A stretch of DNA of 42,795 nt from positions 1 through 42,795 of the forward strand of contig JAJXZF010000048.1 in NCBI GenBank assembly GCA_021780225.1. The letters run 5' to 3'. Positions 1-42,795 of this stretch are shown piece after piece. Within the stretch, counting starts at the first letter, position 1, and every line of letters begins with the position of its first letter. The notes beneath the pieces are model-generated. The model saw only the letters and a list, made by a program, of their open reading frames with translations. It was not told where the DNA came from and searched no databases. The translations under genes were made by a program, and so were the position numbers. The stretch comes from Deltaproteobacteria bacterium. Lineage in GTDB: Bacteria > Desulfobacterota > Binatia > Binatales > Binataceae.

Positions 1-90
1 GCGCTTTTCGCCAAAAGCAATTCAGCCGCGGCACAGCTCGCAGGCGTTCCGGTTCTCGGCCACGTGCCGGCGAAGGAGTATCTTCCATGA
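1..90 (+). CDS. C-terminal end of a GT-C-like membrane protein (paralogue of the next gene), partial
   Basis: Only the last 29 codons are inside the window, read in frame from base 1 to a TGA at 88-90. The encoded tail begins ALFAKSNSAAA and ends with PAKEYLP. It matches the tail of the following gene (bases 1647-1736) at 22 of 29 residues by direct comparison, and the first 29 nucleotides are identical. The next gene starts inside this one's stop codon (ATGA), so the two are a translationally coupled tandem pair. The function must be the same kind as the neighbour's: a polytopic membrane protein of unproven activity. Nothing more can be said without the upstream sequence. Confidence 0.8.
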   Translation, partial: ALFAKSNSAAAQLAGVPVLGHVPAKEYLP

Positions 91-1736
91 TAATTACGGC
101 TAATCCCGAAATAGCCAGTCCAGATACCGCGTTTTCAACGGGCGCCAATGCCGCGCATACCGATTCGGGCAAGACTCGACGCGATTCTCCTGTGCGCATC
201 TCGCTGCTCCGGAGCGCCACCGGGCTGGTCTTGCTGGCGATTTGCATTGCCGACGTCTATCAGTTCGCCGACCCCGATATCTGGGGGCATATACGTTTCG
301 GCCAACTCGTCCTCAGCACCCATCACGCGATACTGCACGACACTTTTTCCTACACGGCCTTCGGCCGCGAATTCCGCAATCACGAATGGCTCACCGACGT
401 CACGATGGCGTTCATCTACAACCACGCCGGAATACTCGGACTGAAAATCTGGAAGTTCCTCTTCGTCGCCGGAACGATCCTGGCCGTGGTCGTGGCGATG
501 GCTGAAACGGGAGCGTCCATCGCGGTTCAACTGATTGTTCTGCTCACCGCGGCATCGGCGCTCCCGTTGCAAGAACAGTTTCGCCCGCTGGTCTATACGC
601 TTTTCTTCTTCGCCGCGACGACCGCGCTGCTCGTGCGCCACAATTACCGGGGCTCGGCGCCGTTATATCTGATGGTTCCGACAATGTTGCTGTGGAGCAA
701 CGTGCATGGCGGCTTCGTAGTCGGATTGGGAGCGATAGGAATCTACGCCGCGGCCGCGAGCCTTGAAGACATGCTATGCGGGCGCGGGATGAAGCGCGCG
801 TGGACGCTGGCGTTTTACACGCTCGCCGCCACTTTGGTTACTCTGGCCAACCCGTTTGGAATAGGCAATTGGCGTACAGTACTCGATTTCGTCTTCAGCC
901 CGTATATACGGAATGTCATCGGCGATTGGCGCCCGCTCATTCCCGCGCTTCTGGACCAATTGCATTCGAACGCTCCCATGGGAGCCTTGTTATACATCTT
1001 GGTGATTGTCGTGATTGGGTTCGTCGTCCTGACATTCTGCCTCACACCTCGCGGAGGCGATTTGCCGCTTGTAGCCATAGCCGCAGCGATGAGCTACGCG
1101 GCGTTTAACGCCCGGCGCAATATACCTTTGGCCGCGATCGCATGCTCGCCCGTCCTCGCACGGCACGCCTCCCTATGCTTCGAGCGCTTGCGCGCGCGCA
1201 ACCTAGTCGGTCCGCCGCTGTACTCGACCAATCCCGCCGGTTTGCAAAGAATCCAGCGGCTTACCGGCGTGTTCGCGATCCTGATTGCGATCGCGGCCGG
1301 CATTTTCTCGCCGCGCCTGCAAGACGATCGCGGATACCCGATCGGCGCGGTCGCCTTCATGAAGGCCCATCGCCTCCACGGCAACATCTTGAACGATTTT
1401 GACTGGGGTGACTATTTGATCTGGCATGAACCCGAATCGAAGGTTTTTATCGACGGCCGGTTCGCTGCGGTTTATCCGTTTTCCGTCATCCGCGAGTATC
1501 TTGATTTTTACATAGATCATTGGAATACGACAGAAGCATTGTCATCCTACCGAAGTGATTTTGTACTGATTTCGCCGTCGCGCAAAGCCTATGATCTGAT
1601 GATGAGCCTTCCAGACTGGAGGCTGATTTACAGCGATCGCGATTCGGCGCTTTTCGCCAAAAGCAATTCAGCCGCAGCAAAGCTAACAGACGTTCCAGTT
1701 GTCGGTCACATGCCGGCAAAGAGCTATTTCCCATGA
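87..1736 (+). CDS. Polytopic membrane protein, GT-C glycosyltransferase-like
   Basis: A 549-residue integral membrane protein with about ten hydrophobic segments after an N-terminal cytoplasmic stretch of about 40 residues. An acidic motif, ADPDIWGH (residues 61-68), sits in the first predicted outer loop, where GT-C enzymes carry their catalytic acidic residues. The C-terminal soluble part holds the motifs FDWGDYLIWH and KVFIDGR, which recur in a widespread family of bacterial membrane proteins annotated only as hypothetical or glycosyltransferase-like. The start overlaps the previous stop (ATGA), and the same overlap recurs with the next frame at 1733. The gene is intact. A lipid-linked-sugar transferase role is an inference from architecture; donor and acceptor cannot be read from the sequence. 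Confidence 0.8.
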   Translation: MIITANPEIASPDTAFSTGANAAHTDSGKTRRDSPVRISLLRSATGLVLLAICIADVYQFADPDIWGHIRFGQLVLSTHHAILHDTFSYTAFGREFRNHEWLTDVTMAFIYNHAGILGLKIWKFLFVAGTILAVVVAMAETGASIAVQLIVLLTAASALPLQEQFRPLVYTLFFFAATTALLVRHNYRGSAPLYLMVPTMLLWSNVHGGFVVGLGAIGIYAAAASLEDMLCGRGMKRAWTLAFYTLAATLVTLANPFGIGNWRTVLDFVFSPYIRNVIGDWRPLIPALLDQLHSNAPMGALLYILVIVVIGFVVLTFCLTPRGGDLPLVAIAAAMSYAAFNARRNIPLAAIACSPVLARHASLCFERLRARNLVGPPLYSTNPAGLQRIQRLTGVFAILIAIAAGIFSPRLQDDRGYPIGAVAFMKAHRLHGNILNDFDWGDYLIWHEPESKVFIDGRFAAVYPFSVIREYLDFYIDHWNTTEALSSYRSDFVLISPSRKAYDLMMSLPDWRLIYSDRDSALFAKSNSAAAKLTDVPVVGHMPAKSYFP

Positions 1737-2036
1737 CGAACTTGACAAACGAAAATCAGTCTATGAGGAGCAGAAACCGATATCTTCAATGTTCAGCCGT
1801 AGGTAGCCTCGCTTTGGCAAAAAGATTTAGGCACGGTGCGGAGGCAGTTTACTCTCTGCTGGTTTCCGTTCTGATCGTATTTCTTACGTTCGATTTCGAT
1901 CGCGGAAGGGTTGGCGCGGGCGCCGGCGTTCACGAAGCGGCAGGAGGCAGGCGATAGCGCGCCCGCACAAGGCGAGCCGTCTCTCAAAAATGAGAGCTTC
2001 TGGAACAGCGAATCAGTAACCAGCGAAAGACCGTGA
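1733..2036 (+). pseudogene. Small single-pass membrane protein, apparently frameshifted
   Basis: An ATG at 1733 overlaps the preceding stop (ATGA) and opens a 74-codon frame ending at 1957. It has one hydrophobic segment (about residues 41-54, VYSLLVSVLIVFLT). After about base 1900 this frame turns into a glycine/alanine/arginine-rich stretch. The neighbouring frame, open from 1875 to a TGA at 2034-2036, instead gives a plausible tail (APAFTKRQEAGDSAP, then SLKNESFWNSES). Removing one base near 1904-1910 (ggaaggg) fuses the two into a protein of about 100 residues that stops 7 bases before the next gene. That is exactly the spacing expected in this compact cluster. I infer a frameshifted small gene. 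The family is not recognised, and the 74-codon frame as it stands is the alternative. Confidence 0.45.
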
Positions 2037-2043
2037 TCTCCAA

Positions 2044-3210
2044 ATGGAAACCTGCGCGCACAAAAGCCGATTGCTCGACCGCGAGAGCCTCTTAGCTTTC
2101 ACAATCTACTTTGGCCTGTCGCTGTTCTTTTTCGGGCGCGGACTGATCGGCCACTTCGGCGACCGCTATATCGGCGTTGGCCCGGATCCGAGCGCCCATC
2201 TATATTTTTTAGCATGGTGGCCATACGCCGTACGACACCGCTTAAATCCATTTATTACACGATATGTCTGGTTCCCTTCCGGAGTTAACCTCACTCACTC
2301 CACCAGCATCGTACTACCTGCGCTACTTTTTGCGCCTCTGACTCTTCTGTTCGGTCCAACGCCTGCATATACGCTAATAATGTTATTATCGCCCGCCTTT
2401 TCCGCGCTTGCGGCTTTTATACTATACAAGCGAATCAGCTCTTGCTCCCTACCCGCGTTCACTGGTGGATTCATCTATGGGTTCTCGCCGTTCGAGCTCG
2501 GCCATATGTTAGGTCAGCCCAGCCTCGTCGCGTCATGGTTTGCTCCTCTCATAGTCTATTTCGCCTCGCGAAGACTCGACGGCGGAATCTCCTCTAAAAC
2601 TCTTTTCTGGATTTTAACATTACTTTTAATCGGACAGGCTGGATTTTCTCTCGAGACGCTCGCTACCACGACGTTGATCGGCGGTCTAGCTCTCATTGTC
2701 TGGTCGGCTTTCGCAGACGTCCATCTGCGATATAAGATACTGACGCTTCTCTATCCACTAGCAGGCGCATATGCTGTTATGGTCGCCGTTTTCTCGCCAT
2801 ATTTCTATTATTTTTTTCATGGCCCGCAGTTATCCCTACCTTCTCAACTGGCCGCTTATCTCTCCGTCGATCCGTTGAACTTCCTTATTCCAACGGAAAC
2901 AAACGAACTTGGCTTCTTTCTGCGGAATTGGTTGGCTCCGCATGCGAATCTTTACGAAGCAACCGCGCACGTCGGATTACCGGCGATTTTAATCGTCGCT
3001 ATGACCGTTTGGCGCCAATGGCGCTCTCCTGTAGTCAGACTATGCGCCTGGATACTAGCGATCACTGCTGTCTTGGCGATTGGTCCATTTCTCGAAGTCA
3101 GCCGACGCTTAATTGTCCCGGCGCCTGAACTTTTGTTATTTTTGTGGGCTCCGTTTTTCAAAAATGCAATGCCCTGCCGTTTCACTGAATTTATTTTTTT
3201 TTGCCGTTAG
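2044..3210 (+). CDS. GT-C-like membrane protein, N-terminal part (split by frameshift)
   Basis: This frame encodes 388 residues with about nine hydrophobic segments. It has the conserved features of a large family of bacterial polytopic membrane proteins: GPDPSAHLYFLAWWPYA near residue 47, VWFPSGVNL near 77, and GFIYGFSPFELGH near 141. These are usually annotated as glycosyltransferase-like or hypothetical. The frame ends abruptly inside a hydrophobic segment at RFTEFIFFCR, just after a run of nine T (3194-3202). Adding one T there would continue directly into the 3201-4310 frame, giving RFTEFIFFLPLGALVAF and a single protein of about 755 residues, normal for the family. Base composition is visibly more A+T-rich than in most of the window. 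Either the gene is broken or the homopolymer was miscounted. Confidence 0.75.
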   Translation: METCAHKSRLLDRESLLAFTIYFGLSLFFFGRGLIGHFGDRYIGVGPDPSAHLYFLAWWPYAVRHRLNPFITRYVWFPSGVNLTHSTSIVLPALLFAPLTLLFGPTPAYTLIMLLSPAFSALAAFILYKRISSCSLPAFTGGFIYGFSPFELGHMLGQPSLVASWFAPLIVYFASRRLDGGISSKTLFWILTLLLIGQAGFSLETLATTTLIGGLALIVWSAFADVHLRYKILTLLYPLAGAYAVMVAVFSPYFYYFFHGPQLSLPSQLAAYLSVDPLNFLIPTETNELGFFLRNWLAPHANLYEATAHVGLPAILIVAMTVWRQWRSPVVRLCAWILAITAVLAIGPFLEVSRRLIVPAPELLLFLWAPFFKNAMPCRFTEFIFFCR

Positions 3211-4310
3211 GCGCTCTGGTCGCATTCTGGCTGAGCGACCGATCGAGATCGTCCGGCGTCAGAATGTCTTTCGCAGTAGTAATTTTTATTTCTTTTCTTC
3301 CTAATCTAAGTTCGACATTTTGGGTGCACCGCACCAACGTTCCTGCATTTTTCAGAAATGATTTTTATTCAAAATATATTAAACAAAACGATACTGTTTT
3401 ACTTATACCATTCGGAGCTTATGGCAATGTGGACCTTTGGCAGGTAGAGACGAATTTTTATTTCAGAAGAGCAGACGGCTATCTGGGCCTTACGCCTCCA
3501 CTACCGAAAAGCTATTCCGAATGGCCAATCACTCGAGCGCTTTACAGGATCAAGGAAATACCTGACTCAACCTTGCAAATGGGGGCGTTCCTTGTAAACA
3601 AACATGTGAATGAAGTTGTCATGCCTAACGGCGGCGCGCGGATCTGGCGTTGGAATTGCGCGCGCGGTCCGTGCGTGCAAGAGCTTAGACCGTTTACAGC
3701 CGATGAACGGAGAATTCTCAAAAGTTTTTTTTCTCCGTTTGATCCCAAACCGATCCACGTTGCCGACGTGACGATCTATCGTATTCCGCTTGATCGCCTT
3801 ACTGAGTACAGAACAATTTCTCCCGTCGAATTGCAGGCAGATTTAGCAAATAAGCAAATTCGAACGCTGATCGTCGCAGCGAATCGCTATCTGAACGACA
3901 GGTTGCCTATGGAGCGTTTAAGCCTGCTCGCGGCAGAGCGGCTTGATTTAATACCACGTTTATGGCTGACGAACTCAGAGAGCTTAGGGTTTGCGATCGA
4001 TTCGACGGATATTTACGGTTTGTCGCTAGGCATAGACCGAAGCGGCGATGTGCGGGTGGCCATTCGTGGTTCTTTATCTGCGCTCGGAAGACTTCAGCAT
4101 GACTATTCGCCGTACTGCACGCGAGTAAAAATAGACGGACCTTCTGCGGATGCGAATCTGGCTGAGTGGACGCTCTCGACGCTGACGCTCGATTTCGACC
4201 GGGTGGGTTTGGCGAAAGCCGCGGCGTACGCCGCGCGGCAAGAATCGAGCGCAGCCGCGAAGACTCCCGAAGCGCCCGAAAAAGGCGCGTTTGCCGGCGC
4301 ATCCGATTAG
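3201..4310 (+). CDS. GT-C-like membrane protein, C-terminal part (split by frameshift)
   Basis: This is the continuation of the protein begun at 2044. It starts with the last part of a hydrophobic segment (LPLGALVAFWL) and one more membrane segment (SFAVVIFISFLPNL). A periplasmic-type soluble domain follows, with TVLLIPFGAYGNVDLWQ and YLGLTPPLP, the usual C-terminal features of the same family. The TTG at 3201 is only where the frame opens after the poly-T tract; an ATG at 3264 is the first conventional start, but neither has a convincing ribosome-binding site. The last 25 residues are Ala/Glu/Lys-rich (SSAAAKTPEAPEKGAF). Together with the upstream half it makes one gene. Whether the product is made by slippage on the T run cannot be decided from sequence. 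Confidence 0.7.
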   Translation: MPLGALVAFWLSDRSRSSGVRMSFAVVIFISFLPNLSSTFWVHRTNVPAFFRNDFYSKYIKQNDTVLLIPFGAYGNVDLWQVETNFYFRRADGYLGLTPPLPKSYSEWPITRALYRIKEIPDSTLQMGAFLVNKHVNEVVMPNGGARIWRWNCARGPCVQELRPFTADERRILKSFFSPFDPKPIHVADVTIYRIPLDRLTEYRTISPVELQADLANKQIRTLIVAANRYLNDRLPMERLSLLAAERLDLIPRLWLTNSESLGFAIDSTDIYGLSLGIDRSGDVRVAIRGSLSALGRLQHDYSPYCTRVKIDGPSADANLAEWTLSTLTLDFDRVGLAKAAAYAARQESSAAAKTPEAPEKGAFAGASD

Positions 4311-4328
4311 GCTAAAATTATCGGCGCT

Positions 4329-5375
4329 GTGCCGATAAGGGAAATTCAGGATCTGCATGTGCTCCGCACCGAGGCGCTGATCGCGCCGCGCGTGCTCAAG
4401 GAAGAATTGCGCGTGGACGAGGCGATCGCGCAGACCGTGGTTGAGGCGCGCGCCACCATCCGCCGCATCCTGCACGGCGAAGACCGCCGGTTGCTCTGCC
4501 TCGTTGGTCCGTGCTCGATCCACGACCCGGTCGCGGCGATCGATTACGCCGAGCGGCTGATGCGGCTGCGTCAGGCGGTCGCGGAGCGGATGTTCGTGGT
4601 GATGCGCGTCTATTTCGAAAAGCCGCGCACGACGGTCGGATGGAAGGGCCTGATCAATGACCCGCACATGGACGACAGTTGCGACATGCAGGCCGGGCTC
4701 CGAATCGCGCGCAAACTTCTGATCGACATCAACCGGATGGGGCTGCCGGCGGGCACCGAGATGCTCGATCCGATTACGCCGCAATACACGGCGGACCTGA
4801 TTTCGTGGGCGGCGATCGGCGCACGCACAACCGAATCGCAGACGCATCGCGAGATGGCCAGCGGCCTGTCGATGCCGGTGGGCTTCAAGAACACGACCGA
4901 CGGCAACCTGCAGGTCGCGGTGAACGCGGTGGAATCCGCGCGGCGGCCGCATTCTTTCCTCGGCATCAACCAGGACGGCGCGACCGCGATAATCCGGACC
5001 TCGGGAAATCCGGATTCGCACGTGGTGTTGCGGGGCGGCAAAACCTCGAACTACGACGCCGCGAGCATCGAGGAGTGCCGGCGGATGCTCGAAAAGGCGG
5101 GACTGGAATCGCGCGTGATGGTCGATTGCTCGCACGCGCAGACGGCGAAGGACTACACGCGGCAGCCGGCGGTGCTGCGCGCGCTGGTCGAGCAGGCGGC
5201 GGGCGGCGGGCGCGCGATCATGGGCGTGATGGTCGAGAGCAATATCGGCGCGGGCAATCAGCCGGTCAGCCGCAATCGGGCGGCGCTGGCGTACGGCGTG
5301 TCGGTGACCGATCCATGTATCGATTGGCCGACGACCGAGGCCTGCCTGCTTGAAGCGGCGCGGGCGCTTGGCTGA
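4329..5375 (+). CDS. aroG: 3-deoxy-7-phosphoheptulonate (DAHP) synthase, class I AroF/G/H type
   Basis: Condenses phosphoenolpyruvate and erythrose 4-phosphate in the first step of the shikimate pathway; a cytosolic metalloenzyme. The 348-residue length matches class I (E. coli AroG-type) enzymes. Motifs in order are LVGPCSIHD (58-66), YFEKPRTTVGWKGL (95-108), GTEMLDPITPQY (142-153), ARTTESQTHRE (165-175), GFKNTTDG (185-192), RGGKTSNYD (235-243), DCSHAQT (266-272) and GVMVESNIG (299-307). The four expected metal ligands are present as C62, H269, E303 and D328. The start is a GTG at 4329; no better in-frame start gives the family's N-terminus. It lies 18 bases after the membrane-protein cluster and is convergent with pncB, 8 bases away. 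The feedback class (Phe, Tyr or Trp) is not assigned. Confidence 0.95.
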   Translation: MPIREIQDLHVLRTEALIAPRVLKEELRVDEAIAQTVVEARATIRRILHGEDRRLLCLVGPCSIHDPVAAIDYAERLMRLRQAVAERMFVVMRVYFEKPRTTVGWKGLINDPHMDDSCDMQAGLRIARKLLIDINRMGLPAGTEMLDPITPQYTADLISWAAIGARTTESQTHREMASGLSMPVGFKNTTDGNLQVAVNAVESARRPHSFLGINQDGATAIIRTSGNPDSHVVLRGGKTSNYDAASIEECRRMLEKAGLESRVMVDCSHAQTAKDYTRQPAVLRALVEQAAGGGRAIMGVMVESNIGAGNQPVSRNRAALAYGVSVTDPCIDWPTTEACLLEAARALG

Positions 5376-5383
5376 GCGGCGCG

Positions 5384-6787
5384 CTATCCCTGGCGTTTTT
5401 CGGCGCGCAATTTTTCCGCAGTGAGCATCGCGGCCAGCGCCGTCGTATGGCGAACGGTGTAGCGTTCGGGCCGTTCCAAATCCTTGTGGCGCAAATCAAG
5501 GCGGGCGAAATTCGCGAGGAACCGTTCGCGCGTTTCGGCGAGCGTGGGACGCGGCTCGCTCCGGCGTCCGGCCTGGAAGCGCCGTTCGAGCAGCGGCGCG
5601 ATCGAATTCGGCGCGGGACGGAATTCGCGGGCGACCGACGCCGCGGTCTCTTCGGCAAGGCCGATGCGATCGGAGAAAAATCCTCCATTCTGATTGACCG
5701 CGCGGAAAACCTGCTTGCGGCCGGGCAGCGTGAGCTTGCCGGCTGAGGTCTTGAGCCGGCCGACGCCGTTGTACTCCGCCAGCTTGTAGGAAATATCGAG
5801 CGCGGGCGCGTCGGCGCTGACGACCATCGCCGTGCCGACGCCGAACGCGTCGATCGGCGCGCCGCCGCGAAGCAATTCGTCGATTCGATATTCGTCGAGA
5901 TTGCCGCTGGCGAAAATCGCGACGTCGTTAAGCCCCCGATGGTCGAGGATACGGCGGGCGCGGACGCTTAAATCGAGCAGATCGCCGCTGTCGAGCCGCA
6001 CGGCCTGCAACTTGAATCCCCTGGCGCGCAGCTCGAGGGCGGTTTTGGCGGCATTCTCGACGCCGCGGATGGTGTCGTAAGTATCGACGAGCAGCGTGCT
6101 GAGCTGGGGAAAGAGCGCGACGAAATGGTCGAAGGCGGCGCTCTCGGTCTCGTGCGCCATGATATAGCTGTGCGCCATCGTGCCGTAGAGCGGAATCGCG
6201 TAGCGGCGGCCCGCGAGCACGTTCGAGGTGCCGGCGAAGCCGGCGAGATAGCTCGCGCGCGCGGCGACCAGGCCGGCGTCGGCGCCCTGGGCGCGGCGCA
6301 ATCCGAAATCGATCAGGCGGCGGCCGCGCGCGGCGTGATACGACCGGGCCGCCTTGCTCGCGACCAGCGACGCGAGGCCGGCCTGGTTGATCGCGAGCGT
6401 TTCGACCAGCTGCGCTTCAATCAACGGGGCGTGAACTTCGAGGATCGGCTCTTCTTCGAAAAAGATCGTCCCTTCCGGCATCGCGGCGACCTCGCCCGTG
6501 AAGCGCAATTTTGCGAGGTAATCGAGAAATTCGGGCGTGAACAGTTTGAGCGAGGCGAGGTATTCGATCGCGCCGGGAGCGAAGCGGAATTCTTCCAGCG
6601 TTTCGAGCAGGCGCTCCAATCCCGCCGCCACCAGATAGCCGCGGCGCGGCGGCAAGCGCCGCACGCTCAGCGAAAACGTCGCGGGGCCGTTGAGGCCGAT
6701 CGCGAAGTAGCTGGCGGCCATCGTCAGTTCGTAGAGGTCGGTGAGCAGCGTGGCTTCGTCGGCGTCGAAGCGCAGGTCGATCGGCAT
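5384..6787 (-). CDS. pncB: Nicotinate phosphoribosyltransferase
   Basis: Converts nicotinate and PRPP to nicotinate mononucleotide in NAD salvage (Preiss-Handler pathway); cytosolic. The 467-residue protein opens with the family's LLTDLYELTMAASYF (14-28). It carries FGLRRAQG (161-168), GTSNVLAG (186-193), the GTMAHSYIMAHE motif (202-213, with H206 and H212), VDTYDT, and VRLDSGDL in the C-terminal barrel half. The ATG at 6787 is the natural start. It ends 8 bases from the end of the convergent DAHP synthase gene with no obvious terminator hairpin. The next gene upstream on the same strand (Lon-like) ends 69 bases away, so it may be the last gene of an hsp20-lon-pncB transcript; no functional link is evident. 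Confidence 0.95.
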   Translation of the reverse strand: MPIDLRFDADEATLLTDLYELTMAASYFAIGLNGPATFSLSVRRLPPRRGYLVAAGLERLLETLEEFRFAPGAIEYLASLKLFTPEFLDYLAKLRFTGEVAAMPEGTIFFEEEPILEVHAPLIEAQLVETLAINQAGLASLVASKAARSYHAARGRRLIDFGLRRAQGADAGLVAARASYLAGFAGTSNVLAGRRYAIPLYGTMAHSYIMAHETESAAFDHFVALFPQLSTLLVDTYDTIRGVENAAKTALELRARGFKLQAVRLDSGDLLDLSVRARRILDHRGLNDVAIFASGNLDEYRIDELLRGGAPIDAFGVGTAMVVSADAPALDISYKLAEYNGVGRLKTSAGKLTLPGRKQVFRAVNQNGGFFSDRIGLAEETAASVAREFRPAPNSIAPLLERRFQAGRRSEPRPTLAETRERFLANFARLDLRHKDLERPERYTVRHTTALAAMLTAEKLRAEKRQG

Positions 6788-6856
6788 CGGGTGAAACCTC
6801 GGCGGCTATCGTAGCGGCAGGGGCGGCCGGCGTCACGCGGCGCGGCCGGGCGCGGA

Positions 6857-9400
6857 TCATCGCGGCGGTTCGGGCGGACCGGGCGGCGCGGGCGGCGGCG
6901 CGGCCGGCGCGGCCGCGGTTTCGTGAACCACGCGGGTTTCGGACGGCGCGCGTTCCCGCAAGCGCTCGCCCATCTCGCGCAAACGCTTCGCCACCAGATG
7001 ATTGATCGTGCCGGGCTCGTCGATCGATCCCGCGCGCACGCCCGTCAGGATTTCGATTCCATGATCGATCGTATCGACCGCGTAGATGTGAAACCGGCCC
7101 TGCCTGACCGCTTCGATCGTCTGCTTGTCGAGCATCAGGTTGCGCAAGTTCGAGCGCGGCGCCAGCACGCCCTGTTTGCCGGTCAGTCCGACCGCCTTGC
7201 AGACGCGGAAAAAGCCCTCGATCTTTTCGTTGACGCCGCCGATCGCCTGCACATGGCCGTACTGATCGACGGATCCGGTCACCGCCAGATCCTGGCGAAT
7301 CGGCACGCCGCTCAGCGCCGAGAGCAGCGCGTACAGCTCGGTCGAACTGGCGCTGTCGCCGTCGATTCCCGAATAGGATTGCTCGAAGCAGATGCTCGCG
7401 GTCATCGCGACCGGGCTGCGCTGGCCAAATCGCTCGCGCAGAAAGCCGCCGAGAATCATGATGCCCTTGTCGTGCGTCGAACCCGAAAGGCGCGCTTCGC
7501 GTTCGATATTGATTACGCCGGCCTGTCCGAGCGCCACCGTCGCGGTCACGCGCGAGGGCCTGCCGAAGCTGTAGCCGCCGACGTCGAGCACGGCGAGGCC
7601 GTTGATTTGACCCGCGGCGCTGCCGTCCAGATTGACGATGATCGTGCCGTTCGCAATCAGCCGGCGGATTTCTTCCTCGATATAATTCCGCCGCAAGACG
7701 CGCTGATCGAGCGCCTGATCGACGTGCGCCGCTTTGACCGACGCGGCGTTGGCAGCGCGGGCGAAATAGGCCGCTTCGCGGGCGATATCGTCGATCGGCT
7801 GCATCAGCGTCAAGACCCGGTCGTGGTCGCCCGCCATGCGCATCCCGAACTCGACGATCCGCGCCAGCGCATCGCCCTCGAATGCGGGCAGCTTTTCCCG
7901 CCGCGCCAGCTCGCCGACGCGCGCGGCGTAATGCGCGGCGGCGTCGCGGTTGGCGTCGATCACCGGCAGGATTTCCGCGCGGACTTTGAACAGATCGCCA
8001 AACTCCGCGTCGTAAAAATAGAGCAGATTGTAAAGCTGCGCGCCGCCCAGAACGATCACCTTGTTGCGAATATCGATCGGCTCCGGCTTGAGTCCGCTCA
8101 GCGCGAAGAACGGAAACGGCTCGAACGTCTCCGGCGTCATCCGGCCGGTTTTGAGGCTGCGCTTGAGCGTTTTCCATACGCCGGGTTCGACCGCCGCGTC
8201 CTCGAGGTCGAAAACCAGAAACCCGCCGTGCGCCTTCATGAACGAGCCGGGGATGATGCGGGTGAAGTTCGTACCCGAACGGCCAAGCGGATCGAGCCAG
8301 CGCTCGATCGTGCCGAACAGGTTGCGGTAGGTCGGCGCGTCCTCGCAAACCACCGGCGCGCCGGAGCGGCCGGCGTTATCGACCACGACGTTCACCTGGT
8401 ACTCGAAAAATCGCCGATCCTCGGCCGGATGCGGCGGCGCGCCTTCCGCCTCGGGCGAGGGCGCCTCGGCGCCGCCATGCGGTTCGCGAAAGCGCTCCAG
8501 ATGGCTCAGCATGTGCTCGGCCACGCTGTCGAGGTAGGCCGCGACGGCGGCGTTGTCGAAATGCGTCTTGAGGCCCGCGATCGCCGGCGTAATCAAGCGG
8601 GCGGCAAAAGCCCGTTCGACCGCCCGGATATCCGCGATCAGCTCCTGCATCAGCTCCTGCTGGCGCATCAGCAGCGGGCCAAGCTCGTTTTGCAGCTCGG
8701 ATTGAACGCGCGCCAGCCGTTCTTTTTCCGCGTCGGGCAGAGCGGCCATTTCGCGCTGCAAATCCTCGGGCGAGTCGGGCATCTTGCCGCGCACCAGCGG
8801 GATGAATATCACCTGTCCGCCGGGCGCGCTTTGAAGCGCGAAGCCGCGTTCGCGCGCGCGCGCCTCGAAATTGCCGAACAGCTCTTGAGCGCGCTTGTTG
8901 TACTTGTCGCGCAAGGCGACGCGTTCCTGATCGAAATCCTCGCGGCGAAACGCCTTCGGCAACTGGTCGATCACGAAGCCGACCAGCTCCTGCATCCGCT
9001 GGCGCAGGACGGTCCCCTGCCCCGGCGCGAGCGCGATCGCGATTGGAGCCTCGGAGGCGCGGAAATTGTTCACATAGACCCAGTCGCCGGGCGTGGGCAT
9101 CGCCGCCGCGCGCTCTTCCAGCAGGCGCAAAATCGTATCGCGCTCCTCGCGCGTGCGCAGTCCGCTGACGAAGACGTTGTAGCCGGGCGCGTCGATTCCG
9201 ATCGCAAGCCGGATCGCGTCGAGCGCGCGGCTCTGGCCGAGCAAATGCCGGTCGTGGCCCTCGCGCGCCATCCGTTCAAGTTCCTCCGGCGTGGCCGGCG
9301 GCGCGCCGCGCAACTGCTCGGGCGCGAGCTCCACCGGCGGTTCGGCCGCCTTCAGTTCGGGATTGGGCGAGGTCGCTTCAGTATCGCTGGTTGACGCCAT
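6857..9400 (-). CDS. Lon-like S16 peptidase (COG1067 / LonB-like family), degenerate ATPase site
   Basis: An 847-residue protein ending in a Lon-type serine-lysine peptidase domain. Ser683 lies in GIDGDSAS and Lys726 in GGVNEKIEGF. The 43-residue spacing is the same as the Ser-Lys dyad of classical Lon, so the peptidase should be active. The N-terminal part follows the AAA-related module of this family (YNVFVSG at 74-80, GDWVYVNNF at 105-113), but the nucleotide-binding loop reads SGLRTREERDTI with no GxxGxGK[ST] Walker A. The C-terminus is Pro/Ala-rich. The start is set at the ATG at 9400; the same frame is open further upstream, but that stretch lies over hsp20 and is Arg-rich shadow sequence. 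It probably shares a transcript with hsp20, 65 bases upstream. Confidence 0.88.
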   Translation of the reverse strand: MASTSDTEATSPNPELKAAEPPVELAPEQLRGAPPATPEELERMAREGHDRHLLGQSRALDAIRLAIGIDAPGYNVFVSGLRTREERDTILRLLEERAAAMPTPGDWVYVNNFRASEAPIAIALAPGQGTVLRQRMQELVGFVIDQLPKAFRREDFDQERVALRDKYNKRAQELFGNFEARARERGFALQSAPGGQVIFIPLVRGKMPDSPEDLQREMAALPDAEKERLARVQSELQNELGPLLMRQQELMQELIADIRAVERAFAARLITPAIAGLKTHFDNAAVAAYLDSVAEHMLSHLERFREPHGGAEAPSPEAEGAPPHPAEDRRFFEYQVNVVVDNAGRSGAPVVCEDAPTYRNLFGTIERWLDPLGRSGTNFTRIIPGSFMKAHGGFLVFDLEDAAVEPGVWKTLKRSLKTGRMTPETFEPFPFFALSGLKPEPIDIRNKVIVLGGAQLYNLLYFYDAEFGDLFKVRAEILPVIDANRDAAAHYAARVGELARREKLPAFEGDALARIVEFGMRMAGDHDRVLTLMQPIDDIAREAAYFARAANAASVKAAHVDQALDQRVLRRNYIEEEIRRLIANGTIIVNLDGSAAGQINGLAVLDVGGYSFGRPSRVTATVALGQAGVINIEREARLSGSTHDKGIMILGGFLRERFGQRSPVAMTASICFEQSYSGIDGDSASSTELYALLSALSGVPIRQDLAVTGSVDQYGHVQAIGGVNEKIEGFFRVCKAVGLTGKQGVLAPRSNLRNLMLDKQTIEAVRQGRFHIYAVDTIDHGIEILTGVRAGSIDEPGTINHLVAKRLREMGERLRERAPSETRVVHETAAAPAAPPPAPPGPPEPPR

Positions 9401-9465
9401 CGGCAGCTTGCTTTCAGTTTGAATTGAGAGGCCGCTGAAGCCGGCTGGGCGCCGGGCGGACCGCG

Positions 9466-9846
9466 TTATTCCACCGTGATGCGCCGGCCGCGGCGCTTGG
9501 GCAGCGTGATTTGCAGCGAGCCGGCGCGCCACGCCGCGCGCACGCGCTCGCCGTCGACCGGAGCGGGAAAGTCGAACACGCTCTCGCGCACGCCGGCGGC
9601 GCCCGGAATGCGCACTATCAGCCGCCGGTCGCCGGCTTCGATTTCGATCCGCCGCGGATCGGCATTCATGGCCGCAATCGTAACCTCGTATTCGGCGCCG
9701 CGATCGACAATCAATGCGTCGCCGGCCGCGCGCTGCGCCGCGGAGCGCCATCGTCCGACCAGGATTTCGTCGAACAATTCGTCGAAAGCCCGCTCGAAAT
9801 CGCCGAAAGCGCGAAGTCCGGGGGACGATGAAATACGGGCAGCCAC
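9466..9846 (-). CDS. Small heat-shock protein, Hsp20/alpha-crystallin family
   Basis: A 126-residue ATP-independent holdase. After a short N-terminal arm (FGDFERAFDELFDEI) comes an alpha-crystallin domain with GAEYEVTIAAMN. The diagnostic C-terminal motif is present as AAWRAGSLQITLPK (AxxxGxL). The length is normal for bacterial Hsp20, with a short C-terminal tail (RRGRRITVE). It is the first gene of a minus-strand run and directly precedes the Lon-like peptidase, a sensible chaperone/protease pairing. The 84-base region between it and the divergent uspA-type gene should hold both promoters; no clear heat-shock sigma-factor or HrcA (CIRCE) site was recognised there. Confidence 0.92.
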   Translation of the reverse strand: MAARISSSPGLRAFGDFERAFDELFDEILVGRWRSAAQRAAGDALIVDRGAEYEVTIAAMNADPRRIEIEAGDRRLIVRIPGAAGVRESVFDFPAPVDGERVRAAWRAGSLQITLPKRRGRRITVE

Positions 9847-9930
9847 GACCGGATTCTAAACGAGTTCGAGGCCGGGCGTCGAGCCGCCACGCGCTTGCCC
9901 GAAACGCCGGTCCGGCGTATCGTTCGCAGC

Positions 9931-10470
9931 GTGCCCACCTTCACGAAAATTGTCGCCGCGACCGATTTTTCCGACGATTCCAATTTTGCGCTCGGCTACG
10001 CGCAAGAGATGGCGCGGCGGTTCTCCGCCGAATTGATCGTGGTGCACGTCGATCAACCGCTCGCGCCGGTGATGATCAGCGAATTGAGTCCCGGACTCGA
10101 CGTTGGCGCGATGAACCGGATCGCGGAGGAGCAGCGCCTGCTGGCGCTCCGCGAATTGGATCAAACCACCGCGCGGTTGCGCGAGAGCGGGCTCAAGGTT
10201 CGCAGCCTGCTGCGGGTCGGCGCGCCCTTTCTTGAAATCATCAATGCGGCCCATTCCGAAGGCGCCGATTTGATTGTCGTCGGCACGCACGGCCGGAGCG
10301 GTCTGGCGCATGTGCTGATGGGCAGCGTGGCGGAACGGGTGGTGAACAAAGCCCATTGCGCGGTGCTTACGGTGCGCCATCCCGATCGCAAATTCCGCCA
10401 TCCGCTGGACAAGCCCGAAAAGGCCGAACGCGCGGAAAAGGCCGAAAAACCCGACAAACCTTCAAAATAG
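9931..10470 (+). CDS. Universal stress protein, UspA family (ATP-binding type)
   Basis: A single-domain Usp of 179 residues. It opens with TFTKIVAATDFSDDS, the usual first strand, and has the nucleotide-binding signature G-2x-G-9x-G(S) as G118, G121, G131 and S132 (GTHGRSGLAHVLMGS). This places it in the ATP-binding subgroup. The GTG at 9931 gives the normal family N-terminus; a TTG at 9895 in the same frame would add 12 unconserved residues. The last 30 or so residues are a Lys/Glu/Pro tail with near-repeats of KAEKPDKP, not part of the Usp fold. It is divergent from hsp20 and convergent with the crotonase gene. Likely a cytosolic stress or energy sensor. Confidence 0.92.
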   Translation: MPTFTKIVAATDFSDDSNFALGYAQEMARRFSAELIVVHVDQPLAPVMISELSPGLDVGAMNRIAEEQRLLALRELDQTTARLRESGLKVRSLLRVGAPFLEIINAAHSEGADLIVVGTHGRSGLAHVLMGSVAERVVNKAHCAVLTVRHPDRKFRHPLDKPEKAERAEKAEKPDKPSK

Positions 10471-10536
10471 CGGGCGGCAGCCGCAAGCTGGAAAGCGGCG
10501 CGCCGCGATCGGCCGGCTCGCGACGCGCGGGGAGAG

Positions 10537-11352
10537 TTATTTTCCAGTGAAACGTGGCGCGCGTTTCTCCGTGAAGGCCTTGATTCCTTCCTTGAAATCT
10601 TCCGAACGAGTCATCAGCACCGCGGTCCGATCCTCGTCAACGCAGGCGGTCGAAAGATCGGTGAAGAGATGCTCATAGACCATACGCTTGGCGTGGCCGA
10701 CGCCGAGCGGCGAACACTGATTCGCGATTTCGGCGGCGATCGCACGCGCCGCCGGCATCAATTCATCGTGCGGCACGACCTTGCTGACCAATCCGATCCG
10801 GCAGGCCTCCGCGCCGTCGATTAATTTTCCGGTCACCGCCAGTTCGACCGCGTTCGCAAGTCCGACGATGCGCGGCAGCAGCCAGCTCGCGCCGAGCTCG
10901 ATCGCGAGGCCGCGTCGCGGAAAGATGGCGCCCATCCGCGCGCGTTCGGAAGCGATGCGGATGTCGAAGTGGAGCGCGTGCGCGAAACCCATCCCGACGC
11001 AGGCGCCGTTGATCGCGCCAATCACCGGCTTCTTCATCGCGAGCAGCCATGCGAAACGGCCGCGAAAATTCGGGGTGAGGCTTTTTCCGCCCCGCCCTTC
11101 GGCAAGTTCGCCGCCAAGGCCCGACTCGGAAGCGATTTTGGTCAGCGCCGCCATGTCCAGTCCGGCGCAAAACGCCTTGCCCGCGCCGGTCACCACGATT
11201 GCGCCGATTTGCGGATCTTCTTCAGCGTCGGCGGTCGCCGCGCGCAATTCATGTTCAAGCTGCGCGCGCCATGCGTTCATCCGCTCGGGACGATTGAGCG
11301 TGATCGTGGCGACGCGATCGGACTTTTCATAAATGATGTCGGTGAAATTCAT
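10537..11352 (-). CDS. Crotonase-superfamily (enoyl-CoA hydratase/isomerase-like) protein lacking catalytic glutamates
   Basis: A 271-residue crotonase fold protein with the family's N-terminal strands (VATITLNRPERMNAW, 14-28). The oxyanion-hole and CoA segments are at AFCAGLDMAAL (60-70) and INGACVGMGFA (114-124), and the C-terminal helix is standard (SEDFKEGIKAFTEKRAPRF). Aligned with rat mitochondrial enoyl-CoA hydratase, the two catalytic glutamates (E144, E164) are replaced by A124 and F144, so ordinary hydration of enoyl-CoA is doubtful. Isomerase, thioesterase, dehalogenase-like or C-C bond activities are possible in this superfamily. The start ATG at 11352 is unambiguous. It is divergent from the gamma-glutamyltransferase gene. 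A CaiB-type CoA-transferase lies 10 kb away, but no pathway link is visible. Confidence 0.88.
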   Translation of the reverse strand: MNFTDIIYEKSDRVATITLNRPERMNAWRAQLEHELRAATADAEEDPQIGAIVVTGAGKAFCAGLDMAALTKIASESGLGGELAEGRGGKSLTPNFRGRFAWLLAMKKPVIGAINGACVGMGFAHALHFDIRIASERARMGAIFPRRGLAIELGASWLLPRIVGLANAVELAVTGKLIDGAEACRIGLVSKVVPHDELMPAARAIAAEIANQCSPLGVGHAKRMVYEHLFTDLSTACVDEDRTAVLMTRSEDFKEGIKAFTEKRAPRFTGK

Positions 11353-11470
11353 CGTCGCTCCCTGGGCGCTCGGCTGAGCGCGGTTTCCATGGCTGTGCGC
11401 CGCAAATCTAACATCGCCGCGCCAACGGCGGAAACCCGGCTTTTCTTGTCGGGCAGGCGCTGTTAGTTAC

Positions 11471-13171
11471 ATGCGGATGCCGACGAACGGAAGCTTCCGG
11501 ACCGCGCCGCCGCGGCGCCGCGCGCGCGCCTTGATCTCATTCATTCTGATCGCCGCATTCGCCGTCTCTCCGGTGCGCGCGGCCCGGGCCGCGACGGCCG
11601 CGCACGAGATGGTGGTGGCGGAAAGCGCGCCCGCCGCACGCGCGGGGTTAGAGATCCTGCGCAAGGGCGGCAACGCCGTGGATGCGGCGGTGGCGACATC
11701 GCTGGCGCTGGGCGTCACCAACGCCAGTTCCTGCGGCATCGGCGGCGGCGGCTTCATGCTGATTTACCAGGCCAAGACCAAACAGCTCTACGCCCTCGAT
11801 TATCGCGAGACCGCGCCCGCCGCCGCGCGCGCCGACATGTATCTCCGCAACGGCAAGCCCGACGAGGAATTGGCCCGCGTCGGCGCGCTCGCGGTCGCCG
11901 TGCCGGGCGAACTGGCGGGACTCGAGGCGGCGCGGCGCCGTTTCGGCACGATGAAATTTTCCGCGTTGGCCGCGCCGGCGATTCGGCTCGCGATTTCGGG
12001 CTTTCCGCTCAATCCCCACATGGCGCACGAGATTCCGATGGTCGCGCCGATTATCAGCGCGGACCCGGGCTTTCGCGCGATCTACTTCAAGCCCGACGGA
12101 GCGCCGTTTCACGCCGACGCGATCCTGCGCAACCCTGACCTTGGCGAATTTATCCAGCGCCTCGGCGACGATCCGGTCGAACGCTTCTACCATGGCGCGA
12201 TCGCCGCGAAGATCGCCGACTTCGTGAAAGCGCGCGGCGGCATCCTGACCGCGCAGGATCTCGCCGCCTATCGTCCGGTGTGGCGCGACCCGATTCATCT
12301 AAGCTACGACGGCTACGAGGTTTACACGATGCCGCCGCCATCGTCGGCGGGCGTGGTGTTGGAAATTCTCGGGATGCTCTCGGGCGGCGACACCGGCGGG
12401 TTGGGCGCGGATTCTCCGGCCTATCTGGCGCGGCTGATCGAAGTGATGCGCCAAGGGTTCATCGACCGCGCCCAGTATGCCGACCCGGCGTTCGTCAAGG
12501 TTCCGTTGGCGGCATTGCTGTCGCCCAAGCATATCGCCGCGGCGCGCGACCGCGCGCTGCATCACGCGCCGCCCGCGCCGATCGCGGCCGCGCACGATCA
12601 TGGCACGTCGAATTTCGCCGTGGTCGATCGGTACGGCGACGTGGTCGAAGTCACGACGACGGTGAATACGATTTTTGGATCGAAGCTGATGGTGCCGTCG
12701 CTCGGCCTCGTGCTGAACGACGAAATGGACGACTTCGGCGTCGCGCCGGGGGTTCCGAACGCGTTCAAGCTGGCCGGCGAAAAGAACAACGAGGTCGCAC
12801 CCGGAAAACGGCCGCTGTCGAGCATGTCGCCGCTGATCGCGCTCAAAGACGGACGCCCGGCGCTCGCGGCGGGCGGTTCGGGCGGCCCCACGATTATCAC
12901 CGGCGTCGCGCAGGCGACGATCGATTCGTTCGCCTTCCATCTTGAGCCGGAAGCGGCAGTGCGACTGCCGCGCGTCCATATGCAGGCCGAGCCGGATATC
13001 GTGTTTGTCGAGCAGAACCTGCCGTTCCATACGCGCGACGCGCTGGCGGCGATGGGCTATCACCTGAAAATCGTGCCGGAACTGGGCGCAATCAGCGCGA
13101 TTCGGATTCGCCCCGGCCAATTGAGCGGCGCCTTCGATCCGCTTAAGGGCGGCGGCGCTTTCGGCGACTGA
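11471..13171 (+). CDS. ggt: Gamma-glutamyltranspeptidase, secreted precursor
   Basis: A 566-residue precursor that self-cleaves into two subunits and hydrolyses or transfers the gamma-glutamyl group of glutathione and related compounds in the periplasm. An Arg-rich N-terminus followed by a hydrophobic core (ALISFILIAAFAVSP) and AxA sites is a signal peptide. Family motifs are GGNAVDAAVA (about residue 66), GIGGGGFML and YRETAP. The autoprocessing site is HGTSNFAVVD, where Thr379 is the predicted nucleophile and N-terminus of the small subunit. Downstream are LVLNDEMDDF, GKRPLSSMSP and AAGGSGGPTIITG. Two in-frame ATGs (11471 and 11477) are both usable. The gene ends 51 bases before the ArnT-like gene, and a shared transcript is possible. 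Confidence 0.94.
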   Translation: MRMPTNGSFRTAPPRRRARALISFILIAAFAVSPVRAARAATAAHEMVVAESAPAARAGLEILRKGGNAVDAAVATSLALGVTNASSCGIGGGGFMLIYQAKTKQLYALDYRETAPAAARADMYLRNGKPDEELARVGALAVAVPGELAGLEAARRRFGTMKFSALAAPAIRLAISGFPLNPHMAHEIPMVAPIISADPGFRAIYFKPDGAPFHADAILRNPDLGEFIQRLGDDPVERFYHGAIAAKIADFVKARGGILTAQDLAAYRPVWRDPIHLSYDGYEVYTMPPPSSAGVVLEILGMLSGGDTGGLGADSPAYLARLIEVMRQGFIDRAQYADPAFVKVPLAALLSPKHIAAARDRALHHAPPAPIAAAHDHGTSNFAVVDRYGDVVEVTTTVNTIFGSKLMVPSLGLVLNDEMDDFGVAPGVPNAFKLAGEKNNEVAPGKRPLSSMSPLIALKDGRPALAAGGSGGPTIITGVAQATIDSFAFHLEPEAAVRLPRVHMQAEPDIVFVEQNLPFHTRDALAAMGYHLKIVPELGAISAIRIRPGQLSGAFDPLKGGGAFGD

Positions 13172-13222
13172 GTCCGCCAGCAGGCTTCGCCCCGGCGCGG
13201 CGGAACGTTAAACTTCTCCCGG

Positions 13223-14989
13223 GTGCAGCAGCAGGCTAAAACCGCCGACGCTCCGACCGCGTCGCATCCGGAGGAGTCACGCGCCGGCGGCGATTGGACG
13301 TCGCGAGCCGCGCTTGGCTTCGCCGCCGTCGGCGCGCTCTCGGCGTTGCTATTCTTCTATCATTTGGGCGCGTATGGCCTGTGGGAACCGGACGAAAGCC
13401 GCTATGCGGAAATCGCGCGCGAGATGCTGGCCAGCGGCAACTTCATCGTGCCGCACCTGAATTACGTTCCATACGTCGAAAAGCCGCCGTTGCTCTATTG
13501 GTTGACGGCGTTGGCGATGCGGTTGTTTGGAATCAACGAATTCGCCGCACGCTTTGACAATGCGCTTGCCGCGTTGGCTGGCGCGATCATGACCTACGGC
13601 TTCGCCCGGCGCGTCTTTGACGCGCGCCGCGCGACGCTGGCGGGCGCGATTCTCGCCACGAGCGCGCTGTATGCGGTGATGGCGCAGGTGCTCACCACCG
13701 ACATGCTGCTCACCGCGCTGACCACGGCCGCGGTCTTCGCGCTGTATCTCGATTGGCGCGAGGGCGGTTACTGGCGATGGTGGGCGTACCTGGCGATGGC
13801 GCTTGCGGTGCTGACCAAGGGGCCTGTGGGCGCGGCGTTGCCGATCGCCATCGGAATGATCTTCCTGTGGCGTGAAGGGGCGCTCCGGGGCGCCATCCGG
13901 CGGTACAGCGTCATCCCGGGCGCGCTATTGATTGCGGCGATCGCAGGGCCGTGGTTTATCGTGATGATTTTCCGTGAGCCCGGCTATTTCGACTTTTATT
14001 TCATCGGCGAGCATTTTCGCCGCTTTTTTCAACCCGGCTATAGCCATCAGGAGCCATTTTATTATTTCGCGCCAGTCTTGCTCGGCGGCCTGCTGCCATG
14101 GACGTTCGTGCTGCCGTTTGCCTCTTGGCGCGATCTGGAGCCGAACCCGGCGCGCCGTTATTGCCTAATCGCGGCAACGTTGATTTTTGTCATCTTTTCG
14201 CTGGCGCGCGCCAAGCTCGCGCCGTATATCCTGCCCGCGTTTCCGCCGCTCGCCGTCGTGCTGGCCGACGGTATTGCGACCACGATCGAAAAGGGCCAAG
14301 CGCGCCGCTTGCGGTGGGTCGGACCGCTGCTCGGATTGGCCGCTCTGACAGCGGTCGTGGTTGCGCTGATGGCGGCGCGATTCCGCGCGCCTTATCCGAT
14401 GATGGTGCGGCCGGCGCTCTATGCGGCCGGCTTCGTATTCGCGCTGGGCGGAATCGTATGCGGCGGCGGGTTCAGCCTCCGTCGTCCGTCGCTGGGACTT
14501 TGCTCCCTTATCGCGACCGGCGCCGCTGCGATTATCGTGATTGGATACGGCCGGCTGATGGCCGAGCCGGAGCGCTCGTACGCGGCCCTGGCCCGAACGA
14601 TCGAACGCCTTGAGCCAAACGCGCGATTGGTCTGCTATCCCCGCTATATTCAGTCATTGCCGTTCTATTGCCGCCGCCGCGTGATCGTGGTCAACGGATG
14701 GACGGAATTGACTTTCGGCGCCGAGCATTCTATCGACGAGCACCAGTATTTCTTTACCGGGCGGCGCGACTTGATCGGGCTTTGGAACGATCCTCGGCCA
14801 GCCGTCTTCGTAATCGATCGCCAAGCGATTCCGAGCCTGCGCCAGCTTTTTGGGCCATGGCGCGAAATCGCGAGCGATCGAAAGAAAATCGCCATCATGC
14901 GCGCGGCGCCGGATAATTCCGCCGGCGGCCCTGGCGCCGAAACCCGCGCCGCGCGCCGGCCGGAGAATTCGATCAACGGGAGCAAATGA
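13223..14989 (+). CDS. ArnT-like (GT83/PMT family) lipid-linked sugar transferase
   Basis: A 588-residue polytopic enzyme of the 4-amino-4-deoxy-L-arabinose transferase/protein O-mannosyltransferase group. The first periplasmic loop carries LWEPDESRYAEIAREM, with the catalytic-type acidic pair D57-E58, followed by YVEKPPLLYWL, the usual ArnT-like loop. About 12 hydrophobic segments follow, including LAVLTKGPVG and FFQPGYSHQEPFYYF, then a soluble C-terminal domain. Such enzymes move a sugar from an undecaprenyl phosphate carrier to lipid A, hopanoid or protein on the outer face of the inner membrane. The start is a GTG at 13223. Its stop overlaps the ATG of the next gene (ATGA at 14986-14989), so the pair is translationally coupled. 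The acceptor is unknown; the downstream hopanoid genes make a hopanoid or lipid A acceptor reasonable. Confidence 0.88.
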   Translation: MQQQAKTADAPTASHPEESRAGGDWTSRAALGFAAVGALSALLFFYHLGAYGLWEPDESRYAEIAREMLASGNFIVPHLNYVPYVEKPPLLYWLTALAMRLFGINEFAARFDNALAALAGAIMTYGFARRVFDARRATLAGAILATSALYAVMAQVLTTDMLLTALTTAAVFALYLDWREGGYWRWWAYLAMALAVLTKGPVGAALPIAIGMIFLWREGALRGAIRRYSVIPGALLIAAIAGPWFIVMIFREPGYFDFYFIGEHFRRFFQPGYSHQEPFYYFAPVLLGGLLPWTFVLPFASWRDLEPNPARRYCLIAATLIFVIFSLARAKLAPYILPAFPPLAVVLADGIATTIEKGQARRLRWVGPLLGLAALTAVVVALMAARFRAPYPMMVRPALYAAGFVFALGGIVCGGGFSLRRPSLGLCSLIATGAAAIIVIGYGRLMAEPERSYAALARTIERLEPNARLVCYPRYIQSLPFYCRRRVIVVNGWTELTFGAEHSIDEHQYFFTGRRDLIGLWNDPRPAVFVIDRQAIPSLRQLFGPWREIASDRKKIAIMRAAPDNSAGGPGAETRAARRPENSINGSK

Positions 14990-16023
14990 ACCGCGCGCCG
15001 CAAGCGATCAATCCGTCGGAACCGGCTCCCGCCGCAAGCGCACGCCGCCGTAATCCATACGTCGCATTCGCGACGCGCGCCGGCGCCGGAATCGCGGTCG
15101 TTGCGTTTATTTTGTGGCGCGTCGATGCGCGGCCTGTCTTCCACGCGCTCGCCCGGGAACGTCTCGGATGGTTCGCCGTGGCGATGGCGGTTTATCTGGC
15201 TGGGCAGGTTCTATCGACATGGCGATGGCGCTTGCTCGCGAATATCACCGCGCTCGGCGGACCGTTCAGCGACTATCTCTCCTACTATTTTATCGGGATG
15301 TTCACCAATTTGTTCGTCCCCGGCCTGATCGGCGGCGACGCCGCGCGCGCGCTATACCTCGGCCGCCGTCAAAGCCGGATGGGCGCGGCGATCGCATCGG
15401 TGATCTACGATCGCGGAATCGGGTTTGCGGCGCTTTTCTGGTTCGCGGCCGCGATGGCGGCGACTATCCGCACGGTCGCATTGCCTCTCTCGCTGGCGCG
15501 CGCGGTTGAGGTTGCCGGAATGCTCACGTTCGCGGCGTGGATGGCTTCGCCAATCATGGCGCGCGCCGGCGCGGCTTTCGGCGGCCGGCTCGGAAGATTC
15601 GTCGAGCCGATTCTGCCCTACCTGCGCAATCCGCTCGCGACGCTTCCCGCCGCGATTCTTTCGATGATCCTTCAGGCCGCGATCGCGTTCGCCCAGTACG
15701 TGATCGCGCGCGGCCTCGGCCTCCACACCCCGCTCACGGTTTTTCTGCTCTGCGTGCCGATCGCCAACGTCGCCGCGAGCCTTCCGGTTACTTTGAATGG
15801 ACTCGGCGTGCGCGAGGCCGCCTATCTCGTGCTCTTCGGCTATGCGGGAATCGCGCGGCCGGAAGCGATCGCGCTGGGCCTGTTGTGGTTTTCGGCGACC
15901 ACACTGGCGGGCCTGACCGGCCTGATCGCATTCGTAACCACCAAACTGCCAACTCCGGCCGATGAAACCTTCACGCCGTTCGAAGTCTCGAACGGCACAT
16001 CGTCGCTGCGCCAAGGCGGATAA
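14986..16023 (+). CDS. AglD/LPG-synthase-TM-domain family membrane protein (flippase-type)
   Basis: A 345-residue protein with the fold of the transmembrane part of lysylphosphatidylglycerol synthase (UPF0104/AglD family), but without the aminoacyl-transferase domain. Conserved features are STWRWRLLA, the YYFIGMFTNLFVPGLIGGDA segment, YDRGIGF and SLPVTLNGLGVREAAYL. About eight hydrophobic segments are visible. Members are thought to act in the translocation or transfer of polar lipid head groups. Coupling by ATGA to the ArnT-like gene suggests the two act on one lipid-linked substrate (inference). The gene stops 39 bases before a MITE-like element that separates it from hpnJ. The N-terminal 25 residues are Ala/Pro/Arg-rich and cytoplasmic. 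Confidence 0.87.
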   Translation: MNRAPQAINPSEPAPAASARRRNPYVAFATRAGAGIAVVAFILWRVDARPVFHALARERLGWFAVAMAVYLAGQVLSTWRWRLLANITALGGPFSDYLSYYFIGMFTNLFVPGLIGGDAARALYLGRRQSRMGAAIASVIYDRGIGFAALFWFAAAMAATIRTVALPLSLARAVEVAGMLTFAAWMASPIMARAGAAFGGRLGRFVEPILPYLRNPLATLPAAILSMILQAAIAFAQYVIARGLGLHTPLTVFLLCVPIANVAASLPVTLNGLGVREAAYLVLFGYAGIARPEAIALGLLWFSATTLAGLTGLIAFVTTKLPTPADETFTPFEVSNGTSSLRQGG

Positions 16024-16062
16024 TCATCGGAACTCGAAAGATCGCAACTTATCGATCGCGCC

Positions 16063-16266
16063 AGTGTGATGTCCCCTAAATAAGTTTGCACACTGCGTCT
16101 ATCTTGCGCTCCGCGTAGATGCCCGGATCAAGTCCGGGCATGACAACCTCTGTTCGTCATTGCCGGGTTCAGACCCGGCAATCCATCCCTTGTCGCCCGA
16201 CAGTGGGCGACCTGCGCGCCGAGCTGATAAGGCGTCAGGTGGAAGTTATTTGCGGGACGCCACACT
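16063..16266. repeat. MITE-like structured interspersed repeat, copy 1
   Basis: A 204-base element with imperfect terminal inverted repeats. The left end reads agtgtgatgtcccctaaata and the right end is its near-complement, tatttgcgggacgccacact. Inside are three short hairpins: a 9-bp stem atgcccgga/tccgggcat (16118-16142 region), a 9-bp stem ttgccgggt/acccggcaa (about 16159-16180), and a 7-bp stem gtcgccc/gggcgac (about 16192-16211). A second copy lies at 22277-22462. Relative to it, this copy has an extra 18-base segment (about 16085-16102). No target-site duplication is certain. It separates the flippase-type gene from hpnJ and has no coding capacity of its own. Confidence 0.85.
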
Positions 16267-16409
16267 AAACGGCCCGTTTCAACACCACGCTCATTTCGCC
16301 CGCCGATTGCAAGCATGGTTAAATGTCCGGGGCCTGATTGCCTTGCCGCGATTGCCTTTGTATATTTTTCGCTAACCTTTCGGACAGGCTTGGCCGGAGA
16401 ATCGCGCGC

Positions 16410-17870
16410 ATGGACGTAATGAAGACCCTTTTCCTGAATCCGCCCTCATACGACGACTTCGACGGCGGTGCGGGTTCGCGCTATCAGGCCACGCGCGAAG
16501 TCTGGTCGTTCTGGTATCCGACCTGGCTGGCGTATCCGGCCGGCATGATTCCGGGCGCCCGCCTGCTTGACGCGCCGCCGCATGGCTACACGCCTGAACG
16601 CACGGTCGAAGAAGCTAAAAACTACGATTTGGTGGTGATCCACACCTCGACGCCGTCGCTCCGGATGGACGCGCGGACCGCGGAATCGATCAAATCCGCG
16701 AATCCGAAATGCACCATCGCCTTCGTCGGCGGCCATCCCACCGCGCGCGCCGAAGAAACGCTGAAACTCAGCTCGGCGATCGATATCGCGGCGCGCAAGG
16801 AATTCGACTACTCGATGGTCGAAGTGGCGCAGGACCACGATTGGTCGAAAATCGCCGGCATCAGCTATCGCAAAAACGGCGTCATCTCGCACAATCCCGA
16901 CCGCCCTTCGCTCACCAACGAGGAATTGGACAAGCTTCCGTTCGCCACCGACGTTTACGCGCAAAATCTCGATTATCTGCGCTATAACAGCCCTTATTGC
17001 CAGTATCCATACGTGTCCATGTACACCGGCCGCGGATGCCCCGCGCGGTGCACTTTTTGCCTCTGGCCGCAGGTTACCCAGGGCCACAAATATCGCGTAC
17101 GCAGCCCCGAGAACGTTTACGAGGAAGTCGCCACGCTCAAGCAGAAGTTCCCGAAGATGAAGGAGCTTTTCTTTGACGACGACACCTTTACCGCCGATCC
17201 GATGCGGGCGCGCAAAATCGCGCAGTTGCTCAAACCGCTCGGAATCACGTGGTCCACGAACTCGCGCGCCAACGTTGACTACGAAACGCTCAAAATCATG
17301 AAGGAGAGCGGGCTGCGGCTCTTCGTCGTGGGTTATGAAAGCGGCAATGCGGAAATCCTCAAGAATATAAAAAAGGGCGTCCGTCTTGACGTCGCGCGCC
17401 GTTTTACCAAGCACTGCCACGACCTCGGCATCCTGATTCACGGCACCTTCATCCTCGGACTGCCCGGCGAAACCAAGGCCACGATCGAGCAATCGATGAC
17501 GTTCGCGCGGGAAATGGATTGCGAAACGATTCAGGTTTCGCTGGCGTCGCCGTATCCCGGCACCGAATTGTTCGAGTACGTGACGGCCAACGGTTATCTC
17601 GCCGTCGATCCGTTCCTCGACGAATCCGGTTACCAGAAGTGCACGGTGCAGTATCCGGGGCTGACCAACGACGAAATTTACGCGGCGGTCGAACGTTTTT
17701 ACCGCAGCTTCTATTTCCGCCCCAAATATATCTTCAAGGCCGTGCGCAAGATGGTCTCCTCTTCCGAAGAATGCAAGCGCCTGCTCAAAGAGGGGATGCA
17801 GTTTCTGTCCACGATGCGCTCGCGGCGCGCTCAGGCACGCGCCGCCGCCCATCCGGCGCAGGCGGCCTGA
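16410..17870 (+). CDS. hpnJ: Hopanoid biosynthesis-associated radical SAM protein HpnJ
   Basis: A 486-residue B12-binding-domain radical SAM protein with the characteristic N-terminus MKTLFLNPPSYDDFDGGAGS and WSFWYPTWLAYPA. The radical SAM cluster ligands are C210, C214 and C217 in GRGCPARCTFCLWPQ. Later motifs typical of HpnJ are KELFFDDDTFT, VGYESGN and HGTFILGLPGETK. HpnJ is reported to be needed for the ring contraction that turns bacteriohopanetetrol glucosamine into the cyclitol ether. The start is the ATG at 16410, preceded by ggaga about 9 bases upstream; the frame is open for 24 more codons upstream, but that stretch is not conserved. It is followed by hpnI. The MITE-like element upstream probably separates it from the preceding transcript. 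Confidence 0.95.
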   Translation: MDVMKTLFLNPPSYDDFDGGAGSRYQATREVWSFWYPTWLAYPAGMIPGARLLDAPPHGYTPERTVEEAKNYDLVVIHTSTPSLRMDARTAESIKSANPKCTIAFVGGHPTARAEETLKLSSAIDIAARKEFDYSMVEVAQDHDWSKIAGISYRKNGVISHNPDRPSLTNEELDKLPFATDVYAQNLDYLRYNSPYCQYPYVSMYTGRGCPARCTFCLWPQVTQGHKYRVRSPENVYEEVATLKQKFPKMKELFFDDDTFTADPMRARKIAQLLKPLGITWSTNSRANVDYETLKIMKESGLRLFVVGYESGNAEILKNIKKGVRLDVARRFTKHCHDLGILIHGTFILGLPGETKATIEQSMTFAREMDCETIQVSLASPYPGTELFEYVTANGYLAVDPFLDESGYQKCTVQYPGLTNDEIYAAVERFYRSFYFRPKYIFKAVRKMVSSSEECKRLLKEGMQFLSTMRSRRAQARAAAHPAQAA

Positions 17871-18032
17871 CCCGGCGGCGCATCCGAACAGGCGCGCGTG
17901 ATTTAGCCGGCGCTATCCGGTGAAACGCGCCCAACGGCGGATTATGAGAGGTTACGGCTCCCCATCGGCCGTCGCACGCTCGCGCGGCTACGACAAATTC
18001 GCCATCTAAACTGAAGGCGTTTGTCGCAGGCC

Positions 18033-19190
18033 ATGAGATCGCTCGCCGTCCTCGCGGAAATCTGCGCGATAATTTCGATCGCATATTATATCGCCGCGGC
18101 CTTCGCGGCGCGGCGCTTCGCGCGAATCATGTCCGCGGCGCCGCTGCCGACGCCCGCTCCGCCGCCGCGATGCGCCCTGCTTAAGCCGATGCGCGGGTTG
18201 GGCGCGAACCTCATCGAAAATGTCAAAAGCTACCTCGGCCTGAATTACCCGAACGCCGAATTTTACTTCGGCGTATCCGATCGCGACGATCCCGCGGCGC
18301 AGGTTCCCGAATTGCTGCGCCAGCAGTACGGCGCGCGGCCGGTCAACTTAGTCGTCGGCGAAGCAACAGGATGCGAAAACCGCAAAGTCGCCAAGCTGAT
18401 CAAGCTGGCCGAGCAGGCGGCTGACGCCGACGCCTTCGTTGTCAGCGATGCCGATGTCGCGGTCGAACCCGGCCATCTGCATCGCGTCGTCGCGGAATTG
18501 TTTTCATCCGAGCGCGTGGGCGTCGTCTCCTGCCTCTACCGCGCGCGCCCCGGCCCGACTTTCGCATCCCGGCTGGAGGCGCTCACCGTCAATACCGATT
18601 TCGCGCCGCTCGTGATGGTCTCGGCGGCGATCGAACCGATGCGCTACGCGCTGGGCGCGACGATCGCAATCAAGCGCGAGACGCTGAACGACATCGGCGG
18701 ATTTCGCGCGCTGAAGGATCTGCTTGCCGACGATTTTTATATCGGCAATTTGGCCGCCGAACGGGGATGGAACGTCAGGCTCTCGTCGTCGCTCGTCTCG
18801 ACCCAGGCCGCCGAAGAAAATTTCCGCGACTACTGGAACCATCAGTTGCGCTGGGCTCGCACATATAGAACCACCCGGCCGCTCAGTCTCACAACGATCG
18901 TCTTGCACGGTCCGTTCTGGGCGCTGCTCGCAACATTCGCCTCCGGCGGCTCGCCGATCGCGCTGAAATTTCTCCTGGCGGTTCTCGCGTCGCGGCTGCT
19001 GACGGCGTGGTTCATCGCCGGGCCGGTGCTTGGCGTGCGTGAGCAACGTCGCGATTTATGGCTCGTGCCGTTCAAGGATCTCTGCATGACGGGCGTCTGG
19101 TTCGCCAGCCTGCTCAGCAATCGGGTAGTCTGGGCCGGCCGCCGATTGGAGATCCGGCGCGACGGCACGATGCGTGAAGTTCATGGATAA
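18033..19190 (+). CDS. hpnI: Hopanoid biosynthesis glycosyltransferase HpnI (ceramide glucosyltransferase-like, GT21)
   Basis: A 385-residue membrane-anchored glycosyltransferase. An N-terminal hydrophobic segment is followed by LLKPMRGLGANLIENVKSYL and DRDDPAAQVPE. The GT21 aspartates are in VVSDADVAVEPG and LADDFYIGN, and the product-binding motif (Q/R)xxRW appears as QLRWARTYR. C-terminal hydrophobic segments complete the family pattern. HpnI adds N-acetylglucosamine to bacteriohopanetetrol before deacetylation by HpnK and remodelling by HpnJ. The ATG at 18033 is preferred to the TTG at 18021. The 162-base gap after hpnJ contains nothing recognisable. The stop overlaps the next gene, so hpnI and the transporter are coupled. 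No hpnK is present in the window. Confidence 0.9.
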   Translation: MRSLAVLAEICAIISIAYYIAAAFAARRFARIMSAAPLPTPAPPPRCALLKPMRGLGANLIENVKSYLGLNYPNAEFYFGVSDRDDPAAQVPELLRQQYGARPVNLVVGEATGCENRKVAKLIKLAEQAADADAFVVSDADVAVEPGHLHRVVAELFSSERVGVVSCLYRARPGPTFASRLEALTVNTDFAPLVMVSAAIEPMRYALGATIAIKRETLNDIGGFRALKDLLADDFYIGNLAAERGWNVRLSSSLVSTQAAEENFRDYWNHQLRWARTYRTTRPLSLTTIVLHGPFWALLATFASGGSPIALKFLLAVLASRLLTAWFIAGPVLGVREQRRDLWLVPFKDLCMTGVWFASLLSNRVVWAGRRLEIRRDGTMREVHG

Positions 19191-20046
19191 TCCGCACGCG
19201 CTCGCGGACTGCCTCGCGATCGGGGTTCTGGCAAGCTTGCTGATGGCGGCGGGCCTTTTGTTGATGAAGTCGCGCGCGTCGGAATTGCCTGAAGCGCGCG
19301 CCGGATCGATTCTGCACGCGTTGGGCGCGTGGGTGCGCGATCCCGTATGGCTCGGCTCCGTCGCGATTCAAACCACCGGATACGCGCTCTATATCGTCGC
19401 ACTGGCCGAGGCGCCGGTTTCGCTGGTGGCCGTGATGATGCAGGGCGGAATCGCGATTTTCGTCATCTTCGCGGCGGCCTTCCTTCACGAACGCGCGTCG
19501 CCGCGCGAATGGATCGGAATCGCCGCGATCGTCGTCGCGATGACGATGCTGGCGCTCTCGCTTGAAGCCGGGGCGGCCGAAGGCGCCGTCAATATCCCGC
19601 GCCTGCTCACGCTTGCCGCGTTCGCAATCGGAGTCGCCGTCGCGCCGTTCGCGTCCGGCGGAGCGCGGCATAGCGGCGCGGCCGCGGCGATCGCTTCCGG
19701 CGTCGCGTTCGGTCTCGGCAGTCTCTTCACCAAAGCTATGGCCGATTGGTTCCTGGCCGCGTCGAATCTCGAAGTGATTATCCGCGCGCTCTCGGATCCG
19801 TGGCTCTATTGCGCGAGCGCCGCCAATATCGCCGGACTCGTGATGCTGCAGAACTCGTTTCATTCGGCGCGCGGGATTATCGCGATGCCGCTGTCGTCGG
19901 CCTGCTCGAATCTGGTTCCAATCGTCGGCGGGATGGCGGCGTTCGGCGAGACGCTCCCCGCCGATCCGCTCGCCGCCTCGCTTCGCGTCGGCGCCTTCGT
20001 GCTGACGGTCGCCGCGAGCGCGAGCCTCGCCACCGCCCAACGCTAG
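19183..20046 (+). CDS. DMT/EamA-type ten-helix transporter
   Basis: A 287-residue, very hydrophobic protein with about ten predicted membrane segments in two halves, the architecture of the drug/metabolite transporter superfamily. Examples are GVLASLLMAAGLLLMKSRA at the start, VSLVAVMMQGGIAIFVIFAA mid-protein, and AMPLSSACSNLVPIVGGMAAFGE, a typical second-half EamA feature. It begins within the last codons of hpnI (ATG at 19183, or GTG at 19174), so it is likely co-translated with it. DMT proteins include nucleotide-sugar and lipid-sugar transporters (ArnE/F type), so export or flipping of a hopanoid or its sugar donor is a reasonable but unproven inference. General amine or drug export is the alternative. 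Confidence 0.82.
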   Translation: MDNPHALADCLAIGVLASLLMAAGLLLMKSRASELPEARAGSILHALGAWVRDPVWLGSVAIQTTGYALYIVALAEAPVSLVAVMMQGGIAIFVIFAAAFLHERASPREWIGIAAIVVAMTMLALSLEAGAAEGAVNIPRLLTLAAFAIGVAVAPFASGGARHSGAAAAIASGVAFGLGSLFTKAMADWFLAASNLEVIIRALSDPWLYCASAANIAGLVMLQNSFHSARGIIAMPLSSACSNLVPIVGGMAAFGETLPADPLAASLRVGAFVLTVAASASLATAQR

Positions 20047-20125
20047 ATTTGGCTTGGGTCCGAAACACCGCTCGCGGCGCGTCCGCCGGCTACTCAAGTT
20101 GGCGCAAATTGGATATTATCGGGTT

Positions 20126-20371
20126 GTGAAATCCAAAGCTCTAATCACCACGCCTTTTCCAACTGTGGACGAGGTGGCGAAGGATCTCGGCGTCAGCCGC
20201 AAGCGCGTCCGAGAGCTGCGGGCCTTGTTTCGCCAATTCGAAAGAAACGGCGAGTCCGGTAAATTCGCCTCCAAGAATTCCGTGACGCGGCCACGAATCG
20301 CTAATATGTCAATCCGTCGCAGACGACGCGCATCGGCCGGCGAAGCGCGTCGCAAAACGTCCGCCAAATAA
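20126..20371 (+). CDS. Small HTH DNA-binding protein (hypothetical)
   Basis: An 81-residue basic protein. Near the N-terminus it has FPTVDEVAKDLGVSRKRV, a clear helix-turn-helix of the sigma-like/MerR-like small regulator type. The tail is very rich in Arg, Lys and Ser (SIRRRRRASAGEARRK). The GTG at 20126 gives a sensible start directly before KSKALITTPFPT; 24 further codons upstream are open but Arg-rich and unconvincing. It lies 35 bases before the NMPF-motif gene on the same strand, so the two probably form one unit in which this protein could be the regulator or antitoxin-like partner. The family is not recognised by name, and the role is inference from size, charge and position. Confidence 0.6.
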   Translation: MKSKALITTPFPTVDEVAKDLGVSRKRVRELRALFRQFERNGESGKFASKNSVTRPRIANMSIRRRRRASAGEARRKTSAK

Positions 20372-20406
20372 CTGATTCGAACGGCGGCAATCTCAATTTG
20401 CAAGCG

Positions 20407-21048
20407 ATGGCAAACGCTTCTCGGCGCCGAGAGCGTCGCAAGCCAAACGATTTCGCCTTCCTTAATATTCCCTACGACGACAAATTCTCGGATCTATATC
20501 TCGCCTATATCGCGGGATTATGCGGATTCGGCCTGAAACCACGCGCGACCATCGAAATTCCCGGCAGCGAGCGCCGGCTGGACAAAATCTATCGTCTGAT
20601 TCGTCGGTGCCGATACTCGTTCCATGATTTGTCGCGCGTTGAAATCGATCCCTCGCCACCGCCTACGCCAAGGTTCAATATGCCTTTCAATATGCCTTTC
20701 GAATTGGGACTGGCTGTCGCCCACGCGAAAAACGCCCGCGGCGCGCATCAGTGGTTCGTCTTCGAAACCAAACGGAACAGGATTAAAAAATCGCTCAGCG
20801 ACGTGGACGGCACAGATCCTCACATTCATGGCGGCAAACCGCGGCGCGTTCTTGTCGAACTTTCGAACGCATTGGTTCACAAGAGAGGAACGCCGACGAT
20901 CGACCTGCTGTTCAAGATTTACGCCGATCTGCAAAAACGAGCCAACCTGCTCAAGTCGGATTACGGCGGCGGTTCTCTTTTTGCGGCCAGGCCATTCAAG
21001 GACTTGGTTATCGCGGCGACTGATCTGGCCGAACGAAACGACCAGTAA
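20407..21048 (+). CDS. Protein of unknown function, FLNxPYDD/RFNMPFELG motif family
   Basis: A 213-residue protein without signal peptide or membrane segments. It opens with a basic tail, then FLNIPYDDKFSDLY (18-31), a Rossmann-like first strand and acidic loop. Next come TIEIPGSERRLDKIYRLIRR (48-67), CRYSFHDLSRVE (68-79), and a hallmark motif here written NMPFNMPFELGLAVA (91-105), then GTDPHIHGGKP. I recognise the pattern from uncharacterised proteins in accessory regions. The acidic-loop start and late FELG glutamate (E99) resemble the layout of TIR and nucleoside 2-deoxyribosyltransferase-like folds, but this is a fold guess. A 12-bp tandem duplication has doubled NMPF. The ATG at 20407 is chosen over the TTG at 20398. 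It is paired with the HTH gene upstream. Confidence 0.75.
   Translation: MANASRRRERRKPNDFAFLNIPYDDKFSDLYLAYIAGLCGFGLKPRATIEIPGSERRLDKIYRLIRRCRYSFHDLSRVEIDPSPPPTPRFNMPFNMPFELGLAVAHAKNARGAHQWFVFETKRNRIKKSLSDVDGTDPHIHGGKPRRVLVELSNALVHKRGTPTIDLLFKIYADLQKRANLLKSDYGGGSLFAARPFKDLVIAATDLAERNDQ
20674..20697. repeat. 12-bp perfect tandem duplication inside a coding motif
   Basis: The unit ttcaatatgcct occurs twice back to back with no mismatch. It is in frame and adds four residues (NMPF) to the conserved RFNMPFELG motif of the surrounding gene. Confidence 0.95.
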
Positions 21049-21056
21049 ATCAAACC

Positions 21057-22247
21057 TCACCCGGTGGCGCCGAGGGCGCGAAGTTCCGCGATTTCGCCGT
21101 CGCCGTAGCCGGCCGCGCGCAAGACCTCATTCGTATGCTCGCCCAGCCGCGGCGGCATCGAACGCTGCACCGAGCGCTCGCCGTCGATGCTGATCGGAAT
21201 GTCCACGAACTTCATCCCGGGGATGCGGAAATCGGGCGCGACCGGCGGAAACATCCCAAGCTGGTTGACGTGGTCGTCGGCGAAGACCTGGTCAAGCGAG
21301 TTGATCGGGCTAACCGGCACCCCCGCTTCCTGAAGAATCCCGATCAGTTCCGCGGTGTTGCGGCGGCGGGTTTCACTCTCGAGGATTTCGTGCAGCTCAA
21401 ACCGGTTCGGCACGCGCACGCTGTTGCTGTTGAAACGCGGATCGCCGGGCAAATCCGCAAGGCCGATAGCGCCGCAGAATTTTGCGAACAGGCGATCGTT
21501 CCCGGCCGCGACCAGCGCCCATCCGTCGCTGGTTTGAAACGCTTCGTAGGGCGCCGCCGCCGGCGACGCCGATCCCGCCGGACCCTGCACCTGTCCGGTC
21601 GCCATATAGCTGGTCATCATCAGCGCCGTCCACGTGACTCCGGTCTCGAGCAGGCTGGTGCGCACGCGCGAACCCTTGCCGGTCTTGCCGCGCTCGATTA
21701 TCGCGCCAAGGATGCCGCTGAACAGCCAGATTCCCGAACCCATGTCGATAATCGGCACAACCACGCGCGCCGGCGGCGACCCCGGATGGCCGTTCATGCT
21801 GATGATGCCGGAGTAGGCCTGGCCGAGCGGATCGTACCCCGGAAGGTTGCTGAGCGGACCGGTATCGCCGAAGCCGCTGATCGAACCGTAGATGAGCCGC
21901 GGATTTTCCAGCGCGAGGTCTTCATAGCCGAGTCCGCGCGACTCGCAGCTTCCGGGTTTCATCGAGTGCACGAAAACATCCGCCGTGCGCGCCAGCCGGC
22001 GCACGATTTCGCGCCCGCGCGGATGGTCAAGGTCGGCGCATACCGACTTCTTGTTGCGGTTGAACGCGAGATGCACCGCCGACTCGCCCTGCCATAGCGG
22101 GGCGAACCGGCGGCCGTCGTCGCCCTGGCCGGGCCGCTCGATCTTGATTACGGTCGCGCCGAAATCGCCGAGCAGTTGCGTGCAATAGGGGCCGGCGACG
22201 TTCTGCGTCAGATCGATTACCGTCAGCCCGTCAAGTATCGCCGGCAT
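21057..22247 (-). CDS. CaiB/BaiF-type (class III) CoA-transferase
   Basis: A 396-residue family III CoA-transferase, transferring CoA between carboxylic acids through enzyme-bound anhydride and thioester intermediates; cytosolic homodimer. The N-terminus LDGLTVIDLTQNVAGPYCTQLL and the Rossmann-like LGDFGATVIKIERPGQGDD are typical. The catalytic aspartate is D168 in VVPIIDMGSG, at the position of D169 of formyl-CoA transferase. RNKKSVCADL and VSPINSLDQVFADDH are further family blocks. Substrate specificity cannot be assigned from the motifs. The start ATG at 22247 is 29 bases from the second MITE-like element. SMP-30 lies upstream on the same strand beyond that element. It overlaps no neighbour and ends 8 bases after the plus-strand NMPF-motif gene. 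Confidence 0.92.
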   Translation of the reverse strand: MPAILDGLTVIDLTQNVAGPYCTQLLGDFGATVIKIERPGQGDDGRRFAPLWQGESAVHLAFNRNKKSVCADLDHPRGREIVRRLARTADVFVHSMKPGSCESRGLGYEDLALENPRLIYGSISGFGDTGPLSNLPGYDPLGQAYSGIISMNGHPGSPPARVVVPIIDMGSGIWLFSGILGAIIERGKTGKGSRVRTSLLETGVTWTALMMTSYMATGQVQGPAGSASPAAAPYEAFQTSDGWALVAAGNDRLFAKFCGAIGLADLPGDPRFNSNSVRVPNRFELHEILESETRRRNTAELIGILQEAGVPVSPINSLDQVFADDHVNQLGMFPPVAPDFRIPGMKFVDIPISIDGERSVQRSMPPRLGEHTNEVLRAAGYGDGEIAELRALGATG

Positions 22248-22276
22248 CAGACACCGCCCTTCGCTTCCGAAACGCT

Positions 22277-22462
22277 AGTATGGCGTCCCCTAAATAAGCT
22301 TGCGCTCCGCGTGGATGCCCGGATCAAGTCCGGGCATGACACACTCTGTTCGTCATTGCCGGGCCCAGACCCGGCAATCCATCCCAGGCCGCCCCGCGCT
22401 GGGCGGCCTGCGCGCCGAGCTGATCAGGCGTCAGGCGGAAGTTATTTGCGGGACACCACACT
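22277..22462. repeat. MITE-like structured interspersed repeat, copy 2
   Basis: A 186-base copy of the element at 16063-16266, in the same orientation. The terminal inverted repeats are agtatggcgtcccctaaata (left) and tatttgcgggacaccacact (right), flanked by gct and agc, so the inverted symmetry extends three bases further out. It has the same three internal hairpins. The third is an 8-bp stem ggccgccc/gggcggcc, where copy 1 has gtcgccc/gggcgac: a T:A pair here is C:G, so pairing is kept. It lacks the 18-base insert of copy 1. It fills most of the gap between the SMP-30 gene (stop 8 bases away) and the CoA-transferase start (29 bases away), and may act as a terminator or processing site between them. 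Confidence 0.85.
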
Positions 22463-22470
22463 AGCGCCAA

Positions 22471-23325
22471 CTATTTGAATTTAGCCTTCGGCACGGCGAG
22501 GCCGGGAATTTCCGACCGGGTCTTCCAGATCGTTCCCTTCTTCGCCTTGTCCTCGGTGTTATCGGCGGTGACGATGTAGAGATCGCTCAAATCCTTGCCG
22601 CCGAAGGTCAGGCTGGTCACGAATTTCGCCGGAATCTTGAGCCGGAAGTCGATCGTTCCATTGGGCTTGAAACGCACGACTTCGCCGGACTTGACGGTGG
22701 CGACGAAGAGGCCGCCCTCCGCGTCGACCGCAAGCCCGTCGGGCCATCCTTCGGGTATTTTCGCAAAAATACGCCGATCGGCGACCGTGCGGTCGGGTTT
22801 GACGTCGTAGGCCCATACCGCCTGCGTGGTCGAATCGGCGTGGTACAGAAGCTTGCGGTCGGGGCTGAAGCCGAGGCCGTTGGTGACTTCAATTCCCTCC
22901 CACAGCTTGGCGACCTTGCCGTCGGGATCGACCCGGAACAGATTTCCCGGAATCGGCTTTTGATCCGAAAGCGCGTCGAACTCGAGCGAGCCGACATAAA
23001 TGCCGCCGTGGTCATCGGGTTGAAGATCGTTCAAGCCCTTGAGCGGGCGCCCTTCCCATTCGGTGAAGAGATCGCGGCTCTGCCCGGTCGCCTCGTTCCA
23101 ATAAATCAGTCCCCGGCCGGAGCAGACCAGGCCGCCGCCTTCGTTGAAAGCGATGCCGCCGACGCCCTTGCGATTCGGGATGAGCGTTTCGATATTGCCG
23201 TCCGGACCGCGCCGAAAGACGCCGCCGTTGGGAACGTCGCTGAATACGAGCCGGTTCCGATCGTCGACGCGCGGGCCTTCGAGCAGGCCGTAACCGCTGA
23301 CCAGAAGTTCCATTGTCGCCGCCAT
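22471..23325 (-). CDS. SMP-30/gluconolactonase-family beta-propeller protein
   Basis: A 284-residue cytosolic-type six-bladed propeller of the SMP-30/gluconolactonase/LRE group, which contains metal-dependent lactonases. The N-terminal LLEGPRVDDRNRLVFSDV carries the metal-binding glutamate (E16). Later blocks include KGLNDLQPDDHGGIYVGSLE, EVTNGLGFSPDRKLLYHADS and GWPDGLAVDAEGGLFVATV, which supply the Asn and Asp ligands expected in this family. The ATG at 23325 is preferred because the ten residues before it in the open frame are not family-like. No signal peptide is present. The gene is separated from the RND operon by 67 bases and from the CoA-transferase by a MITE-like element. A sugar-lactone substrate is likely but not assignable. 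Confidence 0.9.
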   Translation of the reverse strand: MAATMELLVSGYGLLEGPRVDDRNRLVFSDVPNGGVFRRGPDGNIETLIPNRKGVGGIAFNEGGGLVCSGRGLIYWNEATGQSRDLFTEWEGRPLKGLNDLQPDDHGGIYVGSLEFDALSDQKPIPGNLFRVDPDGKVAKLWEGIEVTNGLGFSPDRKLLYHADSTTQAVWAYDVKPDRTVADRRIFAKIPEGWPDGLAVDAEGGLFVATVKSGEVVRFKPNGTIDFRLKIPAKFVTSLTFGGKDLSDLYIVTADNTEDKAKKGTIWKTRSEIPGLAVPKAKFK

Positions 23326-23392
23326 CGTGCAAACCCTCCGTCGCGGGTTTACCACGATCCGCGCGCGATCGAAAACCGCCGGGCGCGGCGAC

Positions 23393-26300
23393 TCACGCGA
23401 TGCCCGCGTCGGGCGTCGGCAGCATCGGCGGCGTCCGATTGGCGTCGGCGCGCCGCAAACCGCGATGGCACAGATAAATCAGGACCGGCTGCAGCACGCG
23501 GGTCAGCAGCATAATCGCGATCGCGCCGCCAATCACCACTATCGCGAGCGGACGCTGCGTTTGTGCGCCGATTCGCGTCGATACGGCGGCCGGCAACAGG
23601 CCGACGCCGTCAACCATCGCGGTCATGATGATCGCGCGGAAGCGCCGGTCGGAGCCCATGATAATCGCTTCCTTGAACGGATGGCCTTCTTCCCACAATT
23701 CGCGGATATAGAAGCTCAGCAGAATGCCGTCCATCACGGCGATGCCGAATATCGAAATAAAACCGACCGCGGCGGAGACGCTGAACGGCGTGCCGGTGAG
23801 ATAGAGTCCAATGATCCCGCCGACACAGGCGACCGGCACCTGCGCCATGATGATGAACGTATCGATCAGCGAGGTGGTCGCGCCGTAAAGCACGCCCGTG
23901 ATCAGCAACAATGCGATCGGCACGACCAGCCTGAGACGCTGGTTCGCGCGCTGCAACTCCTGATATTCGCCGGCCCATTCAAGATGCACTCCGGCGGGCA
24001 TCTCGACTTCGCGCGCGACGGCGGCCTGAGCCGCGACCACCGCCGTCTGGAAATCGCGTCCGCGCACGGCGAACCGCACCGGCACGTACCGTTGCAGTTC
24101 TTCGCGATAGATGAACGATGCGCCCTCGGCGGTCTCGATCTTCGCGATCTGGCCAAGCGGCACATAGCCGCCGCCCGGCACGGCGACCCGGATCTGGCGA
24201 ATCGTCGCGAGGCTGGTGCGGTATTGTTTTTTCCAGCGCACGACCAGGTTGAAGCTGCGGTCGCCCTGCAACACCTGAGTCGCGGCCTGCCCGCCGATCG
24301 CCGCCTGCACGACCGCGTTGACGTCGCCGACGTTCAGCCCGTAGCGCGCGCAAGCCGCGCGGTCCGGCGTGATTACCACGTTCGGCTGGCCGAGCGAGCG
24401 GTAAACGGCGAGATCGACGATTCCCGGAACTTCGCCCATCGCACGCATCACGCCATTGGCGACGCGCTCGTCGACGGCCAGGTTGCGTCCGAAAATCTTG
24501 ACCGAATTCGTGCCTTTGACGCCGGAAAGCGCCTCGTTGACGTTGTCCTCGATATTCTGGGAATAACCGAAACTGACCGCCGGGAACTGCCGGCGCAGCC
24601 GATCGTCCATCCGCTGGACCAATCCGGACTTGGTCAGGCCGTGCGGCCACTGCGCTTGCGGCGTCAGGTCAACTGAAAACTCGATATTGAAAAACCCGGT
24701 CGTCTCGGTGCCGTCGTCGGGCCTGCCAAGCTGCGACACCACGTTCGTCACTTCTGGAAACGACATGAACACCGCGCGCATCCGGTTCGACAGTGACGCG
24801 CCGTGGTCGAGCGAGATCGTGAGCGGCATCGTCGCCCGCGCCCAGATATTGCCTTCTTCGAGTTTGGGCAGAAATTCGCCGCCGAGCTTGGGAAACAGCG
24901 CCAACCCCGATCCGACCGCAATCAGAAGGATGACCAGCGCAAGCCGCGGCCAGTTCATCACGCGCACGAAAATCCAATGATATGCGCGTCTGAAACCCTC
25001 CCACACGACATTGCGGGTTTCGCGCATCTCGCGCGGCAGCAGGTAGTACGACAGCACCGGCGACAAAGTGACGGCGAGCAATATCGCCGCGCCCAGCGCG
25101 TACGCGTAGGCGTGCGACATCGGCGAGAAAATCGCGCCCTCGACGCCGCGCATCGTGAACAGCGGCAGAAACGCGATCACGAAAATCAGGGTCGAAAAGA
25201 GCATCGGTCCGCCGACTTCCTGCGCCGCGCGCAGGATGCGGTTGCGCTTGCTCATTGACGCGGGCGCGGCGCCGGTCAGATTGCGATGGATGTTCTCCAT
25301 CACGATGACGGTCGAATCGATGATGATTCCGAAGTCGATCGCGCCGAGCGAAATCAGGTTGGCCGGCGTGCGTCCGAAATACATCAGGGCGAACGCTCCG
25401 CACAGCGCGAGCGGAATATTGATCGCGGCGATAATCGCGGCGCGCAGATTGCCGAGGAAAAACAGCAGGACCAGAAACACCAGCGCCATGCCGACCGTCA
25501 GATTCTCGAGCACGGTGCGCAACGTCACGTGCACCAGATTGATGCGATCGTAGTAGGGAACGATCTTGAAATCGCGCGGCATGATTCCCGACGAATTGAG
25601 TTCCGCGACTTTGCGTTCGACGCCCCGCACCGTCTCGACGGTATTCCCGTACTTGCGCATCAGCACGATGCCCTCGGTCACTTCGTCGTTGCGGTTCATT
25701 CCCACGACGCCGAGGCGCGGCGAATACCCGACGCTGACGTTCGCGACGTTTCCGACCAAAATGGGCTCCGCCTTGCTGGCCGAAAGCACGACATTGCGGA
25801 TATCGTCGAGCGAATGGATGAAACCGATGCCGCGAACGTCGAAAGCCTGCTCGCCCACGGTCAGATAATTGCCGCCGGCGTTGCTGTTCGCGTTCGCGAT
25901 CGAGTTAATCAACGTCGAAAGCGAAAGCCGGTAGTAATCCAGTTTCTGCGGATCGACGTCGACGTGGTACTCCTTCGTCAAGCCGCCGAAGGTGCTCACG
26001 CCGATCACGCCCGGCACGGTCTGAAGCTGGCGGGCGGCGACCCAATCGTTAATCTCCTTTTCGGCGATCAGATCGTGCTGGGGACTCGTGATGATGTACC
26101 GATAGACCTCGCCGATCGGGTTTTCCGGAGAAATTCCGGGAGTCACGCCGGCCGGCAGGGAGACGAACGGGAGCGCATTGATTACTTCTTCGCGATCCCA
26201 GTAGTAATTCGTATTCCATCCGAAATAGCAGCGGATATCGGACAGGCCGAACAGCGAAATCGAATCCATCCGCTCGAGTCCGCGCGAAGTGCTCAGACCG

Positions 26301-26512
26301 TATTCGAGCGGAACCGTCACGATTCGTTCGACCTCCTCGGCGCTCAATCCGGTCGGCAAGGTCAGCACCTCGACCAGCGGCTGGACCGGATCGGGATAGG
26401 CTTCGATATCGAGCTGGGTGAAAGCGAACAGGCCGAGCGCGAGCAGCACGAACGCGCCGCCGATCACGACGATCCGCTGGCTCATCGCCAGCCCCATCAA
26501 TGCACGAATCAT
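23393..26512 (-). CDS. Heavy-metal efflux RND pump (CzcA/CusA family)
   Basis: A 1039-residue inner-membrane proton antiporter of the HME-RND class. It has the usual N-terminal helix and QLDIEAYPDPVQPLVEV, 12 membrane segments and two large periplasmic loops. The proton-relay residues of transmembrane helix 4 are present as D393, D399 and E406 in IDFGIIIDSTVIVMEN, with the spacing of CzcA D402/D408/E415. The second half has SVSAAVGFISIFGIAVMDG, the helix-10 counterpart. Metal specificity (Cu/Ag versus Co/Zn/Cd) is not decided by what I can see. It is the last gene of a three-gene operon (outer-membrane factor, adaptor, pump) on the minus strand, 22 bases after the adaptor. Some pumps of this clade are associated with lipid or cytochrome functions rather than metals. 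Confidence 0.93.
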   Translation of the reverse strand: MIRALMGLAMSQRIVVIGGAFVLLALGLFAFTQLDIEAYPDPVQPLVEVLTLPTGLSAEEVERIVTVPLEYGLSTSRGLERMDSISLFGLSDIRCYFGWNTNYYWDREEVINALPFVSLPAGVTPGISPENPIGEVYRYIITSPQHDLIAEKEINDWVAARQLQTVPGVIGVSTFGGLTKEYHVDVDPQKLDYYRLSLSTLINSIANANSNAGGNYLTVGEQAFDVRGIGFIHSLDDIRNVVLSASKAEPILVGNVANVSVGYSPRLGVVGMNRNDEVTEGIVLMRKYGNTVETVRGVERKVAELNSSGIMPRDFKIVPYYDRINLVHVTLRTVLENLTVGMALVFLVLLFFLGNLRAAIIAAINIPLALCGAFALMYFGRTPANLISLGAIDFGIIIDSTVIVMENIHRNLTGAAPASMSKRNRILRAAQEVGGPMLFSTLIFVIAFLPLFTMRGVEGAIFSPMSHAYAYALGAAILLAVTLSPVLSYYLLPREMRETRNVVWEGFRRAYHWIFVRVMNWPRLALVILLIAVGSGLALFPKLGGEFLPKLEEGNIWARATMPLTISLDHGASLSNRMRAVFMSFPEVTNVVSQLGRPDDGTETTGFFNIEFSVDLTPQAQWPHGLTKSGLVQRMDDRLRRQFPAVSFGYSQNIEDNVNEALSGVKGTNSVKIFGRNLAVDERVANGVMRAMGEVPGIVDLAVYRSLGQPNVVITPDRAACARYGLNVGDVNAVVQAAIGGQAATQVLQGDRSFNLVVRWKKQYRTSLATIRQIRVAVPGGGYVPLGQIAKIETAEGASFIYREELQRYVPVRFAVRGRDFQTAVVAAQAAVAREVEMPAGVHLEWAGEYQELQRANQRLRLVVPIALLLITGVLYGATTSLIDTFIIMAQVPVACVGGIIGLYLTGTPFSVSAAVGFISIFGIAVMDGILLSFYIRELWEEGHPFKEAIIMGSDRRFRAIIMTAMVDGVGLLPAAVSTRIGAQTQRPLAIVVIGGAIAIMLLTRVLQPVLIYLCHRGLRRADANRTPPMLPTPDAGIA

Positions 26513-26534
26513 CGCCGCAACCCCGCCGTGAAAT

Positions 26535-27722
26535 TCAGGAGCTTTCGCCGTTGGCCTGATGCCACAGCGCGTTCATCTGGATCGATTCCGTGGTGACCAC
26601 GCGCTCGCCCGCGCCGAGTCCCGAAACGATCCGGGCGTAGCCCTGTTCCTTCCAACCCGCGATCTCCACGCGCCGGCGCGAGAAACGGTTGTTTCCAAGC
26701 GCCACATACGCGTAGTAGGCGTTGGTGTCGAAAACCAGGGCCTCGACGGGCGCCACCAGCGCCTGGCCCGGATCGGTCGCAATCGAAACCCGGGCGAGCA
26801 TCTGCGGCTTTAGCCTGCCGCCGGGATTGCGAACCTCGCAGCGGATTTGCAGCGTATGCGTGTCGGCGTTGATATCCGGGCTGATCCGCGAAATCACGCC
26901 GTCGAAAACCTGGTCGGGATAAGCGGTCGTAACCGCGCGCATCGACTGGCCGGGATGAATCCGCGCGAGGTCGGTCTCGTAGATGTTGGCGACGATCCAG
27001 ACTTGCTCGAGCGTGCCGAGCGTATAGAGCACGTCGCCGGGATTGACCGCGGAGCCGCGCATCGCCTTGTTGTCGAGCACCGTGCCGCTGATCGGCGCGC
27101 GCATCCAGACCGTCGGACTCGGCCCGCGAATCGCCGCTATATCCGCGTCGCTCATCCCGAGCAGTTCGAGCTTGCGGCGCGCCGCGTCAACCATCGATTG
27201 CGCCATTTCGGCGGCGCTCCCGCCGCCGCCAGCCGCCAGACCGACGCCGCTTGCGCGGCTCATCCGCGCGGTGTCGCCGGCCTGCAGATATTCGGCTTCG
27301 GCGGTCATGAAATCGGGGCTGTAAAGCGCGACGATCGGCTGGCCGCGGCGGACCTCGTCCCATTGCGACACGCGGGTCGCCTCGATCCTGCCGGCCACGC
27401 GCGAAACGATCGTCGCCACGCGCCGATCGTCGAATTCGACCTGGCCATTGGCTTCGAGGTTGCCCGACATCTCGACCGCGCGCACCTCGGCCGTCGCCAT
27501 TCCGGGTATTCCGCCGCCGCGCAATTCGAGAACGGCCGCTTCCCCCGGTTGGGCGACCATCGCCGGCTCCAGCGGCGGCGGCGTGGCAGTGGATGCGCGG
27601 CCGGAGGGCGGTCCGCCGCATCCGCCGAAGGCGCTCAAAAAGACTATCGCCACGATCGTCGCGCCCATCGCGCGAGGCCCGCTGTTCTGGATTTTTCGAA
27701 TTGTCGCGATCATCGAAATCAA
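26535..27722 (-). CDS. RND efflux periplasmic adaptor (CusB/CzcB-type membrane fusion protein), probable lipoprotein
   Basis: A 395-residue membrane fusion protein that bridges pump and outer-membrane channel. A hydrophobic N-terminal segment (GATIVAIVFLSAFGG) is followed by Cys35, which could be a lipidation site, although the lipobox FGGC is not ideal. The barrel-sandwich half is EANGQVEFDDRRVATIVSRV, with RIEATRVSQWDEVRRGQPIVALYSPD. The partner half is MRAPISGTVLDNKAMRG, and a beta-barrel domain follows (VWIVANIYETDLARIHPGQ). The stop of the upstream outer-membrane gene overlaps this start by four bases, so they are translationally coupled. No N-terminal metal-binding Met cluster like that of CusB is evident. 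Confidence 0.92.
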   Translation of the reverse strand: MISMIATIRKIQNSGPRAMGATIVAIVFLSAFGGCGGPPSGRASTATPPPLEPAMVAQPGEAAVLELRGGGIPGMATAEVRAVEMSGNLEANGQVEFDDRRVATIVSRVAGRIEATRVSQWDEVRRGQPIVALYSPDFMTAEAEYLQAGDTARMSRASGVGLAAGGGGSAAEMAQSMVDAARRKLELLGMSDADIAAIRGPSPTVWMRAPISGTVLDNKAMRGSAVNPGDVLYTLGTLEQVWIVANIYETDLARIHPGQSMRAVTTAYPDQVFDGVISRISPDINADTHTLQIRCEVRNPGGRLKPQMLARVSIATDPGQALVAPVEALVFDTNAYYAYVALGNNRFSRRRVEIAGWKEQGYARIVSGLGAGERVVTTESIQMNALWHQANGESS

Positions 27723-28993
27723 TGCGGAAGCGGTTCGCCAATCGCCTGCTCAAGCGCGACTTCGGCCGCCAGAAATTGGTTGATCGATTGCAGGTAGGCG
27801 ACGCGCGCGTTGTAAGCGCTTTGCAGGGCCGCGGCAAGCGTGACGAAATCGATTTTTCCGGCCTGATACGCAATCAACGCGACCCGGAAATTCTGGCGCG
27901 CCAGCGGAATCAGCGTATCGCGCTCGACGGCGGCCGAGCGATAGCTGGTTTGCGCGGTGCGATAGAGCGTCGTGACCGTCGCCGCGGTCGAATTTCGGAT
28001 CGACATCTGGTTCTCGCGCGCGGCATCGAGGTCGTAGCCCGCGCGCGTCACATCCTCGCGCTGCTTGATCCAGAAGAAAATCGGCAGACTGACAGAGACG
28101 AAAATCGAATGGTCCTGCAGAGCCGTCACGGTCGGAGCCGCCGACGCCACCTGAAAATGATCGAACTCGTAGCCCACCGTATAGTTGGGCAGGTATTCCA
28201 TTCTGGCCAGCGTCAGCGCGGTTTGATTGTTCTTCGCGCTCAAAGCCGCTTTGAGAATTTCCTGCCGGACATGGGTCGCCAGATCGGTCAGCCGATCCAC
28301 GGGCGTTTCGAGCGCGGCAGGTTTCAGATTTTCGTCCAGCGCCAGGGGCGCATCCGGCTCGCGATAAAGCAACTGGTTCAGATTCGTGCGATCGTTGGCC
28401 CGCGCCGATCGCAATTGGTCCTGAGCCAGCCGCTGATTCGTCACATCAAATTCGGCGCTGATAAAGTCCGTCTGCGTGACCTGATTCGCCGAATATGCGA
28501 TCTGGGTCACCTTCAGCACCTGGCCGAGGCTTGCAAGCAGTTCCTGCCCGACCTGCCATAGCGCGTCGTCCAACACTGTCTGATAGTAGGCGGTTTCGAC
28601 CTGTGCGCGCAGGTCGCGAACGGCGGCCTCGTAAGAGAGCCGGGCAATCTCGGCGTTACGGCCCGCCTGATCGGCCTGCAAAAGCGCCTCTCCCGGAAAT
28701 TGGAACGATTGCGATACGGCGTAGCTGTGTTCGGTCGCGCCGGTGAATGGATTCTTCGGACTGTCAACGTTGAGATACGTAAAGATCGGATCGGCGGGCG
28801 CGTAGTTCTGCTTGATTGAATGAACCGCCGACATCCATTGCGCCCGCATCGATTTTACCTGGGGATTCATCTCGACCGCGATTTCGACCAGTTGCCGCGC
28901 CCCCAGCGCCTGATCGGCATGTGCAGGATGGCACGGCAGATTGACAACGGTTGTCGCCATCGCGATCAGAAGCGTCAGCGTCGCTCGTTTCAT
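27719..28993 (-). CDS. TolC-family outer-membrane efflux protein (CusC/CzcC-type)
   Basis: A 424-residue outer-membrane factor with a clean signal peptide (MKRATLTLLIAM, cleavage near HPAHA). Its two helical hairpin repeats of the TolC fold are rich in Gln, Ala and Asn; examples are AAVRDLRAQVETAYYQTVLD and RVALIAYQAGKIDFVTL, the second being a hallmark of CzcC-like proteins. The start is set at the ATG at 28993, preceded by agggg; the 17 codons upstream in the same frame are Arg-rich and would precede the signal peptide. It is the first gene of the tripartite operon and forms the channel through which the RND pump expels its substrate. Confidence 0.92.
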   Translation of the reverse strand: MKRATLTLLIAMATTVVNLPCHPAHADQALGARQLVEIAVEMNPQVKSMRAQWMSAVHSIKQNYAPADPIFTYLNVDSPKNPFTGATEHSYAVSQSFQFPGEALLQADQAGRNAEIARLSYEAAVRDLRAQVETAYYQTVLDDALWQVGQELLASLGQVLKVTQIAYSANQVTQTDFISAEFDVTNQRLAQDQLRSARANDRTNLNQLLYREPDAPLALDENLKPAALETPVDRLTDLATHVRQEILKAALSAKNNQTALTLARMEYLPNYTVGYEFDHFQVASAAPTVTALQDHSIFVSVSLPIFFWIKQREDVTRAGYDLDAARENQMSIRNSTAATVTTLYRTAQTSYRSAAVERDTLIPLARQNFRVALIAYQAGKIDFVTLAAALQSAYNARVAYLQSINQFLAAEVALEQAIGEPLPH

Positions 28994-29118
28994 GCCCCTC
29001 AGCCTCCGCGGTCTCGGCCGGCGTTGCGGCAGGCGCTTCCCCATGCGCTTCGGCCACGTCAGCGTTAACGAAGTATTAAACCCTTACGTTACCGCCAGTG
29101 AAAGTAGGGACTTGGAAA

Positions 29119-29144
29119 TTAGCGTTTTATTCATATTTCGCTAA
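29119..29144 (-). promoter_or_regulatory. Possible operator upstream of the efflux operon
   Basis: A 6-bp inverted repeat, ttagcg/cgctaa, with a 14-base A+T-rich spacer, about 126 bases upstream of the outer-membrane factor start. The surrounding A+T-rich stretch (29075-29150) is the only promoter-like sequence before the operon. No regulator gene adjoins it. The assignment is weak. Confidence 0.25.
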
Positions 29145-29190
29145 GCGCAATTCCCGCCCGCCACGATGCGAAATTATTTTGGAAGCGCAA

Positions 29191-29235
29191 AATGAAAACC
29201 GGCGACCCACGCGCAGCAGGTCGCCGGTTTTCATT
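29191..29235 (-). terminator. Strong hairpin terminator after the cytochrome c gene
   Basis: A perfect 17-bp inverted repeat (aatgaaaaccggcgacc at 29191-29207 and its complement at 29219-29235) with an 11-base loop. It lies about 52 bases beyond the cytochrome stop codon on the minus strand. The A/T-rich outer stem gives a T-rich 3' side when read on the minus strand. The perfect symmetry could also let it work on the other strand. Confidence 0.75.
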
Positions 29236-29286
29236 TGAGCGTGCGCGGCGGACGACTATCCAACGCCGCGCCGTAAGCGCTTTTGG

Positions 29287-29997
29287 TCAGTGCGACATAT
29301 CCATGCCGCCCATCGAGGAGCCGCTCGATGAGGATCCGCCGGACGACGGCGCGGGAGCGGATGGCGCGCCGGTATCGCCAGTCGCGCTCGCCTCGGTGTC
29401 TTTGTAGTTGTGCTGCAAATAACGAAGGTAAACGACGACCTGCCAGCGTGCGTTCGAAGACATGGCGTCGTCGTACGAGGGCATCCAGATACCGCCGTTG
29501 CGGATATAGCCGTAGATATATCCGTCGGGCAAATTCTTGCTCACCCCGGTCATCAGATTCGCGGGCTTGTGCTGCAGCAGATGCACAACGGAGCCGTTGC
29601 CGATGCCCGTGACGCCATGGCACGGCGAACAGTTGGCCAAAAACAGTTCGTGGCCGCGCTTCAGATTCTCCGGCGTTTCAGTGAGCGGATTGTGCATCCG
29701 GACCGTCATCGCCTCAAGCTTCATCGGCGGCGGCGCTTCCGCGTCGATGCCGGGCAGATTCGCCGGCTGCCCCGGATGGATGTTGTAATGAATGCCGTCA
29801 ACCGGCAGGACGCCGTCCGGCATGTCGCGCGGAGGCTCCGAGAGCGGCTGCACGGCGACGCCCCGGTACATGTCGATGCTCCAGGGGAAGGCGTGGGCGG
29901 GACCCGGCGTCATCGTGATCGCCGCGACCGCGCCGGCCGCAATCGCCAAAGCGCCGCGTTTAATTCCTCGAACGAAATTCACTACTCGTCGCTCCAT
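29287..29997 (-). CDS. Monohaem class I cytochrome c, ActE-like, with Met/His-rich tail
   Basis: A 236-residue exported cytochrome. A hydrophobic N-terminal segment ends at PGPAHA. FPWSIDMYRGVAVQPLSE and MPDGVLPVDG resemble the N-terminal part of the cytochrome c subunit (ActE) of alternative complex III. One haem site is visible, C123-C126-H127 in ANCSPCHG, with Met172 in IWMPSYDDAM as the likely sixth ligand. The last 25 residues are a Ser/Gly linker ending SMGGMDMSH, which could bind copper (inference). No other alternative complex III genes are adjacent. The efflux operon is downstream on the same strand, beyond a strong terminator. A role as periplasmic electron carrier is likely; the partner complex is unknown. 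Confidence 0.88.
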   Translation of the reverse strand: MERRVVNFVRGIKRGALAIAAGAVAAITMTPGPAHAFPWSIDMYRGVAVQPLSEPPRDMPDGVLPVDGIHYNIHPGQPANLPGIDAEAPPPMKLEAMTVRMHNPLTETPENLKRGHELFLANCSPCHGVTGIGNGSVVHLLQHKPANLMTGVSKNLPDGYIYGYIRNGGIWMPSYDDAMSSNARWQVVVYLRYLQHNYKDTEASATGDTGAPSAPAPSSGGSSSSGSSMGGMDMSH

Positions 29998-30327
29998 CTA
30001 CGTTCGTATCCCGTCTTCAGGCGTCGAGCGAACGGCTCAGCCCTTCCGCTCCAGCGCGACACCATATCGCGCGCCGCGCCTTCGGGGCAATCGCGACGAC
30101 TCGCCGCCGCGCTTGATGGCCGCTCCGGAGCACGCCGCGATTTTCCCGAAGAAGTTAAAGTTATACTTTCAATTTTATCCGGCGTGGCGCTCGCCAAGCT
30201 TCGCGCCTGCTTAAGCGCCGGTAATCTCTCAAACGAGCAGAGTTTAGCGCGGCTTCTAATGAAAGCCAAACGATTTCGACCCATCCGGCGACCAAATCGA
30301 AAGATCCCCAGCGATGCGATGCGCCGC
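29998..30327. other. Intergenic region without a recognisable gene
   Basis: 330 bases between the cytochrome c start and the MFS transporter stop. The open frames crossing it on both strands are Arg-rich and shadow-like. A short A+T-rich stretch (about 30149-30178, aagttaaagttatactttca) is the likeliest site for a promoter reading toward the cytochrome gene on the minus strand, but no clean -35/-10 pair was found. No RNA gene was recognised. Confidence 0.5.
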
Positions 30328-31566
30328 TCAAATCGGCTCCGCAGGCGCCGCGATCGTGGCCGTGTCCGGCACCGATTTCGGCGCCACGCAGGCGAAACTG
30401 GCCGCCGCGCCAATCAGCGCGATCGCCGAACACAGTTCGAAGCCCTCGGTATAGCTGCCGGTGACGTCGGTGATTCGGCCCACTATCAGCGGTCCGGCAA
30501 ACAGCCCGAGGGTCAGAATCAATCCAAGCCATCCGAACAGGGTGCCGAAGCGCTTCAATCCCAGCGTTTCGGACAAGACCAGCGGCGCGAGCGCGATCGG
30601 CGACGCGCCGGCAAGGCCGGACCAGACGATCCACACCACGATCAGCCGGCGGTTCTGCGCGCCCAGCAAAATAAAGACGCCGGCCGCAATCATTATGAAG
30701 CTGACGCCCAGCGCGTTTTTCCCTCCAATCCGATCCGCCATCGCGCCGAACGCGGGTTTGCCGATCGCCGCCATCCCGAGCACGACGCTCACCACCAGCG
30801 CCGAAGAACGCTCCGTGTAGCCGTACCCTTCAAGAAACGCCACGAGATGCAGGAAGGTGCCGCCGATCGCCAGTCCGAAGGCCAGTTCGACAATGACCAG
30901 CATCCAGAAGGCCCGGGTCGCGATCGCTTCTCCGACTTCGAGACCGGGCAGATCGCGCGCCGACTCGGCGACCGATTTCGCCTCGCCGTCCGGCGGCCGC
31001 GTGCGTGCGACGATCAGCAGCAGCGGCAGCACCAGCGCCACCACGGGGATCGCGAGCAACAAATACGCGGCGCGCCAACCATGAATCGAAATTACGTAGC
31101 CGCATATAAACGACATCGCCATCCCGCCCGATTCCATCCCGGCCGTCGCGAGCCCAAGCGCGGCGCCGCGCCGTTCGCCGAACCAATTCGCGATTATCAG
31201 CGAAGCGGGCAGCAGCGCCGACGAGCCCAAACCAACGCCGAGGATTGCGACCGCGAAGATCAGGGTATCGAACGAATGCGCGCGGCTGGCGGCGAACATT
31301 CCGACACCCGTGAGCGCGGCGCCGGCGCCCATCACGAACCGCGCCTCGATTCGATCGAGCAGCCATCCCGCGATCGGCCCCGCGATTCCGACCGACAGCG
31401 AGAGCATCGCCGCAACCCATGAAACGCGCTCGTGGCTCCAGTGAAAAGATTTGAGCAACGCGCCGAGAAACACCGGCGACGTGTTGTAGCCTCCGCCCCA
31501 CAGGAAAAATAGCGAGACGAACATCGCGATCGCGATAATCCATGCCTGCCGGTCCCGACTCTCCAT
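30328..31566 (-). CDS. MFS transporter, OxlT/monocarboxylate-porter-like
   Basis: A 412-residue, 12-helix major facilitator. The first helix includes FFLWGGGYNTSPVFLGALL, followed by SVGIAGPIAGWLLDRIEARFVM, the loop 2-3 MFS signature (GxLxDR-like). The inner loop has ANWFGERRGAALGLATAGMESGG and the second half GKPAFGAMADRIGGKNALG, the mirror signature. The pattern (WFxxRRGxAxGxxxAGxxxG) is that of the monocarboxylate/oxalate-formate porter group, suggesting an organic acid substrate. The ATG at 31566 is a clear start. It stands alone between two terminators or gaps, with no enzyme gene next to it that would give the substrate. Confidence 0.88.
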   Translation of the reverse strand: MESRDRQAWIIAIAMFVSLFFLWGGGYNTSPVFLGALLKSFHWSHERVSWVAAMLSLSVGIAGPIAGWLLDRIEARFVMGAGAALTGVGMFAASRAHSFDTLIFAVAILGVGLGSSALLPASLIIANWFGERRGAALGLATAGMESGGMAMSFICGYVISIHGWRAAYLLLAIPVVALVLPLLLIVARTRPPDGEAKSVAESARDLPGLEVGEAIATRAFWMLVIVELAFGLAIGGTFLHLVAFLEGYGYTERSSALVVSVVLGMAAIGKPAFGAMADRIGGKNALGVSFIMIAAGVFILLGAQNRRLIVVWIVWSGLAGASPIALAPLVLSETLGLKRFGTLFGWLGLILTLGLFAGPLIVGRITDVTGSYTEGFELCSAIALIGAAASFACVAPKSVPDTATIAAPAEPI

Positions 31567-31724
31567 GACGAATCTCTCCCGCGCAAACGAGCGGACATGT
31601 CCGTTCGCGCATGAAGCGAACTAACCTGAATCGCGCCCGGCATCAACCGGGCGATTTGGACGGTATCAATCAGACGATGGCGGACGGCAAGGCGCGGACC
31701 GCGGATTGTTTTGGTCACGCGGCG

Positions 31725-31764
31725 AAAAAATCCGGCGCGGAGCGATCGTGTCGCTCCGCGCCGG
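31725..31764 (-). terminator. Rho-independent terminator of clpB
   Basis: A perfect 14-bp stem (ccggcgcggagcga at 31732-31745 with its complement at 31751-31764) around a 5-base loop. On the minus strand it is followed by six T (aaaaaa at 31726-31731 on the plus strand). It lies about 32 bases after the clpB stop, the classic layout. Confidence 0.9.
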
Positions 31765-31796
31765 CAGGTTGCGGGCGTGGATAAACCGCGCGGCGC

Positions 31797-34409
31797 TCAG
31801 GCGGCGGCCTGGCTGGCGCCCGGCGCCGAGCGGAATTCAAGGCCGCGCGAATTCGCTTCGACCGTCACGCGCGATCCGTCGCGAATCTCGCCCAGCAGAA
31901 GCTTGCGGCCGAGCGCGGTCTCCAGTTCCCGCTGGATCATCCGTTTGAGCGGACGCGCGCCATAGACCGGGTCGTAACCTTTGTCGGCCAGATAGTCGCG
32001 GGCCGCGTCGGTGAGATCGAGCTCGATCTTGCGCTCTTCGAGCCGTTTGCGCAGCCGCGCGAGCTGAACGTCAACGATCTTGCGCAACTGTTCCCGCGCC
32101 AGCGGATGGAACACGACGATCTCGTCCACGCGGTTCAGGAATTCGGGCCGGAAGCTCTGGCGCAGCACATCGAGGCACTGCTCCTTCATCTTTTCGTAAT
32201 CCTGACCCTTGAAAGACAGGATCAACTGTCCCGCGATATTCGACGTCATGATCACGACCGTATTGCGGAAATCCACGGTGCGGCCATGTCCGTCCGTCAG
32301 GCGGCCGTCGTCCAGCAATTGCAGCATCACGTTGAAGACGTCGTGATGCGCCTTTTCGATTTCGTCGAACAGAATCACCGAGTACGGACGGCGGCGGACG
32401 GCTTCGGTCAACTGCCCCCCCTCGTCATAGCCGACGTAGCCGGGAGGCGCGCCGATCAAGCGTGACACGGTGTGTTTCTCCATGTATTCAGACATGTCGA
32501 TCCGCACCATCGCGCTCTCGTCGTCGAAGAGAAATTCCGCAAGCGCGCGAGCCAGCTCGGTTTTGCCCACGCCGGTCGGGCCGAGAAAGATGAACGAGCC
32601 GATCGGCCGGTTGGGATCCTGCAATCCCGCCCGCGCGCGAATCACCGCGTCGGCGACCGCCGAAACCGCCTCGTCCTGGCCGATCACGCGCTTGTGCAGA
32701 TGCTCCTCCAGATGGGCGAGCTTCTGCACCTCGCCTTCCATCAGGCGCGAGACCGGGACGCCGGTCCATCGGGCGACCACCTCGGCGATATCCTCTTCGT
32801 CAACCTCTTCCTTGATCAGCCGCGCGCCGCCGTCCTGCCCCGCCGATTTTTCGGCCGCCGCGAGCCGCTTTTCGAGCTCGGCGAGCTTGCCGTATTGCAG
32901 CTCCGCGACCTTGTTGAGATCGTACTCGCGCTTGGCCTTGTCGATTTCGTGGCGGGTCTGCTCGATTTCGCTTTTGATCCTGGCGAGCGATTCCAAACCG
33001 CCCTTTTCGTTCTGCCATTGCGCCTGAAGCTGGGCGCGGCGTTCCTGCGCCTCGGCCAATTCCTTTTCCAGCTTCGAGAGCCGATCTTTGGATGCCGCGT
33101 CGGTCTCGCGCTTGAGCGCTTCGCGTTCGATTTCAAGCTGCATCACGCGGCGATTGATTTCGTCCAGCTCCACCGGCATCGATTCTTTTTCCGTCCGCAG
33201 CTTGGCCGCCGCTTCATCGACCAAATCGATCGCCTTGTCCGGCAGAAACCGGTCGGTGATATAGCGCTTCGACAGCATCGCGGCCGTCACCAGCGCGGCG
33301 TCCTTGATCCGGATACCGTGATGGACTTCGTAGCGCTCCTTGAGGCCGCGGAGGATCGAGATGGTGTCCTCGACGCTCGGCTCTTCGACCATCACGGGCT
33401 GAAAACGCCGTTCGAGCGCCGCATCCTTCTCGATATGCTTGCGATACTCGTCGAGCGTGGTCGCGCCGATACAATGCAATTCGCCGCGCGCCAGCATCGG
33501 CTTGAGCAGGTTCGACGCATCCATCGCGCCTTCCGCCGCGCCCGCGCCGACGACGGTGTGCAGTTCGTCGATGAAGAGAATGATCTCGCCTTCGGCCTCC
33601 TGCACTTCCTTGAGGACCGCTTTCAGGCGTTCCTCGAATTCGCCGCGGAACTTCGCGCCCGCGACCAGTGCGCCCATATCCAGCGTGATCAAACGGCGAT
33701 TCTTCAGCCCTTCGGGCACGTCGCCCGAAACGATCCGCTGCGCCAGCCCCTCGACGATCGCGGTCTTGCCGACGCCCGGCTCGCCAATCAGCACGGGATT
33801 GTTCTTGGTCCGGCGCGACAGCACCTGGATTACGCGGCGAATCTCCTCGTCGCGGCCAATCACCGGATCGACCTTGCCCGCGGCGGCCAGCTTGGTCAGG
33901 TCGCGTCCGTAGCGCTCAAGCGCCTGATAGGTCGCCTCGGGGTTCGATGAAGTCACGCGCTGGCTGCCGCGCACCTTCTTCAGCACGCCCATCACTTTGT
34001 CGTGGGTGACGCCGGCTTCGCGCAGGATTCGCGCGGCGGCGCCCGGTTCGTCGAGCATCGCGATAATCACATGCTCGATCGAGACATATTCGTCCTTAAG
34101 CTTGCCCGCCTCCTGCTCGGCTCGCGCCAGCACGCGGTTAAGGCGCTGGGTGAGGTAGGCTTGGCCGGAATCGGCTCCGGCGCCGGTAACGGCGGGAATC
34201 TTGCGCAATTCGTCCTGTAATTTGCTCCGAACGGCGGCGGGATCCGCGCCCGCGAGCTTCAGAATTTGCGACGCCAGCCCCTGCTCATCCTCCAGCAGGG
34301 CGGCGGCCAGATGCTCGACGTCGATCGCCTGATGATGGGCGGTGACGGCGGAGCTTTGGGCGCGGCCGAGCGCTTCCTGGAGTTTTTCCGTGAATCGGTT
34401 GACGTTCAT
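31797..34409 (-). CDS. clpB: ATP-dependent disaggregase ClpB
   Basis: An 870-residue Hsp100 chaperone that extracts polypeptides from aggregates together with DnaK. All domains are in order: the N-terminal Clp repeat domain (1-145), AAA1 with Walker A GEPGVGKT (199-206) and [13 protein letters not shown], then a long coiled-coil middle domain (about residues 410-530, [18 protein letters not shown] and neighbours). AAA2 has [11 protein letters not shown] and [16 protein letters not shown], with sensor/arginine-finger region [14 protein letters not shown]. The pore loop [10 protein letters not shown] is intact. The ATG at 34409 gives the standard start [11 protein letters not shown] 7-bp inverted repeat (ggttact/agtaacc, 34414-34444) lies just upstream. 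The restriction-modification operon reads toward it from 86 bases away, so read-through is possible. Confidence 0.97.
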
Positions 34410-34495
34410 TATTGGTTACTATCGCCTCACGCTCAAAAGTAACCACCTTCCCGCCCCCGACAACGGCTAAGCGCCTGCCATTGAACGTCGAACAT

Positions 34496-35134
34496 TCAGG
34501 GGCGCTCCGCAAAAAACCTCTCGAGCGCCGCTAATATCTCGTCGCGGGATTTCGAAAATGGCTTGCATTTAGCTGCCCATGGACGCCCCGGATGCAAAGT
34601 ATCCCACGCCGAACGCTGCTGGTTGTAGCGGCCTCCACCGGGGTCGTGATTGCCAAATCCGTCTACGATTTTATTCCAAATTGGCTTGAATTGATCGATC
34701 AAGACGGATTCGCCCAATGGAATCCAAATATCGTCCACCAAAAGATATCGGCAAAAGAATTCATCGATTCGAATCATTTCGACGCCACGTTGGCGAGCGG
34801 CGTAATCCTCAACTTGTCGGACGCTCTCCGCATGTTCCCGTAACCTTCGAAACATCACCTGACTGCGGTCCACTTCCGCATCGATTCGGCCTTTGCGGGA
34901 ACCGGCGGGAACAGCCTTACCGACGTAAATAGGATGGACAAAATTGTCTCGATTTTCACCGGCAAGCGGGGCATAGGCTGGGAATCCGTTGCGATAATAT
35001 ATCGCGTAAATCCCGGCGCCTCTGAAGGGCTTAAGATTTCCCAGCAGTTCCACCGGTTCGGACAACAGCGCGTCCGCCACGCTCAAGCCGAGGCTCTTTT
35101 TGTCGAGGGGGTTGAAGACGCGTTTCTCGGACAT
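34496..35134 (-). CDS. Eco29kI-family GIY-YIG restriction endonuclease
   Basis: A 212-residue type II restriction enzyme with a GIY-YIG nuclease core. GIYAIYY (41-47) and YVGKA (70-74) form the name motif, RRLREHAESV supplies R97 and H101, E142 lies in LGESVLI, and N154 in PIWNKIV. The block GFGNHDPGGGRYNQQRSAWD is distinctive of the Eco29kI group, whose founder cuts CCGCGG. The methyltransferase stop is 4 bases upstream and vsr overlaps that gene, so this is a three-gene operon. Base use is somewhat more A+T-rich than in clpB or the cox genes, fitting acquisition by transfer. Recognition of CCGCGG is inferred from the family, not shown. Confidence 0.92.
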   Translation of the reverse strand: MSEKRVFNPLDKKSLGLSVADALLSEPVELLGNLKPFRGAGIYAIYYRNGFPAYAPLAGENRDNFVHPIYVGKAVPAGSRKGRIDAEVDRSQVMFRRLREHAESVRQVEDYAARQRGVEMIRIDEFFCRYLLVDDIWIPLGESVLIDQFKPIWNKIVDGFGNHDPGGGRYNQQRSAWDTLHPGRPWAAKCKPFSKSRDEILAALERFFAERP

Positions 35135-35138
35135 GCGC

Positions 35139-36302
35139 TCAGACTTGGGCGTGCATTAATTTGCGCCAGATGTTCTGTGAAACGATCTCTCCGAGTTTGA
35201 CGGGAACGGCGTTGCCCAATTGCCGCATATTTTCACTCCAAGCGCTTGGGAAAACGTATTCGTCCGGAAATGTTTGCAGTCGTGCGGCTTCCCGTACTGA
35301 AAAATAACGAACCGATCCGTCCTCCATCACCACCATATTTTCGCCACCCGGAACCCCATGCACGCCTGCCTTTAGCGTCTTGGCCGGCCAATCGAGCACG
35401 CTACCCGTGTGACCGGGATAGCGGCGGGCGCCGGGCTGAAACCTGTGATTGGCGATCTTTGGTTCCTCCGACGATGGCATGGGCAGATCGGCCAGAGCGT
35501 CGCGAACGGTGCGCCACGGCTCCGCCAGATGGAGCGGAAGGCTCGCCCGATCCATTTTTGCCCCAACTCCGCTCGGACGTTCAGGTCGGCGACGCTTTGC
35601 GATTCGATGGCGTTCCCAATATTCGCCAGAACCCCATTGTTGGAAAAGTAATTCGTCTCGCGAGTGGGTCGGCGCGGGGAACGACCACTCCACGTCCATA
35701 TCCGCGCGCAACCCGACGATTACGACTCTTTCACGCACCTGCGGAACGCCATAATCCGCGGCATTCAGCGTGCGAAATACGACTCGATAATAAAGACCGT
35801 CCGGGCGCCCGCCCGTATGGTAACGTTCCAGCCGCGAGAGATGGCTCGACCAAGTCTCTTCCGGTTTGGACGCAATCTCCGGATAGGTGAGCTGAAGAAC
35901 GATATATGAAAAATATTTCGCAAACCCCGGCCGCATCAGGCCGCGCACGTTCTCCACCATGACAGCCTTAGGACGGATGGTTCGGACCGCGCGCACCATC
36001 TCTGGAAACATGTCGCGTTCGTCCTGATGAGCGCGATGTTTTCCGCCCAGGGAAAAAGGCTGGCACGGAGGTCCGCCAGCGAGCAGATCGACCCCTTCCG
36101 GAATATCGGAATAGTCGAGGCCGCGAACATCGATCTCCTGCAACGGCCACTTCGCGACATGCGCCACGCCGCGCCGCTGATTTTCGCGAATCGTCGCGCA
36201 TGCGTCGCGATCGAAGTCCGCCACGAGGAGATGTTCAAATCCGGCTTTTGAAAGTCCGAGAGCCAGCCCTCCGGCTCCCACGAACAACTCCACCGACCGC
36301 AT
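35139..36302 (-). CDS. DNA (cytosine-5) methyltransferase of the Eco29kI-type system
   Basis: A 387-residue m5C methyltransferase. Motif I is ELFVGAGGLALGLSKAG, and motif IV GGPPCQPFSLGGKHR carries the catalytic cysteine (about residue 80). Motif VI is VMVENVRGL and motif VIII is GVPQVRERVVIVG. A variable target-recognition region lies at about 220-300, and motif X is RQLGNAVPVKLGE. It protects the sites cut by the following endonuclease. The ATG at 36302 is preferred; a GTG three codons upstream (36311) is possible but its purine-rich leader sits too close. The first 68 bases lie inside the 3' end of vsr, indicating translational coupling. All key motifs are intact. Confidence 0.95.
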   Translation of the reverse strand: MRSVELFVGAGGLALGLSKAGFEHLLVADFDRDACATIRENQRRGVAHVAKWPLQEIDVRGLDYSDIPEGVDLLAGGPPCQPFSLGGKHRAHQDERDMFPEMVRAVRTIRPKAVMVENVRGLMRPGFAKYFSYIVLQLTYPEIASKPEETWSSHLSRLERYHTGGRPDGLYYRVVFRTLNAADYGVPQVRERVVIVGLRADMDVEWSFPAPTHSRDELLFQQWGSGEYWERHRIAKRRRPERPSGVGAKMDRASLPLHLAEPWRTVRDALADLPMPSSEEPKIANHRFQPGARRYPGHTGSVLDWPAKTLKAGVHGVPGGENMVVMEDGSVRYFSVREAARLQTFPDEYVFPSAWSENMRQLGNAVPVKLGEIVSQNIWRKLMHAQV

Positions 36303-36807
36303 TTCTTCCACCTTCGCCCAGCTTCAGGAAGGACGCCACTTTACGACGCACCGGATTCAGGTCGCTGATCTCGCATTCCCATAACACAAGTACACGCCAT
36401 CCAGAAGCCGCAAGTCTGCGCGCGATTGCCAGATCGCGTCTTCGATTCGCCGCGAGCTTCGCCCGCCAGAAACTGACATTGGATTTTGGCGTGCGCGTAT
36501 TCGGGCAACCCGGATGACGATGCCAAAAACATCCATGCACAAAAATGACTTTTCGGGCGTTAATAAACGCTAGATCGGGCGTTCCGGGAATGTCGGTGCG
36601 ATGAAGCCTGTACCGAAAGCCCATCGCATGGACGAGACGCCGTATCGCGATTTCCGGAGCGGTGTTCTTGCCACGCACACGCGACATGATTTGGCTTCGG
36701 CGGGCCGCGCTTACCGTGTCCAACGGAATAATCCCATGATCATCATAGTTCTTTCGCGGTATCCGTGCGAAAGGCTCACGCGGCGGAGGAAGGACGAATT
36801 TTCCCAT
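36235..36807 (-). CDS. vsr: Very short patch repair endonuclease (Vsr)
   Basis: A 190-residue nuclease that nicks at T:G mismatches arising from deaminated 5-methylcytosine, protecting the host from its own methyltransferase. The family start is SAARRSQIMSRVRGKNTAPE (33-52), then GFRYRLHRTDIPGTPDLAF with the catalytic Asp78. FVHGCFWHRHPGCP follows, with His91 and His96 at the active-site positions and cysteines for the structural zinc. The C-terminal 45 or so residues (after ECEISDLNPVRRK) are longer than in E. coli Vsr and overlap the methyltransferase start. The ATG at 36807 faces coxS, 55 bases away, so a divergent promoter region lies between them. Confidence 0.94.
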   Translation of the reverse strand: MGKFVLPPPREPFARIPRKNYDDHGIIPLDTVSAARRSQIMSRVRGKNTAPEIAIRRLVHAMGFRYRLHRTDIPGTPDLAFINARKVIFVHGCFWHRHPGCPNTRTPKSNVSFWRAKLAANRRRDLAIARRLAASGWRVLVLWECEISDLNPVRRKVASFLKLGEGGRNAVGGVVRGSRRAGSRTFKSRI

Positions 36808-36862
36808 TAGCGGGCGACGGTGCGATTTGCTAAATCATCCCTTTCGGATGGGAGCGAAACCT

Positions 36863-37339
36863 ATGCGCGTCAATCTGACAGTCAACGGACAGCCGCGCAG
36901 CGACGAGATCGAGCCTCGCCTGCTGCTGGTCCATTACCTGCGCGACGTCGCCGGCCTGACCGGCACGCACGTCGGATGCGAAAGCACGCTGTGCGGCGCC
37001 TGCACCGTCCTGCTCGACGGCAAGGCCGTAAAGTCGTGCACCGTGCTCGCCGCACAGGCCGGCGGCGCCAGCGTCACGACGGTCGAGGGTCTGGCGAAGG
37101 ACGGCAAGTTCCATCCGATTCAGGACGGCTTCTGGGAAGAGCACGGCCTGCAGTGCGGCTATTGCACGCCCGGCATGATGATGGCCGCGGTCGATTTGTT
37201 GAGCCGCACGACCAACCCGAGCGAGGACGAAATCCGCCACGCGCTCGAAGGCAATCTGTGCCGATGCACCGGCTATCAGCACATTATCAAGGCGGTTCAA
37301 TACGCGGCGGAGAAGATGCGCGCCGCGGCCGGGCGCTGA
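36863..37339 (+). CDS. coxS: CoxS-type [2Fe-2S] subunit of a molybdenum hydroxylase
   Basis: A 158-residue iron-sulfur subunit of a xanthine dehydrogenase/CO dehydrogenase-family enzyme. The plant-type ferredoxin cluster has C39, C44, C47 and C59 (GCESTLCGACTVL). The second cluster has C98, C101, C133 and C135 (QCGYCTPG and NLCRCTGYQ). It passes electrons from the molybdenum centre to FAD. The ATG at 36863 is preceded by gggag at a good distance; the longer frame from 36827 adds an unconserved leader. Gene order S-L-M is that of form II clusters. It begins the cox operon, 28 bases before coxL. Confidence 0.94.
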   Translation: MRVNLTVNGQPRSDEIEPRLLLVHYLRDVAGLTGTHVGCESTLCGACTVLLDGKAVKSCTVLAAQAGGASVTTVEGLAKDGKFHPIQDGFWEEHGLQCGYCTPGMMMAAVDLLSRTTNPSEDEIRHALEGNLCRCTGYQHIIKAVQYAAEKMRAAAGR

Positions 37340-37367
37340 GCCGCCCGCCGATCGAGGGAGAATTAAA

Positions 37368-39701
37368 ATGGCGGTCGTACCGAAATTCGTCGGCGAACGA
37401 ATCAAGCGGCGCGAAGATCCGCGGCTGATATCCGGAACGGCGACTTACGTCGATGACGTGCGGCTGCCGGATACGCTGGCCGCGGTCGTATTGCGCAGCC
37501 CATACCCCCACGCCCGGATCAATTCGATCGACGTCGCGGCCGCCCGTTCGGCGCCCGGCGTGGTCGCCGTGCTGACGGGAGGCGACCTCAAAGACAAAGT
37601 CGGCGGCATCCCCTGCGTCGCGCCCGCCGAACATATCCCGTTCCATCCGCTGCTCGCGCAGGGCAAGGTGCGTTTCGTCGGCGAGTCGGTCGCGATCGTC
37701 GTCGCGAGCGACGCCTACAAGGCGCAGGACGCGGCCGATCTCATCGACGTCGATTACAATCCGCTCGACGCGGTGAGCGATCCGGAAAAAGCGCTCGAAG
37801 ACGGCGCGCCGGTTCTGCACGAGGAGTTCGGCAACAACCTCGTAACGCGCGCGCTCGTGCCGAATCCCGCAGTTGACGAAGCGATCGCCAAGGCCGACAA
37901 GGTAATCAAGTTCCGAATCGTCAATCAGCGCCTCGCGCCCGTGCCGATGGAGCCGAGGGGCGTGCTCGCCAACTGGCATCAGGCGTCGGGCCATCTGACG
38001 ATATGGACTTCAACCCAGATTCCGCATCTGCTGCGCTCGGGACTGGCCGCCGTGCTGGGACTGCCCGAAAACCGCGTGCGCGTGATCGCGCCGGAAGTCG
38101 GCGGCGGTTTCGGCGCGAAGCTCAATTTCTATCGCGAGGAAGCGCTGGTCGCATATCTGTCGCGGATGCTGGGCCGGCCGGTCAAATGGATCGAGCGGCG
38201 CCGCGAAAACCTCGCGGCCACGACCCACGGCCGCGATCAGATCACCTATCTTGAAGTGCCGGTAAAAAAAGACGGCACAGTGCTCGGCATCAAGGCGAAG
38301 TTCATCTGCGACATGGGCGCCTATCTGCAACTGCTGACGCCCGCGATTCCCGGCTTCTCCGGCCTGATGATGACCGGATGCTACAAAATACCGGCGATGT
38401 CGTTCGAGCAGGTGATGGTCTTCACCAATAAGATGGCGACCGACGCCTATCGCGGCGCGGGTCGGCCCGAGGCGGCATATATCGCCGAGCGCACGATGGA
38501 CATGGTTGCGGGCGAACTCGGCCTCGATCCGGTCGAAGTGCGCCGCCGTAACTTCATCCCCAAAGAGGCGTTTCCATACGCGACCTGCGCCGGACTGGTC
38601 TATGATTCCGGCGACTATAACGCCGCCCTCAACAAGGCGCTTGAAATCGTCGATTATCCGAAGATGCGCGCCGAGCAGGCCGATGCGCTCAAGCACGGCC
38701 GCTACGTCGGCATCGGCATCGCGTCCTACGTCGAAATCTGCGGACTCGGCCCGTCGGTGATGCTGCCGCCGAAGGTTCCCGGATGGGAAAGCGCGACGGT
38801 GCGGATGGAGCCGGACAGCCGCGTCACCGTCCTCACCGGCATCTCGCCGCACGGCCAGGGCCAGGAGACCACTTTTGCGCAGATGGCGGCCGACGCCTTC
38901 GGCATCGATATCGACGACGTGGCCGTCGTCCACGGCGACACCGCGATCGTGCAATACGGCGTCGGCACCTTCGGCAGCCGCGGACTTTCGGTGGGCGGCG
39001 CGGCGCTGATGATGTCGGTCGGCAAGGTGCAGGACAAACTCAAAAAGATCGCGTCCACGATGATGGAAGCGCCGCCCGATCAGCTGACCTTCGCGAACCG
39101 CACCGTGGCGCTCAAAAGCGACGCGGCGAAATCGATTCCGCTGCAAGCGGTCGTCGATGCGGCCTACGGATGGAAAATGCCGATTCCGGGGATGGAGCCC
39201 GGCCTCGACGCGACCAGCGTCTTCGAGCCGGCCGGATGCACCTTCCCCTTCGGTACGCATATTTCCGTGGTCGAAATCGACCCCGACACCGGCGTGGTGA
39301 AGTTCCTGCGCTACATCGCGGTGGACGATTGCGGCAATATCATCAGCCCCCTGCTGGTCGCCGGACAGGTCCACGGCGGCATCGCGCAGGGAATCGCGCA
39401 GGCGCTCTATGAAGAGGTCGTTTACGACGAAAACGGCCAGTTGGTCACGGCGACCCTGATGGATTACGCGGCGCCGCGGGCGCAGATGCTGCCGCGTTAC
39501 GAACTGGCGCATACCGTTACGCCGTCGCCGCTGAATCCGATGGGCGTCAAGGGCGTCGGCGAGGCCGGCACGATCGGCTCCACGCCGTGCGTGGTCAACG
39601 CCGTGATGGACGCGCTCAAGCCGCTCGGCATCCGCCATATCGACATGCCGCTGCGTCCGGAAAAACTCTGGCGCGCGATCAAGGACGCGAAGAAGGCGTA
39701 A
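37368..39701 (+). CDS. coxL: CoxL-like molybdopterin catalytic subunit, form II
   Basis: A 777-residue molybdenum-cofactor subunit. The N-terminal aldehyde-oxidase a/b-hammerhead region (RLISGTATYVDDV, 20-32) precedes the cofactor-binding half: EVGGGFGAKLNFY, GRPVKWIERRRE, GQGQETTFAQM and GTFGSRGLSVGG, with the catalytic glutamate in GVKGVGEAGTIGS. The active-site loop reads AYRGAGR (360-366), the form II signature. The proven CO dehydrogenase (form I) has a cysteine-containing loop AYRCSFR instead, so CO as substrate is doubtful; aldehydes, purines or other N-heterocycles are alternatives. The start ATG at 37368 has agggag 8 bases upstream. coxM follows after 4 bases. Confidence 0.95.
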   Translation: MAVVPKFVGERIKRREDPRLISGTATYVDDVRLPDTLAAVVLRSPYPHARINSIDVAAARSAPGVVAVLTGGDLKDKVGGIPCVAPAEHIPFHPLLAQGKVRFVGESVAIVVASDAYKAQDAADLIDVDYNPLDAVSDPEKALEDGAPVLHEEFGNNLVTRALVPNPAVDEAIAKADKVIKFRIVNQRLAPVPMEPRGVLANWHQASGHLTIWTSTQIPHLLRSGLAAVLGLPENRVRVIAPEVGGGFGAKLNFYREEALVAYLSRMLGRPVKWIERRRENLAATTHGRDQITYLEVPVKKDGTVLGIKAKFICDMGAYLQLLTPAIPGFSGLMMTGCYKIPAMSFEQVMVFTNKMATDAYRGAGRPEAAYIAERTMDMVAGELGLDPVEVRRRNFIPKEAFPYATCAGLVYDSGDYNAALNKALEIVDYPKMRAEQADALKHGRYVGIGIASYVEICGLGPSVMLPPKVPGWESATVRMEPDSRVTVLTGISPHGQGQETTFAQMAADAFGIDIDDVAVVHGDTAIVQYGVGTFGSRGLSVGGAALMMSVGKVQDKLKKIASTMMEAPPDQLTFANRTVALKSDAAKSIPLQAVVDAAYGWKMPIPGMEPGLDATSVFEPAGCTFPFGTHISVVEIDPDTGVVKFLRYIAVDDCGNIISPLLVAGQVHGGIAQGIAQALYEEVVYDENGQLVTATLMDYAAPRAQMLPRYELAHTVTPSPLNPMGVKGVGEAGTIGSTPCVVNAVMDALKPLGIRHIDMPLRPEKLWRAIKDAKKA

Positions 39702-39705
39702 ACAA

Positions 39706-40575
39706 ATGTTCCCGGGACAATTCGAATATCATCGCGCGGCGTCGATCAAAGACGCGCTGGATCTGCTCAAACGGTACGGCGACGACGCCAAGCTCCTGTC
39801 CGGCGGCCACAGCCTCATTCCAATGATGAAACTCAGGCTGGCGCAGCCCGCGCACCTGATCGACGTGACCAAAATCGCGGAGATGCGCGCGATATCGGAA
39901 AGCGGCGGGAAAATCGTCATCGGCGCCGCCGCCAGCCACGACGCTGTCGCCAACTCCAGCCTCGTTCGGGACAAACTCGGACTCCTGGCCGAAGCCGCCG
40001 CCGCGATTGGCGATGTGCAGGTGCGCAATCGCGGCACCATCGGCGGCAGCCTGACGCACGCGGACCCGGCAGCCGACTATCCGGCCGCCGTCCTCGCGCT
40101 CGAAGGCGAAATAAAGCTCGAACGCGACGGCGGCGCCCGCACGATCAAGGCCGCGGATTTCTTTCTCGATCTGATGACCACGGCGGTGCAGCCCGGCGAA
40201 TTGCTCTCTCAGATCGCGTTTGCGCCGATACCCACTGGTACGGGCTATTCGTATCAAAAGTATCCGCATCCCGCGTCGGGGTTCGCGATGGTCGGCGTGG
40301 CCGCCCTCGTCTCATTGGATCGCAGCGGTAAAATCGCAAGCTCGCGCGTCGGCGTGACCGGGCTTGGAGCGAAGGCGTTCCGCGCCAGCGCCGTCGAAGC
40401 CGCGCTTGCCGGCAAAGCCGCCGACGCCGCCACGATCGCCGCAGCCGCAGCCAGGACCGCCGACGGCATCGACGCGCTCGGCGATATCCATGCGTCGTCC
40501 GAATATCGGGCGGAGCTTGCGCGCGTGTACGCCCGGCGCACTATCCAGGCCGCCGTCGCTCGCGCCAAAGCATGA
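39706..40575 (+). CDS. coxM: CoxM-type FAD-binding subunit
   Basis: A 289-residue flavoprotein subunit of the same hydroxylase. It has the two FAD pyrophosphate motifs LSGGHSLIP (31-39) and TIGGSLTHADP (111-121), the N-terminal FEYHRAASIKDALDLL, and a C-terminal CO-dehydrogenase flavoprotein domain (FAMVGVAALVSLD onward). It receives electrons from CoxS and delivers them to a quinone or other acceptor. Only 4 bases separate it from coxL, consistent with coupled translation. The length is normal for CoxM. Nothing is missing in the motifs I can see. Confidence 0.94.
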   Translation: MFPGQFEYHRAASIKDALDLLKRYGDDAKLLSGGHSLIPMMKLRLAQPAHLIDVTKIAEMRAISESGGKIVIGAAASHDAVANSSLVRDKLGLLAEAAAAIGDVQVRNRGTIGGSLTHADPAADYPAAVLALEGEIKLERDGGARTIKAADFFLDLMTTAVQPGELLSQIAFAPIPTGTGYSYQKYPHPASGFAMVGVAALVSLDRSGKIASSRVGVTGLGAKAFRASAVEAALAGKAADAATIAAAAARTADGIDALGDIHASSEYRAELARVYARRTIQAAVARAKA

Positions 40576-40642
40576 CGAAAGGCTGCGCGAAGGTGACGAT
40601 AGCTTTAGCGATACGGCCGATTCGTTCAGATCGGCGGCTCCG

Positions 40643-41182
40643 ATGAAGATCACAGGCGAACAGATCATGCCCGCGACCCGCCAGCGCGTGTGGGACCTAT
40701 TCAACGATCCCGATCGGCTGGCGCGGTTGATTCCCGGATGCGAAAAGCTGGGAAAGCTCGCGCCCGACGAATTCGCCGGCACGATCAATGTCGGTATCGC
40801 CGCAGTGAAAGGAAGCTACGCCGGCAAGCTCAAGCTCGACGAGATCCGGCCGCCCGAGCATTACAAAATGTTCGTGGACGGCAAAGGCAAGCAGGGCTTC
40901 ATGCGCGGCACGGGAATACTGGACCTGCTGCCGCGCGACGGCGATCCGAATCAGACCGTGGTCAAATACTCGGGCGACGTTCAGCTTGGCGGACCGCTGA
41001 TGCAGGTCGGGCAGCGCGTCATAGACAGCGCCGCAAAAATGCTGATGGGTCAGTTCTTCGCCGCCGCCGAAGCCGAGCTCAAGGCCGAAGCCGCCGGAAC
41101 GGTCGCCCGCCAGGGCTTCTTCATCAATTTCTGGCGCTACTTGCTGAACGTAATCCGCTCGTTCTTCCGACGGCCTGATTGA
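40643..41182 (+). CDS. coxG: CoxG-type SRPBCC protein
   Basis: A 179-residue START-like (SRPBCC) protein of the CO-dehydrogenase subunit G family. It starts MKITGEQIMPATRQRVWDLF and has LARLIPGCEKLGKL and YAGKLKLDEIRPPEHYKMF. A hydrophobic/basic C-terminus (FFINFWRYLLNVIRSFFRR) probably holds it at the membrane. In form I systems CoxG recruits the enzyme to the cytoplasmic membrane and is implicated in quinone delivery; the same role here is inference. The ATG at 40643 is 67 bases after coxM. The longer open frame from 40364 overlaps coxM and is a shadow. It ends the cox operon. Confidence 0.9.
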   Translation: MKITGEQIMPATRQRVWDLFNDPDRLARLIPGCEKLGKLAPDEFAGTINVGIAAVKGSYAGKLKLDEIRPPEHYKMFVDGKGKQGFMRGTGILDLLPRDGDPNQTVVKYSGDVQLGGPLMQVGQRVIDSAAKMLMGQFFAAAEAELKAEAAGTVARQGFFINFWRYLLNVIRSFFRRPD

Positions 41183-41404
41183 TTCCTCGACCTGTTTTCG
41201 ACGTTATTTGGATCAAATGGGGAACCGCTTCACGCGCTTCAGACCGGAGCGCGTCCAGCGACGCCTTTCGATTCGAATCGCGCCGAACGGTGCAATCCGC
41301 TGCGGCACGAGATTGCCGAGTAGCGAAATCCATAGCCATCAAGCCACAACAGATGCTTAATTGTCATTGAAATAAAACTGAATAATGTGATGTTGCTGTC
41401 AGCT

Positions 41405-41432
41405 TTGACAATTTAACCGACTAAAGTTAAGT
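41405..41432 (+). promoter_or_regulatory. Possible promoter of the secreted repeat protein
   Basis: The 294 bases between coxG and the next gene contain no gene, but become A+T-rich after 41350. A perfect TTGACA (41405-41410) is followed after 16 bases by ttaagt, a poor -10. It lies 45 bases before the start codon, which is itself preceded by a strong gagaggaa ribosome-binding site (41463-41470). Tentative. Confidence 0.35.
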
Positions 41433-41476
41433 GATTCTGTACTAATCGTAAACCTGACGTTCGAGAGGAACGTGTG

Positions 41477-42436
41477 ATGAATCGGAATTGGTTGGCTAAA
41501 GCACCGGCGGTCTTGGCAGCCGCCGTATTGATTCTCGGAACGGGAGTCGCTCACGCCCAATTGTTGGCCGGCCGCAGGATGCTCCAGGTGTTTGGAGGCG
41601 CGAACGACGGCTCGGGTGAAAACGGGCATATGGCGCTAGCCGGTTCGATGATGCTGACGCCGAAGGGGGGCGCGAAAGCGGTGAACGTTACCGTCGTCTA
41701 TCAGGATTCTAAAAATGACGCCGACGGCTTCGTTTGCACTTTCACAGATCCAAGCGACGTGGCCTACAGCTTCCCCAACGGACTGAATTCGGTCGGCACG
41801 CTCACCTTGACTCTGGCCGCGGACGATCCGCCCTGTTTCGAAATGACCAATCCGAAAGCTACCGGAAAAGAGACCGGTGGAAGCGTGACATTTGTTGTCT
41901 ATCGGCAGCCGGGGGCGTTTGCTCTTCTAGGCGACAAATCGACCTTGATCGATGCCGACAGCGATACGGTCTCATCGCTCGCGCTAAGCGGCACGTTAAC
42001 GCCTGCAGCCAGCATTCCGAAAAATCGCTTAGGCGGTATAGCCCTGTTTAACGCGTTAGGCGGGACTACCGACACATCCTCTCTTCACAGCGACAGCGGA
42101 CATCTAGCGCTCGCGGGACGCGCCGCCCTCACCCCCAAAGGCGCTGCGAAGTCGCTAGACCTGACATTGTCGTATATCGACAGCGACAACGACAATTTCG
42201 TCTGCGAGCTGACCGATCCCACGGATCTTTCCTACAGCATTAGCAAGGGTGTAGGCTCCCTGACGCTGAAAGTCGGCGCCAACGACTCCGCTACTTGCCC
42301 CAACTCCGTGGGCGAATCAATCACTTTCACTCTGTACTCGGCGGGCGCTCAGACGCGCCTGATTGCGACCTCATCGTCGCTGGCCGATTCCTTCGGCGAC
42401 GTCATCGGCTCCGTCGCTATGGCCGGCTCGATGTAG
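41477..42436 (+). CDS. Secreted protein of unknown function with two internal repeats
   Basis: A 319-residue precursor with a signal peptide (hydrophobic core AVLAAAVLILGTGV, cleavage at AHA before Gln28). The mature protein consists of two similar halves (about 39-172 and 187-319). HMALAGSMMLTPKGGAKAVN matches HLALAGRAALTPKGAAKSLD; FVCTFTDPSDVAYSF matches FVCELTDPTDLSYSI. Each half has one Cys pair (C87/C120 and C243/C274) with nearly equal spacing, probably a disulfide in a beta-sandwich. Both halves end in LALSGTL/VAMAGSM-type motifs, suggesting the unit is cyclically repeated. No known family is recognised. The ATG at 41477 sits best for the ribosome-binding site; a GTG at 41474 is possible. 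It is single, with its own terminator downstream. Confidence 0.82.
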   Translation: MNRNWLAKAPAVLAAAVLILGTGVAHAQLLAGRRMLQVFGGANDGSGENGHMALAGSMMLTPKGGAKAVNVTVVYQDSKNDADGFVCTFTDPSDVAYSFPNGLNSVGTLTLTLAADDPPCFEMTNPKATGKETGGSVTFVVYRQPGAFALLGDKSTLIDADSDTVSSLALSGTLTPAASIPKNRLGGIALFNALGGTTDTSSLHSDSGHLALAGRAALTPKGAAKSLDLTLSYIDSDNDNFVCELTDPTDLSYSISKGVGSLTLKVGANDSATCPNSVGESITFTLYSAGAQTRLIATSSSLADSFGDVIGSVAMAGSM

Positions 42437-42459
42437 CCACTCGCAGCTCAGATCAAACG

Positions 42460-42500
42460 AACGGCCCCGCCGCGCATTTCGCACGATGGGGCCGTTTTCT
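42460..42500 (+). terminator. Rho-independent terminator between convergent genes
   Basis: A 9-bp stem aacggcccc (42460-42468) pairing with ggggccgtt (42488-42496), followed by tttt(c)t. It lies 24 bases after the secreted-protein stop and before the convergent PmbA-type gene, and could serve both. Confidence 0.8.
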
Positions 42501-42517
42501 AATAGCGCCGAAAGTTT

Positions 42518-42795
42518 TTATGCGCCGGCGATCGTCATCTCCGCGATCTTGATCGTCGGTGAAACGACGGCCGCCCGCCAGCGCAAATCATCGCCAATCA
42601 TCTCGATCGCCTGAAACATCCCGCGCAGATTTCCCGCAATCGTGATTTCCTGCACCGGATAAGCCAGCTCCCCGTCCTCGATCCACAAGCCGCCCGCGCC
42701 GCGCGAATAATCGCCAGTCACGGCGTTCACGCCGAATCCGATCAACTCAGTCACGTACAGGCCGCGCTTTACCGATCGAATAATTTGCTCGGGCG
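42518..42795 (-). CDS. TldD/PmbA-family metalloprotease-like protein, C-terminal part (runs off window)
   Basis: The last 91 or so codons of a TldD/PmbA protein are present, with the 5' part beyond the window end. The readable part has VKRGLYVTELIGFGVNAVTG, YSRGAGGLWIEDGEL and PVQEITIAGNLRGMF, the highly conserved C-terminal blocks of this family, then VSPTIKIAEMTIAGA at the end. TldD/PmbA pairs form a metalloprotease that processes modified peptides, and are also tied to CcdA and microcin maturation. The VTGDYSRGA block is typical of the PmbA/TldE-like branch (no own HExxxH visible here). The stop at 42518 follows a shared terminator region. Confidence 0.92.
   Translation of the reverse strand, partial: PEQIIRSVKRGLYVTELIGFGVNAVTGDYSRGAGGLWIEDGELAYPVQEITIAGNLRGMFQAIEMIGDDLRWRAAVVSPTIKIAEMTIAGA

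Follow-up and report, generated by a model that had tools for sequence, protein, structure and literature searches.

The window, that is, the whole stretch of 42,795 nucleotides of contig JAJXZF010000048.1 that was analysed, carries two copies of a short element, both intergenic (Table 1). Copy 1 is positioned between an LPG_synthase_TM-domain gene and the B12-binding radical SAM gene that follows, while copy 2 has a CoA-transferase family III gene on one side and an SMP-30/gluconolactonase gene on the other. In both copies the ends form inverted repeats of about 22 bp and enclose three internal hairpins, much as the first-pass annotation of this DNA had described (with ends of about 20 bases), and the termini read CTA-GTGTGGYGTCCC..AAATAA. 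Copy 1 is flanked on the left by CA (16062-16063), a decayed TA, and on the right by TA (16266-16267). Copy 2 has TA at 22276-22277 and at 22462-22463, with CTAG on both sides.

Table 1. Positions of the two copies in the window and of the parts of copy 1
Feature	Position	Strand	Length or basis
MITE copy 1, long form	16064..16265	+	202 bp without flanking TA
MITE copy 2, short form, 18-bp deletion	22278..22461	+	184 bp without flanking TA
Left terminal inverted repeat, IS630-type, copy 1	16064..16084	+	termini pattern search and complete IS630 ends
Hairpin 1, predicted CGTC-type REP, head rightward (GATGCCCGGATCAAGTCCGGGCATGAC)	16118..16144	+	genome pattern counts
Hairpin 2, predicted CGTC-type REP, head leftward (CGTCATTGCCGGG..CCCGGCAATCCA)	16155..16185	+	genome pattern counts
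Hairpin 3 (gtcgccc...gggcgac), flagged pair inside	16191..16212	+	substitution counts, helices 8 and 9
Right terminal inverted repeat, copy 1	16245..16265	+	corresponds to the IS630 end overlapping the transposase gene 3' end

The 18 bases by which copy 1 exceeds copy 2 had been taken for an insert. They are instead the common state, being spanned by 74 of the 81 aligned copies of the family described below, and copy 2 is one of the 7/81 without them. Two near-direct repeats of 12 bp, TTGC[A/G]CTCCGCG, spaced 18 bp apart, bracket the deletion. A single mobile subfamily of 187-bp copies was not supported, as the last ancestor that they share on the tree is that of all 81 copies, and repeated deletion between the near-direct repeats is an equally likely origin. 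Both copies are predicted to fold very stably. As RNA, copy 1 reaches -107.5 kcal/mol (z -8.6) and copy 2 a z of -5.5; as DNA, copy 1 has a z of -7.4. In each of the three cases none of 200 shuffles equalled the fold. The long terminal stem of these folds is a by-product of the terminal inverted repeats.

Copy number, ends and target sites

The genome under study is a 3.8-Mb draft, 96.86% complete and in 118 contigs, in which 106 copies of the element were read, full or partial. With copy 1 as query, at least 40 long matches of 88-100% identity were obtained (the best 40 of 180 first-look candidates were scored). The termini pattern at up to 3 mismatches occurs 227 times, against 0 for the reversed-pattern control, and among the termini places listed (100/227) all fell inside loci that were read. 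In total 88 elements were extracted, 72 of them 204-206 bp long. Classed by length, with the flanking TA partly counted, 76 of the 88 measure 204-213 bp (two partial elements among them) and 7 measure 186-187 bp, while there is one of 227 bp and there are four of 279-280 bp. In the last form (L143, L149, L158 and L165) the stretch of hairpin 2 (model positions 84-121) is matched twice.

Hairpin 1 led to further copies. Among the matches listed, 22 hairpin-1 sites of the same genome lay outside the first set; 20 were fetched, of which 18 are MITE copies, full or partial, and two are free-standing REPs. These 20 sites were kept out of the conservation analysis because they had been selected by hairpin 1. 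The flank counts use 86 elements (the 88 minus the partial L136 and L138), and the alignment 81 (the 86 minus five elements of 227-280 bp). The first-pass annotation had held that a genome with only two copies would speak against its reading; the 88 extracted elements, the 18 confirmed at further sites and the termini counts describe a much larger family. The search for the termini beyond this genome, also proposed there, was productive: the pattern is present in 24/96 genomes including the own one, with 0 for the reversed control. By kinship, it occurs in 22/41 genomes within the same family (the own genome counted) and in 2/55 outside it.

A TA flanks the element on the left in 70/86 and on the right in 71/86 cases, and the longer CTAG in 50/86 and 57/86. 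When copy 2 is removed together with one TA, the remaining sequence aligns without gaps over 175 columns to the orthologous place in genome G004 and over 174 columns to that in G003, the empty site in G004 reading CTC; the alignments to the more diverged G001, G006 and G005 contain gaps. A search with the element flanks gave 10 junction matches, and the sole clean orthologous empty site among them is that of locus L013, where G004 has CTAG (116 columns, 0 gaps). The paralogous empty sites of L017 require gaps of 3-5 bases. Copy 1 is missing from the orthologous place in both G003 and G004; its alignment to G003 has 9 gaps in 270 columns and demonstrates the absence without fixing the duplication precisely. 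A TA duplication of 2 bp is seen at the empty sites; the element has moved, and the earlier description of it as MITE-like is borne out. Since ends of the IS630 group are combined with a TA duplication at orthologous empty sites, the element is classed as an IS630-type MITE.

IS630 relatives and the source of the transposase

In the IS630 family, insertion takes place at TA, and the TA is duplicated (PMC2170065). A complete IS630 with ends matching those of the MITE was found in a family relative (G021; locus L093, positions 757-1922, 1166 bp with the TA included). Its transposase has 364 residues and a DDE_3 domain, scores 235.5 bits with NF033545 against an IS630 cut-off of 100, and is 100% identical to a protein on JAKBMB010000030.1 (Deltaproteobacteria bacterium isolate FK3.bin127). 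As that record is labelled Deltaproteobacteria, the host family is not evidently alphaproteobacterial. The same genome holds a 357-bp element (L039, 1503-1859) with the same termini and a very long inner palindrome, for which -196 kcal/mol is predicted as RNA. In G025 (L081), the C-terminus VINGTSH of an IS630 transposase is encoded into the terminal inverted repeat, the last codons lying inside the terminus.

Of 80 transposase homologue loci kept, 20 were examined for ends, L093 itself among them. CTAGTGT starts the right end in 18/20 of these, and a left end could be placed at a distance of about 1.15 kb in 17/20; the other three are L182, which is at a contig edge, and L195 and L199, which have poor left matches. 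On contigs of G107 and G046, the final 37-51 residues of the IS630 transposase query were matched again and again by short stretches, several of which lie close to the end of a contig; these are possibly other short derivatives of IS630 3' ends.

The transposase with matching termini that the first-pass annotation asked for exists in relatives and was not found in the own draft, where the DDE_3 profile gave four matches and none of these loci shows MITE ends around its transposase. The IS could be absent from the assembly, given the completeness and the number of contigs stated above. The only own match to a fragment of the cognate transposase is about 30% identical, and its IS has different ends (GTGCTTCGACCC). 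Among the own IS630 elements, L031-L033 were rejected as the driver since their ends differ from those of the MITE, and L034 showed no MITE-type end. The L032 element (1169-2600, own contig C78) is a different IS630 with the ends CTA-GTGCTTCGACCCA and adjoins a MITE copy within the CTAG left by the MITE end. Such nested insertion is easy because insertion into CTAG leaves CTAG at both ends.

Short elements of this kind have been described in other bacteria. The RUP of Streptococcus pneumoniae is an IS630-Spn1-related MITE of 107 bp with more than 100 short, non-coding copies, IS630-like terminal inverted repeats and TA targets, for which a transposase acting in trans is presumed; the passages on RUP in PMC2229807 report no other signatures of structure or function. 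Like RUP as described there, the family studied here has more than 100 short non-coding copies, IS630-type ends and TA target sites. Unlike RUP, the element is about 205 bp long and holds a third hairpin besides its REP dimer, its sites are mostly CTAG, and no cognate IS was found in the same draft. For ISY100, about 24 bp of each end are likely to be enough in cis, according to the sections on its ends in PMC2170065. The TA target and its duplication, the short terminal inverted repeats and the DDE transposase are shared with ISY100 and the IS630 family in that account, whereas ISY100 is autonomous and the MITE is not. The Correia/NEMIS elements of Neisseria are likewise TA-flanked MITEs with terminal inverted repeats of about 24 bp, and a REP dimer as cargo, as present here, is absent from their descriptions in the corresponding passages of PMC2229807 and PMC2817692.

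A mechanism like that of RUP is proposed. An IS630-family DDE transposase, supplied in trans by another element, would have bound the ends of about 22 bp, excised the element and inserted it at a TA. The suggestion that the element was mobilised in RNA form received no support, and the ends indicate a DDE DNA transposase instead. Between the termini, the head-to-head pair of CGTC-type REPs, the third hairpin and the quasi-palindromic arms would allow the whole element to fold on itself. Taken together, the ends, the target sites and the hairpins make it very probable that the element is a non-autonomous IS630-type MITE with a CGTC-type REP pair of the host as its cargo.

The REP pair inside the element

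The CGTC REPs are reported as a repeat type without a dedicated transposase, with a few transposase-gene associations regarded as fortuitous (Di Nocera et al., 2013; PMC3733652). Hairpins 1 and 2 resemble these repeats in most features. Hairpin 1 has the stem of 8-9 bp starting with AT, the loop of 4-5 nt (here the 5-nt CTTGA, read on its own strand) and the CCA tail. Hairpin 2 also has a stem starting with AT and the CCA tail, but a loop of 6 nt. The unpaired head of the type is CGTC, with TGTC and CCTC as alternatives. CGTC is found in hairpin 2 and in hairpin 1 of the sister-species elements of G003 and G004. In the own hairpin 1 the CGTC head is mostly altered, to GGTC in 60/81 copies and TGTC in 17/81. 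The two hairpins form a head-to-head heterodimer, an arrangement also given for CGTC REPs in the parts of PMC3733652 that describe them, with about 10 nt separating the opposed heads. Judged by these sequence features, hairpins 1 and 2 largely match the published description, and the type is mainly alphaproteobacterial in that source, which agrees with the earlier remark that related palindromes are known from alphaproteobacterial genomes.

At up to 2 mismatches, hairpin 1 occurs at 132 places in the own genome, 21 in G001, 18 in G003, 22 in G004, 3 in G006 and once in G028, and in none of the remaining 51 of the 57 genomes; hairpin 2 occurs at 128 places in the own genome. Many of the hairpin-1 REPs fetched from the sister species are free-standing, often paired. 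The MITE copy L259 has a spacer between its REPs that resembles those of free-standing dimers both in the own genome (L261) and in the sister species (L283), and because of this resemblance the REP pair of the MITE was probably captured from a free-standing REP dimer of the host.

Other cargoes occur between ends of the same kind. In G003 a related MITE of about 155 bp, of which four copies were read, has the same kind of ends and a nearly identical REP pair, and its arms are different. Across the related genomes, 25 short two-ended elements were collected with ends at up to 5 mismatches; four carry CGTC-type REPs (all in G003), 10 a repeat of the GTCATTCTGAG type, and 11 neither. At four own loci (L005, L012, L017 and L139) the MITE adjoins another repeat with GTCATTCTGA or its complement, the type that fills the MITE shells in other genera.

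Published CGTC REPs differ from this arrangement. The dimer studied here lies within an IS630-type MITE, unlike those in the pertinent sections of PMC3733652, where the CGTC-1 dimers of H. neapolitanus are placed inside 41-bp palindromes and no transposon is named. A search of titles and abstract openings, with most subscription journals outside its coverage, found no REP dimer inside an IS630 MITE, and the available passages of PMC10969869 and PMC12306157 hold nothing on the subject. With the same coverage of journals, no paper on transposon repeats of Binatota was found. As an IS630-type MITE, RUP-like in its presumed mechanism, the element is of a known kind, and its distinguishing trait is the REP dimer as its cargo. 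The abstract of PMC3733652 leaves the spread of CGTC REPs open for want of a transposase. Since these repeats are reported there without a dedicated one, the MITE offers a concrete vehicle for them, and travel inside an IS630-type MITE becomes a testable route of spread for a repeat type found in many bacteria.

Conservation and covariation of the hairpins

More than 100 copies have diverged from a single consensus along a star-like tree, and the family is thus a natural experiment on which parts of the REP hairpins are kept after landing. On the tree of the 81 aligned copies the terminal branches sum to 4.58 and the internal ones to 0.84, and resolution is poor (5/78 nodes above 0.9). Parsimony counts 1.0 changes per site in hairpin 1 (p 1.4e-7) and 1.8 in hairpin 2 (p 1.5e-5), where the other regions have 4.2-7.7; per site, the rest of the element thus changes about two to eight times as often as the REP hairpins. 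Hairpin 2 has 14 substitutions in the 18 columns of its stem and 43 in the six columns of its loop. In hairpin 3 the inner stem is fairly quiet too, with 26 in its 10 columns, and the outer three pairs, to which the first-pass claim refers, are hypervariable, with 112 in six columns. Variants carried by no more than 4 copies are rarer in hairpins 1 and 2 (p 0.003 and 0.010); singletons are not depleted (p 0.68 and 0.23), a poor measure at such divergence.

This near-constancy is interpreted as the outcome of either ongoing selection acting on the REP hairpins or their biased repair. Across the 81 copies, none of the 19 pairs in helices 5 and 7 was changed on both sides, which disfavours unbiased arm-to-arm correction, a process expected to yield compensated pairs in hairpins 1 and 2. 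Once landed, the bulk of the element would drift, with hairpins 1 and 2 hardly changing. It is conceivable, as a tentative addition compatible with the IS630-type MITE, that the element has been domesticated by the host, the REP hairpins working in each copy, for example as protectors of mRNA 3' ends or as binding sites, and being selected copy by copy. The low rate of change on a star-like tree, the drift of the hairpin 2 loop beside a stable stem and the missing both-side changes are in line with such a role. On the other side, singletons are not depleted, selection on more than 100 copies is demanding, and biased conversion near the hairpins could yield the same pattern. A wider scheme, in which IS630-type MITE shells spread the transposase-less CGTC REP dimers, different genera load them with different palindromes, and the landed REP hairpins are selected per copy as the shell decays, may be put forward, and at present it should be regarded as rather doubtful.

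Over a longer time the palindrome itself has been kept. REPs of the related genomes with the core GG[GA]CTTGA[CT]CC (57 sites, including some within the MITEs of G003 and G004) are 97.7% paired against 71.0% when shuffled, over seven pairs, and their 15 distinct sequences are 91.4% paired against 62.1%. The stems ATGCCCGGG, ATTCGCGGG, ATTGCCGGG, ACCCTCGGG and ATGGCCGGA each have their matching partner present. In G001 (contigs C165, C439, C309 and C175), the doubly changed stems GATGGCC..GGCCATGAC and GATGCGC..GCGCATGAC are clear compensatory variants. Such compensatory stems imply that the palindrome is maintained at the level of the REP family.

Among the copies of the MITE no comparable signal was found. 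The first-pass annotation had pointed to a T:A pair of hairpin 3 in copy 1 that is C:G in copy 2 as a compensatory change and as evidence of a kept fold. The sequence difference is real. Counted directly across the 81 aligned copies, the pair is T/A in 34, C/A in 17, T/G in 15, C/G in 12 and otherwise composed in 3 (Fisher p 0.46), and the paired change between copies 1 and 2 is chance. Both sites carry common variants in random combination, and a single paired difference between two copies is weak evidence of structure. Over 75 pairs, 24 cells differ on both sides, where shuffles average 23.2 and slid versions of the structure give 12-29. A separate count of double changes, paired or not, gave 34 against 35.7 expected, and on the tree there are 9 double changes on the same branch, where slid controls have 10-17. 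All three tests (against shuffles, expected double changes and slid tree controls) went against covariation, which was rejected as evidence that the fold is kept. The claim that the folded form is kept fails on covariation among the copies and is rescued in part by the near-constant stems of hairpins 1 and 2 and the compensatory REP stems of related genomes.

The same counts bear on the reading as a structured RNA element in which compensatory changes maintain the fold, an explanation that is improbable here. It would account for the very stable fold, the nearly invariant stems of hairpins 1 and 2 and the compensatory stems in the REPs of related genomes. Its covariation score of 0.071 exceeds the 0.022-0.041 of slid versions, a margin towards which consensus-derived structures tend, and equals the shuffle mean (0.071). 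Moreover, 81 copies gave no covariation above shuffles, nor above slid controls on the tree, nothing in the window matches Rfam at gathering score, and many copies leave the outer pairs of hairpin 3, on which the claim rested, unpaired (helix 8 is 74% paired), while the terminal stem follows from the inverted repeats. Least likely of all, and only barely credible, is a REP/BIME mobilised by a REP-associated tyrosine transposase (RAYT), for although hairpins 1 and 2 are REP-like and head-to-head, the profile Y1_Tnp (PF01797) has 0 matches in the own genome against a match in 5/14 control genomes, the mobile unit has IS630 ends, comprises the terminal inverted repeats and duplicates TA, and 18/20 of the further own hairpin-1 sites lie inside MITEs, with 2/20 free-standing.
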